A stretch of 64,000 bases of DNA from Williamsia soli. Its GTDB lineage: Bacteria > Actinomycetota > Actinomycetes > Mycobacteriales > Mycobacteriaceae. Positions within the stretch are counted from its first letter, which is position 1. Each line of letters begins with the position of its first letter. Under the pieces are notes generated by a model, which made no database searches, was not told where the DNA came from, and was given only the letters and a program-made list of their open reading frames with translations. The stretch covers positions 620,001-684,000 of the forward strand of contig NZ_JAFRDR010000003.1 of NCBI RefSeq assembly GCF_017377795.1, read 5' to 3'. A program made the translations under genes and the position numbers. Positions 1 to 64,000 of the stretch are shown here, in pieces.

Positions 1-122
1 GTACTGGCCAGAGGAACGGTTGCCTGCACCTTGCCGGTGCTGGGGTCCATCACATCTGCGGTGCGCCCGCTGGTCCCGGCGACGTGTGCGCCGTCCACGA
101 AATGGTCGATTTGCCTGGTCAT
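1..122 (-). CDS. mmsA: CoA-acylating methylmalonate-semialdehyde dehydrogenase, N-terminal fragment
   Basis: Only the first 40 codons lie in the window; the gene runs off the left edge. The visible N-terminus (MTRQIDHFVDG, then a TSGR segment and MDPSTGKVQATVPLAS) is typical of aldehyde dehydrogenases of the MmsA group, which convert methylmalonate semialdehyde to propionyl-CoA in valine catabolism. The catalytic Cys/Glu region is outside the window, so another aldehyde dehydrogenase subfamily remains possible. An 18-bp palindrome 46 bp upstream of the ATG is a likely operator. Confidence 0.75.
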   Translation of the reverse strand, partial: MTRQIDHFVDGAHVAGTSGRTADVMDPSTGKVQATVPLAS

Positions 123-168
123 GGGGTCCTCACAAGTCATCTACGAGCGTGTTGTCCCCATCACCATA

Positions 169-186
169 TACTAGGACTTCCTAGTA
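169..186. promoter_or_regulatory. 18-bp palindromic operator upstream of mmsA
   Basis: TACTAGGACTTCCTAGTA has two perfect 8-base arms around a CT centre. Its position just upstream of the minus-strand mmsA start and its TetR-like size suggest a repressor site for branched-chain amino acid or acyl-CoA catabolism. The cognate regulator is not in the window. Confidence 0.55.
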
Positions 187-216
187 ATAAAGACCCCAGG
201 CGGCCCGAGACGACGA

Positions 217-299
217 ATGGCCCTGAAAACCGGCACATAGCCGCCGCTCGAGGGCGTATACCCCTCGGAGCTCACCTATGTGCCGGTTTTCAGGGCCAT
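217..299. repeat. Perfect 24-bp inverted repeat with 35-nt loop
   Basis: The arms at 217-240 and 276-299 are exact reverse complements. The loop contains a smaller nested stem (CGAGGG at 249-254 with CCCTCG at 262-267). The element begins 20 bp after the stop of the DUF5302 gene and lies upstream of mmsA, both on the minus strand, so it may end DUF5302 transcription. It has no T-tract, and the arms are far longer than a terminator needs. The GCCCTGAAA arm end recurs in the repeat at 61340-61420. Confidence 0.85.
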
Positions 300-318
300 C
301 TCGGCCGAGTGGTGGCGA

Positions 319-480
319 CTACCCCGTCTTGCGGCGGAAATTCTGCTGACCGCTCTCCGGCCCGTGCTGCCCGGCGGCCTTCGACGTCGCATCCTTGTGA
401 TCGGACGTCGGCTGGCCCTTCTGCTTCTTGCGCTCGAGTGCCTCGCGGAACTTTCGCTTGGTCTCGTCGTCTGCAGCCAT
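319..480 (-). CDS. DUF5302 family small protein
   Basis: A 53-residue, very hydrophilic protein starting MAADDETKRKFREALERKK and ending in an RRKTG-type basic tail. This KRKFREALERKK opening and a C-terminal QNFRRK motif are characteristic of DUF5302, a short actinobacterial family of unknown function. An in-frame upstream extension to 666 is possible but is low-complexity and overlaps the next gene; the ATG at 480 gives the family's normal length. A long perfect hairpin follows the stop codon. Confidence 0.75.
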   Translation of the reverse strand: MAADDETKRKFREALERKKQKGQPTSDHKDATSKAAGQHGPESGQQNFRRKTG

Positions 481-599
481 GTCGTACCCCTTCACGTGCG
501 GTTGATGGTGGTGAGCGTATCCAGCGGCGACAACCGATGTCAGCTGGTTTTTGCCGTCCGGGCAATCATTGCCCGACCGGGCCGAAACGCCACCATCGG

Positions 600-1016
600 T
601 CAGCTCTGCATAGGCCGGTGATTCGTGGTTCGCTCGACCGTCCCATCGGCGTTGAAGTACTGCCACTGCCCGATCTTCTTGCCGCCGATCCGGTCACCGC
701 GATCGATCAGGTTGCCCTCCGGACTCCAGCGCTCCCAGAGCCCACTCTTCTGACCTCTGTCGAATGAACCCTTCTGCAACAGGCCGCCGCCCGCTCGGTA
801 CCACACACACGCCCCGTCGAGTTCGCCGTCGTGATAGTTCGATTCGGAACGAAGCGTCCCATCACGAAAATAGTGGCGCCACAGACCTTCTCGACGATCC
901 CGGCGGTAGGTCCCGGTCGCCTCACCGCCGTGCGGGTCGGACTCGCGCCACAAGCCGGTCTTACGACCCTGCGCATCCGTGGCATTGGCGGGCTGTTCGG
1001 CCTGGTCGTCTGTCAT
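600..1016 (-). CDS. MORN-variant / YwqK-like repeat protein
   Basis: A 138-residue soluble protein made of repeats of the kind G-x-W-x-x-Y/W-x-x-x-G-x-L (for example GLWRHYFRDGTL, GLWERWSPEGNL, GQWQYFNADGTV). This is the toxin_YwqK / MORN-variant repeat seen in immunity-like and regulatory proteins. No signal peptide is visible. No toxin partner is adjacent; the next gene on the strand is the DUF5302 protein. The function is unknown. Confidence 0.7.
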   Translation of the reverse strand: MTDDQAEQPANATDAQGRKTGLWRESDPHGGEATGTYRRDRREGLWRHYFRDGTLRSESNYHDGELDGACVWYRAGGGLLQKGSFDRGQKSGLWERWSPEGNLIDRGDRIGGKKIGQWQYFNADGTVERTTNHRPMQS

Positions 1017-1120
1017 TGGCCAAGGTTACCGAGCGCCGGAACGCGACTGGGATATGCGGCAACTGTTCGCTAAAATCGCGGGTCGGCGCCACTTGCCCGC
1101 TGGTCCGTTCAACCGAGCCA

Positions 1121-1132
1121 AAGGGTACCCTT
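1121..1132. promoter_or_regulatory. 12-bp palindrome upstream of flavodoxin
   Basis: AAGGGTACCCTT is a perfect palindrome ending 33 bp before the flavodoxin ATG, in the expected promoter region. It may be an operator, but it does not match the actinobacterial iron-box consensus. Confidence 0.3.
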
Positions 1133-1165
1133 AGTCGCCCCTGATCTACGTGGAGAGAGAATTAG

Positions 1166-1624
1166 ATGTCTGTGGTGATCCTGTACGGCAGCGAGACCGG
1201 AACCGCCGAACTGGTTTCTGATGCGATCTCTGACGTGCTGTCGCAGCAACACGATGTGTCGATGTACGACATGACCGACTTTGCCGTCGAGGACCTCTCG
1301 TCCGACGATTTCTACGTCGTCGTGTGTTCCACCTACGGCGAGGGCGAGTTGCCCACCGGCGCAGAGCCGTTCGCCGAAGGTCTCGACGACGAGAAGCCGG
1401 AGCTCGACGGCCTGCGGTTCGCCACCTTCGGACTGGGCGACAGCGTGTACGACGACACCTTCAACCGCGGCGGCGAGATCATCGCCGAAAAGCTCGTGGA
1501 CCTGGGTGCTTCGCAGGTCGGAGAGCACGGCCGCCACGACGCGTCGTCGAAGATCGCCGCGAAGGTCCAGGCAGCAGAGTGGGCAGCCGAGATCTCGAAG
1601 GTCATCAGTTCCGCCAACCACTGA
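1166..1624 (+). CDS. Flavodoxin domain protein (MioC-like)
   Basis: A 152-residue single-domain flavodoxin, a soluble FMN electron carrier. The phosphate-binding loop YGSETGTAE is at residues 7-14, the STYGEGELP loop at 55-63, and FGLGDSVYDDTFNRGG at 88-103 is the MioC/CysJ-type isoalloxazine loop. The start is preceded by GGAGAGA. It lies about 50 bp before a flavin-dependent oxidase gene on the same strand, so the two may be co-transcribed. The redox partner is unknown. Confidence 0.88.
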   Translation: MSVVILYGSETGTAELVSDAISDVLSQQHDVSMYDMTDFAVEDLSSDDFYVVVCSTYGEGELPTGAEPFAEGLDDEKPELDGLRFATFGLGDSVYDDTFNRGGEIIAEKLVDLGASQVGEHGRHDASSKIAAKVQAAEWAAEISKVISSANH

Positions 1625-1674
1625 CTTCTCGGCTCCGGCACCCCTGGCGTCGGACCGCCACTACCCTCGAAACC

Positions 1675-3045
1675 ATGACGACGATCACTGCGCTCGACGA
1701 CTTGGTGACAGCCCTGCCTGCCGGAGTGGTGATCACCGATCCCGACATCGTCGCGTCATATCGGCAGGACCGCGCATTCGATCCGGCTGCGGGTACCGCC
1801 ATGGCGGTGGTCCGCGCCACCAGCACCGCCGACGTCCAGGCGGCCGTTCGCTGGTGCGCCGCCAACAACATCGCGATCATCCCCCGCGGTGCGGGCACCG
1901 GCTTGTCGGGCGGAGCCACCGCTGTCGACGGCGGCATCGTGCTCACCACCGAGAAGATGCGCGACATCACCGTCGACCCAATCACGCGGTCCGCGATCTG
2001 TCAGCCGGGTCTGCTCAACGCCGAGGTGAAGGCAGCGGTGAAAGAGCACGGCCTCTGGTACCCGCCCGACCCGTCATCCTTCGAGATCTGCTCCATCGGC
2101 GGCAACGCTGCCACCAACGCAGGCGGTCTGTGCTGCGTCAAGTACGGAGTCACCAGCGATTACGTCCTCGGCATGGAAGTGGTGCTCGCCGACGGCCGTG
2201 CCGTACGTCTCGGCGGTGCGCGCCTGAAAGACACCGCAGGGCTCTCACTGACCAAACTCTTCGTCGGCAGTGAGGGCACGCTCGGGATCATCACCGAGGT
2301 CACCCTGCGCCTGCTACCGCCGCAGGCGGCGGCGTCGACCGTGGTCGGGTCGTTCGCATCCGTCCACGCCGCCTCGAAGGCTGTCCTCGAGATCACCTCG
2401 ACGATCCGCCCGGCGATGCTCGAGTTCATGGACAAGGTCGCGATCAATGCTGTCGAGGACCAGCTCAAGATGGGCCTCGACCGCAGCGCCGGGGCACTGC
2501 TCGTCGCGCAGTCCGACGCACCTGGTGCGGCGGCCGCCGCCGAGGTCGAGATCATCGAAGCGGCCTTCACGCGCTGCGGGGCGACCGAGGTGTTCGCCAC
2601 CGACGATCCCGACGAGGGCGAAGCGTTCACCGCGGCCCGTCGGTACGCCATCCCGGCCATCGAGAAGATCGGTCCGTTGCTTCTCGAGGACGTCGGCGTG
2701 CCGCTGCACAAACTCCCCGACCTCATCGACGGGATCGAGGCGATCGCCGCCAACCGCGACGTGCTGATCTCGGTCATCGCACACGCCGGCGACGGCAACA
2801 CGCATCCGCTGATCGTCCACGATCCGAACGACGCCGACGAGACCGCGCGCGCCAACCTCGCGTTCGGGGAGGTGATGGATCTCGCGATCGCCCTGGGAGG
2901 CACCATCACCGGCGAACACGGGGTCGGCAGGCTCAAGAAGGGCTGGTTGCCCGATCAGCTCGGGGCCGACGTCATCGAGCTCACCCAGCGCATCAAGAAC
3001 AGTCTCGACCCGCAGGGCATCCTCAACCCGGGCACGATGCTGTAG
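1675..3045 (+). CDS. FAD-binding oxidase, GlcD / D-lactate dehydrogenase type
   Basis: A 456-residue VAO-fold flavoprotein. The N-terminal FAD domain carries PRGAGTGLSGG (about residues 70-80) and the GGNAATNAGGL segment near 141. The C-terminal GlcD-type cap has HAGDGNTHP near 369 and GEHGVG near 412, which bind substrate and flavin. The family oxidises 2-hydroxyacids such as glycolate or D-lactate to the keto acid. No GlcE or GlcF subunit is adjacent, so a stand-alone D-lactate or 2-hydroxyglutarate dehydrogenase role is plausible. The ATG at 1675 gives the family length; an upstream extension would be arginine-rich noise. Confidence 0.88.
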   Translation: MTTITALDDLVTALPAGVVITDPDIVASYRQDRAFDPAAGTAMAVVRATSTADVQAAVRWCAANNIAIIPRGAGTGLSGGATAVDGGIVLTTEKMRDITVDPITRSAICQPGLLNAEVKAAVKEHGLWYPPDPSSFEICSIGGNAATNAGGLCCVKYGVTSDYVLGMEVVLADGRAVRLGGARLKDTAGLSLTKLFVGSEGTLGIITEVTLRLLPPQAAASTVVGSFASVHAASKAVLEITSTIRPAMLEFMDKVAINAVEDQLKMGLDRSAGALLVAQSDAPGAAAAAEVEIIEAAFTRCGATEVFATDDPDEGEAFTAARRYAIPAIEKIGPLLLEDVGVPLHKLPDLIDGIEAIAANRDVLISVIAHAGDGNTHPLIVHDPNDADETARANLAFGEVMDLAIALGGTITGEHGVGRLKKGWLPDQLGADVIELTQRIKNSLDPQGILNPGTML

Positions 3046-3212
3046 GGCTTTGCGATGTTCCGGGCCGCGGACGACGTTCCACCACTTGATCGACACCGAG
3101 CCGGAACCACTGACGTTCAAACGATTTCATCCGCTGGCCCGCCGTACGCCCGCTGGGTAATTTCCTTGACGACCGACAAAACGTCGGCCAGCAACTCGCC
3201 GAGGAGAATCCC

Positions 3213-3887
3213 GTGTCCACCATCCGTTCCGCTCGAACCGTCGCCACCGTCCTGGGAGTGGGCGCCCTCGGGCTGGGTCTGCTCACCGCTTGTTCCGACA
3301 GCTCAGACGATGCGTCACCGGCAACGTCCGAGAGTCAGGTGGCGACGACCTCCGAGAAGACGCCGGTCTCGCCCGAGATGCAGGAGTGCAGCCGCGAGGC
3401 CCCTACCGGTCCGCTGGCCGTTCCGACTTCGTCGACCGAGTACACCTCCGGCGAGTCCGCCTACTCGGTGACGCTTTCCGACGGGACCGAGAAATGCGTT
3501 GTGGTCGAATCTGATTCGAGCGGCGGAGACTTCGACTCCACCGACAAGGAGATAGACATCCGATTCGGCGACACCTCGGCCGGATTGCTCATCACCATCG
3601 ATGGCGAGAAGGAGGGCAATCTCCCGACCGAGGTCCCGCACCGGGTCGACGACGCTTTCATGGGTATGCAGGTCGACGGTGGATACTTCGCCGACAGCAT
3701 GCACAGCGGCTGCGAGGTCACGTTGACCGGACTCGACGACGAGATGATCGCCGGGGAGTTCACCTGCACCGACGTCACGTTGTTCGAAGACGGGCCCTTC
3801 AGCCTCGGCAGCGAGACCACCACCTCATCGCTACCCGAGGACACCACCATCACCGACGCCAAGGGCTGGTTCGTGTTGCGCGCGTGA
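3213..3887 (+). CDS. Putative secreted lipoprotein
   Basis: 224 residues with a GTG start and a GAGGAGA ribosome site. The signal peptide ends in a lipobox LLTAC with Cys27, followed by a Ser/Asp-rich linker, so the protein should be lipid-anchored on the outer face of the membrane. The mature part is acidic, with several cysteines, and matches no family I recognise. It converges on the flavoprotein gene, with 9 bp between the two stops. Confidence 0.75.
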   Translation: MSTIRSARTVATVLGVGALGLGLLTACSDSSDDASPATSESQVATTSEKTPVSPEMQECSREAPTGPLAVPTSSTEYTSGESAYSVTLSDGTEKCVVVESDSSGGDFDSTDKEIDIRFGDTSAGLLITIDGEKEGNLPTEVPHRVDDAFMGMQVDGGYFADSMHSGCEVTLTGLDDEMIAGEFTCTDVTLFEDGPFSLGSETTTSSLPEDTTITDAKGWFVLRA

Positions 3888-3896
3888 GCTACCTGA

Positions 3897-5321
3897 TCAG
3901 GAGTCGAGCGACTCCAGCAACTGCAGCCAGACCTCACTGACGGTCGGGTACGAGGGCACCGCATGCCGCAGGACGCTGGTGGGCACCTTGCCGACGATCG
4001 CGATGGTCGCGGCATGCACAAGCTCATCGACCTCGGGTCCCACAAAGGTCGCGCCGACGATCGTGTCGGTGGCCTTGTCGATGACCAGTCGGGCCCGGCC
4101 CTGGGCGTCGTCGCGGAGCAACCCGAATCCGGCGACGCCGGTCAACTCCACGTCGGCGATCGTGATGTCGAGGCCCTTGTCACCGGCATCCTTCTTCGTC
4201 AGCCCGACACTGGCGACCTGCGGGTCGGTGAAGACCACCTGGGGAACCGGGACATCATCAGGGACAACGGGTTCGGGTCTGCCCTCGGCGCGGGCTGCGA
4301 TCAGATGCCCGACGTTGCGGGCCTGGTACTTGCCCCAGTGGGTCAGCGCTGGACCGCCGGAGGCGTCGCCGACCGCATACAGCCAGGACGCGTCGCCGTC
4401 GACGGCGTCGAGTCCGACACCATCGCGGGCCGGGCGACGCCCGGTGGCGACGAGGACCTCGTCCGCGGTGAACTCCTCGCCCCCGGCGACCACGGTCACC
4501 TGATCGCCGTGGATGCGGCCGATTCCGGTGTCGTCGGCGACCGGCCGCCGCACCTCGGTGACGTCGACCTTCTGTCGGACATCGATTCCACTGTCGGCCA
4601 GCGCCTTTGCCACCAGTTTCCCGGCGAAGGGTTCGGACTTACCGAGGAGTGTCCCTCGCGAGAGCAGCGTCACGGAGCTACCGAGCGCAGACATCCAGGT
4701 CGCGGCCTCGCAGGCGACCACACCGCCGCCGACGACGATGAGCGACGCCGGGATCTCTCGCACCCCCGTGGCGTCGCGGGACGACCACGGCTGGGTGCCG
4801 GCGAAGACATCAGGGATCACCGGGGTACTGCCGGTGGCCACGATGACAGCCTGCCGGGCACGGATCGTACGGCCGGTGCCACCGTTGTCGACGACGACGG
4901 TCTTCTCACCGGTGATCACACCGTGGCCCCGGATGACGTCGATGCCGAGGCCACCCGCCCACTTCACCTGGCCACCGTCCTCGTACTGCTTCACCCACGC
5001 GTCGCGCCGCCGCAGGAGTTCTTCGGGCAGCAGTTTCTTCGCGACCTTGATCCCGTCGAGAGCGCGGGCGGCGGCGTGGACTTCGACGGGCCGGAGCAGC
5101 GCCTTGCTGGGCATGCACGCCCAGTAGGAGCACTCCCCGCCGAGCAGTTCGTGTTCGATGATCGCGGCGGTCCGGTCCGATCCGGCGATGGCGTATTGAG
5201 CGGCGACCTCGCCTGCCGGCCCACCACCGATCACGAGAACGTCGTACTCGTCCCCCGATTTCTCATCATCGAGTCCTGCGACTTCTTCTCTCGACTTCGA
5301 CGCGCTTGCAGCTGCCATCAC
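3897..5321 (-). CDS. NAD(P)/FAD-dependent pyridine nucleotide-disulfide oxidoreductase
   Basis: 474 residues. A Rossmann FAD motif IGGGPAGEVAAQ is at 31-42 and a redox pair C64-SYWA-C69 sits in GGECSYWACMPSKALLRP, a variant of the lipoamide dehydrogenase/mercuric reductase site. A second Rossmann motif VVGGGVVACEAA binds NAD(P)H, and the C-terminal dimerisation domain ends HAVPSYPTVSE, providing the catalytic His. Class I disulfide reductases of this SYWACMPSK type are common in actinobacteria with unknown substrate. It is not next to dehydrogenase-complex genes, so lipoamide dehydrogenase of the PDH complex is unlikely. Confidence 0.85.
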   Translation of the reverse strand: MMAAASASKSREEVAGLDDEKSGDEYDVLVIGGGPAGEVAAQYAIAGSDRTAAIIEHELLGGECSYWACMPSKALLRPVEVHAAARALDGIKVAKKLLPEELLRRRDAWVKQYEDGGQVKWAGGLGIDVIRGHGVITGEKTVVVDNGGTGRTIRARQAVIVATGSTPVIPDVFAGTQPWSSRDATGVREIPASLIVVGGGVVACEAATWMSALGSSVTLLSRGTLLGKSEPFAGKLVAKALADSGIDVRQKVDVTEVRRPVADDTGIGRIHGDQVTVVAGGEEFTADEVLVATGRRPARDGVGLDAVDGDASWLYAVGDASGGPALTHWGKYQARNVGHLIAARAEGRPEPVVPDDVPVPQVVFTDPQVASVGLTKKDAGDKGLDITIADVELTGVAGFGLLRDDAQGRARLVIDKATDTIVGATFVGPEVDELVHAATIAIVGKVPTSVLRHAVPSYPTVSEVWLQLLESLDS

Positions 5322-5363
5322 CCCACCCTGCCATTGCCGGTGGGGAGGTTCCAGTCTTGCGGG

Positions 5364-6218
5364 CTATGACTTTTCAGGCCTGGGGTTTTCCGGGTGGAAC
5401 CTATGGGGTGTGCGGATCGCGGAATGACGGGCCAGCTCGATCACCGCGACGACCATGACCGCGAGGACCACGCAGACGATTCCGGCCTCCCACACCGTGA
5501 CGTAGATCCGCTCGGACAGCAGCGCAATACCCAGGACCATGGCGACGGCAGGTTCCATCACCGTCATGGCGGGGAACGAGGTCTGCAGGTCCCCGGATCC
5601 GAAACCGCGCTGCTGCGCATAGATCCCCGCCCCGATCACCACCACCAGAAGATAGATCTCGGGTTGCACCACGACGGTCGCCGAGTTCTCGACCCCCTGG
5701 TTGATGACGGTCTTGATGAGGAGCGCCGAGATCCCTAACAGTGCGCCTGCGGTGAGCCCGTAGAAGAGTGCCCGGAAATGGCTGGTGCAACTCTCTGCAG
5801 CGACGACCAGCCCGATGAGGCAGATCAGGACTGCGGCAATCGTCACCACGGAGACGAACTGCCCTGGCCGGTGGTCGGACGAACGCGGTGAGGCCAAACA
5901 GAGGAACAACGCGACACAGGCCGTGAGGGCGCCGCCCCAGGCCCATTCGATCCGGGTCGGGCGGCGATGGTCGAACCAGGCTTCCAGTGGCAGCGCGAAC
6001 AGCACCGCGAGGACGAGCAGCGGTTGCACCAGCAGGATCGACCCGAGACCGAGCGCGGCCGCCTGGACCCCGAAACCGGACACGGCCAGACCTGCGCCCA
6101 GCCACCAGCCGGGCGTGATGGCCCCGCTGGCCGCGGACGCGCGTTGCCGCAGGACGGTTCCGATTGCGATGAGGCAGGCGGCGGCAACCGCGAGCATCGC
6201 CGGGACGATGGTGTGCAT
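5364..6218 (-). CDS. DMT (EamA-like) family membrane transporter, second of pair
   Basis: 284 residues, almost entirely hydrophobic, with about nine to ten predicted membrane segments and two related halves, as in drug/metabolite transporters. It starts MHTIVPAMLAVAAACL at 6218, seven bp after the stop of a closely similar gene (shared LxxQRASxxSGxIT, GLGSILLVQPLLVLAVLFALPLE-type and LQTSFPAMTVxEPAVAM segments). The pair looks like a tandem duplication forming an operon. The substrate is unknown. Confidence 0.78.
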   Translation of the reverse strand: MHTIVPAMLAVAAACLIAIGTVLRQRASAASGAITPGWWLGAGLAVSGFGVQAAALGLGSILLVQPLLVLAVLFALPLEAWFDHRRPTRIEWAWGGALTACVALFLCLASPRSSDHRPGQFVSVVTIAAVLICLIGLVVAAESCTSHFRALFYGLTAGALLGISALLIKTVINQGVENSATVVVQPEIYLLVVVIGAGIYAQQRGFGSGDLQTSFPAMTVMEPAVAMVLGIALLSERIYVTVWEAGIVCVVLAVMVVAVIELARHSAIRTPHRFHPENPRPEKS

Positions 6219-6225
6219 CGGGTCG

Positions 6226-7107
6226 CTAATGGTCCGTCGGGCCCATGGCGCTGCCCCCCGGTGCGGGCGCGGGTCTCTTGGTGACCTCGAACTCTGTCTC
6301 GCGCTCGGCGGCATGCCTGGCCAGGACGAACACCGCCCGCAACATGAACACCAGCGAGAAGCCCGCGATGACCCCTTCGATCCAGTTGACGTCGACCCGC
6401 TCGCCGAGCAGCACCACGCCGAGCGACATCGCCACAGCAGGCTCCCAGACGGTCATCGCGGGGAACGACGTCTGCAGGTCGTGCGCCGCGAAGGCCAGTT
6501 GTTGGGTGACAACGGAGGCACTCGCAACCAGCAGGATCAGATAGATCTCGGGGTGGATCAAGATCTCGACGAAACCGTCACCGAGCTGGGTCACCACCCC
6601 TTTGAGGAGGAACGCCTGGACGCCGGTCAGCAAACCGGATGCAGAGCCGAACAACAACGCGCGATGATGCGGTGACACCAGTCTCGCCGCGATCACCAGT
6701 CCCGCGAGCACCGCGATCACCACGACGATCGTGCCGGCGAGCACGCCCGCCGACACGTTGTGTTTGCCGGGGCTGGGCGCGGCGATCACCACGAACGCGG
6801 CGATGCAGATCGTCAGGATGATGCCCCACTTCCACTCGTGGAAGTTCAGGCGACGATGGTCGAGATAGGCCTCCATCGGCAAGGCGAACAGCACCGACAG
6901 CACGATCAGCGGTTGCACCAGGAGCAGGGAACCGAACCCGAGCGCGACAGCCTGCAGCGCAAAGCCGGCGGCCGCGATGAGAACACCCAGCCACCACCGT
7001 TTGGTGATGCCCCCCGACGACGTCGACGACCGTTGACGCACGAGTGTTCCACAGGCGACGAGCAGCGCCGACAGCGTCGCCAATAGCGCTGGGAGGAACA
7101 AGTGCAC
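6226..7107 (-). CDS. DMT (EamA-like) family membrane transporter, first of pair
   Basis: 293 residues with about ten membrane segments and a short charged C-terminus. Paralogue of the downstream gene; the FPAMTVWEPAVAMSLGVVLL segment is nearly identical in both. It is the first gene of the two-gene unit and is divergent from phosphoketolase across 176 bp. The two proteins could work as a heterodimer or be a recent duplication. The substrate cannot be told from sequence. Confidence 0.78.
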   Translation of the reverse strand: MHLFLPALLATLSALLVACGTLVRQRSSTSSGGITKRWWLGVLIAAAGFALQAVALGFGSLLLVQPLIVLSVLFALPMEAYLDHRRLNFHEWKWGIILTICIAAFVVIAAPSPGKHNVSAGVLAGTIVVVIAVLAGLVIAARLVSPHHRALLFGSASGLLTGVQAFLLKGVVTQLGDGFVEILIHPEIYLILLVASASVVTQQLAFAAHDLQTSFPAMTVWEPAVAMSLGVVLLGERVDVNWIEGVIAGFSLVFMLRAVFVLARHAAERETEFEVTKRPAPAPGGSAMGPTDH

Positions 7108-7283
7108 TCAGGCGACGATACTTGGATGTCCTCAGAGAAACCTGGCTGTCGCCGGGCCGTGTGAGCGAATAGGCAGTGGCGGGAGAGAGAAAGCCCGGCA
7201 TTGGGTACTCGTGCCGTGGCGCGCACCGCTGCGATGCCGCGATAATCGACCTTGCCCTGCTCGCACGACGAAAGTTGTTGCAT

Positions 7284-9668
7284 ATGACGTTGGCCGAATA
7301 CACCGACTCCGAACTCGAACTCGATCTGCGGTGGTGGGCCGCGGCAAACTATCTGACGGTCGCCCAGATTTATCTGCAGGACAATGTGTTGCTCCGCGAA
7401 CCACTCTCCGTCGAGCACATCAAGCCACGATTGTTGGGCCACTGGGGCACCAGCCCTGGTTTGTCGATGATCTACACGCTGCTCAACCGGCACATCCGCG
7501 ACACAGGGACGAAGTGGCTCTATGTGACCGGCCCGGGTCACGGCGGACCGGCACTGGTCGCCGCGACGTATCTCGAAGGCACTTACAGCGAGGTCTATCC
7601 GCACATCTCCGGCGACTCGGCGGGGCTCAAAGCCCTGTGCCGGCAGTTCTCGACGCCCGGCGGCATCCCGAGTCACGTCAGTGTGCAGACCCCCGGTTCG
7701 ATCCACGAGGGTGGCGAACTCGGTTACGCCCTCATCCACGCGGCGGGCGCGGCGTTCGACAATCCCGATCTGGTCGTTGCGTGCGTCGTCGGCGACGGTG
7801 AGGCGGAGACCGGTCCGCTGTCGGGGTCGTGGAAGATCCCGGCGTTCCTCAACCCCGCCCGCGATGGTGCCGTCCTGCCGATCCTGCATCTCAACGGCGC
7901 GAAGATCGCGAGCCCGACCGTGCTCGGCCGCACGAGTGACCGCGACATCGAGTCGTACCTGTCGGGTCAGGGATGGGCTCCGATTTTCGTCGAGGGAGAT
8001 GACCCGAGCGAGGTCTTCCCCGCTCTGGCCACCGCGCTCGCGGCGGCTCACCAGAAGATCGCGGACATTCAGGGCGCTGCCCGGGCCGGTGAGTCGATTG
8101 GTGAGAAGTGGCCGGCGATCGTGCTGCGGACGCCCAAAGGTTGGACCGGACCCCACGAAGTCGACGGCAAGCTGATCGAAGGCACCCATTGGAGTCATCA
8201 GGTTCCGCTGTCCGGGGTGCGCGAGAATCCGGAGCACCTGACACTGCTCGAGGAATGGCTGCAGAAGTATCGGCCAGACGACCTTTTCGACGACAACGGC
8301 ACGTTCTCCAAGGAACTCGCCGAGCTCGCCCCGGACGGCGATCTGCGGATGGGGTCGACGCCGTACGCCAACGGCGGCCGCAACCTGGTGCCGCTGAAGA
8401 TTCCGGCGCTGGAGTCGTACGCGCTCGAGATCGAGGCCCCTGGCGCGCGGGCGTATGAGACGACGAAGGTCCTCGGAGAACTCATGCGCGACATCTACGA
8501 GCAGAACTCGGACGCCCAGCACGGCGGCAACTTCCGGTTGTTCTCCCCGGACGAGACCGCGTCGAACCGGCTGCAGGCCGTCTTCGAGGTGACAGACCGG
8601 TGCTGGCAACTGCCGCGTACCGAGAACGACGACGGCCTCTCGCCCGAGGGCCGGGTCATGGAGGTTCTCAGTGAGCACCTCTGTCAGGGCTGGCTCGAGG
8701 GTTACCTCCTCACCGGTCGCCACGGCATGTTCGCCACGTACGAGGCGTTCGCGATGGTCAGCGTCTCGATGCTGGTGCAGCACGCCAAATGGCTGCAGCA
8801 CGCGGTCGCCTTGCCGTGGCGTGAACCCGTCGCCTCCCTGAACGTGCTCCTCACCAGCACCTGCTGGCGCAACGATCACAACGGGTTCAGCCATCAGGGT
8901 CCCGGCATGATCGACGCGGTCATCCCGCTCTCGCCCGAGGTGGTCAGGGTCTGGCTGCCGCCGGACTCCAACACGCTGCTCTCGGTCGCCGACCACTGCT
9001 TCCGAAGTCGCGATCACGTGAATGTGCTTGTGGTGGACAAGCAATCGCATCCTCAGTACCTGACCCTCGAACAGGCCAACGAACACTGCGCCGCGGGGGT
9101 GTCGATCTGGGAGTGGGCCGGAACGGAGAACCCGACAGCGGTGGGAGCCGAGGAGGAGCCCGACATCGTGCTCGCCGCGGCCGGCGATGTCCCGACCGAG
9201 GAGATCCTGGCAGCGGCGCATCTGTTGCGGGAGTGGGTGCCGTGGTTGCGTGTCCGCGTCGTCAACGTCGTGGATCTGATGGTGCTGTTGCCGCCGAACG
9301 ATCACCCGCACGGGCTGCCCGAGCTACAGTTCGTCGATTTGTTCACCGCCGACACCGATGTCGTCTTCGCGTTCCACGGCTATCCCCGCGCCGTACACCA
9401 GCAGTTACACGGACGCACCAACCCCGAACGGTTCCATGTTCGCGGGTTCAGTGAACAAGGGACCACCACAACCGCTTTCGACATGGTGGTCCTCAACAAG
9501 ATGAGCCGCTACCACCTGGTGCTCGAAGCACTGCGACGCAGCAGACGGGTGCCCGAGAAGAGCGGCGAGCTGGCCGAGTTCTGCCAGTCGCAACTGCGCA
9601 GGCATCACGACTATGTCCGTGAACACTTCGAGGACATGCCGGAGATCCGAGAGTGGAAGTGGTCCTAG
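7284..9668 (+). CDS. xfp: Xylulose-5-phosphate/fructose-6-phosphate phosphoketolase
   Basis: 794 residues, normal for the family. This cytosolic ThDP enzyme splits xylulose-5-P (and often fructose-6-P) with phosphate to acetyl-phosphate plus glyceraldehyde-3-P (or erythrose-4-P). Phosphoketolase signatures include LGHWGTSPGL (51-60), VTGPGHGGPA (81-90), the ThDP-binding GDGEAETGPL near 168 and the C-terminal FHGYPRAVHQ / NPERFHVRGF segments. The ATG at 7284 gives the conserved N-terminus; a longer in-frame start would add about 36 atypical residues. No acetate kinase or phosphotransacetylase gene lies nearby. A repeat array follows the stop. Confidence 0.95.
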   Translation: MTLAEYTDSELELDLRWWAAANYLTVAQIYLQDNVLLREPLSVEHIKPRLLGHWGTSPGLSMIYTLLNRHIRDTGTKWLYVTGPGHGGPALVAATYLEGTYSEVYPHISGDSAGLKALCRQFSTPGGIPSHVSVQTPGSIHEGGELGYALIHAAGAAFDNPDLVVACVVGDGEAETGPLSGSWKIPAFLNPARDGAVLPILHLNGAKIASPTVLGRTSDRDIESYLSGQGWAPIFVEGDDPSEVFPALATALAAAHQKIADIQGAARAGESIGEKWPAIVLRTPKGWTGPHEVDGKLIEGTHWSHQVPLSGVRENPEHLTLLEEWLQKYRPDDLFDDNGTFSKELAELAPDGDLRMGSTPYANGGRNLVPLKIPALESYALEIEAPGARAYETTKVLGELMRDIYEQNSDAQHGGNFRLFSPDETASNRLQAVFEVTDRCWQLPRTENDDGLSPEGRVMEVLSEHLCQGWLEGYLLTGRHGMFATYEAFAMVSVSMLVQHAKWLQHAVALPWREPVASLNVLLTSTCWRNDHNGFSHQGPGMIDAVIPLSPEVVRVWLPPDSNTLLSVADHCFRSRDHVNVLVVDKQSHPQYLTLEQANEHCAAGVSIWEWAGTENPTAVGAEEEPDIVLAAAGDVPTEEILAAAHLLREWVPWLRVRVVNVVDLMVLLPPNDHPHGLPELQFVDLFTADTDVVFAFHGYPRAVHQQLHGRTNPERFHVRGFSEQGTTTTAFDMVVLNKMSRYHLVLEALRRSRRVPEKSGELAEFCQSQLRRHHDYVREHFEDMPEIREWKWS

Positions 9669-9700
9669 CGGCACCGGTCTGATCCCGACGACGACCGCCC

Positions 9701-9811
9701 GTCGAGCGTGCCGACAACGCTGTCGAGCGTGCCAAAGTTGCCGTCGAGCGTGCCGAAGCTGCTGGTGAGCAGTACTTTTTGGCACGCTCGGGGGAGATTG
9801 TGGCACGCTCG
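9701..9811. repeat. 21-nt direct and inverted repeat array after xfp
   Basis: GTCGAGCGTGCC occurs at 9701, 9722 and 9743, exactly 21 nt apart. Its complement GGCACGCTCG occurs at 9781 and 9802, again 21 nt apart. The third direct copy and first inverted copy form a perfect 10-bp stem (9745-9754 with 9781-9790) enclosing a small CTGCT-ggtg-AGCAG hairpin followed by TACTTTTT. That inner hairpin could terminate xfp. The TCGAGCGTG core also occurs in the hairpins at 32426 and 33370. Confidence 0.85.
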
Positions 9812-9916
9812 GCGGTAGGCCCCACTGCCGATGGTCGGGTCCGCGGCGAAACCAGATCCGCCGGTACTCGGCGCGTCAGCTGGTCCTGGTCCACCACGTC
9901 AGGCACCCTGGGTCGG

Positions 9917-10231
9917 GTGAGTGGTCTTACCGCATCGGCGCAGTCGGCGCTGGCTGACGACCTGGAGCGACTGATGACGCTGCGCCGCGACCAGATCGAA
10001 TGGGCGTGCGCCGACTCCACAGCACTGATCGAGCTCGTCGGCTTCGGCATGGACGAGGTGGTGGAGCTCCGCGAGCTCGCCGAACACGAATGGGATCGCG
10101 GCAACGCCGAGATCGCGCAGCATCTGGAGCAGGAAGCGTCGGCCTGGGGCCATACCGTCCGACTACTGCGCGCTGCCCTGGCCGCTGCGGGTATCGAGGA
10201 GCACACCGGACGGCACCGGCGCGCGTCGTGA
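9917..10231 (+). CDS. Hypothetical small helical protein
   Basis: 104 residues from a GTG start (VSGLTASAQSALADDLERL). The sequence is mostly amphipathic helix rich in Glu, Ala and Arg, with no signal peptide, membrane segment or known motif. A longer in-frame start at 9779 would run through the repeat array and is less likely. It ends 13 bp before the LysR gene on the same strand, so the two may be co-transcribed. I do not recognise the family. Confidence 0.55.
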   Translation: MSGLTASAQSALADDLERLMTLRRDQIEWACADSTALIELVGFGMDEVVELRELAEHEWDRGNAEIAQHLEQEASAWGHTVRLLRAALAAAGIEEHTGRHRRAS

Positions 10232-10244
10232 CCTCCGGCCACTG

Positions 10245-11123
10245 ATGGACCTGCTCCGACATCTGAGGTTCTTTGTTGCCGTCGCCGATGAAGGGCATTT
10301 CGGTAACGCCGCGGTCAGGTTGGAGATGACTCAGCCTCCGGTCTCGCAAGGACTGCGCCGGCTGGAGCGCACTCTGGGGGTCGACCTGATCCGCCGCGCG
10401 CCGCAGGGTGCCGAACTGACCCCGGCGGGACGCGAACTGCTGCCCCGTGCGAGGGTCCTGATCGACGACGCCGACCGATTCACCGGCGAGGCACGTCGCC
10501 TGCGCGAGCACGCAGACGTGCTGCGGTGCGGGCTTCCGCCCGACCTCGATCCGTCGATCGCAGCGCAGTGTGCCGCGGCGCTTGCCGGTCTCGGCTCCGA
10601 CCGGCGGCATCGGATCAGTGTGGCGCCCGTGGTCGATCTCGTCGACGATGTACGCAAGGGGTTACTCGACCTCGCGATCGTCGAACACCCCTGCGTGCGT
10701 GATGGTCTCGAGAGCGGTCCGGTGGCCAGGATCGATCGCACCTTCCTGGTGCCCGCCGGACATCCGGTCGCGGCGGCAAAACGGCCGACTGTTCGTATGT
10801 TGCAGGGATTGGCGTTGGCGCACTCGCCGCGCGCCGCTAATCCACCCGCATTCGATCTACTCGTCGACACCCTCCACGTCCGAGGTCTGGACCCGGCGTT
10901 CCTGCCGGTGCGGGCGCCGGGCGAGTTGGTGGCTGCCGTGGCCGGCGGCGAAGCGTTCGCCGTGGCGCCGGTACCGGGGCACCTGGGTCTCGTCACGGGA
11001 ATCGAGACGGTCTCGATGATTTCCGACGACGTGCCACTGCGGTTATTGGTGATTCGCCGACCCGAGGCGCCGAGGCCACCGATCGACGCCCTCGAATCGG
11101 CCTTGTGGAAGCTCTCCCGATGA
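10245..11123 (+). CDS. LysR family transcriptional regulator
   Basis: 292 residues. The N-terminal winged helix-turn-helix (about 3-62) has the LysR pattern FFVAVADEGHFGNAAVRLEMTQ followed by PPVSQGLRRLERTLG. The C-terminal part is a periplasmic-binding-protein-like effector domain. Its stop overlaps the ATG of the serine hydrolase gene (ATGA), so the two are translationally coupled. LysR regulators usually act on neighbours and themselves; the effector is unknown. Confidence 0.88.
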   Translation: MDLLRHLRFFVAVADEGHFGNAAVRLEMTQPPVSQGLRRLERTLGVDLIRRAPQGAELTPAGRELLPRARVLIDDADRFTGEARRLREHADVLRCGLPPDLDPSIAAQCAAALAGLGSDRRHRISVAPVVDLVDDVRKGLLDLAIVEHPCVRDGLESGPVARIDRTFLVPAGHPVAAAKRPTVRMLQGLALAHSPRAANPPAFDLLVDTLHVRGLDPAFLPVRAPGELVAAVAGGEAFAVAPVPGHLGLVTGIETVSMISDDVPLRLLVIRRPEAPRPPIDALESALWKLSR

Positions 11124-12034
11124 CGGTCGGACATCCTGGCAGCGCAGTCGGGCAACGGCTTCGGGAGATCTTCGCTGACGCCGGGTGCGCCGCCTGGCTG
11201 CACGCCCGCACCATCGGGCGCACGCCGGAACGCGAGTTCGGCTGGTACGCCGATGACCCTGTGGTGATGGCATCGGTGTACAAACTCCCGTTGCTCGCGG
11301 CCCTGTGCGTACGCGCCGACCGCGGCGACGTCAACCTGCGCGACACGGTCACGGTCGATCCCAGAAAGTGCGCGGAAGGACCGACAGGCATTGCCACCCT
11401 GCATGATCCGATCACCTTGAGCTGGCGCGACCTGGCCGTGCAGATGATGGTCGTCTCCGACAACGCAGCAGCTGATGTAATCCTCGCGGAGGTCGGACTC
11501 GGCGGTGTTCGTGAAGTCCTCGACGGTGCGGGATTGCACTCCACACACGTGGTCGGCGGTATGGCGCAGGTACAGCAGCAGCTTCTTTCCGACACCGGGT
11601 CGAGTACGGTCGCCGAGGCCTTCGCTGCGCTCGCCGACGTCGACCGGACCGGAACGATCAGCGCCTACGATCCCGCCTTGACCGGCGCCACCACCGCTCG
11701 GGAGGCAACCTGCCTACTCGATCTGATCTGGACCGATCGCGTCGCCTCGGCCGGCAGTTGCGACTTCATCCGGACCACGATGCGCAAACAGGCGTGGAAG
11801 CAGCGGATCTCATCTGGATTCCCGCTCGGAATCGCCACGGTGGCAGGCAAGACCGGGACCCTCGGAGCGATCCGCAACGAGGTCGCCGTCGTCGAATACC
11901 CGGGCGAACACCCGGTCGCCGTCGCCGTGTTCACCCACGCCGCGCGATCGGAGCTATCGCTACCGACGGTGGAAGCGGCGATCGGTCAGGCAGCGCGCGT
12001 CGCTGTGAACGAGGTCCGCAGCGCGAAGGGCTGA
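11120..12034 (+). CDS. Class A beta-lactamase-like serine hydrolase
   Basis: 304 residues of the beta-lactamase-2 / class A fold. The motifs S52-V-Y-K55, S113-D-N115 and K244-T-G are in order. No clear ExxLN omega-loop motif with the deacylating Glu is visible, and there is no signal peptide at the chosen start, so beta-lactam hydrolysis is doubtful. A cytoplasmic esterase, amidase or sensor role is possible. The ATG overlaps the LysR stop by four bases. A hairpin lies 37 bp after the stop, ahead of a penicillin-binding protein gene. Confidence 0.8.
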   Translation: MTVGHPGSAVGQRLREIFADAGCAAWLHARTIGRTPEREFGWYADDPVVMASVYKLPLLAALCVRADRGDVNLRDTVTVDPRKCAEGPTGIATLHDPITLSWRDLAVQMMVVSDNAAADVILAEVGLGGVREVLDGAGLHSTHVVGGMAQVQQQLLSDTGSSTVAEAFAALADVDRTGTISAYDPALTGATTAREATCLLDLIWTDRVASAGSCDFIRTTMRKQAWKQRISSGFPLGIATVAGKTGTLGAIRNEVAVVEYPGEHPVAVAVFTHAARSELSLPTVEAAIGQAARVAVNEVRSAKG

Positions 12035-12071
12035 GACGGACTTTGCGCCCTGTACAGGTCGTCTCAGCTGT

Positions 12072-12094
12072 GCCGATAGCGAAACGCTATCGGC
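12072..12094. terminator. Hairpin between serine hydrolase and PBP genes
   Basis: GCCGATAGCG and CGCTATCGGC form a perfect 10-bp stem with an AAA loop. There is no T-tract on either strand, so it may be a weak or factor-dependent terminator, or an attenuator ahead of the PBP gene. Confidence 0.4.
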
Positions 12095-12149
12095 AGTCAG
12101 GGTGTCGCCGGTTGTCCCGCACGAGGCGCGCTGGTTGAGTTCGCGAGCG

Positions 12150-13943
12150 ATGAGAAATGTTGAGCGCACTCGGTTCCCGACAAGAGTTCTGCTGATGGTC
12201 ATGGCCCTGCTCGGCACAGGTTGCGCCGCGCTGGGTGACGATCCGAAGGACCCCTTCGGCGCTTTCGCGTCGGCGCTGACCTCCGGCGACGCGAGCAAAG
12301 CAGCCGAACACACCACCGATCCTGCGGCGGCGGACAAAGCGATCAGCGACATGTTCACCTACCTCGGCCAATCCGCCGAGGTACGGGTGGGCGCCCGGGA
12401 CGTGGACGGCGACAACGGTGCCGGACAACTGATGATGTCCTGGACGTTCGGTGAGGACAGAGAACTCGAATACCAGACCAGCGGGCGTGCCGTCGACACC
12501 GACGACGGATGGCGCCTCGAATGGTCTCCGACCCTGCTGCACGACAACCTCGCGCCGGGAACGCACTTTCAGTACTCGGACGACAGGAATCTGCTGACCC
12601 CCGTGGTCGACCGCGGCGGCGCGGACCTGATGACCTGGCAGACCGTTGGTGTGATCGCCCTTCGCCGAGCGGCCCTGACGGAGGGATCAGCCGCGCTCGC
12701 CCCTGTTCTCGCCGCCATCGATCCCGCCATCACAGACGCATCGATCCGAACTGCGGCCGCACAGCAGCAGGGCGACACCATCACCGTCGCGACCTTGCGC
12801 GAACGCGACCTCGACCGCGTGCGGACGCGCCTCGAGTCGATCAACGGCGTCACCGTCGAGGAGCAGGGGAAACTCCTCACCGCCGACAAGGCGTTGAAGT
12901 CGCCGGTGTTCGCCGGTGTCGACGAGGCGTGGAACGACCGCGTCTCGCAGGGTGCCGGCTGGTCTGTCAGCATCGTCGACACCGACGGGAATCCCGTCGA
13001 CCAGCTCACCTCGGTTGCGGCGCAGCCCACCGACCCGCTACAGCTGACCCTGGACCGGCGACTGCAATTGATGGCCCAGCAGGCCGTTGCGGCACAGAGC
13101 AAACCGGCCGTGTTCGTGGCGATGTCCACGTCCACCGGCGGACTACTCGCGGTGGCACAAAACGGCGCCGCAGACCGCGATGGCGCCATCGCCCTCAGCG
13201 GTCTCTACCCGCCCGGCTCGACCTTCAAGACGATCACCACCGCAGCAGCGCTGTCGTCGGGCACCGCCACGCCCGACACCGTCCTGCCGTGCCCCGGCCG
13301 CGCCACCATCGAGGGCCGGACTATACCCAACGAGGACGACTTCGACCTCGGCAAGGTGCCCCTGTCGACGGCGTTCGCCCGGTCCTGCAACACCACGATG
13401 GCCGCGCTGTCGAACCGGCTCGGTCCGGATGCACTCCCGGCCGCGGCGCAGCAGTTGGGCATCGGCGTGGATTTCGTTGTCCCGGGGATCGTCACCGTGA
13501 CCGGGTCGGTGCCCAGTGCGGACAGTCCGGCTCTGCGGGTGGAGAACGGTATCGGTCAGGGCAGCGTCACGGCGTCACCATTCGGGATGGCCGTGGCCGA
13601 GGCCAGTCTGGGGCACGGCTCCATGGTGTTGCCGAGCCTGATCGTCGGCCAGCGGACCACGGCGGACAAGACGCCGGAGCCTCTTGATCCGAGGGTGGTC
13701 GGCCAGTTGCGGGCGATGATGCGGCAAACGGTCACCTCGGGAACCGCGAGTGCACTCGGTGACATCAACGGTCTCGGCGGCAAGACCGGGACCGCCGAAT
13801 ACGGCGACAACGGCGCTGCGCACGGATGGTTCACCGGCATCTCCGGTGACATCGCTTTCGCAGCGCTCGTCGTCGGGGGCGGCAGCTCGCAGCCGGCCGT
13901 CGAAGTCGCCGGCGACTTCCTCCGGACGACAGACGAAGGTTAG
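12150..13943 (+). CDS. Penicillin-binding lipoprotein (PbpLipo-like transpeptidase)
   Basis: 597 residues. A lipoprotein signal peptide ends GTGC (Cys25), followed by an NTF2/MecA-N-like domain, a dimerisation region and a class B transpeptidase domain. The active-site motifs are S357-T-F-K360, S412-C-N414 and K545-T-G. The layout and the GLYPPGSTFK, IPNEDDFDLG and ENGIGQG segments resemble the mycobacterial penicillin-binding lipoprotein Rv2864c (recalled, not searched). It should cross-link peptidoglycan at the outer face of the membrane. The ATG at 12150 gives a proper signal peptide. Confidence 0.88.
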   Translation: MRNVERTRFPTRVLLMVMALLGTGCAALGDDPKDPFGAFASALTSGDASKAAEHTTDPAAADKAISDMFTYLGQSAEVRVGARDVDGDNGAGQLMMSWTFGEDRELEYQTSGRAVDTDDGWRLEWSPTLLHDNLAPGTHFQYSDDRNLLTPVVDRGGADLMTWQTVGVIALRRAALTEGSAALAPVLAAIDPAITDASIRTAAAQQQGDTITVATLRERDLDRVRTRLESINGVTVEEQGKLLTADKALKSPVFAGVDEAWNDRVSQGAGWSVSIVDTDGNPVDQLTSVAAQPTDPLQLTLDRRLQLMAQQAVAAQSKPAVFVAMSTSTGGLLAVAQNGAADRDGAIALSGLYPPGSTFKTITTAAALSSGTATPDTVLPCPGRATIEGRTIPNEDDFDLGKVPLSTAFARSCNTTMAALSNRLGPDALPAAAQQLGIGVDFVVPGIVTVTGSVPSADSPALRVENGIGQGSVTASPFGMAVAEASLGHGSMVLPSLIVGQRTTADKTPEPLDPRVVGQLRAMMRQTVTSGTASALGDINGLGGKTGTAEYGDNGAAHGWFTGISGDIAFAALVVGGGSSQPAVEVAGDFLRTTDEG

Positions 13944-14032
13944 GTCAGCACTCCCGTTCGCGGTGATCCCGATCGCAATGCTTGGTGGCGATGCTTTGCT
14001 GGCGTCACCGGCGTACGACTACCGTCGAAGCT

Positions 14033-14521
14033 GTGACGAGGACACTGATATTGATGCGGCACGGCAAGTCCGGTTACCCGGACGGGGTCCGCGACCACGA
14101 GCGCCCGTTGGCCGAACGCGGACAGCGCGAAGCGGCCCTCGCAGGCCGTTGGATCGCTGACGCCGGCCTCACCGTCGACCACGTGTTGTGCTCGACCTCG
14201 ACCCGCACCCGGCAGACTCTGGAACGGACGGGCATCGCTGCGCCGGTGACCTACGTCGACGACATCTACGGCGGGCATCCAGACCACATCCTCGAGGCGA
14301 TCCGGTTGCACGCACCGTCGCAGGCGCAGACGCTGCTCGTCGTCGGACACGAGCCCGGAATGCCTGCCACGGCACTGACCCTTGACCCGGAAGGGCAGAT
14401 CGAACGTTTTCCGACATCGGCATACGCCGTGGTCAACACCGAAACACCCTGGGACCAGCTAGGTCTTGACCCCGACCCGACAGCTCGGCTGGTTCAGATG
14501 GCGATTCCGCGGGAGCCCTGA
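14033..14521 (+). CDS. Histidine phosphatase family protein (SixA-like)
   Basis: 162 residues from a GTG start. The phosphoglycerate-mutase-like motif R9-H10-G11 appears in LILMRHGKSGYPDG, followed by RPLAERGQREA and a C-terminal VVGHEPGMP that supplies the second catalytic His. Small enzymes of this group remove phosphate from phosphohistidine or small phosphoesters in the cytosol. The substrate here is unknown. Confidence 0.88.
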   Translation: MTRTLILMRHGKSGYPDGVRDHERPLAERGQREAALAGRWIADAGLTVDHVLCSTSTRTRQTLERTGIAAPVTYVDDIYGGHPDHILEAIRLHAPSQAQTLLVVGHEPGMPATALTLDPEGQIERFPTSAYAVVNTETPWDQLGLDPDPTARLVQMAIPREP

Positions 14522-14660
14522 CGCCTCTCCCCCACCCGAATTTGCGTCTTCCCCATGTTATTTCCAGTGGGCCGCGCAAAAACAGGTGGGCGGTGTGATC
14601 GAGTCGACCCAAGAGTGACCACGCGAAAAAGGCACACGACCGCCGCTGCAGGCCCCAGAA

Positions 14661-14695
14661 TGTCCAGAGTCAGACGGTTTTGGCCATACTGGACA
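14661..14695. promoter_or_regulatory. Inverted repeat upstream of small membrane protein gene
   Basis: TGTCCAG (14661-14667) and CTGGACA (14689-14695) are perfect 7-base arms 21 nt apart, 30 bp before the downstream ATG. Possible operator; weak on its own. Confidence 0.25.
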
Positions 14696-14725
14696 AAACT
14701 CCCAACGCCGGCCCAGGAGACAGCA

Positions 14726-15127
14726 ATGAAGCTTCCCGCATCAAAGATCGACGTGAAGACCATGGCCATACTGCTCGGGGCGGGACGCGCGGGGCTCGGC
14801 CTCGGCTACATGTTCGCCCCCAAGACGACCGCCCAGGGTGTGATCGGCACCGAGGCCGCACTGCCCGGCGCGAAGCTGACCAACAAGATGTTCGGCGCCC
14901 GCGAGGTCTACCTCGGTGGCGTGGTCATCGCGGCCGCGCAGGCGCAGGAGAATCCGCTGCTCAAGAAACTCCTGCTCTCGGGCGCAGGCGTGGACGCCTG
15001 GGACGCCACCGCGGCACTGACCACCGGCGGCATCCCGAAGCTGCCGAAGTACGCCCTGACCGCCGTGGCCGTGAGTTACGCCGCGCTCGGGGTCTACATC
15101 GCCGCACAGATCCCCGACAAGACCTGA
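14726..15127 (+). CDS. Hypothetical small membrane-associated protein
   Basis: 133 residues preceded by AGGAGA. It has Gly/Ala-rich hydrophobic stretches near 13-30, 60-75 and 110-125 that could be membrane segments, and a GARExYLGG motif. It resembles small DUF4267-like actinobacterial membrane proteins, but I cannot place it firmly. Its stop overlaps the start of the amidotransferase gene (TGATG), so the two are coupled. Confidence 0.65.
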   Translation: MKLPASKIDVKTMAILLGAGRAGLGLGYMFAPKTTAQGVIGTEAALPGAKLTNKMFGAREVYLGGVVIAAAQAQENPLLKKLLLSGAGVDAWDATAALTTGGIPKLPKYALTAVAVSYAALGVYIAAQIPDKT

Positions 15128-15906
15128 TGGCCGAGCGAAGCGATACCTCGACAGCCCAGCGAAGCGATTCCTCGACGGCCCAGCGCATCGAGAACTCGAC
15201 GGCCCGGCGCGGCAAAGCCCTCTTCGTGGTCCACGACACCGACACCGACCGCGGTATCGCCGACACCGGGACGCTCCGCGGACACGTGGCAGACCGCGGC
15301 TACGAGGTCCAGATCGTGCACCCCTCCAGCGAACTCCCTGACGTCAGCGGTTTCGACTTCGTCGTCGTCATGGGCTCATCGGAGTCGGCATACGACGATT
15401 CCGTGCCCTGGCTCGGCGCGGAGTTGACCTACCTGCGGGCCGCGCTGGCGGCGAACGTGCCGATCTTCGGTGTGTGTTTCGGCGGGCAACTCCTGAGTCG
15501 GGTGCTGGGCGGCACCGTGAAGCGCTCCGACCACCCCGAACACGGGTACGTGACGGTCAACAGCGTGGCGCCCGAGCTGGTGTCGAACGGGCCGTGGATG
15601 CAAATGCACTTCGACCGCTTCTCGCTCCCCCCGGGCGCCCGCGAGATCGCGCGCAACGGGGCTGCGCTGCAAGCGTTCACGTTCGGCCGCAACCTCGCCG
15701 TGCAGTTCCATCCGGAGATCTCCCCTGCGGTGTGGGCAACCTGGCAGGCCAGCTGGGCGGTGAGTCGCGAGGGGCAACTGGTCGTCGAGCGCGGTATCGA
15801 TCTCCAGAAGATCACCGCCGAGATCACCGCGCGCGCAGAGGAATCGCACCGCAACTGCGGGATCCTGCTCGATGCCTTCCTGAAGCTCGTTCACGCACCC
15901 GTGTAG
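15127..15906 (+). CDS. Class I glutamine amidotransferase-like protein
   Basis: 259 residues. Residues 3-26 are three 8-residue repeats of the RSDTSTAQ kind encoded by a 24-nt DNA repeat; the folded domain starts near 30. The triad is visible: nucleophile C117 in FGVCFGGQ, then H195 and E197 in QFHPE. Stand-alone class I GATases release ammonia from glutamine or act on gamma-glutamyl compounds; no synthase partner is adjacent. A start after the repeat is possible, but no better start codon is present. The 3' end overlaps the convergent lipase gene by 16 bp. Confidence 0.82.
   Translation: MAERSDTSTAQRSDSSTAQRIENSTARRGKALFVVHDTDTDRGIADTGTLRGHVADRGYEVQIVHPSSELPDVSGFDFVVVMGSSESAYDDSVPWLGAELTYLRAALAANVPIFGVCFGGQLLSRVLGGTVKRSDHPEHGYVTVNSVAPELVSNGPWMQMHFDRFSLPPGAREIARNGAALQAFTFGRNLAVQFHPEISPAVWATWQASWAVSREGQLVVERGIDLQKITAEITARAEESHRNCGILLDAFLKLVHAPV
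15134..15205 (+). repeat. Three 24-nt tandem repeats inside a coding start
   Basis: Units at 15134-15157, 15158-15181 and 15182-15205. The first two differ at two positions; the third is diverged in its first half but keeps the CTCGACGGCCC end. The period of eight codons keeps the reading frame of the amidotransferase. Confidence 0.8.
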
Positions 15907-16853
15907 GGCGGCACCGCCAGGCACGGCACCGGACGAGGGTGCTGCGGGTCGAGTGCATTGAGGACCATCGCCTCCGTCCGCTGGTTCGCGACGATGGACA
16001 GATGATCGGAACGATCGAGCGAACATGTGTCCTGCACAACGATGTTCGTGACCTCGATGCCGGCGGGACCCGCCAGGATGCCGCTGGTGTACGGCGTGAC
16101 GAGCTGGTCGTAGCGGGTGGCGATGTTGGTGTACGTGATGCCCTCGACGTAGGGACCATTCGGCGCGTCGATGGCCGCGGCGAAGTCGTCGTCACCGGGG
16201 GCGGCGACGCAATCGGGGCAGTCGGTCTGCGGAACCGCAGCCGGCGGCAGCCCCAACGCGTCGGCGAACATCGCGATGAGGTCGGAACGCCCCTGACCGT
16301 CACCGTCAGATCCCTGCCAGAACGGCGCCAGCGACACGTACTTGTCGATGTGGCGGGCGCCTCCGTAGTACTTCGCCCAGTAGGTCGGGATCTGGGTACC
16401 CTGCGAATGCCCCACGATGTCAACCTTTTCCGCACCGGTCTTGGCGAGGACGTTGTCGACAAAGAGCTTGAGCTGCCAGGCACTGATGGTCTTGTCGCCG
16501 AGGCCGCCGATCCGCGAGAGCGGCCACTGCGGTGACAGCTCCCCGTAGGTCAGCGCAAAGACGCAATAGCCCTCGTTCTTGAGCGCAGGCACCAGCGAGA
16601 TCCAATTCGTCTGCTGGCTGCCGGCCGTCCCGTGCACCAGGACGACCGGATTGGGATGCTCCGGCGAGGGTTTACAGCCGTAGTCATTGGAGCCGGGAAG
16701 GGATCCACCCGGGTTCGCGAGTTCAGCGGGGATCCCGGCGAGGAAGTTGTGGTCGACCGGCAGCGGCGCAGCGGTCGCGGCGGGGGCGAAACCCATTCCG
16801 ATGATCAGTGCCAGAGCGGCGGCCACCACACCTGATCGCTTCGTCCACCTCAT
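15891..16853 (-). CDS. Secreted alpha/beta-hydrolase lipase
   Basis: 320 residues with a Sec signal peptide (basic start, hydrophobic core about 8-22, cleavage after ATAA near 28). The mature enzyme has the oxyanion segment VLVHGTAG (71-78) and the nucleophile elbow G148-H-S150-Q-G152, as in class 2 lipases and related triacylglycerol lipases of actinobacteria. It should act outside the membrane on esters. Four or more cysteines may form disulfides. The 3' end overlaps the amidotransferase gene tail-to-tail. Confidence 0.88.
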   Translation of the reverse strand: MRWTKRSGVVAAALALIIGMGFAPAATAAPLPVDHNFLAGIPAELANPGGSLPGSNDYGCKPSPEHPNPVVLVHGTAGSQQTNWISLVPALKNEGYCVFALTYGELSPQWPLSRIGGLGDKTISAWQLKLFVDNVLAKTGAEKVDIVGHSQGTQIPTYWAKYYGGARHIDKYVSLAPFWQGSDGDGQGRSDLIAMFADALGLPPAAVPQTDCPDCVAAPGDDDFAAAIDAPNGPYVEGITYTNIATRYDQLVTPYTSGILAGPAGIEVTNIVVQDTCSLDRSDHLSIVANQRTEAMVLNALDPQHPRPVPCLAVPPYTGA

Positions 16854-16909
16854 GCTGATTCCTCTCGCTGCCTCGGAGGAAAACTAGCACCGCGGCCGGC
16901 GCCGAGGGT

Positions 16910-17977
16910 CTATTCCGGCATCACCAGGTCCAGGCGCACCCCGAGCAGGCGAATCGGCCGATCGAACTCGAACTTGTGCAGGACCTCGAGCATCGCCGGT
17001 TCGATGACGTCGATGTCGGTGGTCGGTGCAGGCAACTTGCGCGACTTCGTGCGCGTGTAGAACGTCATCGTTCGAACCGTGACAGCGACCCGGAACGCGA
17101 CCCGCTCTTCGGACACCACCTGCGCCAACAACTCTCGCGTCAGCTTTCGGATCGCGTCATCGATCTCAGCGGGCTCGGACAGATCCTTGGGAAACGTCTC
17201 GACCTTGCTGTGCGAGCGCGGGATGTACGGCTCTGTCTCGACAGTGATGTCGCCGCCTCCCCGCGACAGCAGGTTGAGCCAGTTGCCGAGATGGGGGCCG
17301 AATTCGGCGATGAGCCGTCCGCGATCCTCGCTGGCCAGCTGCTCGACGGTCGAGATCCCGAGCGCGTTCAGTTTGGCGGTGGTCTTCGGTCCCACGCTCC
17401 ACAAGTCGCCGACCCCACGCTCGCCCATGATCGGCATCCAGTTGGTGCTGTTCAGTACGAAGATGTGCTCGGGATCGCGTTTGGCGAAGCCCGTCGCCAT
17501 CTTTGCCCGCTGCTTGTTGTCACTGATCCCCACGGCCGACGGCAGTCCACGCTCGTCGAGGATCCGCTGCCGGATGGACTGGGCCAACTCGATCGGATCG
17601 ACCCCCGCCTCCGCCGCGGGCACACCCAGGAACGCTTCGTCCCAGCCGATGACCTCGACCGGATATCCGAGACTTCGCAGCGTGTTCATCACCTCGGCGG
17701 ACGCGGCGTCATAGGACGCATGGTCCAGCGGCAGATACACCGCATCGGGCATCTTCCGAAACGCCGACCGCAGCGGCATCCCGGCCCGCACTCCGACATC
17801 GCGGGCCTCGTACGACGCGCACGTGACGACCTTGCGGGGTTCGGTCGGATCACCGGTGCCGCCGACGATCACCGGCACACCGACGAGGTCCGGGTTTCCG
17901 CGGCGCTCGACAGACACCTGGAACTGGTCCAGGTCGACGTGCATGATCGCGCGGTAGCGCCGGAGCGGCTCAGTCAT
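16910..17977 (-). CDS. dinB: DNA polymerase IV, DinB2-type Y-family polymerase
   Basis: 355 residues with palm, fingers, thumb and little-finger regions. The catalytic acidic residues are D15 in HVDLDQF and D113-E114 in GWDEAFLG; VTCASYEAR is the fingers motif. The GWDEA and DPTEPRKVVTCASYEAR segments match the mycobacterial DinB2 (Rv3056) branch rather than classical DinB. The position equivalent to the steric gate (E. coli F13) is Gln20, which is unusual. There is no visible beta-clamp motif at the short C-terminus. Confidence 0.9.
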   Translation of the reverse strand: MTEPLRRYRAIMHVDLDQFQVSVERRGNPDLVGVPVIVGGTGDPTEPRKVVTCASYEARDVGVRAGMPLRSAFRKMPDAVYLPLDHASYDAASAEVMNTLRSLGYPVEVIGWDEAFLGVPAAEAGVDPIELAQSIRQRILDERGLPSAVGISDNKQRAKMATGFAKRDPEHIFVLNSTNWMPIMGERGVGDLWSVGPKTTAKLNALGISTVEQLASEDRGRLIAEFGPHLGNWLNLLSRGGGDITVETEPYIPRSHSKVETFPKDLSEPAEIDDAIRKLTRELLAQVVSEERVAFRVAVTVRTMTFYTRTKSRKLPAPTTDIDVIEPAMLEVLHKFEFDRPIRLLGVRLDLVMPE

Positions 17978-18000
17978 CCCTGCCGACGTTATTGCAAAAC

Positions 18001-18038
18001 GAGGTCAGGCGCCCGCGCTATCGCAGGCGCCTGACCTC
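18001..18038 (-). terminator. Rho-independent terminator after binding protein/TauD operon
   Basis: A perfect 13-bp stem (18001-18013 with 18026-18038) around a 12-nt loop. On the minus strand it is followed by GTTTTGC. It lies 16 bp after the stop of the minus-strand substrate-binding protein gene and so ends that operon. Confidence 0.8.
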
Positions 18039-18054
18039 ATGAAGCGAAAGTGAC

Positions 18055-19116
18055 TCAGACACCCTCCTCGTTGGAGGCAGGCGGATACGTCCCGTTCGCG
18101 TACGGATTGAACTCGTTGGTGTAGAGCTCTTCGACCTTGACCCCGGCAGGCAGCTCACCGAGCCGAACCGCCTCGTCGACCCAGAGGGTGAATTCCTCGG
18201 GCTCGATCACCCCACCGGGCACCGGGACACCGGGACTCTTCCACTGCTTCACGAACTCCGTGTTCTCGTTGCGGCCACGGTCTTCGATGATCTTGACGAA
18301 CCGGTTGACCACTTCCTCACGCGGACGCAGCTGCGCCCACCGGATGGCGCGGGCCACCCCCTGGACGTAATCCTTCACGACCTCCGGATTCTCGTCGATG
18401 TACTCATCCCGGAAGACCGCGGTGGCGATGGACAGATTCCCGATGAGACTGGTGTCCCGGAAGATCTCGTGCAGACCACCCTTCTGCAGGGCCACGTCCT
18501 TGAAGATCGTACCGAGATTGCCTACTTCGATTTGTTTTTCGCGGAGCGCCAGTTCGGTGTTGATCGGAGGGACCACGGTCAGCCCCACATTCTTGATGTC
18601 TGCATCTGAGACCCCCTCGCGGTGCAGCCACTCCTTGATGGCGTACTCGTGATAAGCGCCGAGCGTGTTGATGCCGACCTTCTTACCCACCAGATCCTGC
18701 GCGGTCTCGATGCCGCTGCCTTCGAGGGAGTAATAGCCGTGGAACGTCTCGGTGTCCGAACCATTGGTGGAGACGACCCCGGTCACCTTCGAACCGGCCT
18801 GCTGCAGTTTGGCCACCGACCCGTTGAATGCCGAGCCGGTGTCGATCTCACCGGTCGCCACCGCCTGGATGTCCTGCGGCCCGCTCGTGGTGTCACCGAC
18901 CCACTCGAGTTTGACCTTCTGGAAATAGCCCAGCGATTCGGCGAGTTCCGACCAACCGACCTGCGACGCCCATCCCTGGTATCGCACCGTCACCTTGCCG
19001 TCCGCCCCGACCTCCGCAGTCTCACTTGTCGAACACGATGCCAAGACCACCGTGAGGACGGTGAACACCGCGATCGCGGTACCGGAGAGGAACTTTGGTC
19101 GACTTCGCATCTTCAT
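18055..19116 (-). CDS. ABC transporter substrate-binding lipoprotein, sulfonate (SsuA/TauA) type
   Basis: 353 residues with a lipobox LASC (Cys28). The mature protein is an NMT1/SsuA-like periplasmic binding fold: YQGWASQVGWSELAESLGYF near the start, TTSGPQDIQAVATGEIDTG-type ligand-site segment, and VGKKVGINTLGAYHEYAIKEWL in the hinge region. It is the last gene of a unit with two TauD-family dioxygenases, and no permease or ATPase is on this strand. It probably works with the SsuB/SsuC pair encoded divergently at 23385-25059, whose own binding protein is frameshifted. Confidence 0.87.
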   Translation of the reverse strand: MKMRSRPKFLSGTAIAVFTVLTVVLASCSTSETAEVGADGKVTVRYQGWASQVGWSELAESLGYFQKVKLEWVGDTTSGPQDIQAVATGEIDTGSAFNGSVAKLQQAGSKVTGVVSTNGSDTETFHGYYSLEGSGIETAQDLVGKKVGINTLGAYHEYAIKEWLHREGVSDADIKNVGLTVVPPINTELALREKQIEVGNLGTIFKDVALQKGGLHEIFRDTSLIGNLSIATAVFRDEYIDENPEVVKDYVQGVARAIRWAQLRPREEVVNRFVKIIEDRGRNENTEFVKQWKSPGVPVPGGVIEPEEFTLWVDEAVRLGELPAGVKVEELYTNEFNPYANGTYPPASNEEGV

Positions 19117-19143
19117 TTTCCTTGTGAGTGATTCGGGTACCGG

Positions 19144-20088
19144 TCAGGACCCGATGAACTGTTCGCCGGAGATCGCGACCGATGAGGCACCGTCGACGCC
19201 GACCGGGATGTCCCCTTCGATGGTGGTGCGATACAGCACTCGCGCCACGTCCAGGTGATTGACGTCCCCCGGCGCCAGGTGCGCGGTCGCGCGGTTGTCC
19301 CACACCGCGATGGTGCCTTCGCGCCACCGCAATCGGACCGTGTACGCCGAGTTGGTCACCTCCTCGAAGAGGAGATCGAGCAGGGCGTCGCTCTGTCGCC
19401 TGCTGTAGCCGACGATCCGGCTGGTGAAGCCGGGCTGCACGAACAGGATCTTCTCGCCGGTCACGGGATGGACCCGGACCACCGGATGTTCGGCGATCAG
19501 CGGCGTCCGGGCCACCTTGTCGCCATAGTTGCTGCCCTCCTTGAACACCGGGTGACGGCCACCGAACCGGTGCTCGGCCCGCAGTCCGTCGACGAGCTCC
19601 TTGATGGACTCCGGTAGTCCGGCATACGCGGCGGCCAGGTTGGCCCAGCTGGTGTCCCCGCCCCGGACCGGGGTGTTGCCTGCCCGCAGGATCGACACCG
19701 CAGGCGGGTTGACCAGCGCGGTCACATCGGTGTGCCACTCGTTGGTGTAACTGGCGGCCTTGACCCCGAACTTGCGCTCGTAGTCGCGGTTGTCGATCTT
19801 CAGGATCTCGGGGAAATCGGTCGGCGCATCGTCGTCGTACGGATGCGAGGCGGTCACCGGACCGAAGTTCCGGGCGAACGCGATCTGCTGGGCGTGATCG
19901 ATGAACTGATCACGGAAGAAGATCACCTTGTGCCGGTGGAGTCCGGCGACGATGGCGTCTGCCACCTCGGGATCAAGTGGTCGGGTCAGGTCGACGCCGG
20001 TGACGTCGGCGCCGATGTGGCCGGCGACCCGAGCGAAGTGGACGGTGGACGTATCGTCTTCGTTGGTGTGGAGATCGGTGATGGTCAT
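19144..20088 (-). CDS. TauD/TfdA family Fe(II)/2-oxoglutarate dioxygenase (second)
   Basis: 314 residues. The iron ligands are H119-T-D121 (NEWHTDVT) and H270 in DNRATAHLAPGD, with the 2-oxoglutarate-binding Arg region close behind. Enzymes of the family hydroxylate taurine, alkyl sulfates or aryloxyacetates so that sulfite, sulfate or another group is released. Clustering with sulfonate-type ABC genes favours an organosulfur substrate. Paralogous to the upstream gene (shared VTALVNPPAV and FTSRIVGxSxxQSD segments). Confidence 0.88.
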   Translation of the reverse strand: MTITDLHTNEDDTSTVHFARVAGHIGADVTGVDLTRPLDPEVADAIVAGLHRHKVIFFRDQFIDHAQQIAFARNFGPVTASHPYDDDAPTDFPEILKIDNRDYERKFGVKAASYTNEWHTDVTALVNPPAVSILRAGNTPVRGGDTSWANLAAAYAGLPESIKELVDGLRAEHRFGGRHPVFKEGSNYGDKVARTPLIAEHPVVRVHPVTGEKILFVQPGFTSRIVGYSRRQSDALLDLLFEEVTNSAYTVRLRWREGTIAVWDNRATAHLAPGDVNHLDVARVLYRTTIEGDIPVGVDGASSVAISGEQFIGS

Positions 20089-20114
20089 GGCTTTTCCTTG
20101 TGTGAGTCGGGTTT

Positions 20115-21074
20115 TCAGGCGGTTCGGGCGTAGAACGGAGCGCCGGAGATCGAGCGCGACTGCTGACCCGCAACACCGACCGGTATGTCGCCCTCGACGG
20201 TGGTGCGGTGCAGTACGCGCACGACATCGAGGTGGCCGAGATCGGTGGGCGCCTGATGGATCGTCGCGCGGTTGTCCCAGATTCCGATACTGTTCGGGGT
20301 CCAGCGGACTCGGACGGTATACGCGGGGTTCGTGATCTCCGCGAACAAGAGATCGAGCAGCCGATCACTCTGCGCAGCACTGAGTCCGACGATTCGGCTG
20401 GTGAATCCCGGGTTGACGTAGATCAGCTTCTGCCCGGTGACGGGATGTACCCGCACCACAGGGTGCTCGCTGATGATCGGATTCTGTTGGGTCAGGGCCG
20501 CCGCTTCCGATTGCTTCTCCCAACGCTTTTCGCGACCGCCGAAACGGTTCTCCGCGTACAGACCCTCGAGGAACCGCTGTAGTGAGGCCGGAAGGTTGTC
20601 GTAGGCAGCGCCGAGATCGGCCCACGTCGTGTCGCCACCGACGTCGGGTACGAGCTCCGCCCGCAGCACCGTGACGGCGGGCGGATTGACCAGCGCTGTG
20701 ACGTCCTGGTGCCAGAAGCTGGCGTAGCTGTATTGCTTGGAGCCGCCCCGGTTGGCGTACGTGCGCGAATCCACCTCCAGCACTTGCGGATAACCTTCCG
20801 GCGACTTGTCCGCGTATCCCAGCGGATGAGCATCTGTGACCCGGCCGAAGTACTCGGTGAACTGCACCTGCTGCGCGTGATCGATGACCTGATCACGGAA
20901 GAAGAGCACCTTGTACTCGTACAGGGCGTCATTCAGGGCACGCTGGGTTGCCGCGCTCTGCACGTGCGTGAGATCGAGGCCGGAGACCTCTGCGCCGAGA
21001 TATCCGGCGATCGGTGCGACCTCGATCGATTGTACCGTCGACGCGGCCGCCGTCTGGGTTGCTGTGATGGTCAC
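20115..21074 (-). CDS. TauD/TfdA family Fe(II)/2-oxoglutarate dioxygenase (first)
   Basis: 319 residues, first gene of the minus-strand unit. The facial triad is H122-Q-D124 (FWHQDVT) and H273 in WDNRATIHQAP. VLFFRDQVIDHAQQV and VHPVTGQKLIYVNPGFTSR are typical of TauD/AtsK enzymes. Two different but related dioxygenases in one unit suggest a wider range of alkylsulfonates or alkyl sulfates. The gene is divergent from an IclR regulator, its likely controller. Confidence 0.88.
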   Translation of the reverse strand: MTITATQTAAASTVQSIEVAPIAGYLGAEVSGLDLTHVQSAATQRALNDALYEYKVLFFRDQVIDHAQQVQFTEYFGRVTDAHPLGYADKSPEGYPQVLEVDSRTYANRGGSKQYSYASFWHQDVTALVNPPAVTVLRAELVPDVGGDTTWADLGAAYDNLPASLQRFLEGLYAENRFGGREKRWEKQSEAAALTQQNPIISEHPVVRVHPVTGQKLIYVNPGFTSRIVGLSAAQSDRLLDLLFAEITNPAYTVRVRWTPNSIGIWDNRATIHQAPTDLGHLDVVRVLHRTTVEGDIPVGVAGQQSRSISGAPFYARTA

Positions 21075-21216
21075 CGTGATGATCCTTTCTTCGGGCCTTG
21101 AGATAACTCAACTGGCGATGGATGAATACTCGAGTTGCCGTGAACACGGCCTGAGTCGAAATATCGAAGGCGCCGGAAATTAACACCAGCGCGGCTTCCA
21201 CAACGTGGAACCAGCA

Positions 21217-21239
21217 CGCGAATCCGCCCGAAATTCGCG
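21217..21239. promoter_or_regulatory. Candidate operator in TauD/IclR divergent promoter region
   Basis: CGCGAAT (21217-21223) and ATTCGCG (21233-21239) are perfect 7-base arms 9 nt apart, in the 257-bp region between the divergent dioxygenase and IclR genes. A likely site for the IclR protein, but this is inference. The rest of the 21075-21331 region shows no clear hexamers. Confidence 0.35.
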
Positions 21240-21331
21240 GTGAAAAGATCACGGCGCGCACAATCCTTCCGCTCGGACGGCGCACCGGGGATCGTGACCA
21301 ACAGAGTTGACGAGTCGGCGGGGAGACAGCG

Positions 21332-22123
21332 ATGGACACAAGCGAGGGCGGGGCCGCAGTGCCCCTGCGGCCGCGCACTGGGTCTCAGGCGATCGAACGG
21401 GCGATCTCGGTGCTGTACGCGTTGGAGAACACCGACGCGTTCATCCCGATCAGCGAGCTGGCCCGCCGGGTGGGACTGCCGATCAGCACCACTCACCGGA
21501 TCGCGCAGGCACTGGTGCGGGGCAGACTGCTCACCCAGGACCCGCAGACCGATTGTTACGGCATCGGCGACGGCCTGCTGACCCTGGCCACCTCAACCAC
21601 CAAGCGCATCGACGTCGACGCCGCCGCGCCACACCTGCACACCCTGTCGTCCCAGATCAAGATCACCGCGAGCCTGGGTATCGCCGAGGACGACCAGGCA
21701 GTCACGGTCTACTCGGCGCGTCCTCCGGTTGCCTTCTGTGACCACCAGATCCCCGAGCAACGCGCCGCACTGGACGCGACCGCGATGGGTCGCGCGATTG
21801 TCGCGTTCACAGGGCGAAAAGGGCGACAGCGAGTCGCCGCCGGCGACGCCGCCCGCCGACGTGGCTACGCGATCTCGGATCCGGCCGAGGTCACCGCGAT
21901 TGCCGTCCCGGTCTTCGACGCGGGAGGACGCGTCCGCGCCTCGGTCGGTGTGCAAGCACTCAGCGTGCGACTGAATCAGAACTTGATCTCCCAGATCTAT
22001 CCGGCGATGCGGAATACCGCGGCCCTGCTCACCGATGTGGTATCTGAGTCATCGCCGCAGAAGCCGGGTTCACCGGTGGGAGCGCTGGCGGTTTCTCCGG
22101 ACCTTTTACGCGGCACGATTTAA
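21332..22123 (+). CDS. IclR family transcriptional regulator
   Basis: 263 residues. An N-terminal winged helix-turn-helix (about 13-75: AIERAISVLYALE, ELARRVGLPISTTHRIAQAL) is followed by the IclR effector domain (LGIAEDDQAVTVYSA, AMGRAIVAF, ITAIAVPVFD-type segment). It lies between the divergent dioxygenase operon and the transporter operon it precedes, the usual place for a local regulator. The effector is unknown; sulfur limitation or a sulfonate ligand is plausible. Confidence 0.88.
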   Translation: MDTSEGGAAVPLRPRTGSQAIERAISVLYALENTDAFIPISELARRVGLPISTTHRIAQALVRGRLLTQDPQTDCYGIGDGLLTLATSTTKRIDVDAAAPHLHTLSSQIKITASLGIAEDDQAVTVYSARPPVAFCDHQIPEQRAALDATAMGRAIVAFTGRKGRQRVAAGDAARRRGYAISDPAEVTAIAVPVFDAGGRVRASVGVQALSVRLNQNLISQIYPAMRNTAALLTDVVSESSPQKPGSPVGALAVSPDLLRGTI

Positions 22124-22303
22124 TAGCGCCGCATATTCCACGTCGTGAAATAGCTTGTTGTGACGGGCGCTCGGCGCCCAACATCATTGACCCAGCACAC
22201 GAAATCGATCAGCGGTGTCCGCTGTCAGGGGCTCGGCAGGACGTCGATTTCGAACAATTACTTTCCGCGGGATCCACCGCGCGGAAAACCGAAGGGGAAT
22301 CTC

Positions 22304-23388
22304 GTGAAACTAACACCACCGCGACGTCTGCGCACGATTGCGGTTCTGGCACTGACGCTCTCGTTCGGACTGGCAACGACCGCGTGCGGGTCGTCCTCCG
22401 ATGAGGCCACCCTGACCGCAGACGGCAAGACCGAACTGCGTTATCTCACCTCACCATCGACCGTCGTATTCCCAGAACTGGCAGCCGATCTCGGCTACTT
22501 CAGCGAAGTCACACTGAAGTCCGTGGGTGAAACAACCAGCGGACCGCAGTCCATCCAGGCGACAGCAACGGGCGACTCCGACTTCGGCGCGGCGCCTTCA
22601 ACGGAGCCATCGTCAAGTTGAAGTCAGCCGGGTCGCCCATCACCGCTGTCGTCGACTATTACGGCGCTGATTCCAAGACCTACAACGGGTTCTACGTACT
22701 CGACGGCTCCCCGATCCGCAGCGCCCGCGACCTGATCGGCAAGAAGGTAGGCATCAACACCCTGGGTGCGCACTCCGAGTTCGTCATTCGCGAATGGCTT
22801 GCACGTGAGGGTCTTTCGAAGGATGAGATCGCCTCGGTACAGCTGTTGGTGGTGCCACCCATCAACACCGAGACCGCCCTTCGTCAAGGACAGATCGACG
22901 TCGGCGCCTTCAACAACATCTTCCGCGACAAGGCCCTCGAGACCGGTGGACTGCGGGAGCTCTTCACCGACGCGGTGTTCGGCGACTTCAGCTACGGCAG
23001 CCTTGTGTTGCGCGACGACTTCATCGCGAAGAACCCCGAGGCCGTCAAGGACTTCGTGCAAGGTACGGCCCGCGCCGTCCGATGGACCCAGGTGACCCCG
23101 CGCGACGAAGTCGTCGCACGCTTCAAGGACATCATCGGCAAGCGCGGTCGGGGTGAGGACCCGGCACTCGCCGACTACTGGCAGAGCTCGTCCATCCCGA
23201 CCGCCGGCGGAGTCATCAAGCCTGAAGAGTTCCAGCTCTGGATCGACTGGCTGGTACGCAACGGTGAACTCGAGAAGGGAAAGCTCACCCCGGAAGACGT
23301 CTTCACCAACGACGACAACCCTTACGCCAACGGCACCTACCCGCCTGAGTCGGGACCCGACGGTGCCCCTGTGGAGGCTGCATCATGA
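22304..23388 (+). pseudogene. Frameshifted ABC substrate-binding lipoprotein, SsuA/TauA type
   Basis: The first part, from GTG 22304, encodes a lipoprotein signal (TTAC, Cys28) and a binding-protein N-terminus like that of the gene at 18055. The frame is lost at about 22586-22596 (GGCGCGGCGCCTTC): reading continues as APSTEPSSS then stop, while the family sequence resumes in another frame (FNGAIVKLKSAGSP). A TTG at 22618 could start the downstream 256 residues but would lack the signal and N-lobe. Net change is two extra bases or one missing. It may be a true pseudogene, programmed shifting, or a sequencing error in a GC run. The stop overlaps the ATPase start. Confidence 0.8.
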
Positions 23389-24188
23389 CCACACCCAAGC
23401 TCGAGCTACGTTCGGTACGAAAGGCATTCCCCTCCCCCGGCAAGCCCGACTTCGTGGCGGTCGACGACATCACGATCGCCGCGGCCGAAGGCGAGTTCCT
23501 TGTTCTGGTCGGACCCAGCGGTAGCGGTAAGTCGACGCTGCTTGACCTCATCGGCGGACTGACCAAGCCGACGTCCGGTGAGATCCTGCTCGACGGCAGA
23601 CCGATCACCGGCCCTGGCCTCGACCGGGGTGTCGTCTTCCAGCAATACGCACTCCTGCCCTGGCGTTCCGCGCGTGCCAATGTGGAGTTCGGGCTGGAGG
23701 CGAAGGGCATTCCGCGCCGTCGCCGCAAGGTGATCGCCGATGAGTACCTGCACCTGGTCGGCCTCGACGGTTTCGCCGATCACCTACCGCACGAGCTCTC
23801 CGGCGGCATGAAGCAGCGCGTCGCCATCGCACGCAGCCTCGCCTACGACCCCGAGGTCCTGCTGATGGACGAACCGTTCGCAGCGCTCGACGCACAGACT
23901 CGGGAGTCGCTACAGGACGAGTTGCTCCGCATCTGGAAGGCCACCGGGAAGACGATCCTCTTCATCACTCACGGCATCGATGAGGCGATCTATCTGGGGC
24001 AACGCGTTGCCGTACTGACCGAACGTCCCGGGCGCATCAAGGAGATCCTCGATATCGACATCGACCGCGAGGCGGTGGACGATCTGCGCTCCTCCGAACA
24101 GTTCCGCGACTACCGGCACCGGATCTGGCTCTCGTTGCGGCCGGAAGTGCAGGCCACCACACTGATTGGAGCAGGTTCACATGTCTAA
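23385..24188 (+). CDS. ABC transporter ATP-binding protein, SsuB/TauB type
   Basis: 267 residues. Walker A GPSGSGKST is at 43-51, the signature LSGGMKQRVAIAR near 138-150, Walker B VLLMDEPFAALD near 159-170, and the switch His in FITHGIDEA. This subfamily energises uptake of nitrate, sulfonates or taurine. The ATG overlaps the end of the binding-protein gene by four bases, and the 3' end overlaps the permease start by eight. Confidence 0.92.
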   Translation: MTTPKLELRSVRKAFPSPGKPDFVAVDDITIAAAEGEFLVLVGPSGSGKSTLLDLIGGLTKPTSGEILLDGRPITGPGLDRGVVFQQYALLPWRSARANVEFGLEAKGIPRRRRKVIADEYLHLVGLDGFADHLPHELSGGMKQRVAIARSLAYDPEVLLMDEPFAALDAQTRESLQDELLRIWKATGKTILFITHGIDEAIYLGQRVAVLTERPGRIKEILDIDIDREAVDDLRSSEQFRDYRHRIWLSLRPEVQATTLIGAGSHV

Positions 24189-25059
24189 CGTCACCCTGGA
24201 GAAGGCGTCCCCGGTCGCCGAGGTTGCAGCACCGCCGGTCGCGACACCGACACCCGAGAAGCCCAGGACCCGCAAGCCGGTGGGACGGACCATCCTGCGC
24301 ACCGGCACCTGGGTGTTCCGCACGACCATCGTGCTGGCTCTGCTGCTCGTGTTCTGGGAGGTGGCCCCGCGTATCGGCCTCGTCGACAAGACGTTTCTGC
24401 CTCCGTTCTCCGATGTCGTCGACGCGCTGATCACCTTGGCCCAGAGCGGCCAACTGTCCGAACACATCTCAGCGAGTGTGGGTCGCGCGCTCAAGGGCTT
24501 CACGGTCGCCGTCGTCGTCGCCGTCCCGCTCGGAATCGTGATCGGCTGGTACCGCCCTGTGGCGCAGCTGCTCAACCCGGTCCTCGAGTTGTTCCGGAAC
24601 ACTGCGGCCTTGGCACTGCTGCCGGTGTTCGTGCTCATCCTGGGTATCGGCGAGACGTCCAAGGTCGCGCTCGTCATCTACGCGTGCATGTTCCCCATCC
24701 TCCTGAACACCATCTCGGGCGTGCGCACCGTCGATCCCCTGCTGATCAAATCGGCCCGTTCACTGGGCCTGTCGTCGTTTCGGCTCTTCCAGAAGGTGAT
24801 CTTGCCGGCGGCACTGCCGACGATCTTCACCGGCATCCGCCTGTCTGCGGCCGCGTCGATCCTTGTCCTCATCGCCGCCGAGATGGTCGGAGCGCGTTCG
24901 GGACTGGGTTACCTGATCATGGCCAGCCAGCTCAATTTCCAGATCCCACAGATGTACGCCGGGATCGTGACCATCGCCCTGGTGGGTCTCGTCTTCAACT
25001 TCGTGCTGGTCGTCATAGAACGCCGATTCTCGCGCTGGCGCACCCCCTCGAACGGGTAA
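24181..25059 (+). CDS. ABC transporter permease, SsuC/TauC type
   Basis: 292 residues with a Pro/Lys-rich cytosolic N-terminus (about 40 residues) and six predicted membrane segments. The EAA-loop region, KSARSLGLSSFRLFQKVILPAALPT-like, contacts the ATPase. The ATG at 24181 lies inside the end of the ATPase gene. Together with SsuB it makes the membrane part of the importer. Confidence 0.92.
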   Translation: MSNVTLEKASPVAEVAAPPVATPTPEKPRTRKPVGRTILRTGTWVFRTTIVLALLLVFWEVAPRIGLVDKTFLPPFSDVVDALITLAQSGQLSEHISASVGRALKGFTVAVVVAVPLGIVIGWYRPVAQLLNPVLELFRNTAALALLPVFVLILGIGETSKVALVIYACMFPILLNTISGVRTVDPLLIKSARSLGLSSFRLFQKVILPAALPTIFTGIRLSAAASILVLIAAEMVGARSGLGYLIMASQLNFQIPQMYAGIVTIALVGLVFNFVLVVIERRFSRWRTPSNG

Positions 25060-25095
25060 ACGTCGTCCTCCTGACCTTTCGACCCTAGGAATAGC

Positions 25096-26433
25096 ATGTC
25101 ACGCACGTTGCATCTCAATGCCTTTGTCATGGGCGTCGGCCACCATGAGGCCGCCTGGCGGCATCCCCGCACCGCCGAACATCACGTCCTCGACGTCGAT
25201 CACTTCGTCCGGCTCGGTCAGATCGCCGAGCGCGGCAAGCTCGATTCGATCTTCTTCGCCGACGGACTGGCGATCGGCCCGAACATCCGGCGCAACACCC
25301 AGGCGATCTTCGAACCGATCACCCTGCTGTCGGCCATTGCCGGCGGGACCAGCAAGGTCGGTCTGATCGCCACCGCCTCAACGGGTTACAACCATCCGTA
25401 CACCTTGGCCCGCGCATTCGCCTCGCTCGAACACATCAGTGGCGGCCGGGCAGGCTGGAACATCGTCACGTCCGGCAACAGTCAGGAAGCCCTCAACTTC
25501 GGCCTCGACTCCATCCCCGAGCACGCCGGCAGGTACCGCCGGGCCCAAGAGTTCGTCGACGTCGTGACGAAACTGTGGGACAGCTGGGATCAGGACGCGG
25601 TGGTGCTCGATGTGGAAGGCGCAGTCTTCGCCGACCCCGATCGGGTCCGGACCATCGACCATGTGGGAGAGCATTTCTCGGTTCGCGGGCCATTGAATTC
25701 GCCGCGATCCCCGCAAGGCAGGCCGGTGCTGGTGCAGGCCGGGTCGTCAGAAGACGGCAAGGAACTCGCAGCGCACTACGCCGAGGTGGTCTTCACCGCA
25801 CAGCGCACGATCGCCGAGGGCCGAAGCTTCTATCAGGACCTCAAGAGCCGGTTGCCGAAGTACGGCCGCACGTTCTCCGATCTGCAGATCCTGCCGGGCA
25901 TCGTCCCGTTCATCGGTGGCACCGAGGCAGAGGCGAAAGCCCTCGAACGAGAGTTCACCGACCTCATCTCTCCCGACTACGCGCTCGGGCAGCTCTCGGC
26001 ATTCTTCAATGTCGACCTCACGGGACTCTCCCTCGATGCCCGACTCCCCGAGCTCCCACCGGAGTCGGAGATCGAAGGACACAAGAGCCGCTCGACACTC
26101 GTCCGGCAGCTCGCCGCGAAGGGTGACCTGACGATTCGGGAGTTGATCGGCGAACTCGGTGGCGGTCGAGGCCACCGCAGCATCGCAGGCACCCCCGAGC
26201 AGATCGCCGACGACCTCATCGAATGGGTCGACGCCGGTGCGGCTGACGGGTTCAACATCATGCCGCCCTACCTGCCCGGTGGACTCGATGATTTCGTCGA
26301 CCAGGTGGTCCCGATCCTGCAGGCACGCGGCCGTTTCCGCACGGATTACACGGAGTCGACCCTGCGGGGCCACTACGGTCTCGACGTACCCACCGCCGCC
26401 GAGTCACGGGAGGAAGCAGCCACCGCGGTATGA
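25096..26433 (+). CDS. FMN-dependent monooxygenase, NtaA/SnaA/DszA family
   Basis: 445 residues of the bacterial luciferase-like TIM-barrel fold. Diagnostic segments are LDSIFFADGL, TASTGYNHPYTLARAFASLEH, GRAGWNIVTS and PVLVQAGSSEDG. Members use reduced FMN to attack nitrilotriacetate, dibenzothiophene sulfone or alkyl-sulfur compounds. Its place directly after a sulfonate importer suggests desulfonation. A flavin reductase is needed; the nearest in this window is far away at 59632. TAGGAA precedes the ATG. Confidence 0.9.
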   Translation: MSRTLHLNAFVMGVGHHEAAWRHPRTAEHHVLDVDHFVRLGQIAERGKLDSIFFADGLAIGPNIRRNTQAIFEPITLLSAIAGGTSKVGLIATASTGYNHPYTLARAFASLEHISGGRAGWNIVTSGNSQEALNFGLDSIPEHAGRYRRAQEFVDVVTKLWDSWDQDAVVLDVEGAVFADPDRVRTIDHVGEHFSVRGPLNSPRSPQGRPVLVQAGSSEDGKELAAHYAEVVFTAQRTIAEGRSFYQDLKSRLPKYGRTFSDLQILPGIVPFIGGTEAEAKALEREFTDLISPDYALGQLSAFFNVDLTGLSLDARLPELPPESEIEGHKSRSTLVRQLAAKGDLTIRELIGELGGGRGHRSIAGTPEQIADDLIEWVDAGAADGFNIMPPYLPGGLDDFVDQVVPILQARGRFRTDYTESTLRGHYGLDVPTAAESREEAATAV

Positions 26434-27656
26434 CGGCGACCCTGGATGCTCAGCGTCCGTTGCGGTCGCTGGCAGGGACCGTCTACCTTCCGGCTGCGGC
26501 ATACGGCATCGGGCAGGGGGCGGCCGCACCGGTGATGGTGCTGGCCGCCCTCGACCTCGGTGCGGGCGTCGCGATCGCCGGCCTGGCGGTGGCGCTGGTC
26601 GGACTCGGACAGGTGGTCGGCGACACCTGCTCCGGCCAGATAGTCGCGCGCATCGGTGAACGCCGTTCGATCATCGTCGCGAGTTCGGTGGCGGCGGCGG
26701 GTGCACTGACCTGCCTACTGGCGCAGACTGTGTGGTTGCTGGCCGTGGGGATTTCGATGGTTGGCCTGGCCAACGCGGTGTGGGGCCTGGCGCGGCAGAA
26801 CTACCTGTCACTGGCGGTGCCGTTCGAGTGGCGGGCGCGGGCGATGTCGCTGTTCGGTGGAGCCATGCGATTCGGCTTTTTCGCCGGCCCGTTCATCGGT
26901 GCGGGCGGGATCGTGCTGATGGGGGCTCGAGGTGGTTTCGTCGTGCAGCTGGTGGCAGTCGTCGTCGCCGGGCTGATGATGGCGCGGCTGGCGGATCCAC
27001 CGGGCGCAGGCGCGGTGCAATCGCCGGTCAGCCTCCGCGGGGTGTTTGCCGAACACGGCCGGTTGCTGTCCACCCTCGGTGCGGGATCGCTGCTGCTCGG
27101 TGTCGCCCGCAGCTCACGTGATGCCATATTGCCGTTGTGGGCCAACCACATCGGCCTGTCCCCCGCCGTCGCCAGCATCTTGTTCGGAGTCGGCGCCGCA
27201 GCCGACGTCATCTGCGCCTACCCGGCCGGACACCTGATGGACCGCTTCGGGCGGACCTTCGTGGCGATCCCGTCGATCCTGGTACTGGCCGTGTCGTACG
27301 TGGCCTTGCCCTTCACCACGGCCGTGGCCGGTTTCGCGGCAGTCGCCATCGTGATGGGCATCGGGAACGGCTTCGGCAACGGGGTGATCATGACCATCGG
27401 CGCCGACGTGGCCCCTGCGACCGGTCGCGCCGAGTTCCTGGCGGCCTGGCGACTGACCCACGACGCGGGGTTCTTCGCGGGGCCGCTGGCGATCGCAGGC
27501 GCGGCTGCGCTCTTCCCGCTGTCGATCGCCGCGTTCACGGTGTCGGGGCTCTCCGCCGGTGGAGCGGTGTTGTTGGGTAAATATGTTCCGCAGTACACGC
27601 GGGCGAAGTTCGTCTTGGGTAAGGAGAAGGCACATGGATCTGGGTCTGACCGGTAA
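26430..27656 (+). CDS. MFS transporter
   Basis: 408 residues, about twelve membrane segments in two halves, with an MFS-type DRFGRTFVAIPS loop after the sixth to seventh segment. The start overlaps the monooxygenase stop (ATGA). It may export a product such as a desulfonated carbon skeleton or import a substrate; sequence does not say which. Confidence 0.88.
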   Translation: MTATLDAQRPLRSLAGTVYLPAAAYGIGQGAAAPVMVLAALDLGAGVAIAGLAVALVGLGQVVGDTCSGQIVARIGERRSIIVASSVAAAGALTCLLAQTVWLLAVGISMVGLANAVWGLARQNYLSLAVPFEWRARAMSLFGGAMRFGFFAGPFIGAGGIVLMGARGGFVVQLVAVVVAGLMMARLADPPGAGAVQSPVSLRGVFAEHGRLLSTLGAGSLLLGVARSSRDAILPLWANHIGLSPAVASILFGVGAAADVICAYPAGHLMDRFGRTFVAIPSILVLAVSYVALPFTTAVAGFAAVAIVMGIGNGFGNGVIMTIGADVAPATGRAEFLAAWRLTHDAGFFAGPLAIAGAAALFPLSIAAFTVSGLSAGGAVLLGKYVPQYTRAKFVLGKEKAHGSGSDR

Positions 27657-28431
27657 ACGGGCGATCGTCACCGGTGGCAGCAAGGGCATCGGCCTCGCGA
27701 TCGCCACCGCCCTCGCCACCGAAGGGGCCGACGTCGTCATCGCGGCGCGCGGGGCGGAGGCGCTGAGCGCGGCAGCCGCCGACATCGCAGGGAAGTCGGG
27801 CCGCACGGTCGTGGACGTCCCGGTGGACACCGGCGACGACGCGTCCGTGCAGGCGCTGGTGGCGCGCGTGGTCGCAAAGTTGGGTGGTGTCGACATCCTG
27901 GTGAACTCGGCCGCGACACCGTGGAGCGCGGGCAAGCCGACCGACTTTGCGGCCACCACCGACGACGTCGTCCGCCGCGAGGTCGAGATCAAGGTGCTCG
28001 GCTACCTGCGGACGGCTCGGGCCGTGGCGCCACACCTCATCGACCAGGGCTGGGGACGCATCATCAACATCAGCGGACTCGGTGCCCGACAGGCCAATTC
28101 GATCGCCCAGACCATCCGGAACGTCAGTGTGTCGGCGCTCACCAAGAACCTGGCCGACGAACTCGGCCCGCACGGGATCAACGTCACCGTGGTGCACCCC
28201 GGCCGGACCCGGACCGCACGTCTCGATGAGCAACTCGCGGAAAAGTCCGCCGAATCAGGTGAGTCCGTGGCCGATCTGGAAAGAGAGCTGGCCACCAACT
28301 CGATCCGCCGGATCGTCGACGCCTCCGAGGTCGCAGACGTGGTCGCGTTCCTCGCCTCACCACGCAGTGTCGGGATCACCGGCGACGCGATCGCCGTCGG
28401 CGGCGGGGTGGTCGGACCCGTCTACTACTGA
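27634..28431 (+). CDS. SDR family protein with substituted active-site Tyr/Lys
   Basis: 265 residues, start preceded by AAGGAGA and overlapping the MFS gene by 23 bp. The Rossmann motif TGGSKGIG (13-20) and NSAA (91-94) are intact and Ser147 is present in NISG. Where YxxxK should be, the protein has Q159-T-I-R-N163, so the catalytic Tyr and Lys are missing. It may be a non-reductive SDR (hydratase, lyase or structural) or use another general acid. Its stop is 2 bp from the convergent SnoaL-like gene. Confidence 0.85.
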   Translation: MDLGLTGKRAIVTGGSKGIGLAIATALATEGADVVIAARGAEALSAAAADIAGKSGRTVVDVPVDTGDDASVQALVARVVAKLGGVDILVNSAATPWSAGKPTDFAATTDDVVRREVEIKVLGYLRTARAVAPHLIDQGWGRIINISGLGARQANSIAQTIRNVSVSALTKNLADELGPHGINVTVVHPGRTRTARLDEQLAEKSAESGESVADLERELATNSIRRIVDASEVADVVAFLASPRSVGITGDAIAVGGGVVGPVYY

Positions 28432-28433
28432 GA

Positions 28434-28883
28434 TCAGACCTGGCCGGTGGCGTCGTAGATCCACGACGTGTCGGCGGCGGCCAGCGTATCCATCCAGTCC
28501 GATGGAGCCGTGTTCGCCAGGCCACCGAAGTCCCAGTAGTCCTTCCAGAGGGTGATCTTGCCGTCGACCACTTTGTGCACGGTCACGAAGGCCAGGGTCG
28601 CGGTCTCGCCTGTCGCCCAGGTCCACGTCTCGCTGTGCTCGTACATCACGTCGGCGCCGTCGGAGATCAGCAGACCGTCGTGGTTGATGTAGTCGGCGAG
28701 GCTCTCCAGCCCGACCTTCAGCCGCTTGACGATGTCATCGGGGCCTCGGGCAGCGAGTCCGGGACCGACCGGCATGTCGATGTAGATGCAATCGTCGGAC
28801 ACAAAACCTTTGACCCCCTCCCAGTCTCGCTTGCTCAGCGCGGCCCAGAGACCCAGCACTACGGACTTGTTGTCAGCTGACAC
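28434..28883 (-). CDS. SnoaL/NTF2-like protein (limonene-epoxide-hydrolase family)
   Basis: 149 residues from a GTG start with GAAGAGG upstream. Short alpha+beta barrel sequence with CIYIDMP, ARGPDDIVKRL, and WKDYWDFGGL, resembling limonene-1,2-epoxide hydrolase and SnoaL cyclase relatives. The final Asp of the hydrolase site may be D in KDYWD, but the Arg/Asp pair is not clear, so catalysis is uncertain. The start lies inside the end of the amidohydrolase gene (11-bp overlap), showing an operon. Confidence 0.78.
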   Translation of the reverse strand: MSADNKSVVLGLWAALSKRDWEGVKGFVSDDCIYIDMPVGPGLAARGPDDIVKRLKVGLESLADYINHDGLLISDGADVMYEHSETWTWATGETATLAFVTVHKVVDGKITLWKDYWDFGGLANTAPSDWMDTLAAADTSWIYDATGQV

Positions 28884-30642
28884 GTTCGTACCTCTTCTCA
28901 TTCGAGTGTGCAGGAAGGAAACGTCCGATGCGTTTGTGCCCCAGCGCATCTGCTGGGCGGTCGTCGACGAACACCGTCTCACCGCCCACCATGACGATGC
29001 GAACGGTACGTTCGTTGCGGTTCACCATGCGCGAGAGCCCACCGAACTGCTCGACCTGCGCCTCGCGATAGTCCTCGAGGGAGGCGTCCAGGTGTTCGGG
29101 GTCGAGCACGAACAGGTCGGCCCGATCACCGACGCGCAGGTGCCCGGCGTCGATGCCGTTCCAGTCGGCGAGCTCACCGGTCAGGCGGTGCACGGCATGT
29201 TCGACACTCATGAACGGCTCACCGGCCTCTGCCGCGGTGTGTACGTGCCGGAGCAGTCGCAGCCCGAAGTTGTAGAACGCCATGCTCCGCAGGTGCGCGC
29301 CCGCGTCGGAGAACCCGATCTGGATCCCGGAATCCCTGGCGAGTTTCTTCAGCAACTCGGGCCGATGATTGGAGATGGTGGTGCGCCAGCGGATCTTCGA
29401 TCCGTGCTCGAGTAGCAGGTCGAGATACGCGTCGACCGGATGAAGGCCGCCGCGGTCGAGTCCGACGTCGCCGAAGGTCTTACCGACCACGGCCGCGTCC
29501 GGGCATTCGACGATCTCCGCGTCGAAGAAGTCCCGGTGCCAGACCCTCGGCCCGTATTTCTTGTCGTAATCCTGGCGGAACCGGCGGCGATAGCTCTCGT
29601 CCCGCATCAACTCGTTGCGGTCGATCGCGTCTTGCAGGTGCAATGCCGCCGCGCCGGAACCGAACTCCTCGAACACGGCCAGTTCCATGCCGTCGGCGTA
29701 GACCTCGAATGGCACGGGCAGGTGTTGCCACCGGAAGTCGCCGCCGAGCCTGTTGATCAGCCTGGCCATCGGGCCCATGGCGTGGACGACCTCGGGTCGG
29801 GCTTTGATGTCGGCCGCGGACAACAGGCTCGTCTTCAGTTGCGGCCGTCCGACTCCCAGCGACGTGAACAGCTGCGACAGCACGTTGAGCGGGCGCGAGA
29901 TGTCGGGCCCCGACTGCAGCACCCGCTTACGCCTGCGCAAGATCGCATTGAGTCGGCGCAACTCCCGCCGCTTCGCGTACGTGGACGGCAGGGTCCGGGA
30001 GCGGCAGACGACGCCGTCGAGTTTGTCGAACAGCAGTTGCTGCGACGACAGCCCGACGAAACCCGCATCCAGGGCCTTGTTGAGCATGCGCTCCATGCGA
30101 ACCTGTTCCGTTGCCGTGGGGACCACGTCGCCACGGGTCGCGCGGTCGAGGCCCATCGCCGCGGCCCGGATGTCGGAGTGCCCGATGAAGGCCGCGACGT
30201 TCGGGCCGAGAGCCAGCGACGAGAGCGTGTCGACGTACTCGCGGGCGTTGCGCCACGTCCGGTGCCGATCGATGTTGGAGATGACGTGGCCGCGCGGGAT
30301 CGCTTCCACGCGCCCGAACAGATCCCCGGCCACCTCGGCGTCGACGTGGATGGTCGACAGCGAGCACGAACCGAGCAGCACGGTGGTGACGCCGTGGCGC
30401 AACGACTCGCTCAGGTCAGGACCGCCGAGCACCTCCACGTCGTAGTGGGTGTGGATGTCGATCATGCCCGGGAGCACCCACAGCCCCGCTGCCTCGATGA
30501 CGTCGGCGCAACCGTCGGCATCGATCGGCTCGGCAGAGATCAGGGCGATGCGGCCGTCGCGGATACCGATGTCGCGGACACCCGAAGCCGCGCCGGTGCC
30601 GTCGAACCACCGGCCTCGGCGGATCACTGTGTCGAAGGCCAT
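28873..30642 (-). CDS. Amidohydrolase, N-acyl-D-amino-acid deacylase type
   Basis: 589 residues. The metal motif H64-T-H66-YD follows the beta-sandwich opening (RGRWFDGTG, PGMIDIHTH). DAGAHLRSM near the C-terminal part supplies the catalytic Asp, and ADLFVLDPEHL closes the sandwich. This D-aminoacylase group hydrolyses N-acyl-D-amino acids or related cyclic amides in the cytosol. It is coupled to the SnoaL-like gene. The 116 bp upstream hold an AGCGCA/TGCGCT inverted repeat (30723-30741) but no clear promoter. Confidence 0.87.
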   Translation of the reverse strand: MAFDTVIRRGRWFDGTGAASGVRDIGIRDGRIALISAEPIDADGCADVIEAAGLWVLPGMIDIHTHYDVEVLGGPDLSESLRHGVTTVLLGSCSLSTIHVDAEVAGDLFGRVEAIPRGHVISNIDRHRTWRNAREYVDTLSSLALGPNVAAFIGHSDIRAAAMGLDRATRGDVVPTATEQVRMERMLNKALDAGFVGLSSQQLLFDKLDGVVCRSRTLPSTYAKRRELRRLNAILRRRKRVLQSGPDISRPLNVLSQLFTSLGVGRPQLKTSLLSAADIKARPEVVHAMGPMARLINRLGGDFRWQHLPVPFEVYADGMELAVFEEFGSGAAALHLQDAIDRNELMRDESYRRRFRQDYDKKYGPRVWHRDFFDAEIVECPDAAVVGKTFGDVGLDRGGLHPVDAYLDLLLEHGSKIRWRTTISNHRPELLKKLARDSGIQIGFSDAGAHLRSMAFYNFGLRLLRHVHTAAEAGEPFMSVEHAVHRLTGELADWNGIDAGHLRVGDRADLFVLDPEHLDASLEDYREAQVEQFGGLSRMVNRNERTVRIVMVGGETVFVDDRPADALGHKRIGRFLPAHSNEKRYERVS

Positions 30643-30758
30643 GGGTCGGATTACAACCCTGTAGGAGTCGGCGCGTCAGTTGAATGGGCGAATTGGCTCG
30701 AACTCGCGAATCATGTTGGCATAGCGCAAATAGTCTGCGCTCGCTTTCGCCTCTACCG

Positions 30759-31928
30759 TCAGCCCGGCGGCGGTTTATGATCGGCAACCAACTTTTCCGC
30801 GAGGTCGTAGTCGTCGTTGCTGTTGAAGGTGAGCCCACCGACGGTGACCCCGCCGCGCTGATACCAGACGGTGAAGCCACCTTCCGGGAAGCCCCCATTG
30901 CGTTCGACGAGGTGCGCGGAATCGTAGCCGTCGCCCCATGCCGCGTACTTGAGTGTGTGATTGCCGATGGTCGTCCAGAATCCAGGGACGGAATCCCACG
31001 ATGTGTCGACCCCGGCTGCCGTCGCGCCGGCAACCTCCCCCTGGTCCACCGCGTCCTGCCAGTGTTCGGTCGCGACCTGACGCCCGGCCGCCGTGTTGTG
31101 CGCGGTTGCGACATCGCCGACGGCGAGAACAGAGGCCGCGCTGGTGCGCATGTGTTCGTCGACGACGATCCGGCCGTCGTCGACCTTCAGGCCGGCCGAC
31201 TCCGCGATGTCCGCGCATGGCGTGATCCCGGTCGCCGCGAGGATGAGGTCGGCGTCGATGCGGACTCCGTCGTCCAGGGTCACCGCCCCCGGTTCTATCT
31301 TGACAACGTTCGGACCGCCGACGTAGCGCACGCCGGAGTCGTCGAGCATCGCCCGGATCCTGGCGCCGGCATCGGGGCCGAGACGGCTTTCCTGCGGGAC
31401 ATCGTTGGGCGCGACGAGGGTCGTGGTCACCCCGCGCGATGCGAGCGAGGCAGCAGCTTCACAACCGATGAACCCTGCGCCGATGACCACGGCCGAAGCC
31501 GCTTTCTCGGCGCCTTCGCGCAGGCTCGAGGCCTCGGAGAAGGACCGCAGTAACAGTGCGTGTTCGCCGCCGGGCACCGGAATCGGCACCGGCCGGGCAC
31601 CGGTTGCGATGATCGCGGTGCCGAAATCGATGGTCTCGCTGGTCGAGAGCCTCGCGTTCTTGGCCGTGGTGTCGAGCTCGAGGACCGAGGTGTCGGTGCG
31701 TACTTCGATGTTGCGTTCGCTGTACCACTCCCGCGGGTGCAGCGCGACATCGTCGGGGCCGCTGTCCCCCTGCAGGTAATCCTTGCTCAGAGGGGGCCGA
31801 AAGTACGGCAGATCGGGGTCCGACGTCACGATCAGCACTCGTCCGCTGCCGCCGTTGTCGCGATAACTTTCGGCCGCGGACACCCCGCCCGGACCGCTGC
31901 CGATGATCAGAAGCTCGGTGCTGTTCAT
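30759..31928 (-). CDS. NAD(P)/FAD-dependent ferredoxin-reductase-like oxidoreductase
   Basis: 389 residues. The FAD motif GSGPGGVSAAE is at 10-20, the NAD(P) motif VVIGAGFIGCEAA near 141, and VLAVGDVATAHN binds the FAD ribityl chain. The C-terminal domain is typical of reductases that serve Rieske oxygenases or cytochromes P450. No oxygenase or ferredoxin gene adjoins it. A longer start would add 12 residues; ATG 31928 gives the usual length. It is divergent from a VOC protein across a shared palindrome. Confidence 0.87.
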   Translation of the reverse strand: MNSTELLIIGSGPGGVSAAESYRDNGGSGRVLIVTSDPDLPYFRPPLSKDYLQGDSGPDDVALHPREWYSERNIEVRTDTSVLELDTTAKNARLSTSETIDFGTAIIATGARPVPIPVPGGEHALLLRSFSEASSLREGAEKAASAVVIGAGFIGCEAAASLASRGVTTTLVAPNDVPQESRLGPDAGARIRAMLDDSGVRYVGGPNVVKIEPGAVTLDDGVRIDADLILAATGITPCADIAESAGLKVDDGRIVVDEHMRTSAASVLAVGDVATAHNTAAGRQVATEHWQDAVDQGEVAGATAAGVDTSWDSVPGFWTTIGNHTLKYAAWGDGYDSAHLVERNGGFPEGGFTVWYQRGGVTVGGLTFNSNDDYDLAEKLVADHKPPPG

Positions 31929-31964
31929 GCGCCTCGCGTACCCGATTTGAACTCCGACGAACAT

Positions 31965-31985
31965 TGAGGACCGAAACTGTCCTCA
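31965..31985. promoter_or_regulatory. Operator palindrome in divergent promoter
   Basis: TGAGGAC (31965-31971) and GTCCTCA (31979-31985) are perfect arms 7 nt apart, between the divergent flavoprotein and VOC genes. The spacing is typical of a MarR- or HxlR-type dimer site that would control both genes. No regulator gene is adjacent. Confidence 0.5.
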
Positions 31986-32046
31986 TTGGTTGCGATGATG
32001 TTCTCAGCAGCAAAGAACAACTCAGCACACGCACTGGAGGAACATC

Positions 32047-32418
32047 ATGGACTGGACACTCGAACTCGTCATCCTTCCCGTCACCGACGTCGACCGGGCA
32101 AAGGACTTCTACGAGAAGGTCGGCTTCAACGTCGACCACGACCACGTCGTCTCCGACGAGGTTCGCTTCGTCCAGATGACGCCGCCCGGCTCGGCCTGTT
32201 CGATCGCCTTCGGCAAAGGCATCACCGACGCCGAACCCGGCTCTGTGAAGGGGATGCAGGTCGTTGTCTCCGATATCCAGGAAGCCCACGACCACCTGCA
32301 GTCCGTCGGCATCGACCCCGGTGAGATCGACATCCAACCCTGGGGCCACTTCGTCGGCTTCGCCGACCCCGATGGCAACCAGTGGTCCGTGCAATACATG
32401 CCCTACCGCAACGCCTAG
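32047..32418 (+). CDS. VOC (glyoxalase/bleomycin resistance) family protein
   Basis: 123 residues with GGAGGAA upstream. One vicinal-oxygen-chelate fold of two beta-alpha-beta-beta-beta units: VILPVTDVDRAKDFYEKVGF at the start and WGHFVGFADPDGNQWSVQ at the end, the latter with the usual metal Glu replaced by Gln. Could bind a small hydrophobic molecule or act as a glyoxalase-like isomerase; activity is unknown. Confidence 0.85.
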   Translation: MDWTLELVILPVTDVDRAKDFYEKVGFNVDHDHVVSDEVRFVQMTPPGSACSIAFGKGITDAEPGSVKGMQVVVSDIQEAHDHLQSVGIDPGEIDIQPWGHFVGFADPDGNQWSVQYMPYRNA

Positions 32419-32425
32419 CTTCCTT

Positions 32426-32484
32426 TCGAGCGTGTAGTTGTCGCGGCATCGGCCGAGAATCCTTCGCGCTAACTACACGCTCGA
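32426..32484. repeat. Hairpin repeat at 3' end of DUF559 gene
   Basis: TCGAGCGTGTAGTT (32426-32439) and AACTACACGCTCGA (32471-32484) are perfect 14-base arms with a 31-nt loop. The stop codon of the DUF559 gene (32473-32475) is inside the right arm. The same arm sequence occurs at 33370 on the other side of the gene. Confidence 0.88.
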
Positions 32485-33327
32485 TCGGGATATCGCCTCC
32501 CGAACCCGGGCGACGACAACTCCGGGACGTTCCGCGAGCAACTCAGCGCTGACCCGCACAACGCGCCAGCCCGCAGCCTCTAGGTCCGCCCACCGGTCGA
32601 TGTCCCGTGAACGCTGCCGACGGTCTGTCCAATGGTGCCCGCCGTCGTATTCAACGGCGACTTTCCACCTCCGCCACCCCATGTCCAGACGGATGTAGAC
32701 GTGCCCGTACTCATCGCGCAGTTCGATCTGGGTCTCTGGCGCAGGCAGTCCAGCTCTGATCAGCAGCAATCTCGTTCGAGTCTCGGGCGGCGACTCTGCG
32801 CCGGCGTCGACGAGTTCGAGGACTCCTCGCATCTGTGCGAGACCGCGCGCACCCGGGTGCCTGTCGGCGAGTGCACAGACGTCGATCGCTTTGACCCCGG
32901 TGGCACCCATCAAAGAGTCCAGAACCTCGACGGCACGATCGGCATCCAGCCGCCTGCCGATATCGAACGCCGTCCGGGCCGGGGTGGAGGCAGGCAACCC
33001 ACTTGCTTGGCAGATCTCGTCGTCAGACAACCTACCGCTCCACACCACGATCCCTCGCGGCGATCGTCGCTCCATCCGATTGAGTTCGACCGCTGCATCA
33101 CATTCGATCCATTTGGTTCCGTGCAGGGCCGCCGCCGCCAAGCCGACGACGGTGACGGGCGACCCCGCCCACAACACCGCGGCCTCGGTCCGCACCCGCA
33201 GCGTGGGCTCGACCGAGCGGTGGACGTACACACCCCGGTAGATCGACACGTAGTCCTTGCGCAACTCGTATGGCGTGAGACGGCCAACCGCCACCGCCTC
33301 TGCGCCCAGAAAGGGCCTCTCCCCCAT
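32473..33327 (-). CDS. DUF559 nuclease-like protein with AbiEi-like N-terminus
   Basis: 284 residues from ATG 33327. The first half (GRLTPYELRKDYVSIYRGVYV, then a winged-helix-like region) resembles the N-terminal part of AbiEi-type antitoxin proteins. The C-terminal DUF559 domain (about 222-260) has VAVEYDGGHHW followed by RSRDIDRWADLEAAGWRVVRVS, a Vsr/PD-(D/E)XK endonuclease-like core with E226 and D228. Target and partner are unknown. The gene is bracketed by two related hairpins, its stop codon lies in one, and reading upstream of the ATG enters the other. It lies between a VOC gene and rpoC. Confidence 0.8.
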   Translation of the reverse strand: MGERPFLGAEAVAVGRLTPYELRKDYVSIYRGVYVHRSVEPTLRVRTEAAVLWAGSPVTVVGLAAAALHGTKWIECDAAVELNRMERRSPRGIVVWSGRLSDDEICQASGLPASTPARTAFDIGRRLDADRAVEVLDSLMGATGVKAIDVCALADRHPGARGLAQMRGVLELVDAGAESPPETRTRLLLIRAGLPAPETQIELRDEYGHVYIRLDMGWRRWKVAVEYDGGHHWTDRRQRSRDIDRWADLEAAGWRVVRVSAELLAERPGVVVARVREAISRSSV

Positions 33328-33369
33328 GCACCTTCGACGTGCTTGCGCAGCGAACGGATCCTCACCAGC

Positions 33370-33428
33370 TCGAGCGTGTAGTTGTTGCGGCATCGATCGA
33401 GACGACATCGCAACTACTACACGCTCGA
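33370..33428. repeat. Hairpin repeat upstream of DUF559 gene
   Basis: Arms 33370-33389 and 33409-33428 are 20 bases with one mismatch around a 19-nt loop. The outer 14 bases equal those of the repeat at 32426. It sits 43 bp before the DUF559 ATG and just downstream of the rpoC terminator. Confidence 0.88.
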
Positions 33429-33437
33429 CACACAAAA

Positions 33438-33465
33438 GCGGGCGCCCTCCGAAGAGGACGCCCGC
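33438..33465 (-). terminator. rpoC Rho-independent terminator
   Basis: On the minus strand, GCGGGCG-t-CCTC, a TTCG loop and GAGG-g-CGCCCGC are followed by TTTTGTG, 16 bp after the rpoC stop. This ends the rpoB-rpoC transcript. Confidence 0.88.
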
Positions 33466-33480
33466 CTTTGATGCGTTTAC

Positions 33481-37437
<3,957 letters not shown>

Positions 37438-37478
37438 TATTTACCTTTCAGTAGCTCAGTCAGAAACAGCAAGGGTGA

Positions 37479-40400
37479 TCAGTTGGCCAGGTCATCGACG
37501 GTGGCTGACTCGTTGCGCGACAGGTTGATACCCAGGTTGGCCGCAGCCCGCTCCAGGTCCTCGTCGTCGCCATCACGCATCTCGATGGCGGCACCGTCGG
37601 AGCTGAGCACCTCGACGTTCAGGCACAGCGACTGAAGTTCCTTCAGCAGCACCTTGAACGATTCGGGGATACCCGGTTCCGGGATGTTCTCGCCCTTGAC
37701 GATGGCCTCGTACACCTTCACGCGACCGACGACGTCGTCCGACTTGATGGTGAGCAACTCCTGCAGCGTGTACGCCGCACCGTAGGCCTGCATGGCCCAG
37801 CACTCCATCTCGCCGAAACGCTGTCCACCGAACTGCGCCTTACCACCGAGCGGCTGCTGCGTGATCATCGAGTACGGCCCGGTCGAACGAGCGTGGATCT
37901 TGTCGTCGACCAAGTGGTGCAGCTTGATGATGTACATGTAGCCGACCGAGACCGGGTACGGGAACGGCTCGCCACTGCGACCGTCGAACAGGGTGGCCTT
38001 GCCGTCGGCATTGACCATCACCTCACCGTCACGGTTGGGAAGCGTCGAGCCCAGCAGGCCGTTCAGCTCCGCGTCCGTGGCGCCGTCGAACACCGGGGTG
38101 GCGGTGTTGGTGTTGGGCTCCACCGAGAGCATGTCCTCGGGCAGCTTCGACGCCCATTCAGGCGTCCCTTCCGCGACGTTGACGTTCCAGCCGGTCTTGG
38201 CGATCCACCCGAGGTGGGTCTCCAGGATCTGACCGATGTTCATACGACGCGGCACACCGTGGGTGTTCAGGATGATGTCGACCGGGGTGCCGTCGGGCAG
38301 GAAGGGCATGTCCTCGGCAGGAAGGATCTTGCCGATGACGCCCTTGTTGCCGTGACGGCCGGCGAGCTTGTCGCCGTCCTGGATCTTGCGCTTCTGGGCC
38401 ACGTACACCCGGACCAGCTCGTTGACACCGGGAGGCAGATCGTCGTCGTCATCACGCGAGAACACGCGGATGCCGATGACCTTGCCGGTCTCACCGTGCG
38501 GAACCTTCAGCGAGGTGTCGCGAACTTCTCGCGCCTTCTCACCGAAGATGGCGCGCAGCAGGCGCTCTTCCGGGGTCAGCTCGGTCTCGCCCTTCGGCGT
38601 GACCTTTCCGACCAGGATGTCGCCGTCACGAACCTCGGCACCGATACGGATGATGCCGCGCTCGTCGAGATCGGCGAGCACCTCATCGGAGACGTTCGGG
38701 ATGTCCCGGGTGATCTCCTCGGCACCGAGCTTGGTGTCGCGGGCGTCGATTTCGTGCTCTTCGATGTGAATCGAGGTGAGCACGTCCTCTTCGACCAGAC
38801 GCTGGCTCAGGATGATCGCGTCCTCGTAGTTGTGGCCTTCCCACGGCATGATCGCCACGAGCAGGTTCTTACCGAGGGCCATCTCACCTTGATCGGTGCA
38901 GGGTCCGTCGGCCAGGACCTGGCCGGTCTCCACGCGCTGACCCTCGTCCACGATCGGACGCTGGTTGGCGCAGGTGCCCTGGTTCGACCGGGCGAACTTG
39001 CGCATCCGGAACGTATCCCGGGTGCCGTCGTCCGCCATCACGGTGATGTAGTCGGCCGAGACCTCTTCGACCACGCCGGCCTTCGCCGAGATGATCACGT
39101 CACCGGCGTCGACAGCGGCACGCAACTCCATGCCGGTACCGACGAGCGGCGACTCGCTGCGCACCAGCGGCACCGCCTGACGCTGCATGTTCGCGCCCAT
39201 CAGGGCACGGTTGGCATCGTCGTGCTCGAGGAACGGGATCATGGCCGTGGCCACGGACACCATCTGCCGCGGGCTGACGTCCATGTACTGGACGTCCGTG
39301 ATCGGGACGTACTCGATCTCCGAGCCCTTCTTGCGGACCATGACGCGATCGTCGGTGAACCGGTTGTCGGCGCCGATCGGCGAGTTCGCCTGGGCCACGA
39401 GGTAACGATCTTCCTCGTCGGCGGTCAGGTAGTTGATCTCGTCGGTGACGGTTCCGTCGACGACCTTGCGGTACGGCGTCTCGATGAAGCCGAACGGGTT
39501 GACCCGGGCGTACACCGACAGCGAACCGATCAGGCCGATGTTCGGGCCTTCCGGGGTCTCGATCGGGCACATACGGCCGTAGTGGGACGGGTGGACGTCA
39601 CGGACTTCGAGGCCGGCACGCTCACGGGACAGACCGCCGGGGCCCAGCGCCGACAGGCGACGCTTGTGGGTCAGACCCGACAGCGGGTTGTTCTGGTCCA
39701 TGAACTGCGACAGCTGCGAGGTTCCGAAGAACTCCTTGATCGCGGCGACCACGGGACGGATGTTGATCAGGGTCTGCGGCGTGATGGCCTCGACGTCCTG
39801 GGTCGTCATACGTTCGCGGACCACACGCTCCATGCGGGACAGGCCCACGCGGATCTGGTTCTGGATGAGCTCGCCGACGGTACGCAGGCGGCGGTTACCG
39901 AAGTGGTCGATGTCGTCGACCTCGACCGGGACCTCGACGCCACCGGGCACGGTCATCGTGGTGGTGATGTTGGGATCGGCCTCGTGCAGACGCACCAGGT
40001 ACTCGACCGTCGCGACGATGTCCTCTTCGGTCAGCACCGGGGCGCCGGCCATCGGGTTCTCGACGAGGCCGAGCTTCTTGTTGACCTTGTAGCGGCCCAC
40101 CTTGGCCAGGTCGTAACGCTTCTCCTTGAAGAACAGGTTCTCCAGCAGGGTCTGCGCGGACTCCTTCGTGGGGGGCTCGCCCGGACGCAGCTTGCGGTAG
40201 ACCTCGAGCAGCGCCTCATCGGTGCCGGCGGTGTTGTCCTTCTCCAGCGTCGACATCATGATCTCGGAGAACCCGAAGCGCTCTTCGATCTGCTCCTTGG
40301 TCCAGCCGAGGGCCTTGAGGAGCACGGTCACCGACTGGCGACGCTTGCGGTCGATGCGGACACCGACGGTGTCGCGCTTGTCGACGTCGAACTCGAGCCA

Positions 40401-40967
40401 CGCACCACGGCCCGGGATGACCTTGACGCTGTGCAGCGTCTTCTCGGTCGTCTTGTCGATGTTGGCGTCGAAGTACACACCGGGGCTACGCACCAGCTGG
40501 CTCACGACGACACGCTCGGTGCCGTTGATGACGAAGCTGCCCTTGTCGGTCATGATCGGGAAGTCGCCCATGAAGACGGTCTGCGACTTGATCTCGCCGG
40601 TGTTGTTGTTGATGAACTCCGCGGTGACGAACAGCGGAGCCGCGTACGTCATGTCCTTGTCTTTGCACTCTTCGACGGAGGCCTTGACCTCGTCGAACCG
40701 AGGGTCGGAGAAGGACAGCGACATGGACCCGGAGAAGTCTTCGATCGGAGACAGTTCGGTGAGGATGTCCTCCAGACCGCCGGTAGGGTTTGCATCGCCG
40801 CGAGATGCAGCGCGCTCACGCCATTCCGCGGACCCGACCAGCCATTCGAAGGACTCGAGCTGCACATCAAGCAGTCCGGGTACTTCAAGGGGCTCGCTGA
40901 GCTTTGCGAACGAGGCGCGCCGAGGCGCACCTGGAATGGTTGAGGTGGACTGGCGGGAGACTGCCAA
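37479..40967 (-). CDS. rpoB: DNA-directed RNA polymerase subunit beta
   Basis: 1162 residues. The TTG start at 40967 has AAGGA seven bases upstream and matches the mycobacterial pattern (LAVSRQS); GTG 40985 is an alternative with no Shine-Dalgarno. [18 protein letters not shown] opens the protrusion. The rifampicin region (about 415-445: [29 protein letters not shown]) carries the wild-type Ser, Asp, His and Ser residues, so the product should be rifampicin-sensitive. Conserved [11 protein letters not shown] and the C-terminal clamp segments are present. Confidence 0.99.
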
Positions 40968-41170
40968 GATATGTCCTTCCAACACGAATTACTCGTAGTG
41001 CCTAGGTGGTGTTTCGCTGCTGTACGACCTGGTCAACGGCGATCACCCGAGGCTCCACGTTTGTGTGGTCGGAAGGTGAAATCGTGAGGTGGACAGGAGG
41101 CAGCCAGCGCAACGTCCAACTGTACCAGAAAAAGGGCGCACGTAAACAACCCCTTTTGGTTACTGCGAAC

Positions 41171-41199
41171 AGACTGCAACCAAGACGGCCCTGCGTCAA
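41171..41199 (-). promoter_or_regulatory. Candidate rpoB promoter
   Basis: On the minus strand TTGACG (41194-41199) and CAGTCT (41171-41176) are 17 bp apart in the 277-bp region before rpoB. A second option is TTGTTT (41144-41149) with TACAGT (41119-41124), 19 bp apart. The rest of the leader shows no clear structure. Confidence 0.35.
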
Positions 41200-41244
41200 G
41201 AGGAACGCGCGGATAGGTTGGTAAAAAAGTCTGCGGCGTCCGGG

Positions 41245-42162
41245 TTAAAAATCAGAGATGCGGCTGATGAGCCACTGCCCGTCGACCTTCTGCAGTCCGA
41301 CGTCCACGCGCGCGAGATTGGGAGTGCCCAGAACTGCGACGCCCTGCTGGGTGTTGCTCAGCACGAAGGTCCCGATCACGTTGGCGCGGGTGTCGTCCAT
41401 GTTGCTGATCCCGATGAGGTCGACCTTGCACTCTGCGCCCTGCCCGGTCTGGGTGGCCAGATCCCGGTTGGCCTGCAGGTACTCGTTGAACTCGTTGATG
41501 TACTCACCCGTCAGTGCTGCCTTCGCGCGCGCGGCCCAGTCGTCGAACTTCACCGGGTCCACACCCAGGACGGTGCACATCCGCTCACCGGCCTGCGCCT
41601 TGAGCTCGCTGGTGGCCGCGGCATCGAGAAAAGCGTCATTCGACTCGGTCTTCGCGCCTGGCTTGAACGCGAGTACGACGGCCAGGACCGCGAACACCAC
41701 GGCCACGGTCGCCACCGCGGCGACCTTGCGCCAGGTGAGGAACCCACTGCGAGTCTTCGTCGCAGCTGTACCCTTCGCTGTCGGACGCCCCTCCGGGCCG
41801 GCGACGCTCTCATCGTCCCGTCCGGGCTTCTTCAGGGATGCACTCTTGGCCACGGGCCGACTCTTGCGGCCGCCCTTGTCGAGCGACACGGTGTCGTCGG
41901 CGACAGCAGCCGACGGCTCCGCGACATCTGCAGCTTTCGCTTCCCCGTCGTCGGCTGCCACCGCGTCGGCTGCCACCGCATCAGGTGCCACGGCGTCAGC
42001 TCCCTCGGGGGCCGCCTGGCCGGTCTCGACGGCTGTGGTCTCGGCGACCTCGTCCTCGGCGCCGCTGCGCACCTTACCCTTGGCCGGGCCGCTGCCTGCG
42101 ACACGGATCTTGCCGCGCGGCCCGGCCGGTCGGCCGGGTCTGCGGGGTGGCTGGTTGGTCAT
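41245..42162 (-). CDS. Mce-associated membrane protein, second
   Basis: 305 residues. A long disordered Ala/Asp/Lys-rich cytosolic part (1-140, with short VAADA repeats near 56-71) precedes one membrane helix at 146-167, and the rest is an extracytoplasmic NTF2-like Mas domain (AATSELKAQAGERMCTVLG, YINEFNEYLQANRDLATQ). Such proteins stabilise MCE complexes in mycobacteria. It is the last gene of the mce operon, and its ATG overlaps the stop of the first Mas gene (TGATG). Confidence 0.82.
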   Translation of the reverse strand: MTNQPPRRPGRPAGPRGKIRVAGSGPAKGKVRSGAEDEVAETTAVETGQAAPEGADAVAPDAVAADAVAADDGEAKAADVAEPSAAVADDTVSLDKGGRKSRPVAKSASLKKPGRDDESVAGPEGRPTAKGTAATKTRSGFLTWRKVAAVATVAVVFAVLAVVLAFKPGAKTESNDAFLDAAATSELKAQAGERMCTVLGVDPVKFDDWAARAKAALTGEYINEFNEYLQANRDLATQTGQGAECKVDLIGISNMDDTRANVIGTFVLSNTQQGVAVLGTPNLARVDVGLQKVDGQWLISRISDF

Positions 42163-42809
42163 CAGTTTCCTCCCGGCGCGGTGGTGGCGGGCGCAGGAAC
42201 TGCGGAGGGGTCGGCGGGCGCGGGTGCGCCGGCCGGGTCCTGCAGTGCGAACGCATCGAGAGGCTGGATGTCCGAGGCCTTCCAGGTGCCGTCCACCTTG
42301 CGGACTCCGACCGAGAAACCCGACTGCAGGGTCACCGGTTCCTGATTCGCCACCGAGCGCACCGACTCGACGTAGACGATCACCTTCGCCGTCTCGTCTT
42401 CTTTGTTGAACTCCACGACCCCACTGCGCACGATCGACGACGTCAGCTTCGCCGAGGCGCCGCCGTTTGCCTCACCTTCGGCGACCAGCTGCTGGAACGT
42501 CTCCGGGGTCACCTGATTCGCCGCTTCGTCGACGAGCGACGAGTTGAGCTGTTCTCGGTACGCGGTCATGTTCGCGGGATCGATGTTGGTGACGTTCAGC
42601 ATCACCTGCTCGGCACCGTCCTGGGCATCGTCGCGGGCCTGCTGCGTGGCCTGGACGTTGAACTTGGCGTCGTACCACTGGTATCCGAAGACGCCGGTGC
42701 ACACCACTGCGGCTACGAGTCCGACCACCGCCAGGGCAGCCGAGATCCGCAGCCACAGCCGCCTTGAACCTAGACGTCGCTGTCGGCCGGGCTTGGGTTT
42801 GTCAGTCAT
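42162..42809 (-). CDS. Mce-associated membrane protein, first
   Basis: 215 residues: a short basic N-terminus, one membrane helix at about 19-43, and an outer Mas/NTF2-like domain (WYDAKFNVQATQQARDDA onwards, VVEFNKEDETAKVIVYV). It follows mceF by 64 bp and overlaps the next Mas gene by one base. It is probably an accessory of the MCE lipid importer. Confidence 0.82.
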   Translation of the reverse strand: MTDKPKPGRQRRLGSRRLWLRISAALAVVGLVAAVVCTGVFGYQWYDAKFNVQATQQARDDAQDGAEQVMLNVTNIDPANMTAYREQLNSSLVDEAANQVTPETFQQLVAEGEANGGASAKLTSSIVRSGVVEFNKEDETAKVIVYVESVRSVANQEPVTLQSGFSVGVRKVDGTWKASDIQPLDAFALQDPAGAPAPADPSAVPAPATTAPGGN

Positions 42810-42873
42810 CGCCCGCCCAAGGTACACACTCCGCCTGAGAGGTCGATCCGCGCCGTCTGCGCCGCCACCCAGA

Positions 42874-44115
42874 TCACTTGTCGCGCACGCCAAGAAGGAA
42901 CGCGATCTGTTCCGCAATGGGGTTGAGGTTGAGGGTGTCGGGCATCTTCTTCGGGTTGTCGTCCCACGGCTGCGGGATGTTCGGGTTCGAGTAGACCGAG
43001 CGGGCCGCACCGCGAACATCAGTCGGATTTCCCTGCGCGACAGTACATTTCGCGTCAGTATTGAACGGGAAGTCGTCGTAGTTGATGTCGAAGTCGGGGT
43101 TCTTCCGCTTCTCCTCGGCGATGATGTCCTCGGTGCCCTCGTAGCCGAGCGTGCACGCAGGCGGGTTGTTCACCTCGAGCACGATGCCGAAGTGAATGGT
43201 GCCGTCGCCCGGCGCCGGGCTGTAGCTACCGCTCGAGAGCGCCGACAGCAACGCCAGGGACGGACTCACCGCGAAGAACGTGGGCGAAATCGTCCGGACG
43301 TCTTCGGCGAGGTTGCGGACAACGGTGGTGATGTCGCCGCCGCTGTCCTGCAACAGCCGGGAGATCTGCGTGGCGCTGGTCGTACCGGTCGTGAGCAGTC
43401 TCCGGATGGCCGGGTCGGAGGCCTGCAGCGTCTGGGTGATCAACTTCAGATTGCTCGACCACGCCAGGATCTCGTCTGACTGTTCGGCCTGCGTCCCGAG
43501 CACCACATCGCTGTTCTGGATCAGCGAGATGGTCTCGGGCAGATTGTCCACCCCGGCCTGGGACAGGTTGGTCAGCGAGTCGATCAGCGAGCGCAGATTG
43601 TCGGCGTTGCCGTTGAACGCATTGCCCAACTCGGTCACCACCGTCGTCAGGTCCTCCACCGGGATCGAGTCGGTGAAGTCGACCGCCGACTTGAGGACCC
43701 CGTCGAGCGCTGGGGGGACGTCGGTGTCGGTGATGACGGAATTGTTCTTCAGGTACGGCCCCTCGTTGCTCGTCGGGCGCAGATCGACGTATTGCTCGCC
43801 GATCGCCGACCGGTTCGCGACGACAGCCATGGCCGAGTCGGGAATCTTCGGGCCGTCGGAGTCGAGGATCAGAGCCACTTCGACACCGTCCGGCAAGAGC
43901 GTCAGCGCACCGACGCGACCGACCGGCACACCCTGGTAGGTGACCTCACCGTTGGTGAAGATGCCGCCGGAATCGGTGAACTCGGCCTTCACCGTGTACG
44001 AGCCGATACCGACGAGACGGTCGAGTTTGGCGTACGTGGCACCGACGTAGACGATGGCGACCACACCGACGATCACGAAGATGGCGAGCTGCCACTTGAC
44101 CAGTTTCGAGATCAC
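42874..44115 (-). CDS. mceF: MCE family protein MceF
   Basis: 413 residues: one N-terminal membrane helix (8-28), an MlaD/MCE domain at about 38-115 (YTVKAEFTDSGGIFTNGEV, GVPVGRVGAL), a long helical MCE-specific region and a C-terminal tail. One of six non-identical subunits forming the periplasmic lipid channel. The start overlaps the mceE stop by four bases. Confidence 0.92.
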   Translation of the reverse strand: MISKLVKWQLAIFVIVGVVAIVYVGATYAKLDRLVGIGSYTVKAEFTDSGGIFTNGEVTYQGVPVGRVGALTLLPDGVEVALILDSDGPKIPDSAMAVVANRSAIGEQYVDLRPTSNEGPYLKNNSVITDTDVPPALDGVLKSAVDFTDSIPVEDLTTVVTELGNAFNGNADNLRSLIDSLTNLSQAGVDNLPETISLIQNSDVVLGTQAEQSDEILAWSSNLKLITQTLQASDPAIRRLLTTGTTSATQISRLLQDSGGDITTVVRNLAEDVRTISPTFFAVSPSLALLSALSSGSYSPAPGDGTIHFGIVLEVNNPPACTLGYEGTEDIIAEEKRKNPDFDINYDDFPFNTDAKCTVAQGNPTDVRGAARSVYSNPNIPQPWDDNPKKMPDTLNLNPIAEQIAFLLGVRDK

Positions 44116-45455
44116 GGGGCACCTCCAGGCTGCGTCGTCGTGGATTGCGTGCCCGAACCCTGCCCGACTGCTCCGGAGAGCAGCGCGAGGGGGGCCTGCA
44201 GGAAGCTGTGCTCAGCGCGGTCCTCGGGCATCAGTGCGTACTGGCCACCCGACGGCGGGGTGTTGGGTCCCGGTCTCGCGTTGGGCAACGGCAGCAGGGT
44301 GATCGTCGGCCACCCGAGCCGCGGGCCGTTGCCGTTGTAGTACGGGTTCTGCGGATCGATGATCGGCGTCGGGCCCGTCTTGGGCGGGCTGTACACCGGT
44401 TCACCTTGACCGACACCGAGCGCCTCGAGCTGGTTGAGCAACCGCAGGTCGAGATTGGCGAACAGGTTGGTCGAGTCACCCTTGACGCCCGGCAGCAGAG
44501 CATCCGGGAACGGGTAGGTGAACAGCAGCGGCGACGCGGTGATCAGATCCGGCGCTGCGCCGGCCAATGCCTGCAGCGTGGGCCGCAACGCCTTGAGATC
44601 GGTGATGATCTCTTCACGGGCCGTCCCGAGCACCTGCACACCCACCTGGCCCAGCCGGTCGACCTGCTGCAACATGGTCACGAACTGCGGCCGCTGCTCT
44701 TCGAGAACGGCGATGCCTCGCGGCAACTCGTCGAGAACCCGGTTGATCTGATCGGTCTGACTGCGCGCACGGTTCGACAATTTGTCGAGGCCGTCCAGTG
44801 CGGTGACGATGTTCTCTTTTTGCTCGTCGAGACCGTTGATGAGCCGAGCAGTCTCGTTGAGCAGACCCTTGACCTCGCTCTCGCGGCCTTCGAGGGCATC
44901 GTTCAGCTCGTCCACGATCGGCTTGAGCTGGTTGAGGCCGCCGCCATTGAGCAGCAGCGACAGCGCACCGAGAACCTGCTCGACGTCGGTCGCGGTGCGG
45001 GTCCGGCAGTCGGGCGCCCCCACCTCGGGGCAGCCGATGACCTGAGCGGGGTTCTGGCGTGGCAGATCGGCGTTCTTTTCGGGATCTTCGAGCGCGACGT
45101 ACTTCTCACCCAGCAGGTTGGTCTGCTGGACCTCCGCCATGGCCTTGTCCGACAGGTCGACACTGTTCTGCACCTCGATGGCGACCTCGGCCGTCCACTG
45201 GTCCGGCGCGACCTTGATCTCGGTCACGCGCCCGACCTGGATGCCGTTGAACTTCACCGTCGCCTGCGGAACCAGGTCCAGCACGTCGGTGAACTGCAGC
45301 TTGTACGTCCGTGGGTTGTCGCCGACCGACACCCCACCGGGCAACGGAACCGACTGCAGGCCCTGCGTTCCGCAACCGGCGATCGCGATGACCGCGGCAC
45401 CGATCATGGCGGCGGCACCGGCTTTGTGGACCGTCGCGCGTCTGGGTGATCTCAT
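44112..45455 (-). CDS. mceE: MCE family lipoprotein MceE (LprK type)
   Basis: 447 residues. The signal ends in a lipobox IAGC with Cys28, the hallmark of the MceE position. The MCE domain is near 45-125 (YKLQFTDVLDLVPQATVKFNGIQVGRV), followed by a long alpha-helical region and a Pro-rich tail. It is lipid-anchored, unlike the other five subunits, and coupled to its neighbours by one- and four-base overlaps. Confidence 0.93.
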   Translation of the reverse strand: MRSPRRATVHKAGAAAMIGAAVIAIAGCGTQGLQSVPLPGGVSVGDNPRTYKLQFTDVLDLVPQATVKFNGIQVGRVTEIKVAPDQWTAEVAIEVQNSVDLSDKAMAEVQQTNLLGEKYVALEDPEKNADLPRQNPAQVIGCPEVGAPDCRTRTATDVEQVLGALSLLLNGGGLNQLKPIVDELNDALEGRESEVKGLLNETARLINGLDEQKENIVTALDGLDKLSNRARSQTDQINRVLDELPRGIAVLEEQRPQFVTMLQQVDRLGQVGVQVLGTAREEIITDLKALRPTLQALAGAAPDLITASPLLFTYPFPDALLPGVKGDSTNLFANLDLRLLNQLEALGVGQGEPVYSPPKTGPTPIIDPQNPYYNGNGPRLGWPTITLLPLPNARPGPNTPPSGGQYALMPEDRAEHSFLQAPLALLSGAVGQGSGTQSTTTQPGGAP

Positions 45456-46720
45456 CAGTTCTCACCCTCCAGTCCTGGATCGGGAATGCCTGGCACCGTC
45501 CCCGGGACGGGGCCACTGCGCTGCTGGTTCTCGGTGCTGAAGATGCCGAACGGGAGATTCAGGGTCGGCGTCTTGATGCCGTCCTGGATCTGGTCGGCAA
45601 CGTTGGTGCACTGGTCGATGAGCGGTCGCAGCGTCTTGCTGAACTCCACGAACGCTGGGTCCCCTGGCTTGAGCTGTCCCAGATCGAGCAGCCCACACTG
45701 AGCTCCCAGCAGGTCCTGGAGTTCGGGCAGCGTCAGGTGCAGGTCGAGCGTTCCCGACTCCGCGTTGTACGCGTTCACCAGGTTCGACAGAGCCAACGGC
45801 AGCGACGTCAGGATTTCTTTCTGGTACTCCTTCGTGTCCACCAGGGTCTGGGTGGTCGGGATCAGCTCACTGACCCGCGCGCCCAGGGACTCCCGGTTGT
45901 CCTCGACGAAGCCGGCGACGTCACCGAGCGCGATGGACAGCTTGTCCAGCGCGGTCCCGAGCTGATCGCGTTCACCGGCGAGGAACGTCGTGAAATCAGC
46001 CATCTGGGTGTTGAATCGGCGCACCTGTGCGTCATTGCGGGCAAGCATGCCGACAAAGCTGTCGAGGTTCTTGATGGTGTCGACGAGATTTCCCCGAGAT
46101 TCGTTCAGGGTGTTGGCGGCCTTGGTCAGGCCGCTGATCGTCTCGTTGAGCGCCTCGCCGTTGCCGGCCAGGTTCTCCGCACCCGTGGTCACCAGTTCGG
46201 AGACCGCCCCGTTCTTGTTGGCACCCTCGGGCCCCAGCGAATCCGACAGCTTCTGCACCGAGGCGTAGAGCTCGTCGACCTCGACCGGAACCATTGTCTT
46301 GTCGAGCTGGAGCGTGAAGTCCTGCGGCGCCTTCGGCCCACGGACATAGACCGGGGTCAGCTGCACGTAGCGGTCTGCCACCACGGACGGGGTCACCTGG
46401 ACGGCGCCCACGTCCTTCGGCAGCGAGACATCGCCTTGCACGGTCATCTCGACCTTCACGCGCTCGCCTTCGGGGGTCACCTTGCTGACCGTGCCCACCG
46501 GCACGCCGAGCACCCGCACGTCGCTGCCGTCGTAGATACCGACGCTGCTCTGGAAGTACGCCGTGATCTTGGTGGCGGTGACCCGTTGGAACACCCACCA
46601 CAGCGAACCGGCGACCAGCAGGGCGAGGATCAGCCCGATCACCAGGAACACGATGTGCCGTGGCGTGAACCACCGCCCCGGTCCGCGGGTGTCCTGCATG
46701 TTGCTTGCCGACGTCATCAT
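45455..46720 (-). CDS. mceD: MCE family protein MceD
   Basis: 421 residues: membrane helix at 23-43, MCE domain at about 50-130 ([23 protein letters not shown]), then a long coiled helical region ([20 protein letters not shown]) and a Pro/Gly-rich C-terminus. Fourth MCE subunit; overlaps mceC by four bases and mceE by one. Confidence 0.92.
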
Positions 46721-47751
46721 TGTCCGGCCACCGTTCCGCCACCGTTCGCCAGTTGCTCTTGCTGAACAGGGAGTCGTGTCGTGTTCTGCTGCGGCAGTGC
46801 CGGCGGAAGCAGGTTCGTCACCACAGAATCGAACCAGCGGCCGCTACCCAGCACGTTGGCGTACAGGCGATAGAAGGGTGCCATGTACGTCAGCGACTGC
46901 CGCAGGTTCTCGTTCTGGTCGTTGAGGATCTCGATCACCTGGCGCAGGGTCTCCAGCGTGGGACCGATCTGCTCCTGGTTGTCCTTGACGATTCCCGTCA
47001 ACGTGTCGGACAGCGTGATGGTGCTCGAGAGGAGTACCGAGATCGCCTGCTGCCGATTGTTCAATTCCCCGAGCAGTTCGCCCGCACCGGAGATCAGTCG
47101 CTCGAATTCCTGGTTGCGATCCGCCAGTAGCTTCGAGGTGTCCGCGGTGGCGGCGAGAAGCTCCTGCACCTTCTGGTCACGGCTGGCGATGGTCTCCGAG
47201 AGGCGGGTGAGGCCGTCGAGTGACGACCGAAGATCCGCCGGGGTCCCGGAGAACGCGTCCGACAGCGTTCGCATGCTGGTTGCCAGCTGATTGGTGTCGA
47301 GTTCCTCGACCTGATCGGCGGCATCGGAGAACGCCTCGATGACGTCGTACGGCGACGTGGTCCGATCCAGCGGAATGACCTTCTTCGGATCCGCCAATTC
47401 GTTACCCGCCGGGTCGAGGGCGATGTACTTCTGGCCCAGCACGGTCTTGATCTGGATCGAGGCCGACGTCTGGTTGCCGATCCAGGCCTTGTCGACCTGC
47501 ATGTCCACTCGTACGCGGTCGCCTTTGAGCTCGACCTTGCGTACGTTGCCGACCTTGACGCCGGCGACTCGGACCTCGGCGCCGGATTGGAGGCCGGCCG
47601 CTTCGGAGAAGTCGGCCTTGTAAATGATGCCCGCGCCGATCAACGGCAGGGACTGCAGAAAGAACGCCGACGTCGACAACATCAGCAGGATCAAGATGCC
47701 GATGAATCCGATGGTGACAGGACTGCGCTTGATGGTTCGTCGATCGGTCAT
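46717..47751 (-). CDS. mceC: MCE family protein MceC
   Basis: 344 residues: membrane helix at about 12-32, MCE domain at about 40-120 ([37 protein letters not shown]) and a helical C-terminal region. Third subunit of the lipid channel; 28 bp after mceB. Confidence 0.92.
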
Positions 47752-47779
47752 GCGGTCACCCCCCTGGTCGTCGTGTTGG

Positions 47780-48847
47780 TCACGGTGGATCCTCGTTCGC
47801 CCAGCAGCGGGTCGCTGCGCTCGTGTACAGGACGTGGTTGATGTCCGGCAGCGGGATCAGCGGCTGCGTGAGCAGGTTGCTCTGACCGTTCCCCGCCGTG
47901 ACGTCGAGACCACAGAGATAGAACTGGAACCATGAACCGAAGGTCGCTGCCCGGCCGATCTTCTGGAGCTTGATCGGCAGGGTGGTCAGCGTCTGCTTGA
48001 TCTCGTCCTGCCGTTCGACGACGGTTTGTCCGAGGTCGTTCAGTGCTGCGATCGATCCCTGGATGGCGGGCCGGGTCGGCTGCAGGATCGAGGCGGTCAC
48101 GGCCGTCAGGTTGGACAGTGACGTGATCGCCGATCCGACCGACTCCTTCTGGTTCGCCAGCCCGGTGACGAACTTCTCTGTGTTCGTCAACAGCTGGGTG
48201 AACTGGTCGTCGTGCTCGTTGAGGTTCTTGAGGACGACGTTCAGGTTGTCGATCAGCTGCCCGATGACCTGATCGCGGTCCGCGATCGTGTTGGTCAGGC
48301 TCGCGGTGTCACGGACCAGCTCGGAGATGGTCCCGCTCTCACCCTGGAAGACCTTGATGATCTCGGCCGACAGTTTGTTCACGTCGTCCGCGGTCAGCTG
48401 CTGGAACAGCGGACGGAAGCCGTTGAACAGTTCGGTGAGATTGATCGCCTCGGTGGTCTGGGACAGACCGATCGTCGTGCCGCCACCGATGGTGTCGGCC
48501 GTGTCGCCCGGACCCTTCTCGAGTGAGAGGTAGCGCTGACCGGTCAGGTTACGGAGTTTGATCGCGACCCGGACACCGGCAGGGAGTTCACCGCGGTCCA
48601 CCGAGAAAGCCACTTCTGCCTTGTCGCGGTCGACGATCTCGACGCCACTGACCTGACCGACGCGGACGCCGGCGATCCGGACGTCGTCGCCCGGGGCCAC
48701 CTGCGTGGCGTCGGTGAACACCGCCTTGAAGTCCGTACCGCCTCCGGCACCGCCGTTGGCGACGGCGAACCCGAGGACTGCGGTGGCGAACACCGTGACC
48801 ACTGCGAAGATGATCAGCTTGATGAGCGGTCCGACCAAACTCTTCAT
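47780..48847 (-). CDS. mceB: MCE family protein MceB
   Basis: 355 residues: membrane helix at about 9-30, MCE domain at about 38-120 (FKAVFTDATQVAPGDDVRIAGVRVGQV), helical region with NLNEHDDQFTQLLTNTEKFV, and two C-terminal Cys. Second subunit; its ATG overlaps the mceA stop by four bases. Confidence 0.92.
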   Translation of the reverse strand: MKSLVGPLIKLIIFAVVTVFATAVLGFAVANGGAGGGTDFKAVFTDATQVAPGDDVRIAGVRVGQVSGVEIVDRDKAEVAFSVDRGELPAGVRVAIKLRNLTGQRYLSLEKGPGDTADTIGGGTTIGLSQTTEAINLTELFNGFRPLFQQLTADDVNKLSAEIIKVFQGESGTISELVRDTASLTNTIADRDQVIGQLIDNLNVVLKNLNEHDDQFTQLLTNTEKFVTGLANQKESVGSAITSLSNLTAVTASILQPTRPAIQGSIAALNDLGQTVVERQDEIKQTLTTLPIKLQKIGRAATFGSWFQFYLCGLDVTAGNGQSNLLTQPLIPLPDINHVLYTSAATRCWANEDPP

Positions 48848-50199
48848 CGGATGCTCACCTGCTGTCCCTGCACGGTGGGAGCCGCGATCAAACCGATCCA
48901 GCTGGGCACTTCTGCCGGCTCCTTACCCGCCGCGGCGGCGACGATGGCCTGTATCTGCAGCTTGTTCCTCGGATCGCTGTAGTTGGTGGCGGGCTCCTGA
49001 GCCTGTGTGGCGGTGCCGTCGGGCATCGCCGAGTACTGCGGCTCAGGGAGCGTGGGGATGTTCCGGGGTCCGGCGTTGCGGGACGGCGGCTGGTACGAGC
49101 CGTCGTTGACCGAGCCCGCGGGATACTGCGGGAAAGGCCTGCCGTTTCGGGCCTGCTCGTAACAGATCGGTCCACGCTCGTCGAACAGTCGTGGCTCGTC
49201 CTGGTTCGGCAGGTACCGGCCGCGTGGGTTGACGAACTGCAGGTTGACCCGCACACCGGGGTTCTCGGTCCCGGCGCCGGTGATGACGTTGGCTTCGGGA
49301 ACCAGTCCTGCGAAGTTCTTGAACGTGCAGCCGAACGCCGGTGACTGTCGTGCCAACGCCGTCAGCAACGGTTCGGACTGGATCGCCAGATCGACCAGGT
49401 CGCGGCGGTTGGTCTCGAGGAACCCGGTGCCGTCGATCGCCACCTGGGTGACCGCCGCGATCACTGTGCGGAGATCGCCTTGACGCTCGACCAGGGTGTT
49501 GGTCGTGGTGCGCAGGGTGTCGAGGGAATCGATGACGTCGGGCAGGGCTTCGGAGTAGGTCTGCGAGAAGCTGGCGAGACCGCGGAGCGTGCCCTGGAGT
49601 TCGGGCATGTTCTCGTTGATCCCCTTGAAGACGGTATTGAGCTGCTCGAACGACGCACCGAGGCGCTCGCCGTTGCCCGCCAGCGCCTTCGACAGCGCGG
49701 ACAGGGTCACGTTCAGGTCAGCCGGCGGGATGGCCTCGAGCACGGGAAGCAGCTGATCGAACAACTCCTGCAGCTCGACAGCGTTACCGGACTTGTCCTC
49801 GTCGATCGTCGAGCCGTTGGTCAGGTGATCGCCCTTGCTGCCCTCTTGACCGTCCGGGATCTGCAACGCCACGTACCGCTCGCCGAACAAGGTCTTCGGC
49901 AGGATCCGGGCCGTCGTGTCGGCCGGCAGCAGGTCCACCTTGTCGGGCTGCAGACCGAGGGTGACGACCACCGAGCCGTCTTCCAGGTTCGGCTCGACGC
50001 TGCGCACCTCCCCGACGATGAGTCCGCGAGCCTTGACGTCGGCGTTGTTGGGCAACGCGTTGCCCGCCGAGGTCGTCATCAGCTTCACGTCGACGAACTT
50101 CGTGAACGATTTGTTGTACTGCATGATCGTCAGCGTCAGGAACAAAGCGACCACCAGGAAGAACACCAGACCGAGCGCCCGGCGTTTGAGTGCCTGCAT
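48844..50199 (-). CDS. mceA: MCE family protein MceA
   Basis: 451 residues: membrane helix at 8-27, MCE domain at about 37-120 (VKLMTTSAGNALPNNADVKARG, PKTLFGERYVAL), long helical region and a disordered C-terminal tail. First MCE subunit, 3 bp after yrbEB. The family imports sterols, fatty acids or other lipids across the cell envelope; which lipid cannot be decided here. Confidence 0.92.
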   Translation of the reverse strand: MQALKRRALGLVFFLVVALFLTLTIMQYNKSFTKFVDVKLMTTSAGNALPNNADVKARGLIVGEVRSVEPNLEDGSVVVTLGLQPDKVDLLPADTTARILPKTLFGERYVALQIPDGQEGSKGDHLTNGSTIDEDKSGNAVELQELFDQLLPVLEAIPPADLNVTLSALSKALAGNGERLGASFEQLNTVFKGINENMPELQGTLRGLASFSQTYSEALPDVIDSLDTLRTTTNTLVERQGDLRTVIAAVTQVAIDGTGFLETNRRDLVDLAIQSEPLLTALARQSPAFGCTFKNFAGLVPEANVITGAGTENPGVRVNLQFVNPRGRYLPNQDEPRLFDERGPICYEQARNGRPFPQYPAGSVNDGSYQPPSRNAGPRNIPTLPEPQYSAMPDGTATQAQEPATNYSDPRNKLQIQAIVAAAAGKEPAEVPSWIGLIAAPTVQGQQVSIR

Positions 50200-50202
50200 C
50201 GA

Positions 50203-51060
50203 TCAGCCCCCCACTCTGACGGACGTCGTGGTGCCCCAGATGGCCAGACCGAGGAAAAAGTCGAGGACCGCGATGATCACCAGTGCGGCTCGAACGGCGT
50301 GTCCGACCGCCACGCCGACGCCGGCGGGCCCGCCAGTGGCGTAGTAGCCGTAGTAGCAGTGCACGAGAATGATCACGAACGCAAAGATCATGACCTTGCC
50401 AAACGACCACAACACATCTGCAGGTGGCAAGAAGAGATTGAAGTAGTGGTCATACGAACCGGACGATTGACCGGTGAATTGCGTGGCTATCAGGCGGGAC
50501 GCGAAGTAGGCCGACAACAGACCGAGGACATACAGCGGGATGACTGCGATGAAGCCGGCGAGTACGCGGGTGGTCACGAGGAACGGGATCGACGGCACGG
50601 CCATCGTCTCGAGCGCGTCGATCTCTTCCGAGATCCGCATGGCGCCGAGTTGAGCGGTGAAGCCACAACCGACTGTTGCCGACAGCGCGAGGCCGGCGAC
50701 GAGCGGCGCGACCTCACGGGTGTTGGCGTACGCGGCGAGGAATCCTGTCAGCGCCTGCGACCCCAGCTGGTCCAGTGCGTTTGCACCCTGGAGCCCGACC
50801 ACCACACCGGTGAATCCGGACATCAGGATCATGACGCCGATGGTGCCGCCGATGACCGCGAGGCCACCGGACCCGAAGGCGACCTCGGCGAGCAGCCGGA
50901 GCAGCTCCTTGGGATAGCGGCGAATGGTGCGCGGAGACCATCCGATGGCGCGTCCGTAGAACGACATCTGGTCGCCCGCGCCGTCCAGTACGCGTAGCGG
51001 GACCCGCGCGATTTTGCCCGCGCGGTAACCGATGTCTCCTCGGCCTTTGGCGATCGTCAC
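50203..51060 (-). CDS. yrbEB: YrbE/MlaE family permease subunit B
   Basis: 285 residues with five to six membrane segments and the MlaE signature (GCGFTAQLGAMRISEEIDALETMAV-like, split as GFTAQLGAMRISEEIDALE). The EEIDALE segment is the coupling helix that contacts the ATPase. With YrbEA it forms the inner-membrane permease of the MCE importer. It begins 10 bp after yrbEA. Confidence 0.94.
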   Translation of the reverse strand: MTIAKGRGDIGYRAGKIARVPLRVLDGAGDQMSFYGRAIGWSPRTIRRYPKELLRLLAEVAFGSGGLAVIGGTIGVMILMSGFTGVVVGLQGANALDQLGSQALTGFLAAYANTREVAPLVAGLALSATVGCGFTAQLGAMRISEEIDALETMAVPSIPFLVTTRVLAGFIAVIPLYVLGLLSAYFASRLIATQFTGQSSGSYDHYFNLFLPPADVLWSFGKVMIFAFVIILVHCYYGYYATGGPAGVGVAVGHAVRAALVIIAVLDFFLGLAIWGTTTSVRVGG

Positions 51061-51070
51061 CCTTGTTCTC

Positions 51071-51877
51071 CTATGAACCCTTGGCCGGAACGATCTGCAA
51101 GTAGACCGCAGTGATGATCAAGTTCGCAAAGAACAGCAACAAGAAGGTGATGACGACGCCCTGGTTGACCGCATCACCCACACCCTTGGGTCCACCACCG
51201 GGGTGGAGCCCCTTGTACGCGGCCACGACTCCGGCGATCACACCGAAGACTGCAGCTTTGAGCAAGGCCACGTAGAGGTCTGGCAATTGTGCCAATGCAC
51301 TGAACGAAGCCAGATAGGCACCCGGGGTACCGCCTTGGACGATGACGTTGAAGAAGTAACCACCGCCGATGCCGACCACCGAGACGAGGCCACAGAGTAG
51401 GACAGCCACCAAGATCATGGCCAGGACGCGTGGGACCACCAGTCGCTGAACGGGATTGATGCCGAGTACCTCCATGGCATCGATCTCTTCGCGAATGGTC
51501 CGAGATCCGAGGTCGGCCGTCACCGCAGAGCCGGCGGCACCGGCCACCAGTAGTGACGTCACCAGGGGCGCGCCCTGCTGGATCACCACCAGGACGCTGG
51601 CCGCACCGGTGAACGATTCGGCGCCGAGCTGCCGGATCAGCGAACCGGTCTGCAGAGACACGATCGCGCCGAACGGAATGGCGACCAGCGCGGTCGGCAG
51701 AATCGTCACACTGGCGATGAACCAGGCCTGCTGGATGAACTCGCGCCATTGAAATGGACGCACAAAGGTCTGGCGCGCGACGTCGACGAACAGCTGGACT
51801 ATGTTGCCCGTCTGGGACAACGCCCCAGAGCCAGCCTTCGAAACCTTGTCGACGCCACGTGTGGTGGCACTTGTCAT
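51071..51877 (-). CDS. yrbEA: YrbE/MlaE family permease subunit A
   Basis: 268 residues with about six membrane segments. SAVTADLGSRTIREEIDAME is the MlaE signature with the REEIDAME coupling helix. The ATG follows the ATPase stop with no gap (TAAATG), which shows one transcript with the ATPase. First membrane subunit of the mce operon. Confidence 0.94.
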   Translation of the reverse strand: MTSATTRGVDKVSKAGSGALSQTGNIVQLFVDVARQTFVRPFQWREFIQQAWFIASVTILPTALVAIPFGAIVSLQTGSLIRQLGAESFTGAASVLVVIQQGAPLVTSLLVAGAAGSAVTADLGSRTIREEIDAMEVLGINPVQRLVVPRVLAMILVAVLLCGLVSVVGIGGGYFFNVIVQGGTPGAYLASFSALAQLPDLYVALLKAAVFGVIAGVVAAYKGLHPGGGPKGVGDAVNQGVVITFLLLFFANLIITAVYLQIVPAKGS

Positions 51878-53035
51878 TTAGAGAGCCTTGTCACCGGCGC
51901 GATATGCGGGGAACTGTTCGGTCTGGGCATCGGAGCCCTGGTAGGAAGACTGCTGCTGAGTCTCGTCGTATCCGGAATTGGAACCCGAGCCGACCCCCAC
52001 CGGCTGCTGCTGGGTCTTGCGGTAGGCCTCGCGCTGGTTCTCCTGCGCGGCGTCCTCGACCTCGAAACTCTCCTCGATCGCACGCTGGGCAGGCTCGGGC
52101 AGAGTATGCAGGATCTCCCGCACACGGGCCTGACGACGACCGACCGCCTTACGCTCGGGCAGACCCGGCGTCGCCTGCAGCTGCGGAACGATGCCACGCA
52201 CATCCTCGGCGGTGCCACCATCAGAATGCCCGGCGTCGACCATCTCCTGCTCACGCTTCTGCTGCGCGTCGTCCTTCTCCTCCGACATACCGATCGGCCC
52301 GATACGACGACCGTTGAGGAACTGCTCGACCACCGGCTCATCCGAGGTCAACAAGACCTCACGCGGACCGAACATCACCAGCTCCTTGCGGAACAGCATC
52401 CCGATGTTGTCCGGCACCGTACGAGCGACCTGAATGTTGTGGGTCACGATCAAAATCGTGGCATCGATCTGCGCATTGATGTCGATCAGCAACTGCGACA
52501 GATACGCCGTACGCACCGGATCCAGACCCGAGTCCGGCTCATCACACAAGATGATCTGCGGATCCAGCACCAGGGCGCGAGCCAAGCCGGCGCGCTTGCG
52601 CATACCACCGGAGATCTCACCGGGGAGCTTGTTCTCCGCACCGGTCAAACCGACCAACTCGATCTTGTCCATCACGATCTGACGGATCTCGTCTTCCTTC
52701 TTCTTCGTGTGCTCACGAAGCGGGAAAGCGATGTTGTCGAACAAACTCATCGACCCGAACAGCGCACCGTCTTGGAACAGCACACCGAACAACTTACGGA
52801 TCTCATACAGCTCACGCGAAGAACACTTCGTGATGTCGGTGCCGTCGACGATCACCGAACCCTGCTCCGGGTGCAGCAAACCGATCAACGACTTGAGGAA
52901 CACCGACTTACCCGTACCCGACGGGCCCAGCAACACACTCACCTCACCCATCGGGAGAGTCAGCGAGACATCCCGCCAGATGTTCTGCGACCCGAACGAC
53001 TTCGTAAGCCCCTCAACACTGACCTCAACACCCAC
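51878..53035 (-). CDS. mceG: MCE ABC transporter ATP-binding protein (MceG/Mkl)
   Basis: 385 residues from a GTG start with GGAGGG eight bases upstream. Walker A GPSGTGKS is at 37-44, the signature ISGGM at 141-145, and Walker B IILCDEPDSGLD at 161-172. After the nucleotide domain (about 260) comes a 110-residue C-terminal extension, with a Gln/Ser/Tyr-rich disordered tail, as in mycobacterial MceG. It powers the YrbE/Mce importer. In M. tuberculosis mceG also sits near rplL but away from the mce operons; here it heads the operon. Confidence 0.94.
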   Translation of the reverse strand: MGVEVSVEGLTKSFGSQNIWRDVSLTLPMGEVSVLLGPSGTGKSVFLKSLIGLLHPEQGSVIVDGTDITKCSSRELYEIRKLFGVLFQDGALFGSMSLFDNIAFPLREHTKKKEDEIRQIVMDKIELVGLTGAENKLPGEISGGMRKRAGLARALVLDPQIILCDEPDSGLDPVRTAYLSQLLIDINAQIDATILIVTHNIQVARTVPDNIGMLFRKELVMFGPREVLLTSDEPVVEQFLNGRRIGPIGMSEEKDDAQQKREQEMVDAGHSDGGTAEDVRGIVPQLQATPGLPERKAVGRRQARVREILHTLPEPAQRAIEESFEVEDAAQENQREAYRKTQQQPVGVGSGSNSGYDETQQQSSYQGSDAQTEQFPAYRAGDKAL

Positions 53036-53212
53036 TGAAATGTCCCTCCAAAACGAAGTCCGCCCCCGTGCGGAGCCTGTGGTTCGGCTCACTCTAACCC
53101 ACTTGGCGTGACGAATATACGCGCCGTCGCCGTTTCTCAGGTTCACGGTTCTCCCGAGGTCGTGCTGGGTCGGGCGAGCCGTACGGGTTGTTGCTGGTAG
53201 ACCAGATCCGCG

Positions 53213-53228
53213 GTTACTCGGGAGTAAC
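53213..53228. promoter_or_regulatory. 16-bp palindrome upstream of the mce operon
   Basis: GTTACTCGGGAGTAAC has perfect 7-base arms around GG, about 180 bp before the mceG start. A likely dimeric repressor site for the mceG-yrbE-mce transcript. It does not fit the AAC-GTT type KstR motif. Confidence 0.45.
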
Positions 53229-53373
53229 TTACGTTATGCCGAAAAGTTTTTTTCGCGCTCTGATCGTGATCGGTTCTGAAACCTACTAGCCGGTAACCTT
53301 CGGGGCAACTGAGCCCCTGAGCGGGCCTGTGAGGGTGGCGTCCGGAGCCGCCTATATAGAGGCCCCGAGACAG

Positions 53374-53409
53374 CACGATGGCCCGCAGCAAACGCTGCGG
53401 GCCATCGTG
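53374..53409 (-). terminator. rplJ-rplL terminator hairpin
   Basis: A perfect 16-bp stem (53374-53389 with 53394-53409) and a four-base loop, 50 bp after the rplL stop. There is no long T-tract, but stability is high; it should separate rplJL from the mce operon transcript. Confidence 0.7.
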
Positions 53410-53459
53410 GGTAAAGCGAAGAAACGGTCTTACTTGACTGCCATAAGGCAATCCGCAAG

Positions 53460-53843
53460 CTACTTGACCGACACCTTGGCGCCGGCCTCTTCGAGCTTGG
53501 TCTTGGCTGCCTCGGCGGCATCCTTGTCGATCTTCTCGAGGATCGCCTTGGGAGCGGACTCGACGAGATCCTTGGCTTCCTTCAGACCCAGTCCGGAGAC
53601 GACCTCGCGGACGACCTTGATGACCTGGATCTTCTTGTCGCCAGCCGACTCGAGCACGACGTCGAACTCGTCCTGCTCGACAGCGGCTTCGGCAGCGGCC
53701 GGTGCACCGGCAGCGGCGACGGCGACGGGAGCGGCAGCGGTGACCTCGAAGACCTCTTCGAACTTCTTCACGAAGTCGCTGAGTTCCAGCAGGGTCAATT
53801 CCTTGAACTGATCGATGAGCTCGTCAGCGGAGAGCTTTGCCAT
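53460..53843 (-). CDS. rplL: 50S ribosomal protein L7/L12
   Basis: 127 residues: N-terminal dimerisation domain ([21 protein letters not shown]), Ala/Pro hinge (about 35-53) and the C-terminal factor-binding domain ([25 protein letters not shown]). It forms the ribosome stalk with L10 and recruits translation factors. It follows rplJ by 63 bp. Confidence 0.99.
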
Positions 53844-53906
53844 GTGGGCAATCCTTTCGTTCTTTCCTCGGCCGCAGAGTGATGCGACCAGGGAGGTGTT
53901 GGGGTT

Positions 53907-54467
53907 TTATTCGGCCGCTTCTGCGGGTGCGACCGCGGCTTCTTCGCCGCCGGAGGCAGCTTTCTTCTCTTGCAGTGCGGCCGCAAGACGTGCGACCTGG
54001 GAAGCGGGCTGATTGAACAGGCCCGCAGCCTTTGCCAAGTTGCCCTTCATGGCACCGGCGAGCTTTGCAAGGAGCACCTCACGGGTTTCGAGATCAGCGA
54101 TCTGATTGACCTCGTCCACAGACAGCGCGCGGCCGTCCATGAATCCACCCTTGATGATGAGGGCCTTGTTGTCCTTGGCGAAGTTCTTGATCGCCTTGGC
54201 CGCCACAACGGGTTCACCTTCGATGAAGGCAATTGCGGTGGGACCAGTGAACAGCTCGTCCAGACCGGCCACGCCCGCATCAGCAGCAGCGCGCTTGACC
54301 AGGGTGTTCTTGGCGACGGAGTAAACAGCACCTTCGCCCAGTGAGCGACGCAGCTCCGAGATCTGCTTGACGGTCAGACCACGGTATTCCGTGACGACTG
54401 CCGCAGTGGCTCCCTTGAACTGCTCGGTGATCTCCGCAACCGCGGTGACCTTTTCACTATTTGCCAT
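53907..54467 (-). CDS. rplJ: 50S ribosomal protein L10
   Basis: 186 residues from ATG 54467, preceded by [27 protein letters not shown] and the C-terminal helix that binds L7/L12 are conserved; the last 20 residues are Ala/Glu-rich. An in-frame opening runs further upstream through the leader but does not encode L10 sequence. First gene of the rplJ-rplL unit, with an autogenous leader. Confidence 0.98.
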
Positions 54468-54479
54468 ACTTCGCCTCCT

Positions 54480-54731
54480 CTCATGACGTGTCGGTTGGCA
54501 CGTAGGAGCGCGAGTCTCGTGAACGGCCGCTGACCCCACCAACGACAAACGCCCCGGCACAGGGCACGGGGCGCACACGAGCTTCAATGGCAGAGCATTG
54601 CAGCAGTGATTCCTCGTTCTCCCTGCGTGGGCCGCCGACGTATGTGTCGGGCCTTCGGCCGGCTCGCGATAGTCGCGCCCCGGTGACCAACGGTCTCTGG
54701 TTGAACTGACGTCCGCAGGCATATGGCCTGC
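54480..54731 (-). promoter_or_regulatory. L10 (rplJ) leader, autoregulatory RNA
   Basis: The roughly 250-nt untranslated leader before rplJ contains a GCAGG/CCTGC stem (54715-54731), an AGACCGTTGGTCACC segment and further GC stems, as in bacterial L10 leaders, where L10-(L12)4 binds to repress translation. Exact folding needs a covariance search. Confidence 0.6.
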
Positions 54732-54746
54732 GAACACCAAGAAGCC

Positions 54747-54776
54747 ACAGTACCGGCAGTGGGTCACCGGTTACAA
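54747..54776 (-). promoter_or_regulatory. rplJ promoter
   Basis: On the minus strand TTGTAA (54771-54776) and TACTGT (54747-54752) are 18 bp apart, just before the L10 leader. The remaining 54777-55011, between the divergent rplJ and CocE genes, shows only the CGGAGAGG ribosome site of the latter. Confidence 0.5.
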
Positions 54777-55011
54777 ATCAGCCACGTCGGGATCAAGGTG
54801 TGACGGCGGAACACCCCAAAGGTCGCGACCGAACACCCGCTCGGGTACGTTGAATCGAACCAGTCCAGTGTGAGGTCGGTCACGAACCACTATCAACACC
54901 AACAGCACTGGCAGCAACACGACGGAGTGTTGCCGCGACCTGCAATTACTCGGTTCACACCGGGTGATTCGCGCTCGGCGTGGCCCCATTCCCCAGCGGA
55001 GAGGTAGCGCC

Positions 55012-56925
55012 ATGGTCTACCAGGTCAGTCCTTACGAACGCACGGGCAGAGCACCCTCGCCGCGAAGCGCTCCGACACTCCCCCTCGGCGACCCGACCGG
55101 CGGCGCCAACGCACTCTGGTGGCGCGAACAGGTCGATGGGCAGCCGGAGTTCCCCAAGGTCTCCATCGATCGCTCCCTTCATCTGACGATGAGCGACGGG
55201 GTACGTCTGCGCGCAACGCTGGTCCGGCCGATCGACGCCTCCGGTCAGATCGTGGAATCACCGATGCCGACGGTGGTGACGATCAATCCTTACAACCGCG
55301 CCGTTCTCGACCTCATCGACCAGACCACACACCGCCTGCCGTTACCTCCCATCTCCGGCGGCACACTCGACGTCTTCGGCATCAACCGCAAGCTCGTGCA
55401 GAGCGGCTACGTCCAGCTGGTCGTCGATGTGCGCGGCACCGGCGCCTCGCATGGTCGCTGGCAGATCCTCGGAGAACGCGAACAGCGCGATTCCATCGAG
55501 GTCATCGATTGGGCGGCCGATCAGTCGTGGTGCGACGGCAACGTAGGGATGGCCGGCTGGTCGTACTCAGCCATCAATTCTCTGCAGGCCGCGGGCAATG
55601 GTTCGCCACACCTCAAGGCCGTCTTCGCGGTCGAGGGGTGCGAAGACATCGTGCGGGACATCTACATCACCGGCGGCGCCCCATCGGCATTCATCCCGAT
55701 CTGGCTCGCTGGGGTGAACATGCTCAAGTGGCTCCCCAACCCGTCCGCGGCACTGGCGGACGCGTTCGGCAGCAACGGCGTGCGCTGGCTGAAGGACCGA
55801 GTCGCCTCTCCCGCCACCGAGATCGGCTCTCTGGCATGGGGTTTCCTCACCGGCCGGGACCCCCGCATCTACGACGACCCATACTTCGACGAGCGTGACC
55901 CGAAGATCGACATGATCACCGCGCCGACATTCGTGTTCGGCGGGTGGCACGACCTGTTCGGACGCAGCGCGACCCGCATCTACAACCAACTGAAGCTGCA
56001 ACCGGGGCAGAAGCAACTCGTCATGGCGGACGGCTATCACCTCGACGCCGGTCGCGGCTTCGGCAAGCACATCGCCCCACCGCGCGTCGACGTGCTCGAG
56101 CGGGCCTGGTTCGACAAGTGGCTCAAAGGTCTCGACAACGGCGTGGACGAGTACGGCCCGGTGACCCTGCAGCAGCAGGGCGGATCCTGGACGTCCGGAG
56201 AGTCGTTCCCTCGCAAAGACGCTCGGGTGCAGCGGCTGTATCTGTCCCCGGCGTCGTCGCATACCGCGAAGCACAGCAGGCATGACGGCAGCCTCGGCGC
56301 CGCCGTCAATTCCACCGCGGGCGAGCTGAAGCTGCGAGCGGATGCGCGCGGGTTCATCTCCCGCGACATGACCCAGGTGACCGCCGGCGCGACCATGCTC
56401 CTCGGCGGCTCCTTCACCACCAAGGCGAAGTTCCAGGAGGTCGGCGCGCTGACCTTCACCACCGAGCCGATGTCCGAGCCGATGCAGATCTCGGGGTCGA
56501 TGAACCTTCACCTGCGCACCACCTGCGGTGGTCACGAAGCTCTGTGGGCCATCACCCTCAACGATGTCGCCCCTGACGGCACGTCCACGGTCCTGACGAA
56601 TGGTTCGCTGACGGCATCGAACCGGTCCCTCGACCCCGGACTCTGCGAATACGCCGAGGACGGCTCGCTACTGGTTGCCCACCATCCGCTGAGCAAGAAG
56701 CGCAAGCTGAAGGTGACCCCCAACTCCCCCATCGATCTCGACATCGACCTGGTCCCCACCGACGCGATCATCGAAGAGGGCCACCGGCTTCGGATCAACA
56801 TCTACGCAGCGAGCATGCCGCGATTCCTCGCAGTGGTCCCTGACCTGATCAAGTCGGGCTGGCGTTCCCAGAAAGTCGTCCTGGACCCCTACCACCAGAG
56901 TTATCTCACCTTCCAGGGGATGTAG
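55012..56925 (+). CDS. CocE/NonD family hydrolase
   Basis: 637 residues. An alpha/beta-hydrolase domain with nucleophile S184 in GMAGWSYSA, D314 in GGWHDLFGRS and H343 in DGYHLDAG is followed by a C-terminal X-Pro dipeptidyl-peptidase-type jelly roll (from about 390). VVDVRGTGASHG is a family signature. Relatives hydrolyse cocaine, acyl-amino acids or dipeptides; the substrate is unknown. ATG 55012 has CGGAGAGG upstream. A 74-nt palindrome follows the stop. Confidence 0.9.
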   Translation: MVYQVSPYERTGRAPSPRSAPTLPLGDPTGGANALWWREQVDGQPEFPKVSIDRSLHLTMSDGVRLRATLVRPIDASGQIVESPMPTVVTINPYNRAVLDLIDQTTHRLPLPPISGGTLDVFGINRKLVQSGYVQLVVDVRGTGASHGRWQILGEREQRDSIEVIDWAADQSWCDGNVGMAGWSYSAINSLQAAGNGSPHLKAVFAVEGCEDIVRDIYITGGAPSAFIPIWLAGVNMLKWLPNPSAALADAFGSNGVRWLKDRVASPATEIGSLAWGFLTGRDPRIYDDPYFDERDPKIDMITAPTFVFGGWHDLFGRSATRIYNQLKLQPGQKQLVMADGYHLDAGRGFGKHIAPPRVDVLERAWFDKWLKGLDNGVDEYGPVTLQQQGGSWTSGESFPRKDARVQRLYLSPASSHTAKHSRHDGSLGAAVNSTAGELKLRADARGFISRDMTQVTAGATMLLGGSFTTKAKFQEVGALTFTTEPMSEPMQISGSMNLHLRTTCGGHEALWAITLNDVAPDGTSTVLTNGSLTASNRSLDPGLCEYAEDGSLLVAHHPLSKKRKLKVTPNSPIDLDIDLVPTDAIIEEGHRLRINIYAASMPRFLAVVPDLIKSGWRSQKVVLDPYHQSYLTFQGM

Positions 56926-56926
56926 C

Positions 56927-57000
56927 GCGCAAATGCACACGCTTCAGTCATTTGCACACGTTCGAACGTGTGCAAATGACTGAACGGTGTGCATTTGTGC
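56927..57000. repeat. 74-nt near-perfect palindrome between convergent genes
   Basis: The centre TTCGAA (56961-56966) is flanked by arms that make a 42-bp perfect palindrome (56943-56984) with no loop. After two mismatched pairs the pairing continues (56930-56940 with 56987-56997) to the ends. It contains four copies of a TTTGCACAC-like unit in alternating orientation. It lies within 1-7 bp of the stops of two convergent genes and may act as a bidirectional terminator. Confidence 0.9.
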
Positions 57001-57006
57001 CCGCCG

Positions 57007-57519
57007 TTATGCCACTTCGATACCGCTGTCGCCGAAGGTGACTCGGTAGACCAAGGCGGCCTCGGGGCCCAGAACCAAGCCGACCAACTCTATGAGCGTG
57101 CCGGCGAAACGGGGTCCGTGCTTGTCCGTCGCGGACCCCGGACTCAGGTGGTGGGCCACCTCGTGGAGCACCACGAGCTCGCGCATGGCCCAGCGATCAT
57201 CGGCGACGGGAACAGCGATGACCCCGGCGCCGCCTGCCGGGTTGTATTCGTAGTGAGCTTGCCGTTGGCCGCGTCTGGCGCGGACGCTGACCGGCACCTG
57301 CGCCCGCGGGAACTGCGCTGCCACCGTCGCCAACGCCAGTACCCGGTCGACGTAGGAACGCACCGACTCCACCGACCCGAACCTCGCCTCCGGCGGCAAC
57401 GTCAACGCCGTACCGGCAATGGTCAGTGCGCCCGAACCGGCGCTTGCCCGTTCGAACACGTTGTGCACCAATCGTTCCGCTGCGTAGAGAGCCGATCGTT
57501 GGCTGTCCCGTTCCGTCAT
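57007..57519 (-). CDS. TIGR04338 family metallohydrolase
   Basis: 170 residues with H119-E-V-A-H123-H and a third ligand H134 (KHGPRF), a zincin motif as in SprT-like proteases. LVVLHEVAHHL and GPRFAGTLIELV fit the actinobacterial TIGR04338 family. No signal peptide, so cytosolic. The partner gene upstream (DUF2786) is 10 bp away, and the two often occur together. Substrate unknown. Confidence 0.8.
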   Translation of the reverse strand: MTERDSQRSALYAAERLVHNVFERASAGSGALTIAGTALTLPPEARFGSVESVRSYVDRVLALATVAAQFPRAQVPVSVRARRGQRQAHYEYNPAGGAGVIAVPVADDRWAMRELVVLHEVAHHLSPGSATDKHGPRFAGTLIELVGLVLGPEAALVYRVTFGDSGIEVA

Positions 57520-57529
57520 CGGCGCACGG

Positions 57530-58351
57530 TCACGCCTCGAGTGCCCCGCGGGTTCCATCGAGCTGCGCGTCGTCGCCGAGGCGAGCTCGGCGCCCGGCCC
57601 GGTCCCCCGCGCGGCGTGCACCCTCCGAGTACCCCGCCGACGCGCTCTGCGACTGCCAGGTACCACGGGCTGTCGAGGTCTCCTGGTGGAAATCGCGGAC
57701 CTCGATCTCCTTGTTGCGTAATACCAGCGCCGTTCCCGAATCGGCCTTTCCGCCATCGTCGGCGACCGCCTGCGCCCGGGCTTCGTCGCGCGCCTGGGCC
57801 AGCCGCTTACCGATCCGTTCGGCGAAGGCCGACTGGAAGTTGAGGCGCGCGGTGATCGGCGAGAGCGGCTTCTCCTCGACAACCCGCCGAGACACCCAGC
57901 CACGACGTTCGGTCACGACGCGGGCGAATGTCTCACCCTTGTACGCACCCGATTTCAGGTACCCGTCGCTCGCGGCGACCATCTGCACCACCAGCGAGCC
58001 GTACAGCGCCTCACAGGTGTCGATGTCGCCGGGAAACCCGTAGGCGTAGACGAAGGTGGAGTTGCTCGCGACATCGCAGGTGATGTCGTTCGCGCGGGCG
58101 ATCGCGACGAACAGCTGCACATAGGTGCGCAGTCCCCGCTTGCCTGCGGCGCCGATCGCAATATTGCGCTGCTCCGGGGTGACCCGACGGTTGCCGCCGG
58201 CGTGGGCACGGGCCACCGCCAGGTCGATGGACGCCGAGGTGGCGAGCCGCTGCGCCGCCTGCATGAATGCCTGGGCCTCGTGTTCGTTGTCGGTGCCTTC
58301 GGCCTGCCGCAACAGCCCGGAGATACGGGTCAGGAGTTTGTCGTCTCGCAC
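57530..58351 (-). CDS. DUF2786 domain protein
   Basis: 273 residues from GTG 58351; GTG 58381 would add ten residues. The N-terminal DUF2786 helix (KLLTRISGLLRQAEGTDNEHEAQAFMQ) is followed by a globular region (TYVQLFVAIARANDITCDV) and a basic, Gly/Arg-rich tail. The function is unknown. It is coupled to the TIGR04338 metallohydrolase and divergent from a TetR gene. Confidence 0.78.
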   Translation of the reverse strand: MRDDKLLTRISGLLRQAEGTDNEHEAQAFMQAAQRLATSASIDLAVARAHAGGNRRVTPEQRNIAIGAAGKRGLRTYVQLFVAIARANDITCDVASNSTFVYAYGFPGDIDTCEALYGSLVVQMVAASDGYLKSGAYKGETFARVVTERRGWVSRRVVEEKPLSPITARLNFQSAFAERIGKRLAQARDEARAQAVADDGGKADSGTALVLRNKEIEVRDFHQETSTARGTWQSQSASAGYSEGARRAGDRAGRRARLGDDAQLDGTRGALEA

Positions 58352-58444
58352 CCGATCAACCCTAGGCGTCTCGACCGACACCGGGACGAGATGACGGCTC
58401 AGCCTGTTGATAGCCCCAGCTCTGTGGAGAAATCCGACTTGGCC

Positions 58445-58472
58445 GAGTTAGGAAATTCTGGTTTACTAACTC
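58445..58472. promoter_or_regulatory. TetR autoregulatory operator
   Basis: GAGTTAG (58445-58451) and CTAACTC (58466-58472) are perfect arms 14 nt apart. They end two bases before the TetR ATG, so a bound repressor would block its own expression and that of the downstream reductase-like gene. Confidence 0.6.
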
Positions 58473-58474
58473 GC

Positions 58475-59050
58475 ATGGTCCGCCCCCGGCTTCACACCGA
58501 CGAGCAGCTACTCGACGCCGCGGACGTCGTCCTGGCGCGGGTGGGTTCTGCCCGGTTCACCCTGGAGCTCGCAGCTCAGGAGGCCGGCGTCTCCGCTCCG
58601 ACGCTCGTCAAACGGTTCGGATCGAAACGGGCCGTTCTACTCGCGGTATCCCAACGCTGGGTCGACTCCATCGACGTGACCCCGCTCTTCGGCACCGAGG
58701 AAAGCGCTCTCGACGCGCTCCGGCGGCTGTCCGTGGGTTCCTACGCCGACAGCGATCGGATCTCGGACGCAGCCAATCACGTGTCCTCGCTCGCGATGGA
58801 CCTCGGCGACCCCGAGCTCACCCGGCTGCTGGGGCTGGGCTGGGAACGCAAACGTCAGCAACTGGCCGGCGTCGTCGCCCGTGGAATCGACGCGGGAGAG
58901 CTCTCCCGCGCGCTTGAACCGACTGCCGCGGCCCGCACCCTGTTCGCCCTGTTGGAAGGCACGTTCCTGGCCTGGACCGTGCAACCGCACGGCTCTCTCA
59001 CCGCGATCCTCGACGACGAGTTCGAGCGACTGACCACCACCTGGAAATGA
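58475..59050 (+). CDS. TetR/AcrR family transcriptional regulator
   Basis: 191 residues from ATG 58475; the in-frame ATG 58391 would place the operator inside coding sequence. The helix-turn-helix is at about 20-60 (FTLELAAQEAGVSAPTLVKRFGSKRAVLLAV), followed by an all-helical ligand domain. It lies 8 bp before the dihydrofolate-reductase-like gene, its likely target. Confidence 0.86.
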   Translation: MVRPRLHTDEQLLDAADVVLARVGSARFTLELAAQEAGVSAPTLVKRFGSKRAVLLAVSQRWVDSIDVTPLFGTEESALDALRRLSVGSYADSDRISDAANHVSSLAMDLGDPELTRLLGLGWERKRQQLAGVVARGIDAGELSRALEPTAAARTLFALLEGTFLAWTVQPHGSLTAILDDEFERLTTTWK

Positions 59051-59058
59051 GGAATCCC

Positions 59059-59601
59059 ATGACCACCACCCCGATACCCGCCGTCACCGGCGCCGTCTTC
59101 ATCGCCACCAGCCTCGACGGCTACATCGCCCGCACCGACGGCGACATCGACTGGCTGCTGAGCCGCAGCCAGGACATCGGTGAGACCGGCTACGACGCCT
59201 TCATCGAGACCACCGGCGCGATTGTCATGGGCCGCAACACCTATGAGATCGGGACCACCTTTGACGAGTGGCCCTATACCGGCCTGCGCGTGATGGTGCT
59301 CAGCACCCAGCTCGACACCGATGTCGACGACCGCGTCACAGTCCACCGCACGATCGACGAGCTACTCGTCGCTGCGGCGGCCGAGGACATCCACCACGTC
59401 TACGCCGATGGCGGACGCCTGATCACAAGTTTTCTGCAACGTGGCCTCATCACAGAACTCACCATCACCACGATCCCGGTCATCCTCGGGTCGGGGCTAC
59501 CGCTGTTCGGCGTCATCGACCACGACGTGTCGCTGGAACTGCTGCGGTCGACGACCCTGGGACAAGGCATCACGCAGTCCGTCTACCGAGTCACCGACTG
59601 A
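59059..59601 (+). CDS. Dihydrofolate reductase / RibD C-terminal family protein
   Basis: 180 residues, start preceded by GAGGAA. The fold begins AVFIATSLDGYIARTDGDIDWL, with IVMGRNTYE and YADGGRLITSFLQRGLI, typical of the stand-alone RibD-C/DHFR-like oxidoreductases. These bind NADPH, but most have no proven substrate; true DHFR is unlikely. Expression is probably controlled by the adjacent TetR. Confidence 0.86.
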   Translation: MTTTPIPAVTGAVFIATSLDGYIARTDGDIDWLLSRSQDIGETGYDAFIETTGAIVMGRNTYEIGTTFDEWPYTGLRVMVLSTQLDTDVDDRVTVHRTIDELLVAAAAEDIHHVYADGGRLITSFLQRGLITELTITTIPVILGSGLPLFGVIDHDVSLELLRSTTLGQGITQSVYRVTD

Positions 59602-59631
59602 GCACCGCGCCGCGGGTGCCATGCTGGTCGG

Positions 59632-60246
59632 GTGACCTCAGATCCGAATCCGGCCGCAGCCGAGCGCATTCTCTTCGACCACAGCAACACCTCGACGAGG
59701 GACTTCTACAAGCTGATCACCGCGTCCGTCGTACCGCGACCGATCGCGTGGGTGTCCTCGCGCAACGCCGATGGCGTCGACAACCTCGCGCCGTTCAGTT
59801 TCTTCTCCGTCAGCTCCACCGATCCGCTGATCGTGCAGTTCACGGCGGTCGGCGGCAAACACAGCGCCGACAACGCCGCAGCAACCAAGCAGTATGTCAT
59901 CAATGTGGCAACCGAGCCCATGATGCAGCAGGTCAATGCGACCTCTGCCGGTTTCGACGAGGACGTCAACGAGTTCGAGGCGGTCGGCGTCGCTTCGGCA
60001 CCGGCGACGGTCGTCGACTGCCTGCGGGTCCAAGACAGCCCGGTCGCCATCGAGTGCGAGCTGTTCCAAATCCTCCAGATCGGTAACTCCCAGGTGGTGA
60101 TGGGCAAGGTCGTGGCGGTCACGGTCGACCCCGCGGTGGCTGCCGCCGACGGTCATCCGGACTTCGCCAAGCTCGCTCCGATGGCCCGCCTCGGCCGCTC
60201 CGAGTGGGGCCTGCCGAGCAAGGTCGTCGAGCTCGAACGACCCTGA
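59632..60246 (+). CDS. Flavin reductase family protein
   Basis: 204 residues from a GTG start. FMN-binding split barrel: [34 protein letters not shown] is split across the FMN site ([15 protein letters not shown]). Relatives reduce FMN with NAD(P)H for monooxygenases or act as flavoredoxins. A luciferase-like oxidoreductase gene follows 91 bp downstream and could use the reduced flavin. Confidence 0.87.
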
Positions 60247-60280
60247 CCTGTCGGGCGGGAAGGTACTCGGCCGCCGCGAC

Positions 60281-60308
60281 GTTGGAACAGAGGTACATCT
60301 TGTTCAAC
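60281..60308. promoter_or_regulatory. Candidate operator before luciferase-like gene
   Basis: An imperfect palindrome centred on GTAC, with GTTGGAACA on the left and TTGTTCAAC on the right (8 of 12 positions pair), 29 bp before the ATG. Possible MarR/TetR-type site. Confidence 0.35.
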
Positions 60309-60337
60309 GTATTCGCGGATTAAGAAGGCCCATAGGT

Positions 60338-61336
60338 ATGTCCCTCACCCTGTCCATTCTCGACCTCGCTCCCATCTCCCCCGGACACGACGCCCGGGAG
60401 AGCTTCGCCGCAAGCGTGGATCTGGCGCGCGCTGCGGAACGACACGGCTACAAACGAGTTTGGTACGCCGAGCACCACAACATGGAGTCCATCGCGTCGT
60501 CGGCGACGAGTGTGCTGATCGCGCACATCGCGGCGCACACCGAGACCATTCGCCTCGGCGCCGGCGGCATCATGCTGCCGAACCACGCGCCGCTGACCAT
60601 TGCCGAGCAGTTCGGCACCCTGGAGACGCTGCATCCGGGTCGCATCGACCTCGGGCTCGGCCGCGCGCCGGGTAGCGATCAGGCCACGATGCGCGCGCTG
60701 CGTCGTGACCACAGTTCGGCCGACAGCTTTCCGCAGGATGTGCTGGAACTGCAGGGTTACCTGCGCGACGAGTCCCGCATCCCCGGCATCAAGGCGATCC
60801 CCGGCGCAGGCACCGACGTGCCGCTGTACATCCTCGGTTCGTCGCTCTTCGGGGCGCAGCTCGCTGCCGCATTGGGCCTGCCCTACGCGTTCGCCTCGCA
60901 CTTCTCTCCTGACGCGCTGCAGCAGGCGGTGGCTCTCTATCGCCGCGACTTCAAGCCATCACGTCAGCTGTCCGAGCCGTACGTGATCGCGGGCGCGAAC
61001 GCTGTCGCCGCCGACGATCCCGAGGCCGCCGCCCGCGATTTCGAAGCCTTGCGCCGGATTCGGGTGCGCATGCTGATCTCACGCGGACCGTCGAGCCCGC
61101 ATTACAGCGATGAAGAGATCGATGCCTTCCTCACCACCCGGGAAGGTCAGGGCATCGCAAACATGATGAAGTACACCGGGGTCGGCACCGGGTCTGACGT
61201 GCGTGAATTCCTAGAGGACTTCGCTGAATTGGCCCAGGCCGACGAGGTCATCGTCGCGCATCAGTCGGTGACCGCCGAGGGCCGGCTGAAGTCCCTGGAA
61301 CTCACCGCCGAAGCCATGAAGACCGCGAAGGTCTGA
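60338..61336 (+). CDS. LLM class flavin-dependent oxidoreductase
   Basis: 332 residues of the luciferase-like TIM-barrel fold, group 2 (YhbW-like). It begins [19 protein letters not shown] and has [32 protein letters not shown] and [13 protein letters not shown]. It probably uses FMNH2 or F420; the HHNM motif favours the FMN-type LuxA-like proteins of unknown substrate. An inverted repeat follows the stop. Confidence 0.88.
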
Positions 61337-61339
61337 CTT

Positions 61340-61420
61340 TCGCCCTGACATCGTCCCCGATTGGAGGGTCGCCGGGCATATTGCCAATTGACCCGCCATC
61401 TGGGGACGATTTCAGGGCGA
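61340..61420. repeat. 19-bp inverted repeat between convergent genes
   Basis: Arms 61340-61358 and 61402-61420 have one mismatch; the 43-nt loop has an inner GGGTC/GACCC pair. It begins 4 bp after the luciferase-like gene and could terminate it. The arm ends (CGCCCTGA, TTTCAGGGCG) echo the repeat at 217-299. Confidence 0.8.
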
Positions 61421-61435
61421 GACCGCCCGAAAGCA

Positions 61436-61469
61436 AAAGCCGGGACCCCCGTCAGGGAGTCCCGGCTTT
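61436..61469 (-). terminator. rplK-rplA Rho-independent terminator
   Basis: AAAGCCGGGAC (61436-61446) and GTCCCGGCTTT (61459-61469) form a perfect 11-bp stem; on the minus strand it is followed by TGCTTT. It lies 21 bp after the rplA stop. Confidence 0.85.
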
Positions 61470-61489
61470 CATCGGTCTAGAAGAGAGAG

Positions 61490-62200
61490 TCAGTCCTCTT
61501 CAAGGTAATTGCGGTTGATCGCCGGGTCCACCGGGATGCCCGGTCCGGTGGTGGTGGAGACGGTGACCTTCTTCAGGTACCGGCCCTTGGCCGCCGACGG
61601 CTTCGCACGCAGGATCTCGTCTACGGCTGCGCCGTAGTTCTCGACGAGCTGCTTCTGATCAAACGACGCCTTGCCGATGACGAAGTGCAGGTTCGCTGCC
61701 TTGTCGACGCGGAAGTTGATCTTTCCGCCCTTGATCTCGTTGACGGCCTTGGTCACATCGGTGGTGACGGTGCCCGTCTTAGGGTTCGGCATCAGGCCAC
61801 GCGGTCCGAGGACCCGTGCGATGCGGCCGACCTTGGCCATCTGATCGGGGGTGGCGATGGCGGCGTCGAAGTCGAGCCACCCGCCCTGGATCCGCTCGAT
61901 CAGATCTTCGGCGCCCACCTCGTCGGCTCCGGCTGCGACGGCCTCGTTGGCCTTGTCGCCTGCCGCGAACACGATGACGCGAGCGGTCTTACCGGTGCCG
62001 TGGGGCAGGTTGACGGTGCCGCGCACCATCTGGTCTGCCTTGCGGGGATCGACGCCGAGACGAACGGCAACCTCGACGGTTGCGTCGGTCTTGGTCGAGG
62101 AGGTCTCCTTGGCAAGCTTTGCAGCCTCCAGCGGGCTGTAGAGCTTGGACTTGTCGACCTTCTCAGCAGCGGCCTTGTATGCCTTACTGGTTTTGCTCAT
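61490..62200 (-). CDS. rplA: 50S ribosomal protein L1
   Basis: 236 residues from ATG 62200 ([21 protein letters not shown]). The two-domain L1 fold shows [37 protein letters not shown] and [19 protein letters not shown]. It binds 23S rRNA at the L1 stalk and, in many bacteria, its own mRNA. It follows rplK by 82 bp. Confidence 0.99.
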
Positions 62201-62282
62201 ATTGGCTCTCTCTTTCTCCGCAACACATGCGGGTTGGTGGTGCGGACCGAGCCGGCCCTCCCACGCTTGCTTTATTGGAAGA

Positions 62283-62720
62283 TCAGGCCTCGACCGTGAT
62301 GCCCATGGAGCGGGCAGTTCCGGCGATGATCTTGGCGGCCTGGTCAACGTCGTTGGCGTTGAGGTCTTCCTGCTTGGTCTTGGCGATCTCACGGACCTGA
62401 TCCATGGTGACCTTGCCGACCTTGGTCTTGTGCGGCTCTCCCGAACCCTTCTGCAGACCAGCGGCCTTGAGCAGCAGCTTCGCCGCAGGCGGGGTCTTCA
62501 GCTTGAAATCGAAGGAGCGATCTTCGTAGACGAAGATCTCCACCGGCACGACATTGCCGCGCTGGCTTTCCGTCGCAGCGTTGTACGCCTTGCAGAACTC
62601 CATGATGTTCACGCCGTGCTGACCAAGTGCCGGACCCACGGGCGGTGCCGGGTTGGCGGCGCCTGCCTGGATCTGGAGCTTGATGATCCCGGAGATCTTC
62701 TTCTTCTTCTTGGGGGGCAT
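62283..62720 (-). CDS. rplK: 50S ribosomal protein L11
   Basis: 145 residues: [34 protein letters not shown] is split over the N-terminal domain ([19 protein letters not shown]), and the C-terminal rRNA-binding domain is complete. Part of the GTPase-associated centre and the target region of thiostrepton; Pro residues of the drug site are intact. The start is [11 protein letters not shown]. Confidence 0.99.
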
Positions 62721-62832
62721 CCTTTTCCCTGTTTCTGATTGATTGCGTTTGGGCTGAAAATCTTGACTCAGCCCGGTTTCGCGCCCGCTGGAGACGCGAA
62801 AATCTGTTAGATCTTTTCCACCTGCAGGATCG

Positions 62833-63705
62833 TCAGATCTTCTCTACCTGGTTGAAGGCGAGCTCGACCGGGGTCTCGCGACCGAAGATCGAGACGAGCA
62901 CCTTCACCTTGCGCTGCTCGGCGTTGACCTCGCTGATCGAGGCGGGCAACGTCGCGAACGGGCCGTCCATGACGGTGACCGATTCGCCGACCGCGAAGTC
63001 GACCTCGATGACCGGTGCCGATGCGGCGGCCAGATCGGCGCCACCGTCGGAACTGGACTTGCCTGCGGCCTTCTTGGGCTCGACGCGCGGAAGCAGGAAC
63101 TTGAGCACGTCATCCATGGACAACGGTGACGGACGCGAAGTCAATCCCACGAAGCCGGTGACGCCAGGGGTGTTCCTCACCGCGCCCCACGACTCGTCGT
63201 TGAGCTCCATGCGAACGAGGATGTAGCCGGGAAGGACCTTGCGGTTGACCTTCTTCTGCTGGCCGTTCTTGATCTCGGTGACCTCTTCGATCGGAACCTC
63301 GACCTGGAAGATGTAGTCACCGACATCGAGGTTCTGCACGCGGGTCTCGAGGTTGGCCTTCACCTTGTTCTCGTAGCCGGCGTAGGAGTGGATCACGTAC
63401 CAGTCGCCCGCAGCCTTCTTCAGGGACTTGCGCAGCGCCTCGACCGGATCTTCTTCTTCCTCGGGCTCTACGACCGCTTCCTCGCCGGAGGCGTCCTCGG
63501 TGACCTCGCCGGAGGCGTCCTCGGTGACCTCGCCGGAGGCGTCCTCGGTGACCTGCGCGGCGATCTCGGCCTCGCCGGTCACGTCCACGTCTGCCTCTTC
63601 GGAATCGGAGACGGCACTGTCGACAGCCTCCGAATCACCGACTGTCTCGTCGATGACGTCGGTCTCTGTCTCGCTGGTAACAGCGTCGTTCTCGGGGGTG
63701 CTCAC
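62833..63705 (-). CDS. nusG: Transcription termination/antitermination protein NusG
   Basis: 290 residues from a GTG start. The first about 95 residues are a disordered acidic extension with three perfect VTEDASGE repeats. The NGN domain follows ([32 protein letters not shown]), then a KOW domain ([21 protein letters not shown]). It couples RNA polymerase to Rho and the ribosome. Actinobacterial NusG proteins often carry such N-terminal extensions. It lies between secE and rplK. Confidence 0.97.
63481..63552. repeat. Three identical 24-nt tandem repeats in nusG
   Basis: Three exact copies at 63481-63504, 63505-63528 and 63529-63552, each encoding eight residues of the acidic N-terminal extension of NusG. 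Perfect identity suggests recent slippage and probable length variation between strains. Confidence 0.9.
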
Positions 63706-63748
63706 TGCAGCCCACGCTCCCTTTCCTCGAAGCAGCCGAACGGGTTTC

Positions 63749-64000
63749 TCACCCGAACAGCCACAAAACGGCCTTTGCGAAGCCCAGATCCAGTGCGGAG
63801 ATGAACGCGACCATGATGATCACGAAGATCAGCACGATGATCGTGTACTGGATCAGTTGCTTGCGAGTCGGCCAGATGACCTTCTTGAGCTCGCTGACAA
63901 CCTGCGTGAGGAACACCCACAACTTGACGAACGGGTTGCGGCTGTCCTCAGGCTTGACGCGCTTGCGCTTGCCGTCGGTTTTCTTGTCTTTGGTCTTTTC
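63749..64000 (-). CDS. secE: Preprotein translocase subunit SecE, C-terminal part
   Basis: The last 83 codons are in the window; the 5' end is off the right edge. A basic linker ([13 protein letters not shown]) is followed by the SecE signature [20 protein letters not shown] and one membrane helix ([19 protein letters not shown]). Part of the SecYEG channel. Its position before nusG is the usual order. Confidence 0.95.

Follow-up and report, generated by a model that had tools for sequence, protein, structure and literature searches.

Matching hairpins at both ends of a DUF559 nuclease gene in Williamsia: a possible REPtron-like module built on an unrelated enzyme

Why should a gene for a predicted nuclease carry the same type of hairpin at each of its ends? 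The question is raised by a locus in a Williamsia genome of 6.07 Mb in 25 contigs (G000), from which a stretch of 64,000 nucleotides, here called the window, was analysed as a whole; eight further Williamsia genomes (G001-G008) were available for comparison. The gene (32473-33327, minus strand) encodes 284 amino acids, with an AbiEi-like N-terminal part and a predicted PD-(D/E)XK (DUF559/MTES_1575) C-terminal part. Its neighbours, a glyoxalase-family gene on the left (32047-32418, plus strand) and rpoC on the right (33481-37437, minus strand), belong to conserved flanks. Two 59-nt quasi-palindromes bracket the gene, one at its 3′ end (32426-32484) and one on its 5′ side (33370-33428). They are 81% identical to each other and share one polarity, minus strand, set by a core that reads CTCGGCCGAT in the 3′-side hairpin (32448-32457, minus strand) and CTCGATCGAT in the 5′-side hairpin (33392-33401, minus strand). 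An earlier note on this DNA had placed inverted repeats with a common outer arm at these two positions, and both repeats are present there: the outer arm TCGAGCGTGTAGTT is exact in three of the four arms and carries one mismatch in the fourth. The same note had the stop codon lying in one arm and the upstream frame running into the other, which also holds. The TAG stop (32473-32475, minus strand) is part of one hairpin arm, and the open frame extends upstream of the model ATG at 33327, across the 5′ hairpin, as far as 33435.

Within the window the arm TCGAGCGTGTAGTT occurs four times at up to two mismatches, against 0.43 expected, and none of 100 shuffled sequences reached four. Folded as single-stranded DNA, the two hairpins give plus-strand z-scores of -4.8 and -7.0, values not equalled in 200 shuffles. 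An ordinary terminator was considered as a reading of these hairpins and rejected, because rpoC has a terminator of its own: an ordinary terminator-like hairpin (33433-33470, minus strand), common to relatives, stands beside the unit and outside it. No T tract follows the window hairpins.

Nine window-type hairpins, six of them from G000, two from the pair flanking a 62%-identical gene in G006 and one from a decayed copy in G007, aligned without gaps over 59 columns in a single polarity (alignment A5), with both hairpins of a unit pointing the same way. The core occupies columns 28-37; it is CTCGGCCGAT in four of the nine, and the remainder keep five invariant letters. The stems covary: 19 cells changed on both sides, compared with 6.5 ± 1.9 in shuffles (0/500 as high), and 95.1% of stem cells were paired, against at most 45.1% when the arms were slid. 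The number of further pair types was not raised, being reached by 370 of 500 shuffles. These shuffle counts are not probabilities, since the structure was drawn from the same, related sequences. Stem mismatches were also examined for a strand preference. G-T and A-C mismatches numbered 14 and 41 over 29 hairpins, a difference that is not robust and was dropped as evidence because 18 of the 41 sit in one loop-edge column.

We then considered the protein. Pfam matched its C-terminal part to DUF559 (1.3e-5, over the cut-off) and to MTES_1575, a REase family (2.3e-8, just below the cut-off), and AbiEi profiles matched the N-terminal part, the best at 1.5e-8. Across 30 paralogue sequences (alignment A6), E182, D215 and D228 are invariant and E226 is at least 90% conserved, which is the pattern of a predicted PD-(D/E)XK site. 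The AlphaFold2 model has a mean pLDDT of 91.9 and a pTM of 0.87. A Foldseek search of this model against the PDB returned no match with E below 0.001; the top match, with a TM-score of 0.80 over the target, was the catalytic domain of the homing endonuclease I-Bth0305I, at an E of 1.6e-3. I-Bth0305I is a Vsr-fold enzyme of the EDxHD family. The suggestion in the earlier note that a Vsr/PD-(D/E)XK-like protein occupies the place of a RAYT transposase is borne out to the extent that the modelled C-terminal domain appears Vsr- or homing-nuclease-like, with a best E of only 1.6e-3, and that the catalytic residues are kept. No transposase appeared among the Pfam matches (E <= 0.01) of the 30 aligned members, which were confined to MTES_1575, DUF559, AbiEi_1, AbiEi_4 and CMD. 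Homing endonucleases offer a further parallel, namely the existence of empty (single hairpin) and occupied forms of one site described below, at which gain and loss of the unit are not told apart. The present unit differs in having a full hairpin at each end rather than a split target and in its extra AbiEi-like part, and neither an intron nor an intein was seen.

The AbiEi-like part raises the possibility that the hairpins are double-stranded operators through which it represses its own gene, both ends being operators of one repressor and single copies elsewhere being decayed or recruited operators. The N-terminal profile matches agree with this, as does a weak fold match (E 0.032, ranked fifth by Foldseek) to the AbiEi-like protein Rv2827c. 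According to PMC7319586, AbiEi and the M. tuberculosis antitoxin Rv2827c bind inverted repeats in their own promoters, and the 5′ hairpin may therefore serve in autoregulation. The resemblance to type IV toxin-antitoxin antitoxins lies in those N-terminal matches; here the AbiEi-like part is fused to a nuclease domain, and the immediate neighbours are the glyoxalase-family gene and rpoC, with no DUF1814/AbiEii toxin among them. Repression would leave unexplained the second full hairpin with its stop codon, the 25 hairpins of one type found away from their gene in a single genome, the exchange of units at hairpin edges and a chimeric single hairpin (all below). We therefore consider an operator function unlikely as the whole explanation. 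It may nonetheless hold in addition to a hairpin-nuclease module, without competing with it.

In order to determine how general the arrangement is, one genome from each of 84,980 species was scanned with the paralogue alignment, giving 61 named loci, in genera that include Williamsia, Gordonia, Rhodococcoides, Arthrobacter and Aeromicrobium; some Williamsia loci duplicate genes of G000-G008. Three loci (L067, L079 and L088) carry the label Kitasatospora arboriphila NRRL B-24581, and L088 covers the rpoC unit of the Williamsia-group genome G005; the record looks mislabelled. Matched ends, scored by local alignment between the two ends of a gene with a threshold of 25, were found at 46 of the 61 loci and at none of 120 control ORFs, and the same test on window-type genes outside Williamsia gave 19 of 28 against none of 22 controls. 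The 28 are the window-type genes fetched from other genera of the family, in which 87 of 201 genomes matched at 1e-40. Controls were mechanical ORFs of the same loci, 200-420 codons long (150-420 in the 28-gene set), overlapping frames included. The threshold of 25 used in both surveys and in the genus count was chosen after the scores had been seen; at 18, 20, 22, 25 and 30 the counts were 49, 49, 48, 46 and 39 of 61 genes and 4, 2, 2, 0 and 0 of 120 controls. A stricter first detector called 29 of the 61. The mechanical placement of gene ends failed at some loci, for example L316 in the 28-gene set. The earlier note had asked whether such hairpins cluster at DUF559 genes; they are linked to these genes far more often than to controls, with single copies also occurring away from genes.

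Within the genus the picture was similar. Nine of 11 further DUF559-type genes tested in G000 had matched ends, each with different hairpins (for example 77 nt at L147 and 75 nt at L148); three more DUF559-profile matches in that genome (L010, L011 and L016) had no matched hairpins. Among the other Williamsia loci tested, 15 of 27 had matched ends, and every one of the other eight genomes contributed at least one; this count leaves out L029, which is the window gene itself, and L038 and L040, which are cut by contig ends. A clade formed by L031-L034 and L048 scored zero in the matched-ends test, as did L045, L053, L056 and L057. The position of the stop codon recurs: of 42 named units in which a hairpin was called at either end, 29 have a 3′ hairpin that covers the stop codon in part or begins no more than 20 nt from it. 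In a ranking of hairpins over such units, the cognate one at the 3′ end took first place in 22 of 42. Among the misses, many were outranked by a hairpin of the same family and some were poor calls. Hairpins of matching sequence at the two gene ends are therefore a real and general observation, and their sequence is specific to the gene lineage, the stems differing between lineages and matching between the two ends.

In other genera the stems at window-type genes are unrecognisable, but a core recurs near the centre of the hairpin. The motif CTCGGCCG, allowing one mismatch, was present in 18 of 44 flank hairpins of these genera (10 of 25 loci with a hairpin), against 2.3 expected; 300 shuffles gave at most 7, and among other hairpins of the same loci 4 of 31 carried it. 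This count takes in all 28 loci; with the six that lack credible hairpins dropped by hand, leaving 22, it is 17 of 40. The remaining flank hairpins in this set have different centres.

Hairpins of the window type also occur singly. A covariance model was used to score 150 of the roughly 3,100-3,900 candidates in each genome. At E < 1e-5 it identified nine places in G000 (two at the gene, seven single), six in G006 (two at the gene, four single), five in G007 (two at the decayed gene, three single) and three in G002. In the other five Williamsia genomes none of the 150 candidates per genome reached E < 1e-4, the best being 1.6e-4. The stems of the seven singles in G000 are of two types, TCGAGCGTG in four and CGAGACTGC or near it in three. 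The hairpins thus follow the clade of the gene; G002, which has the hairpins and no close window-type gene, is the exception. A second hairpin family, flanking L035 and L042, gave between 13 and 67 arm hits in every one of the nine genomes, where the reversed control pattern gave no hit. In G001, 27 listed hairpins of this family have their two arms spaced at 42; two of these form the pair at the gene and 25 lie away from it. For the 75-nt type of G000, a third copy lies 1.5 kb away and differs at 3 positions from the gene's 3′ hairpin. The joined flanks of five single CGATGATG-type hairpins, compared with G003, G004, G005 and G008, gave no clearly clean hairpin-only insertion; at one such site G003 lacks both the hairpin and 51 nt of its flank. 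In the case of the window type, a site in G002 aligns across without the hairpin, at only 75% identity.

At the 3′ end of rpoC the window unit is present in G000 only, and G001-G008 hold a different DUF559 unit, or a remnant of one. Instead of lacking hairpins, which the earlier note would have counted against its reading, these units of relatives carry them, of other sequence; only one was called in G005, and in G008 a shortened remnant lies between two. Flank identity between G000 and G007 is about 90% as far as 32416 and from 33430 onward, so that homology ends 9 bp before one hairpin and restarts 1 bp past the other, and the exchanged unit spans 32417-33429. The other unit points one way in G002, G006 and G007 and the opposite way in G001, G003, G004, G005 and the G008 remnant. 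From these flank edges and opposite orientations we infer that units have been replaced and inverted with edges at hairpins. Both the replacement and the inversion could result from homologous recombination, acting in the flanks and between palindromes. The prospect raised in the earlier note, of syntenic strains lacking the unit with clean ends, was fulfilled only in part: the edges do fall at hairpins, but none of the nine Williamsia genomes has a wholly empty rpoC site.

Unit and single hairpin could be compared directly elsewhere. The site of a single hairpin in G000 (C18:174686) is occupied in G006 by a full window-type unit (C88:13346-14353) and in G007 by a decayed one that keeps both hairpins and has lost most of the gene (C40:80765-81137, L140); G002 has a single hairpin there. 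We examined the positions at which the two hairpins of a unit differ from each other. Against the G007 unit, the G002 single hairpin agrees with the left hairpin at every one of the 8 sites that precede the core, and with the right hairpin at 8 of the 9 that come after it. The corresponding figures are 6 of 7 and 8 of 8 for the G000 single against the G006 unit, and 6 of 7 and 7 of 8 for the G002 single against that unit. G000 set against G007 gives a less clean pattern (LLLRRLLL, then all R). The single hairpin thus reads as the left half of one of the unit's hairpins joined to the right half of the other, with the switch in the core. The data agree both with a single gain of the unit by the ancestor of G006 and G007 and with its loss from G000 and G002.

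A second site, with a single hairpin in G000 and a unit in G001, is too diverged for this half-and-half test. Two W. muralis sites have a single hairpin in one genome and a hairpin-DNA-hairpin arrangement with other cargo, of 0.6 and 12.6 kb, in another; there the switch was not informative or not in the core. Both are differences between G004 and G003. At G004 L258:502-1216 a short non-DUF559 frame (fewer than 200 codons, judged by eye) lies like a cassette between two hairpins where G003 (L281) has one, and at G004 L254/L259 a 12.6-kb segment lies between two hairpins where G003 (L277) has one, with a switch that is not in the core.

A rival view is that the hairpins are passive repeats moved by some other enzyme, that the nuclease genes are passengers or residents, and that recombination between direct repeats has left the single-hairpin sites behind as scars. 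In its favour, deletion between direct repeats also yields a half-and-half hairpin, and the frame between two hairpins in G004 is not a DUF559 gene. Passengers, however, would not be expected to have lineage-specific matching hairpins, nor would one protein subfamily be expected to share a core across genera. We regard passive repeats as quite unlikely to account for the data. A stronger proposal than mere association is that the Vsr/homing-type nuclease, with its AbiEi-like part, inserts the unit into the conserved core of a single hairpin that was already there, converting an attB-like site into two hybrid attL/attR-like hairpins, and that it, rather than a recombinase or HuH transposase, also spreads the singles. 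This would be a new site-specific mobile module, in which a REP/RAYT-like system evolved a second time; we put it forward tentatively, as a possibility we doubt somewhat more than we believe.

The reading that we favour, with confidence short of firm, is the less specific one that the unit is a hairpin-nuclease-hairpin module, REPtron-like in its working and based on an unrelated enzyme. It is supported by the matched ends, stem covariation, recurring core, dispersed single hairpins, exchange at rpoC, the site with either unit or single hairpin, and the conserved catalytic residues; binding, cutting and moving of the hairpins are inferred. On this model the protein would bind stem and core of the hairpin, probably in an extruded or single-stranded form, and the nuclease domain would nick or cut it near the core. 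Host repair, or recombination between hairpins, would then copy, insert or remove hairpins and units. Cutting followed by repair would keep the two ends of a unit alike and spread single hairpins; loss of a unit would leave one chimeric hairpin, and a cut hairpin would admit a unit. Against the module, there is no biochemistry, and loss of a unit could be plain deletion between direct repeats without any nuclease. Further points against it are the 12 of 27 other Williamsia genes without matched ends, the G002 hairpins without a close gene, the weak Foldseek E-values, the 12.6-kb site whose switch is not in the core, a number of further pair types that does not exceed the shuffles, the lack of a clearly clean hairpin-free site for the five single hairpins tested, and the plasmid and phage results given below.

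The comparison with REP/RAYT systems, which the earlier note had drawn in suggesting a possible REPtron-like unit, is supported as regards flanking and dispersal; action on the hairpins remains inferred. According to PMC3733652 and PMC8266576, in REP/RAYT systems cognate imperfect palindromes flank the nuclease gene, scatter singly, co-evolve with the enzyme and may give a flanking ORF its stop codon. PMC3733652 defines REPs as palindromes of 20-40 bp, one end of which carries a GTAG or CGTC tag, and PMC2817692 gives more than 100 copies as usual. Like the REPtrons and REPINs of RAYT (TnpAREP) systems, the present units combine a DUF559 gene flanked by palindromes, whose cognate function is inferred, with dispersed single copies and a stop codon within a palindrome. 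They differ in the enzyme, predicted to combine a PD-(D/E)XK Vsr fold with an AbiEi-like part rather than being an HuH tyrosine (Y1) transposase, and in the hairpins, which are mostly about 50-80 nt (59 in the window) with a central conserved motif and no end tag. Single window-type copies (7 in G000), and even the other type with its 13-67 arm hits per genome, are fewer than the usual >100 REPs. With a non-HuH enzyme and hairpins that lack the size and tags of REPs, the window module is not a member of REP/RAYT. No link between DUF559 and hairpins was found in the titles and abstract beginnings searched, most subscription papers and bioRxiv lying outside the scope of that search. If the module is real, a common actinobacterial family of proteins of unknown function gains a role and a candidate substrate, and nucleases have become partners of dispersed palindromes on more than one occasion. 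Since every gene brings its own predicted substrate, the idea is directly testable on many protein-hairpin pairs.

DUF559-type genes were matched in plasmid records in small numbers (4 and 7), on large replicons of Tsukamurella, Arthrobacter, Nonomuraea and Collinsella, and a search of 50,697 phage records with one paralogue as sole query gave no match. With few plasmid genes and no phage genes, spread between replicons is not evident.

Finally, the hairpins might act as RNA, as transcript ends, stability elements or small RNAs, with gene conversion keeping the two ends similar. The Rfam model RF02470 (Ms_IGR-8) weakly matches the window hairpins, at 18-21 bits against a cut-off of 44, and its sub-cut-off hits in three genomes are hairpins at DUF559 genes. 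The missing T tract, the separate terminator adjoining the unit and a G-T versus A-C count without robust strand preference do not favour an RNA function, which leaves the exchange and chimera data unexplained; we judge it very unlikely. The Rfam hits have an interest of their own. From 121 genomes of the family, 30 RF02470 loci were fetched, of which four (representing three genes, in G036, G065 and G114) contain a DUF559 gene that has a hairpin at either end. All hits there are below the cut-off and coincide with the gene-end hairpins (G036:C1:5354519-5355526, L355/L358; L347; L351). For the two hits over the cut-off (G058 and G074), no DUF559 gene lies within 1.5 kb; in G074 the RF02470 places number 11 and are scattered. 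Ms_IGR-8 is catalogued as a Mycobacterium small RNA, unlike the window hairpins, which fall far below its cut-off. Given the sub-cut-off hits at DUF559 genes, Ms_IGR-8 may be one of these hairpin elements, which is a lead only; were the module reading correct, dispersed hairpin sets would be explained, perhaps including this one catalogued mycobacterial small RNA. One genus of the family (g29, with G036, G058, G074, G114, G125 and others) shows an unusual expansion, a single genome holding as many as 12 window-type DUF559 genes (E <= 1e-40).
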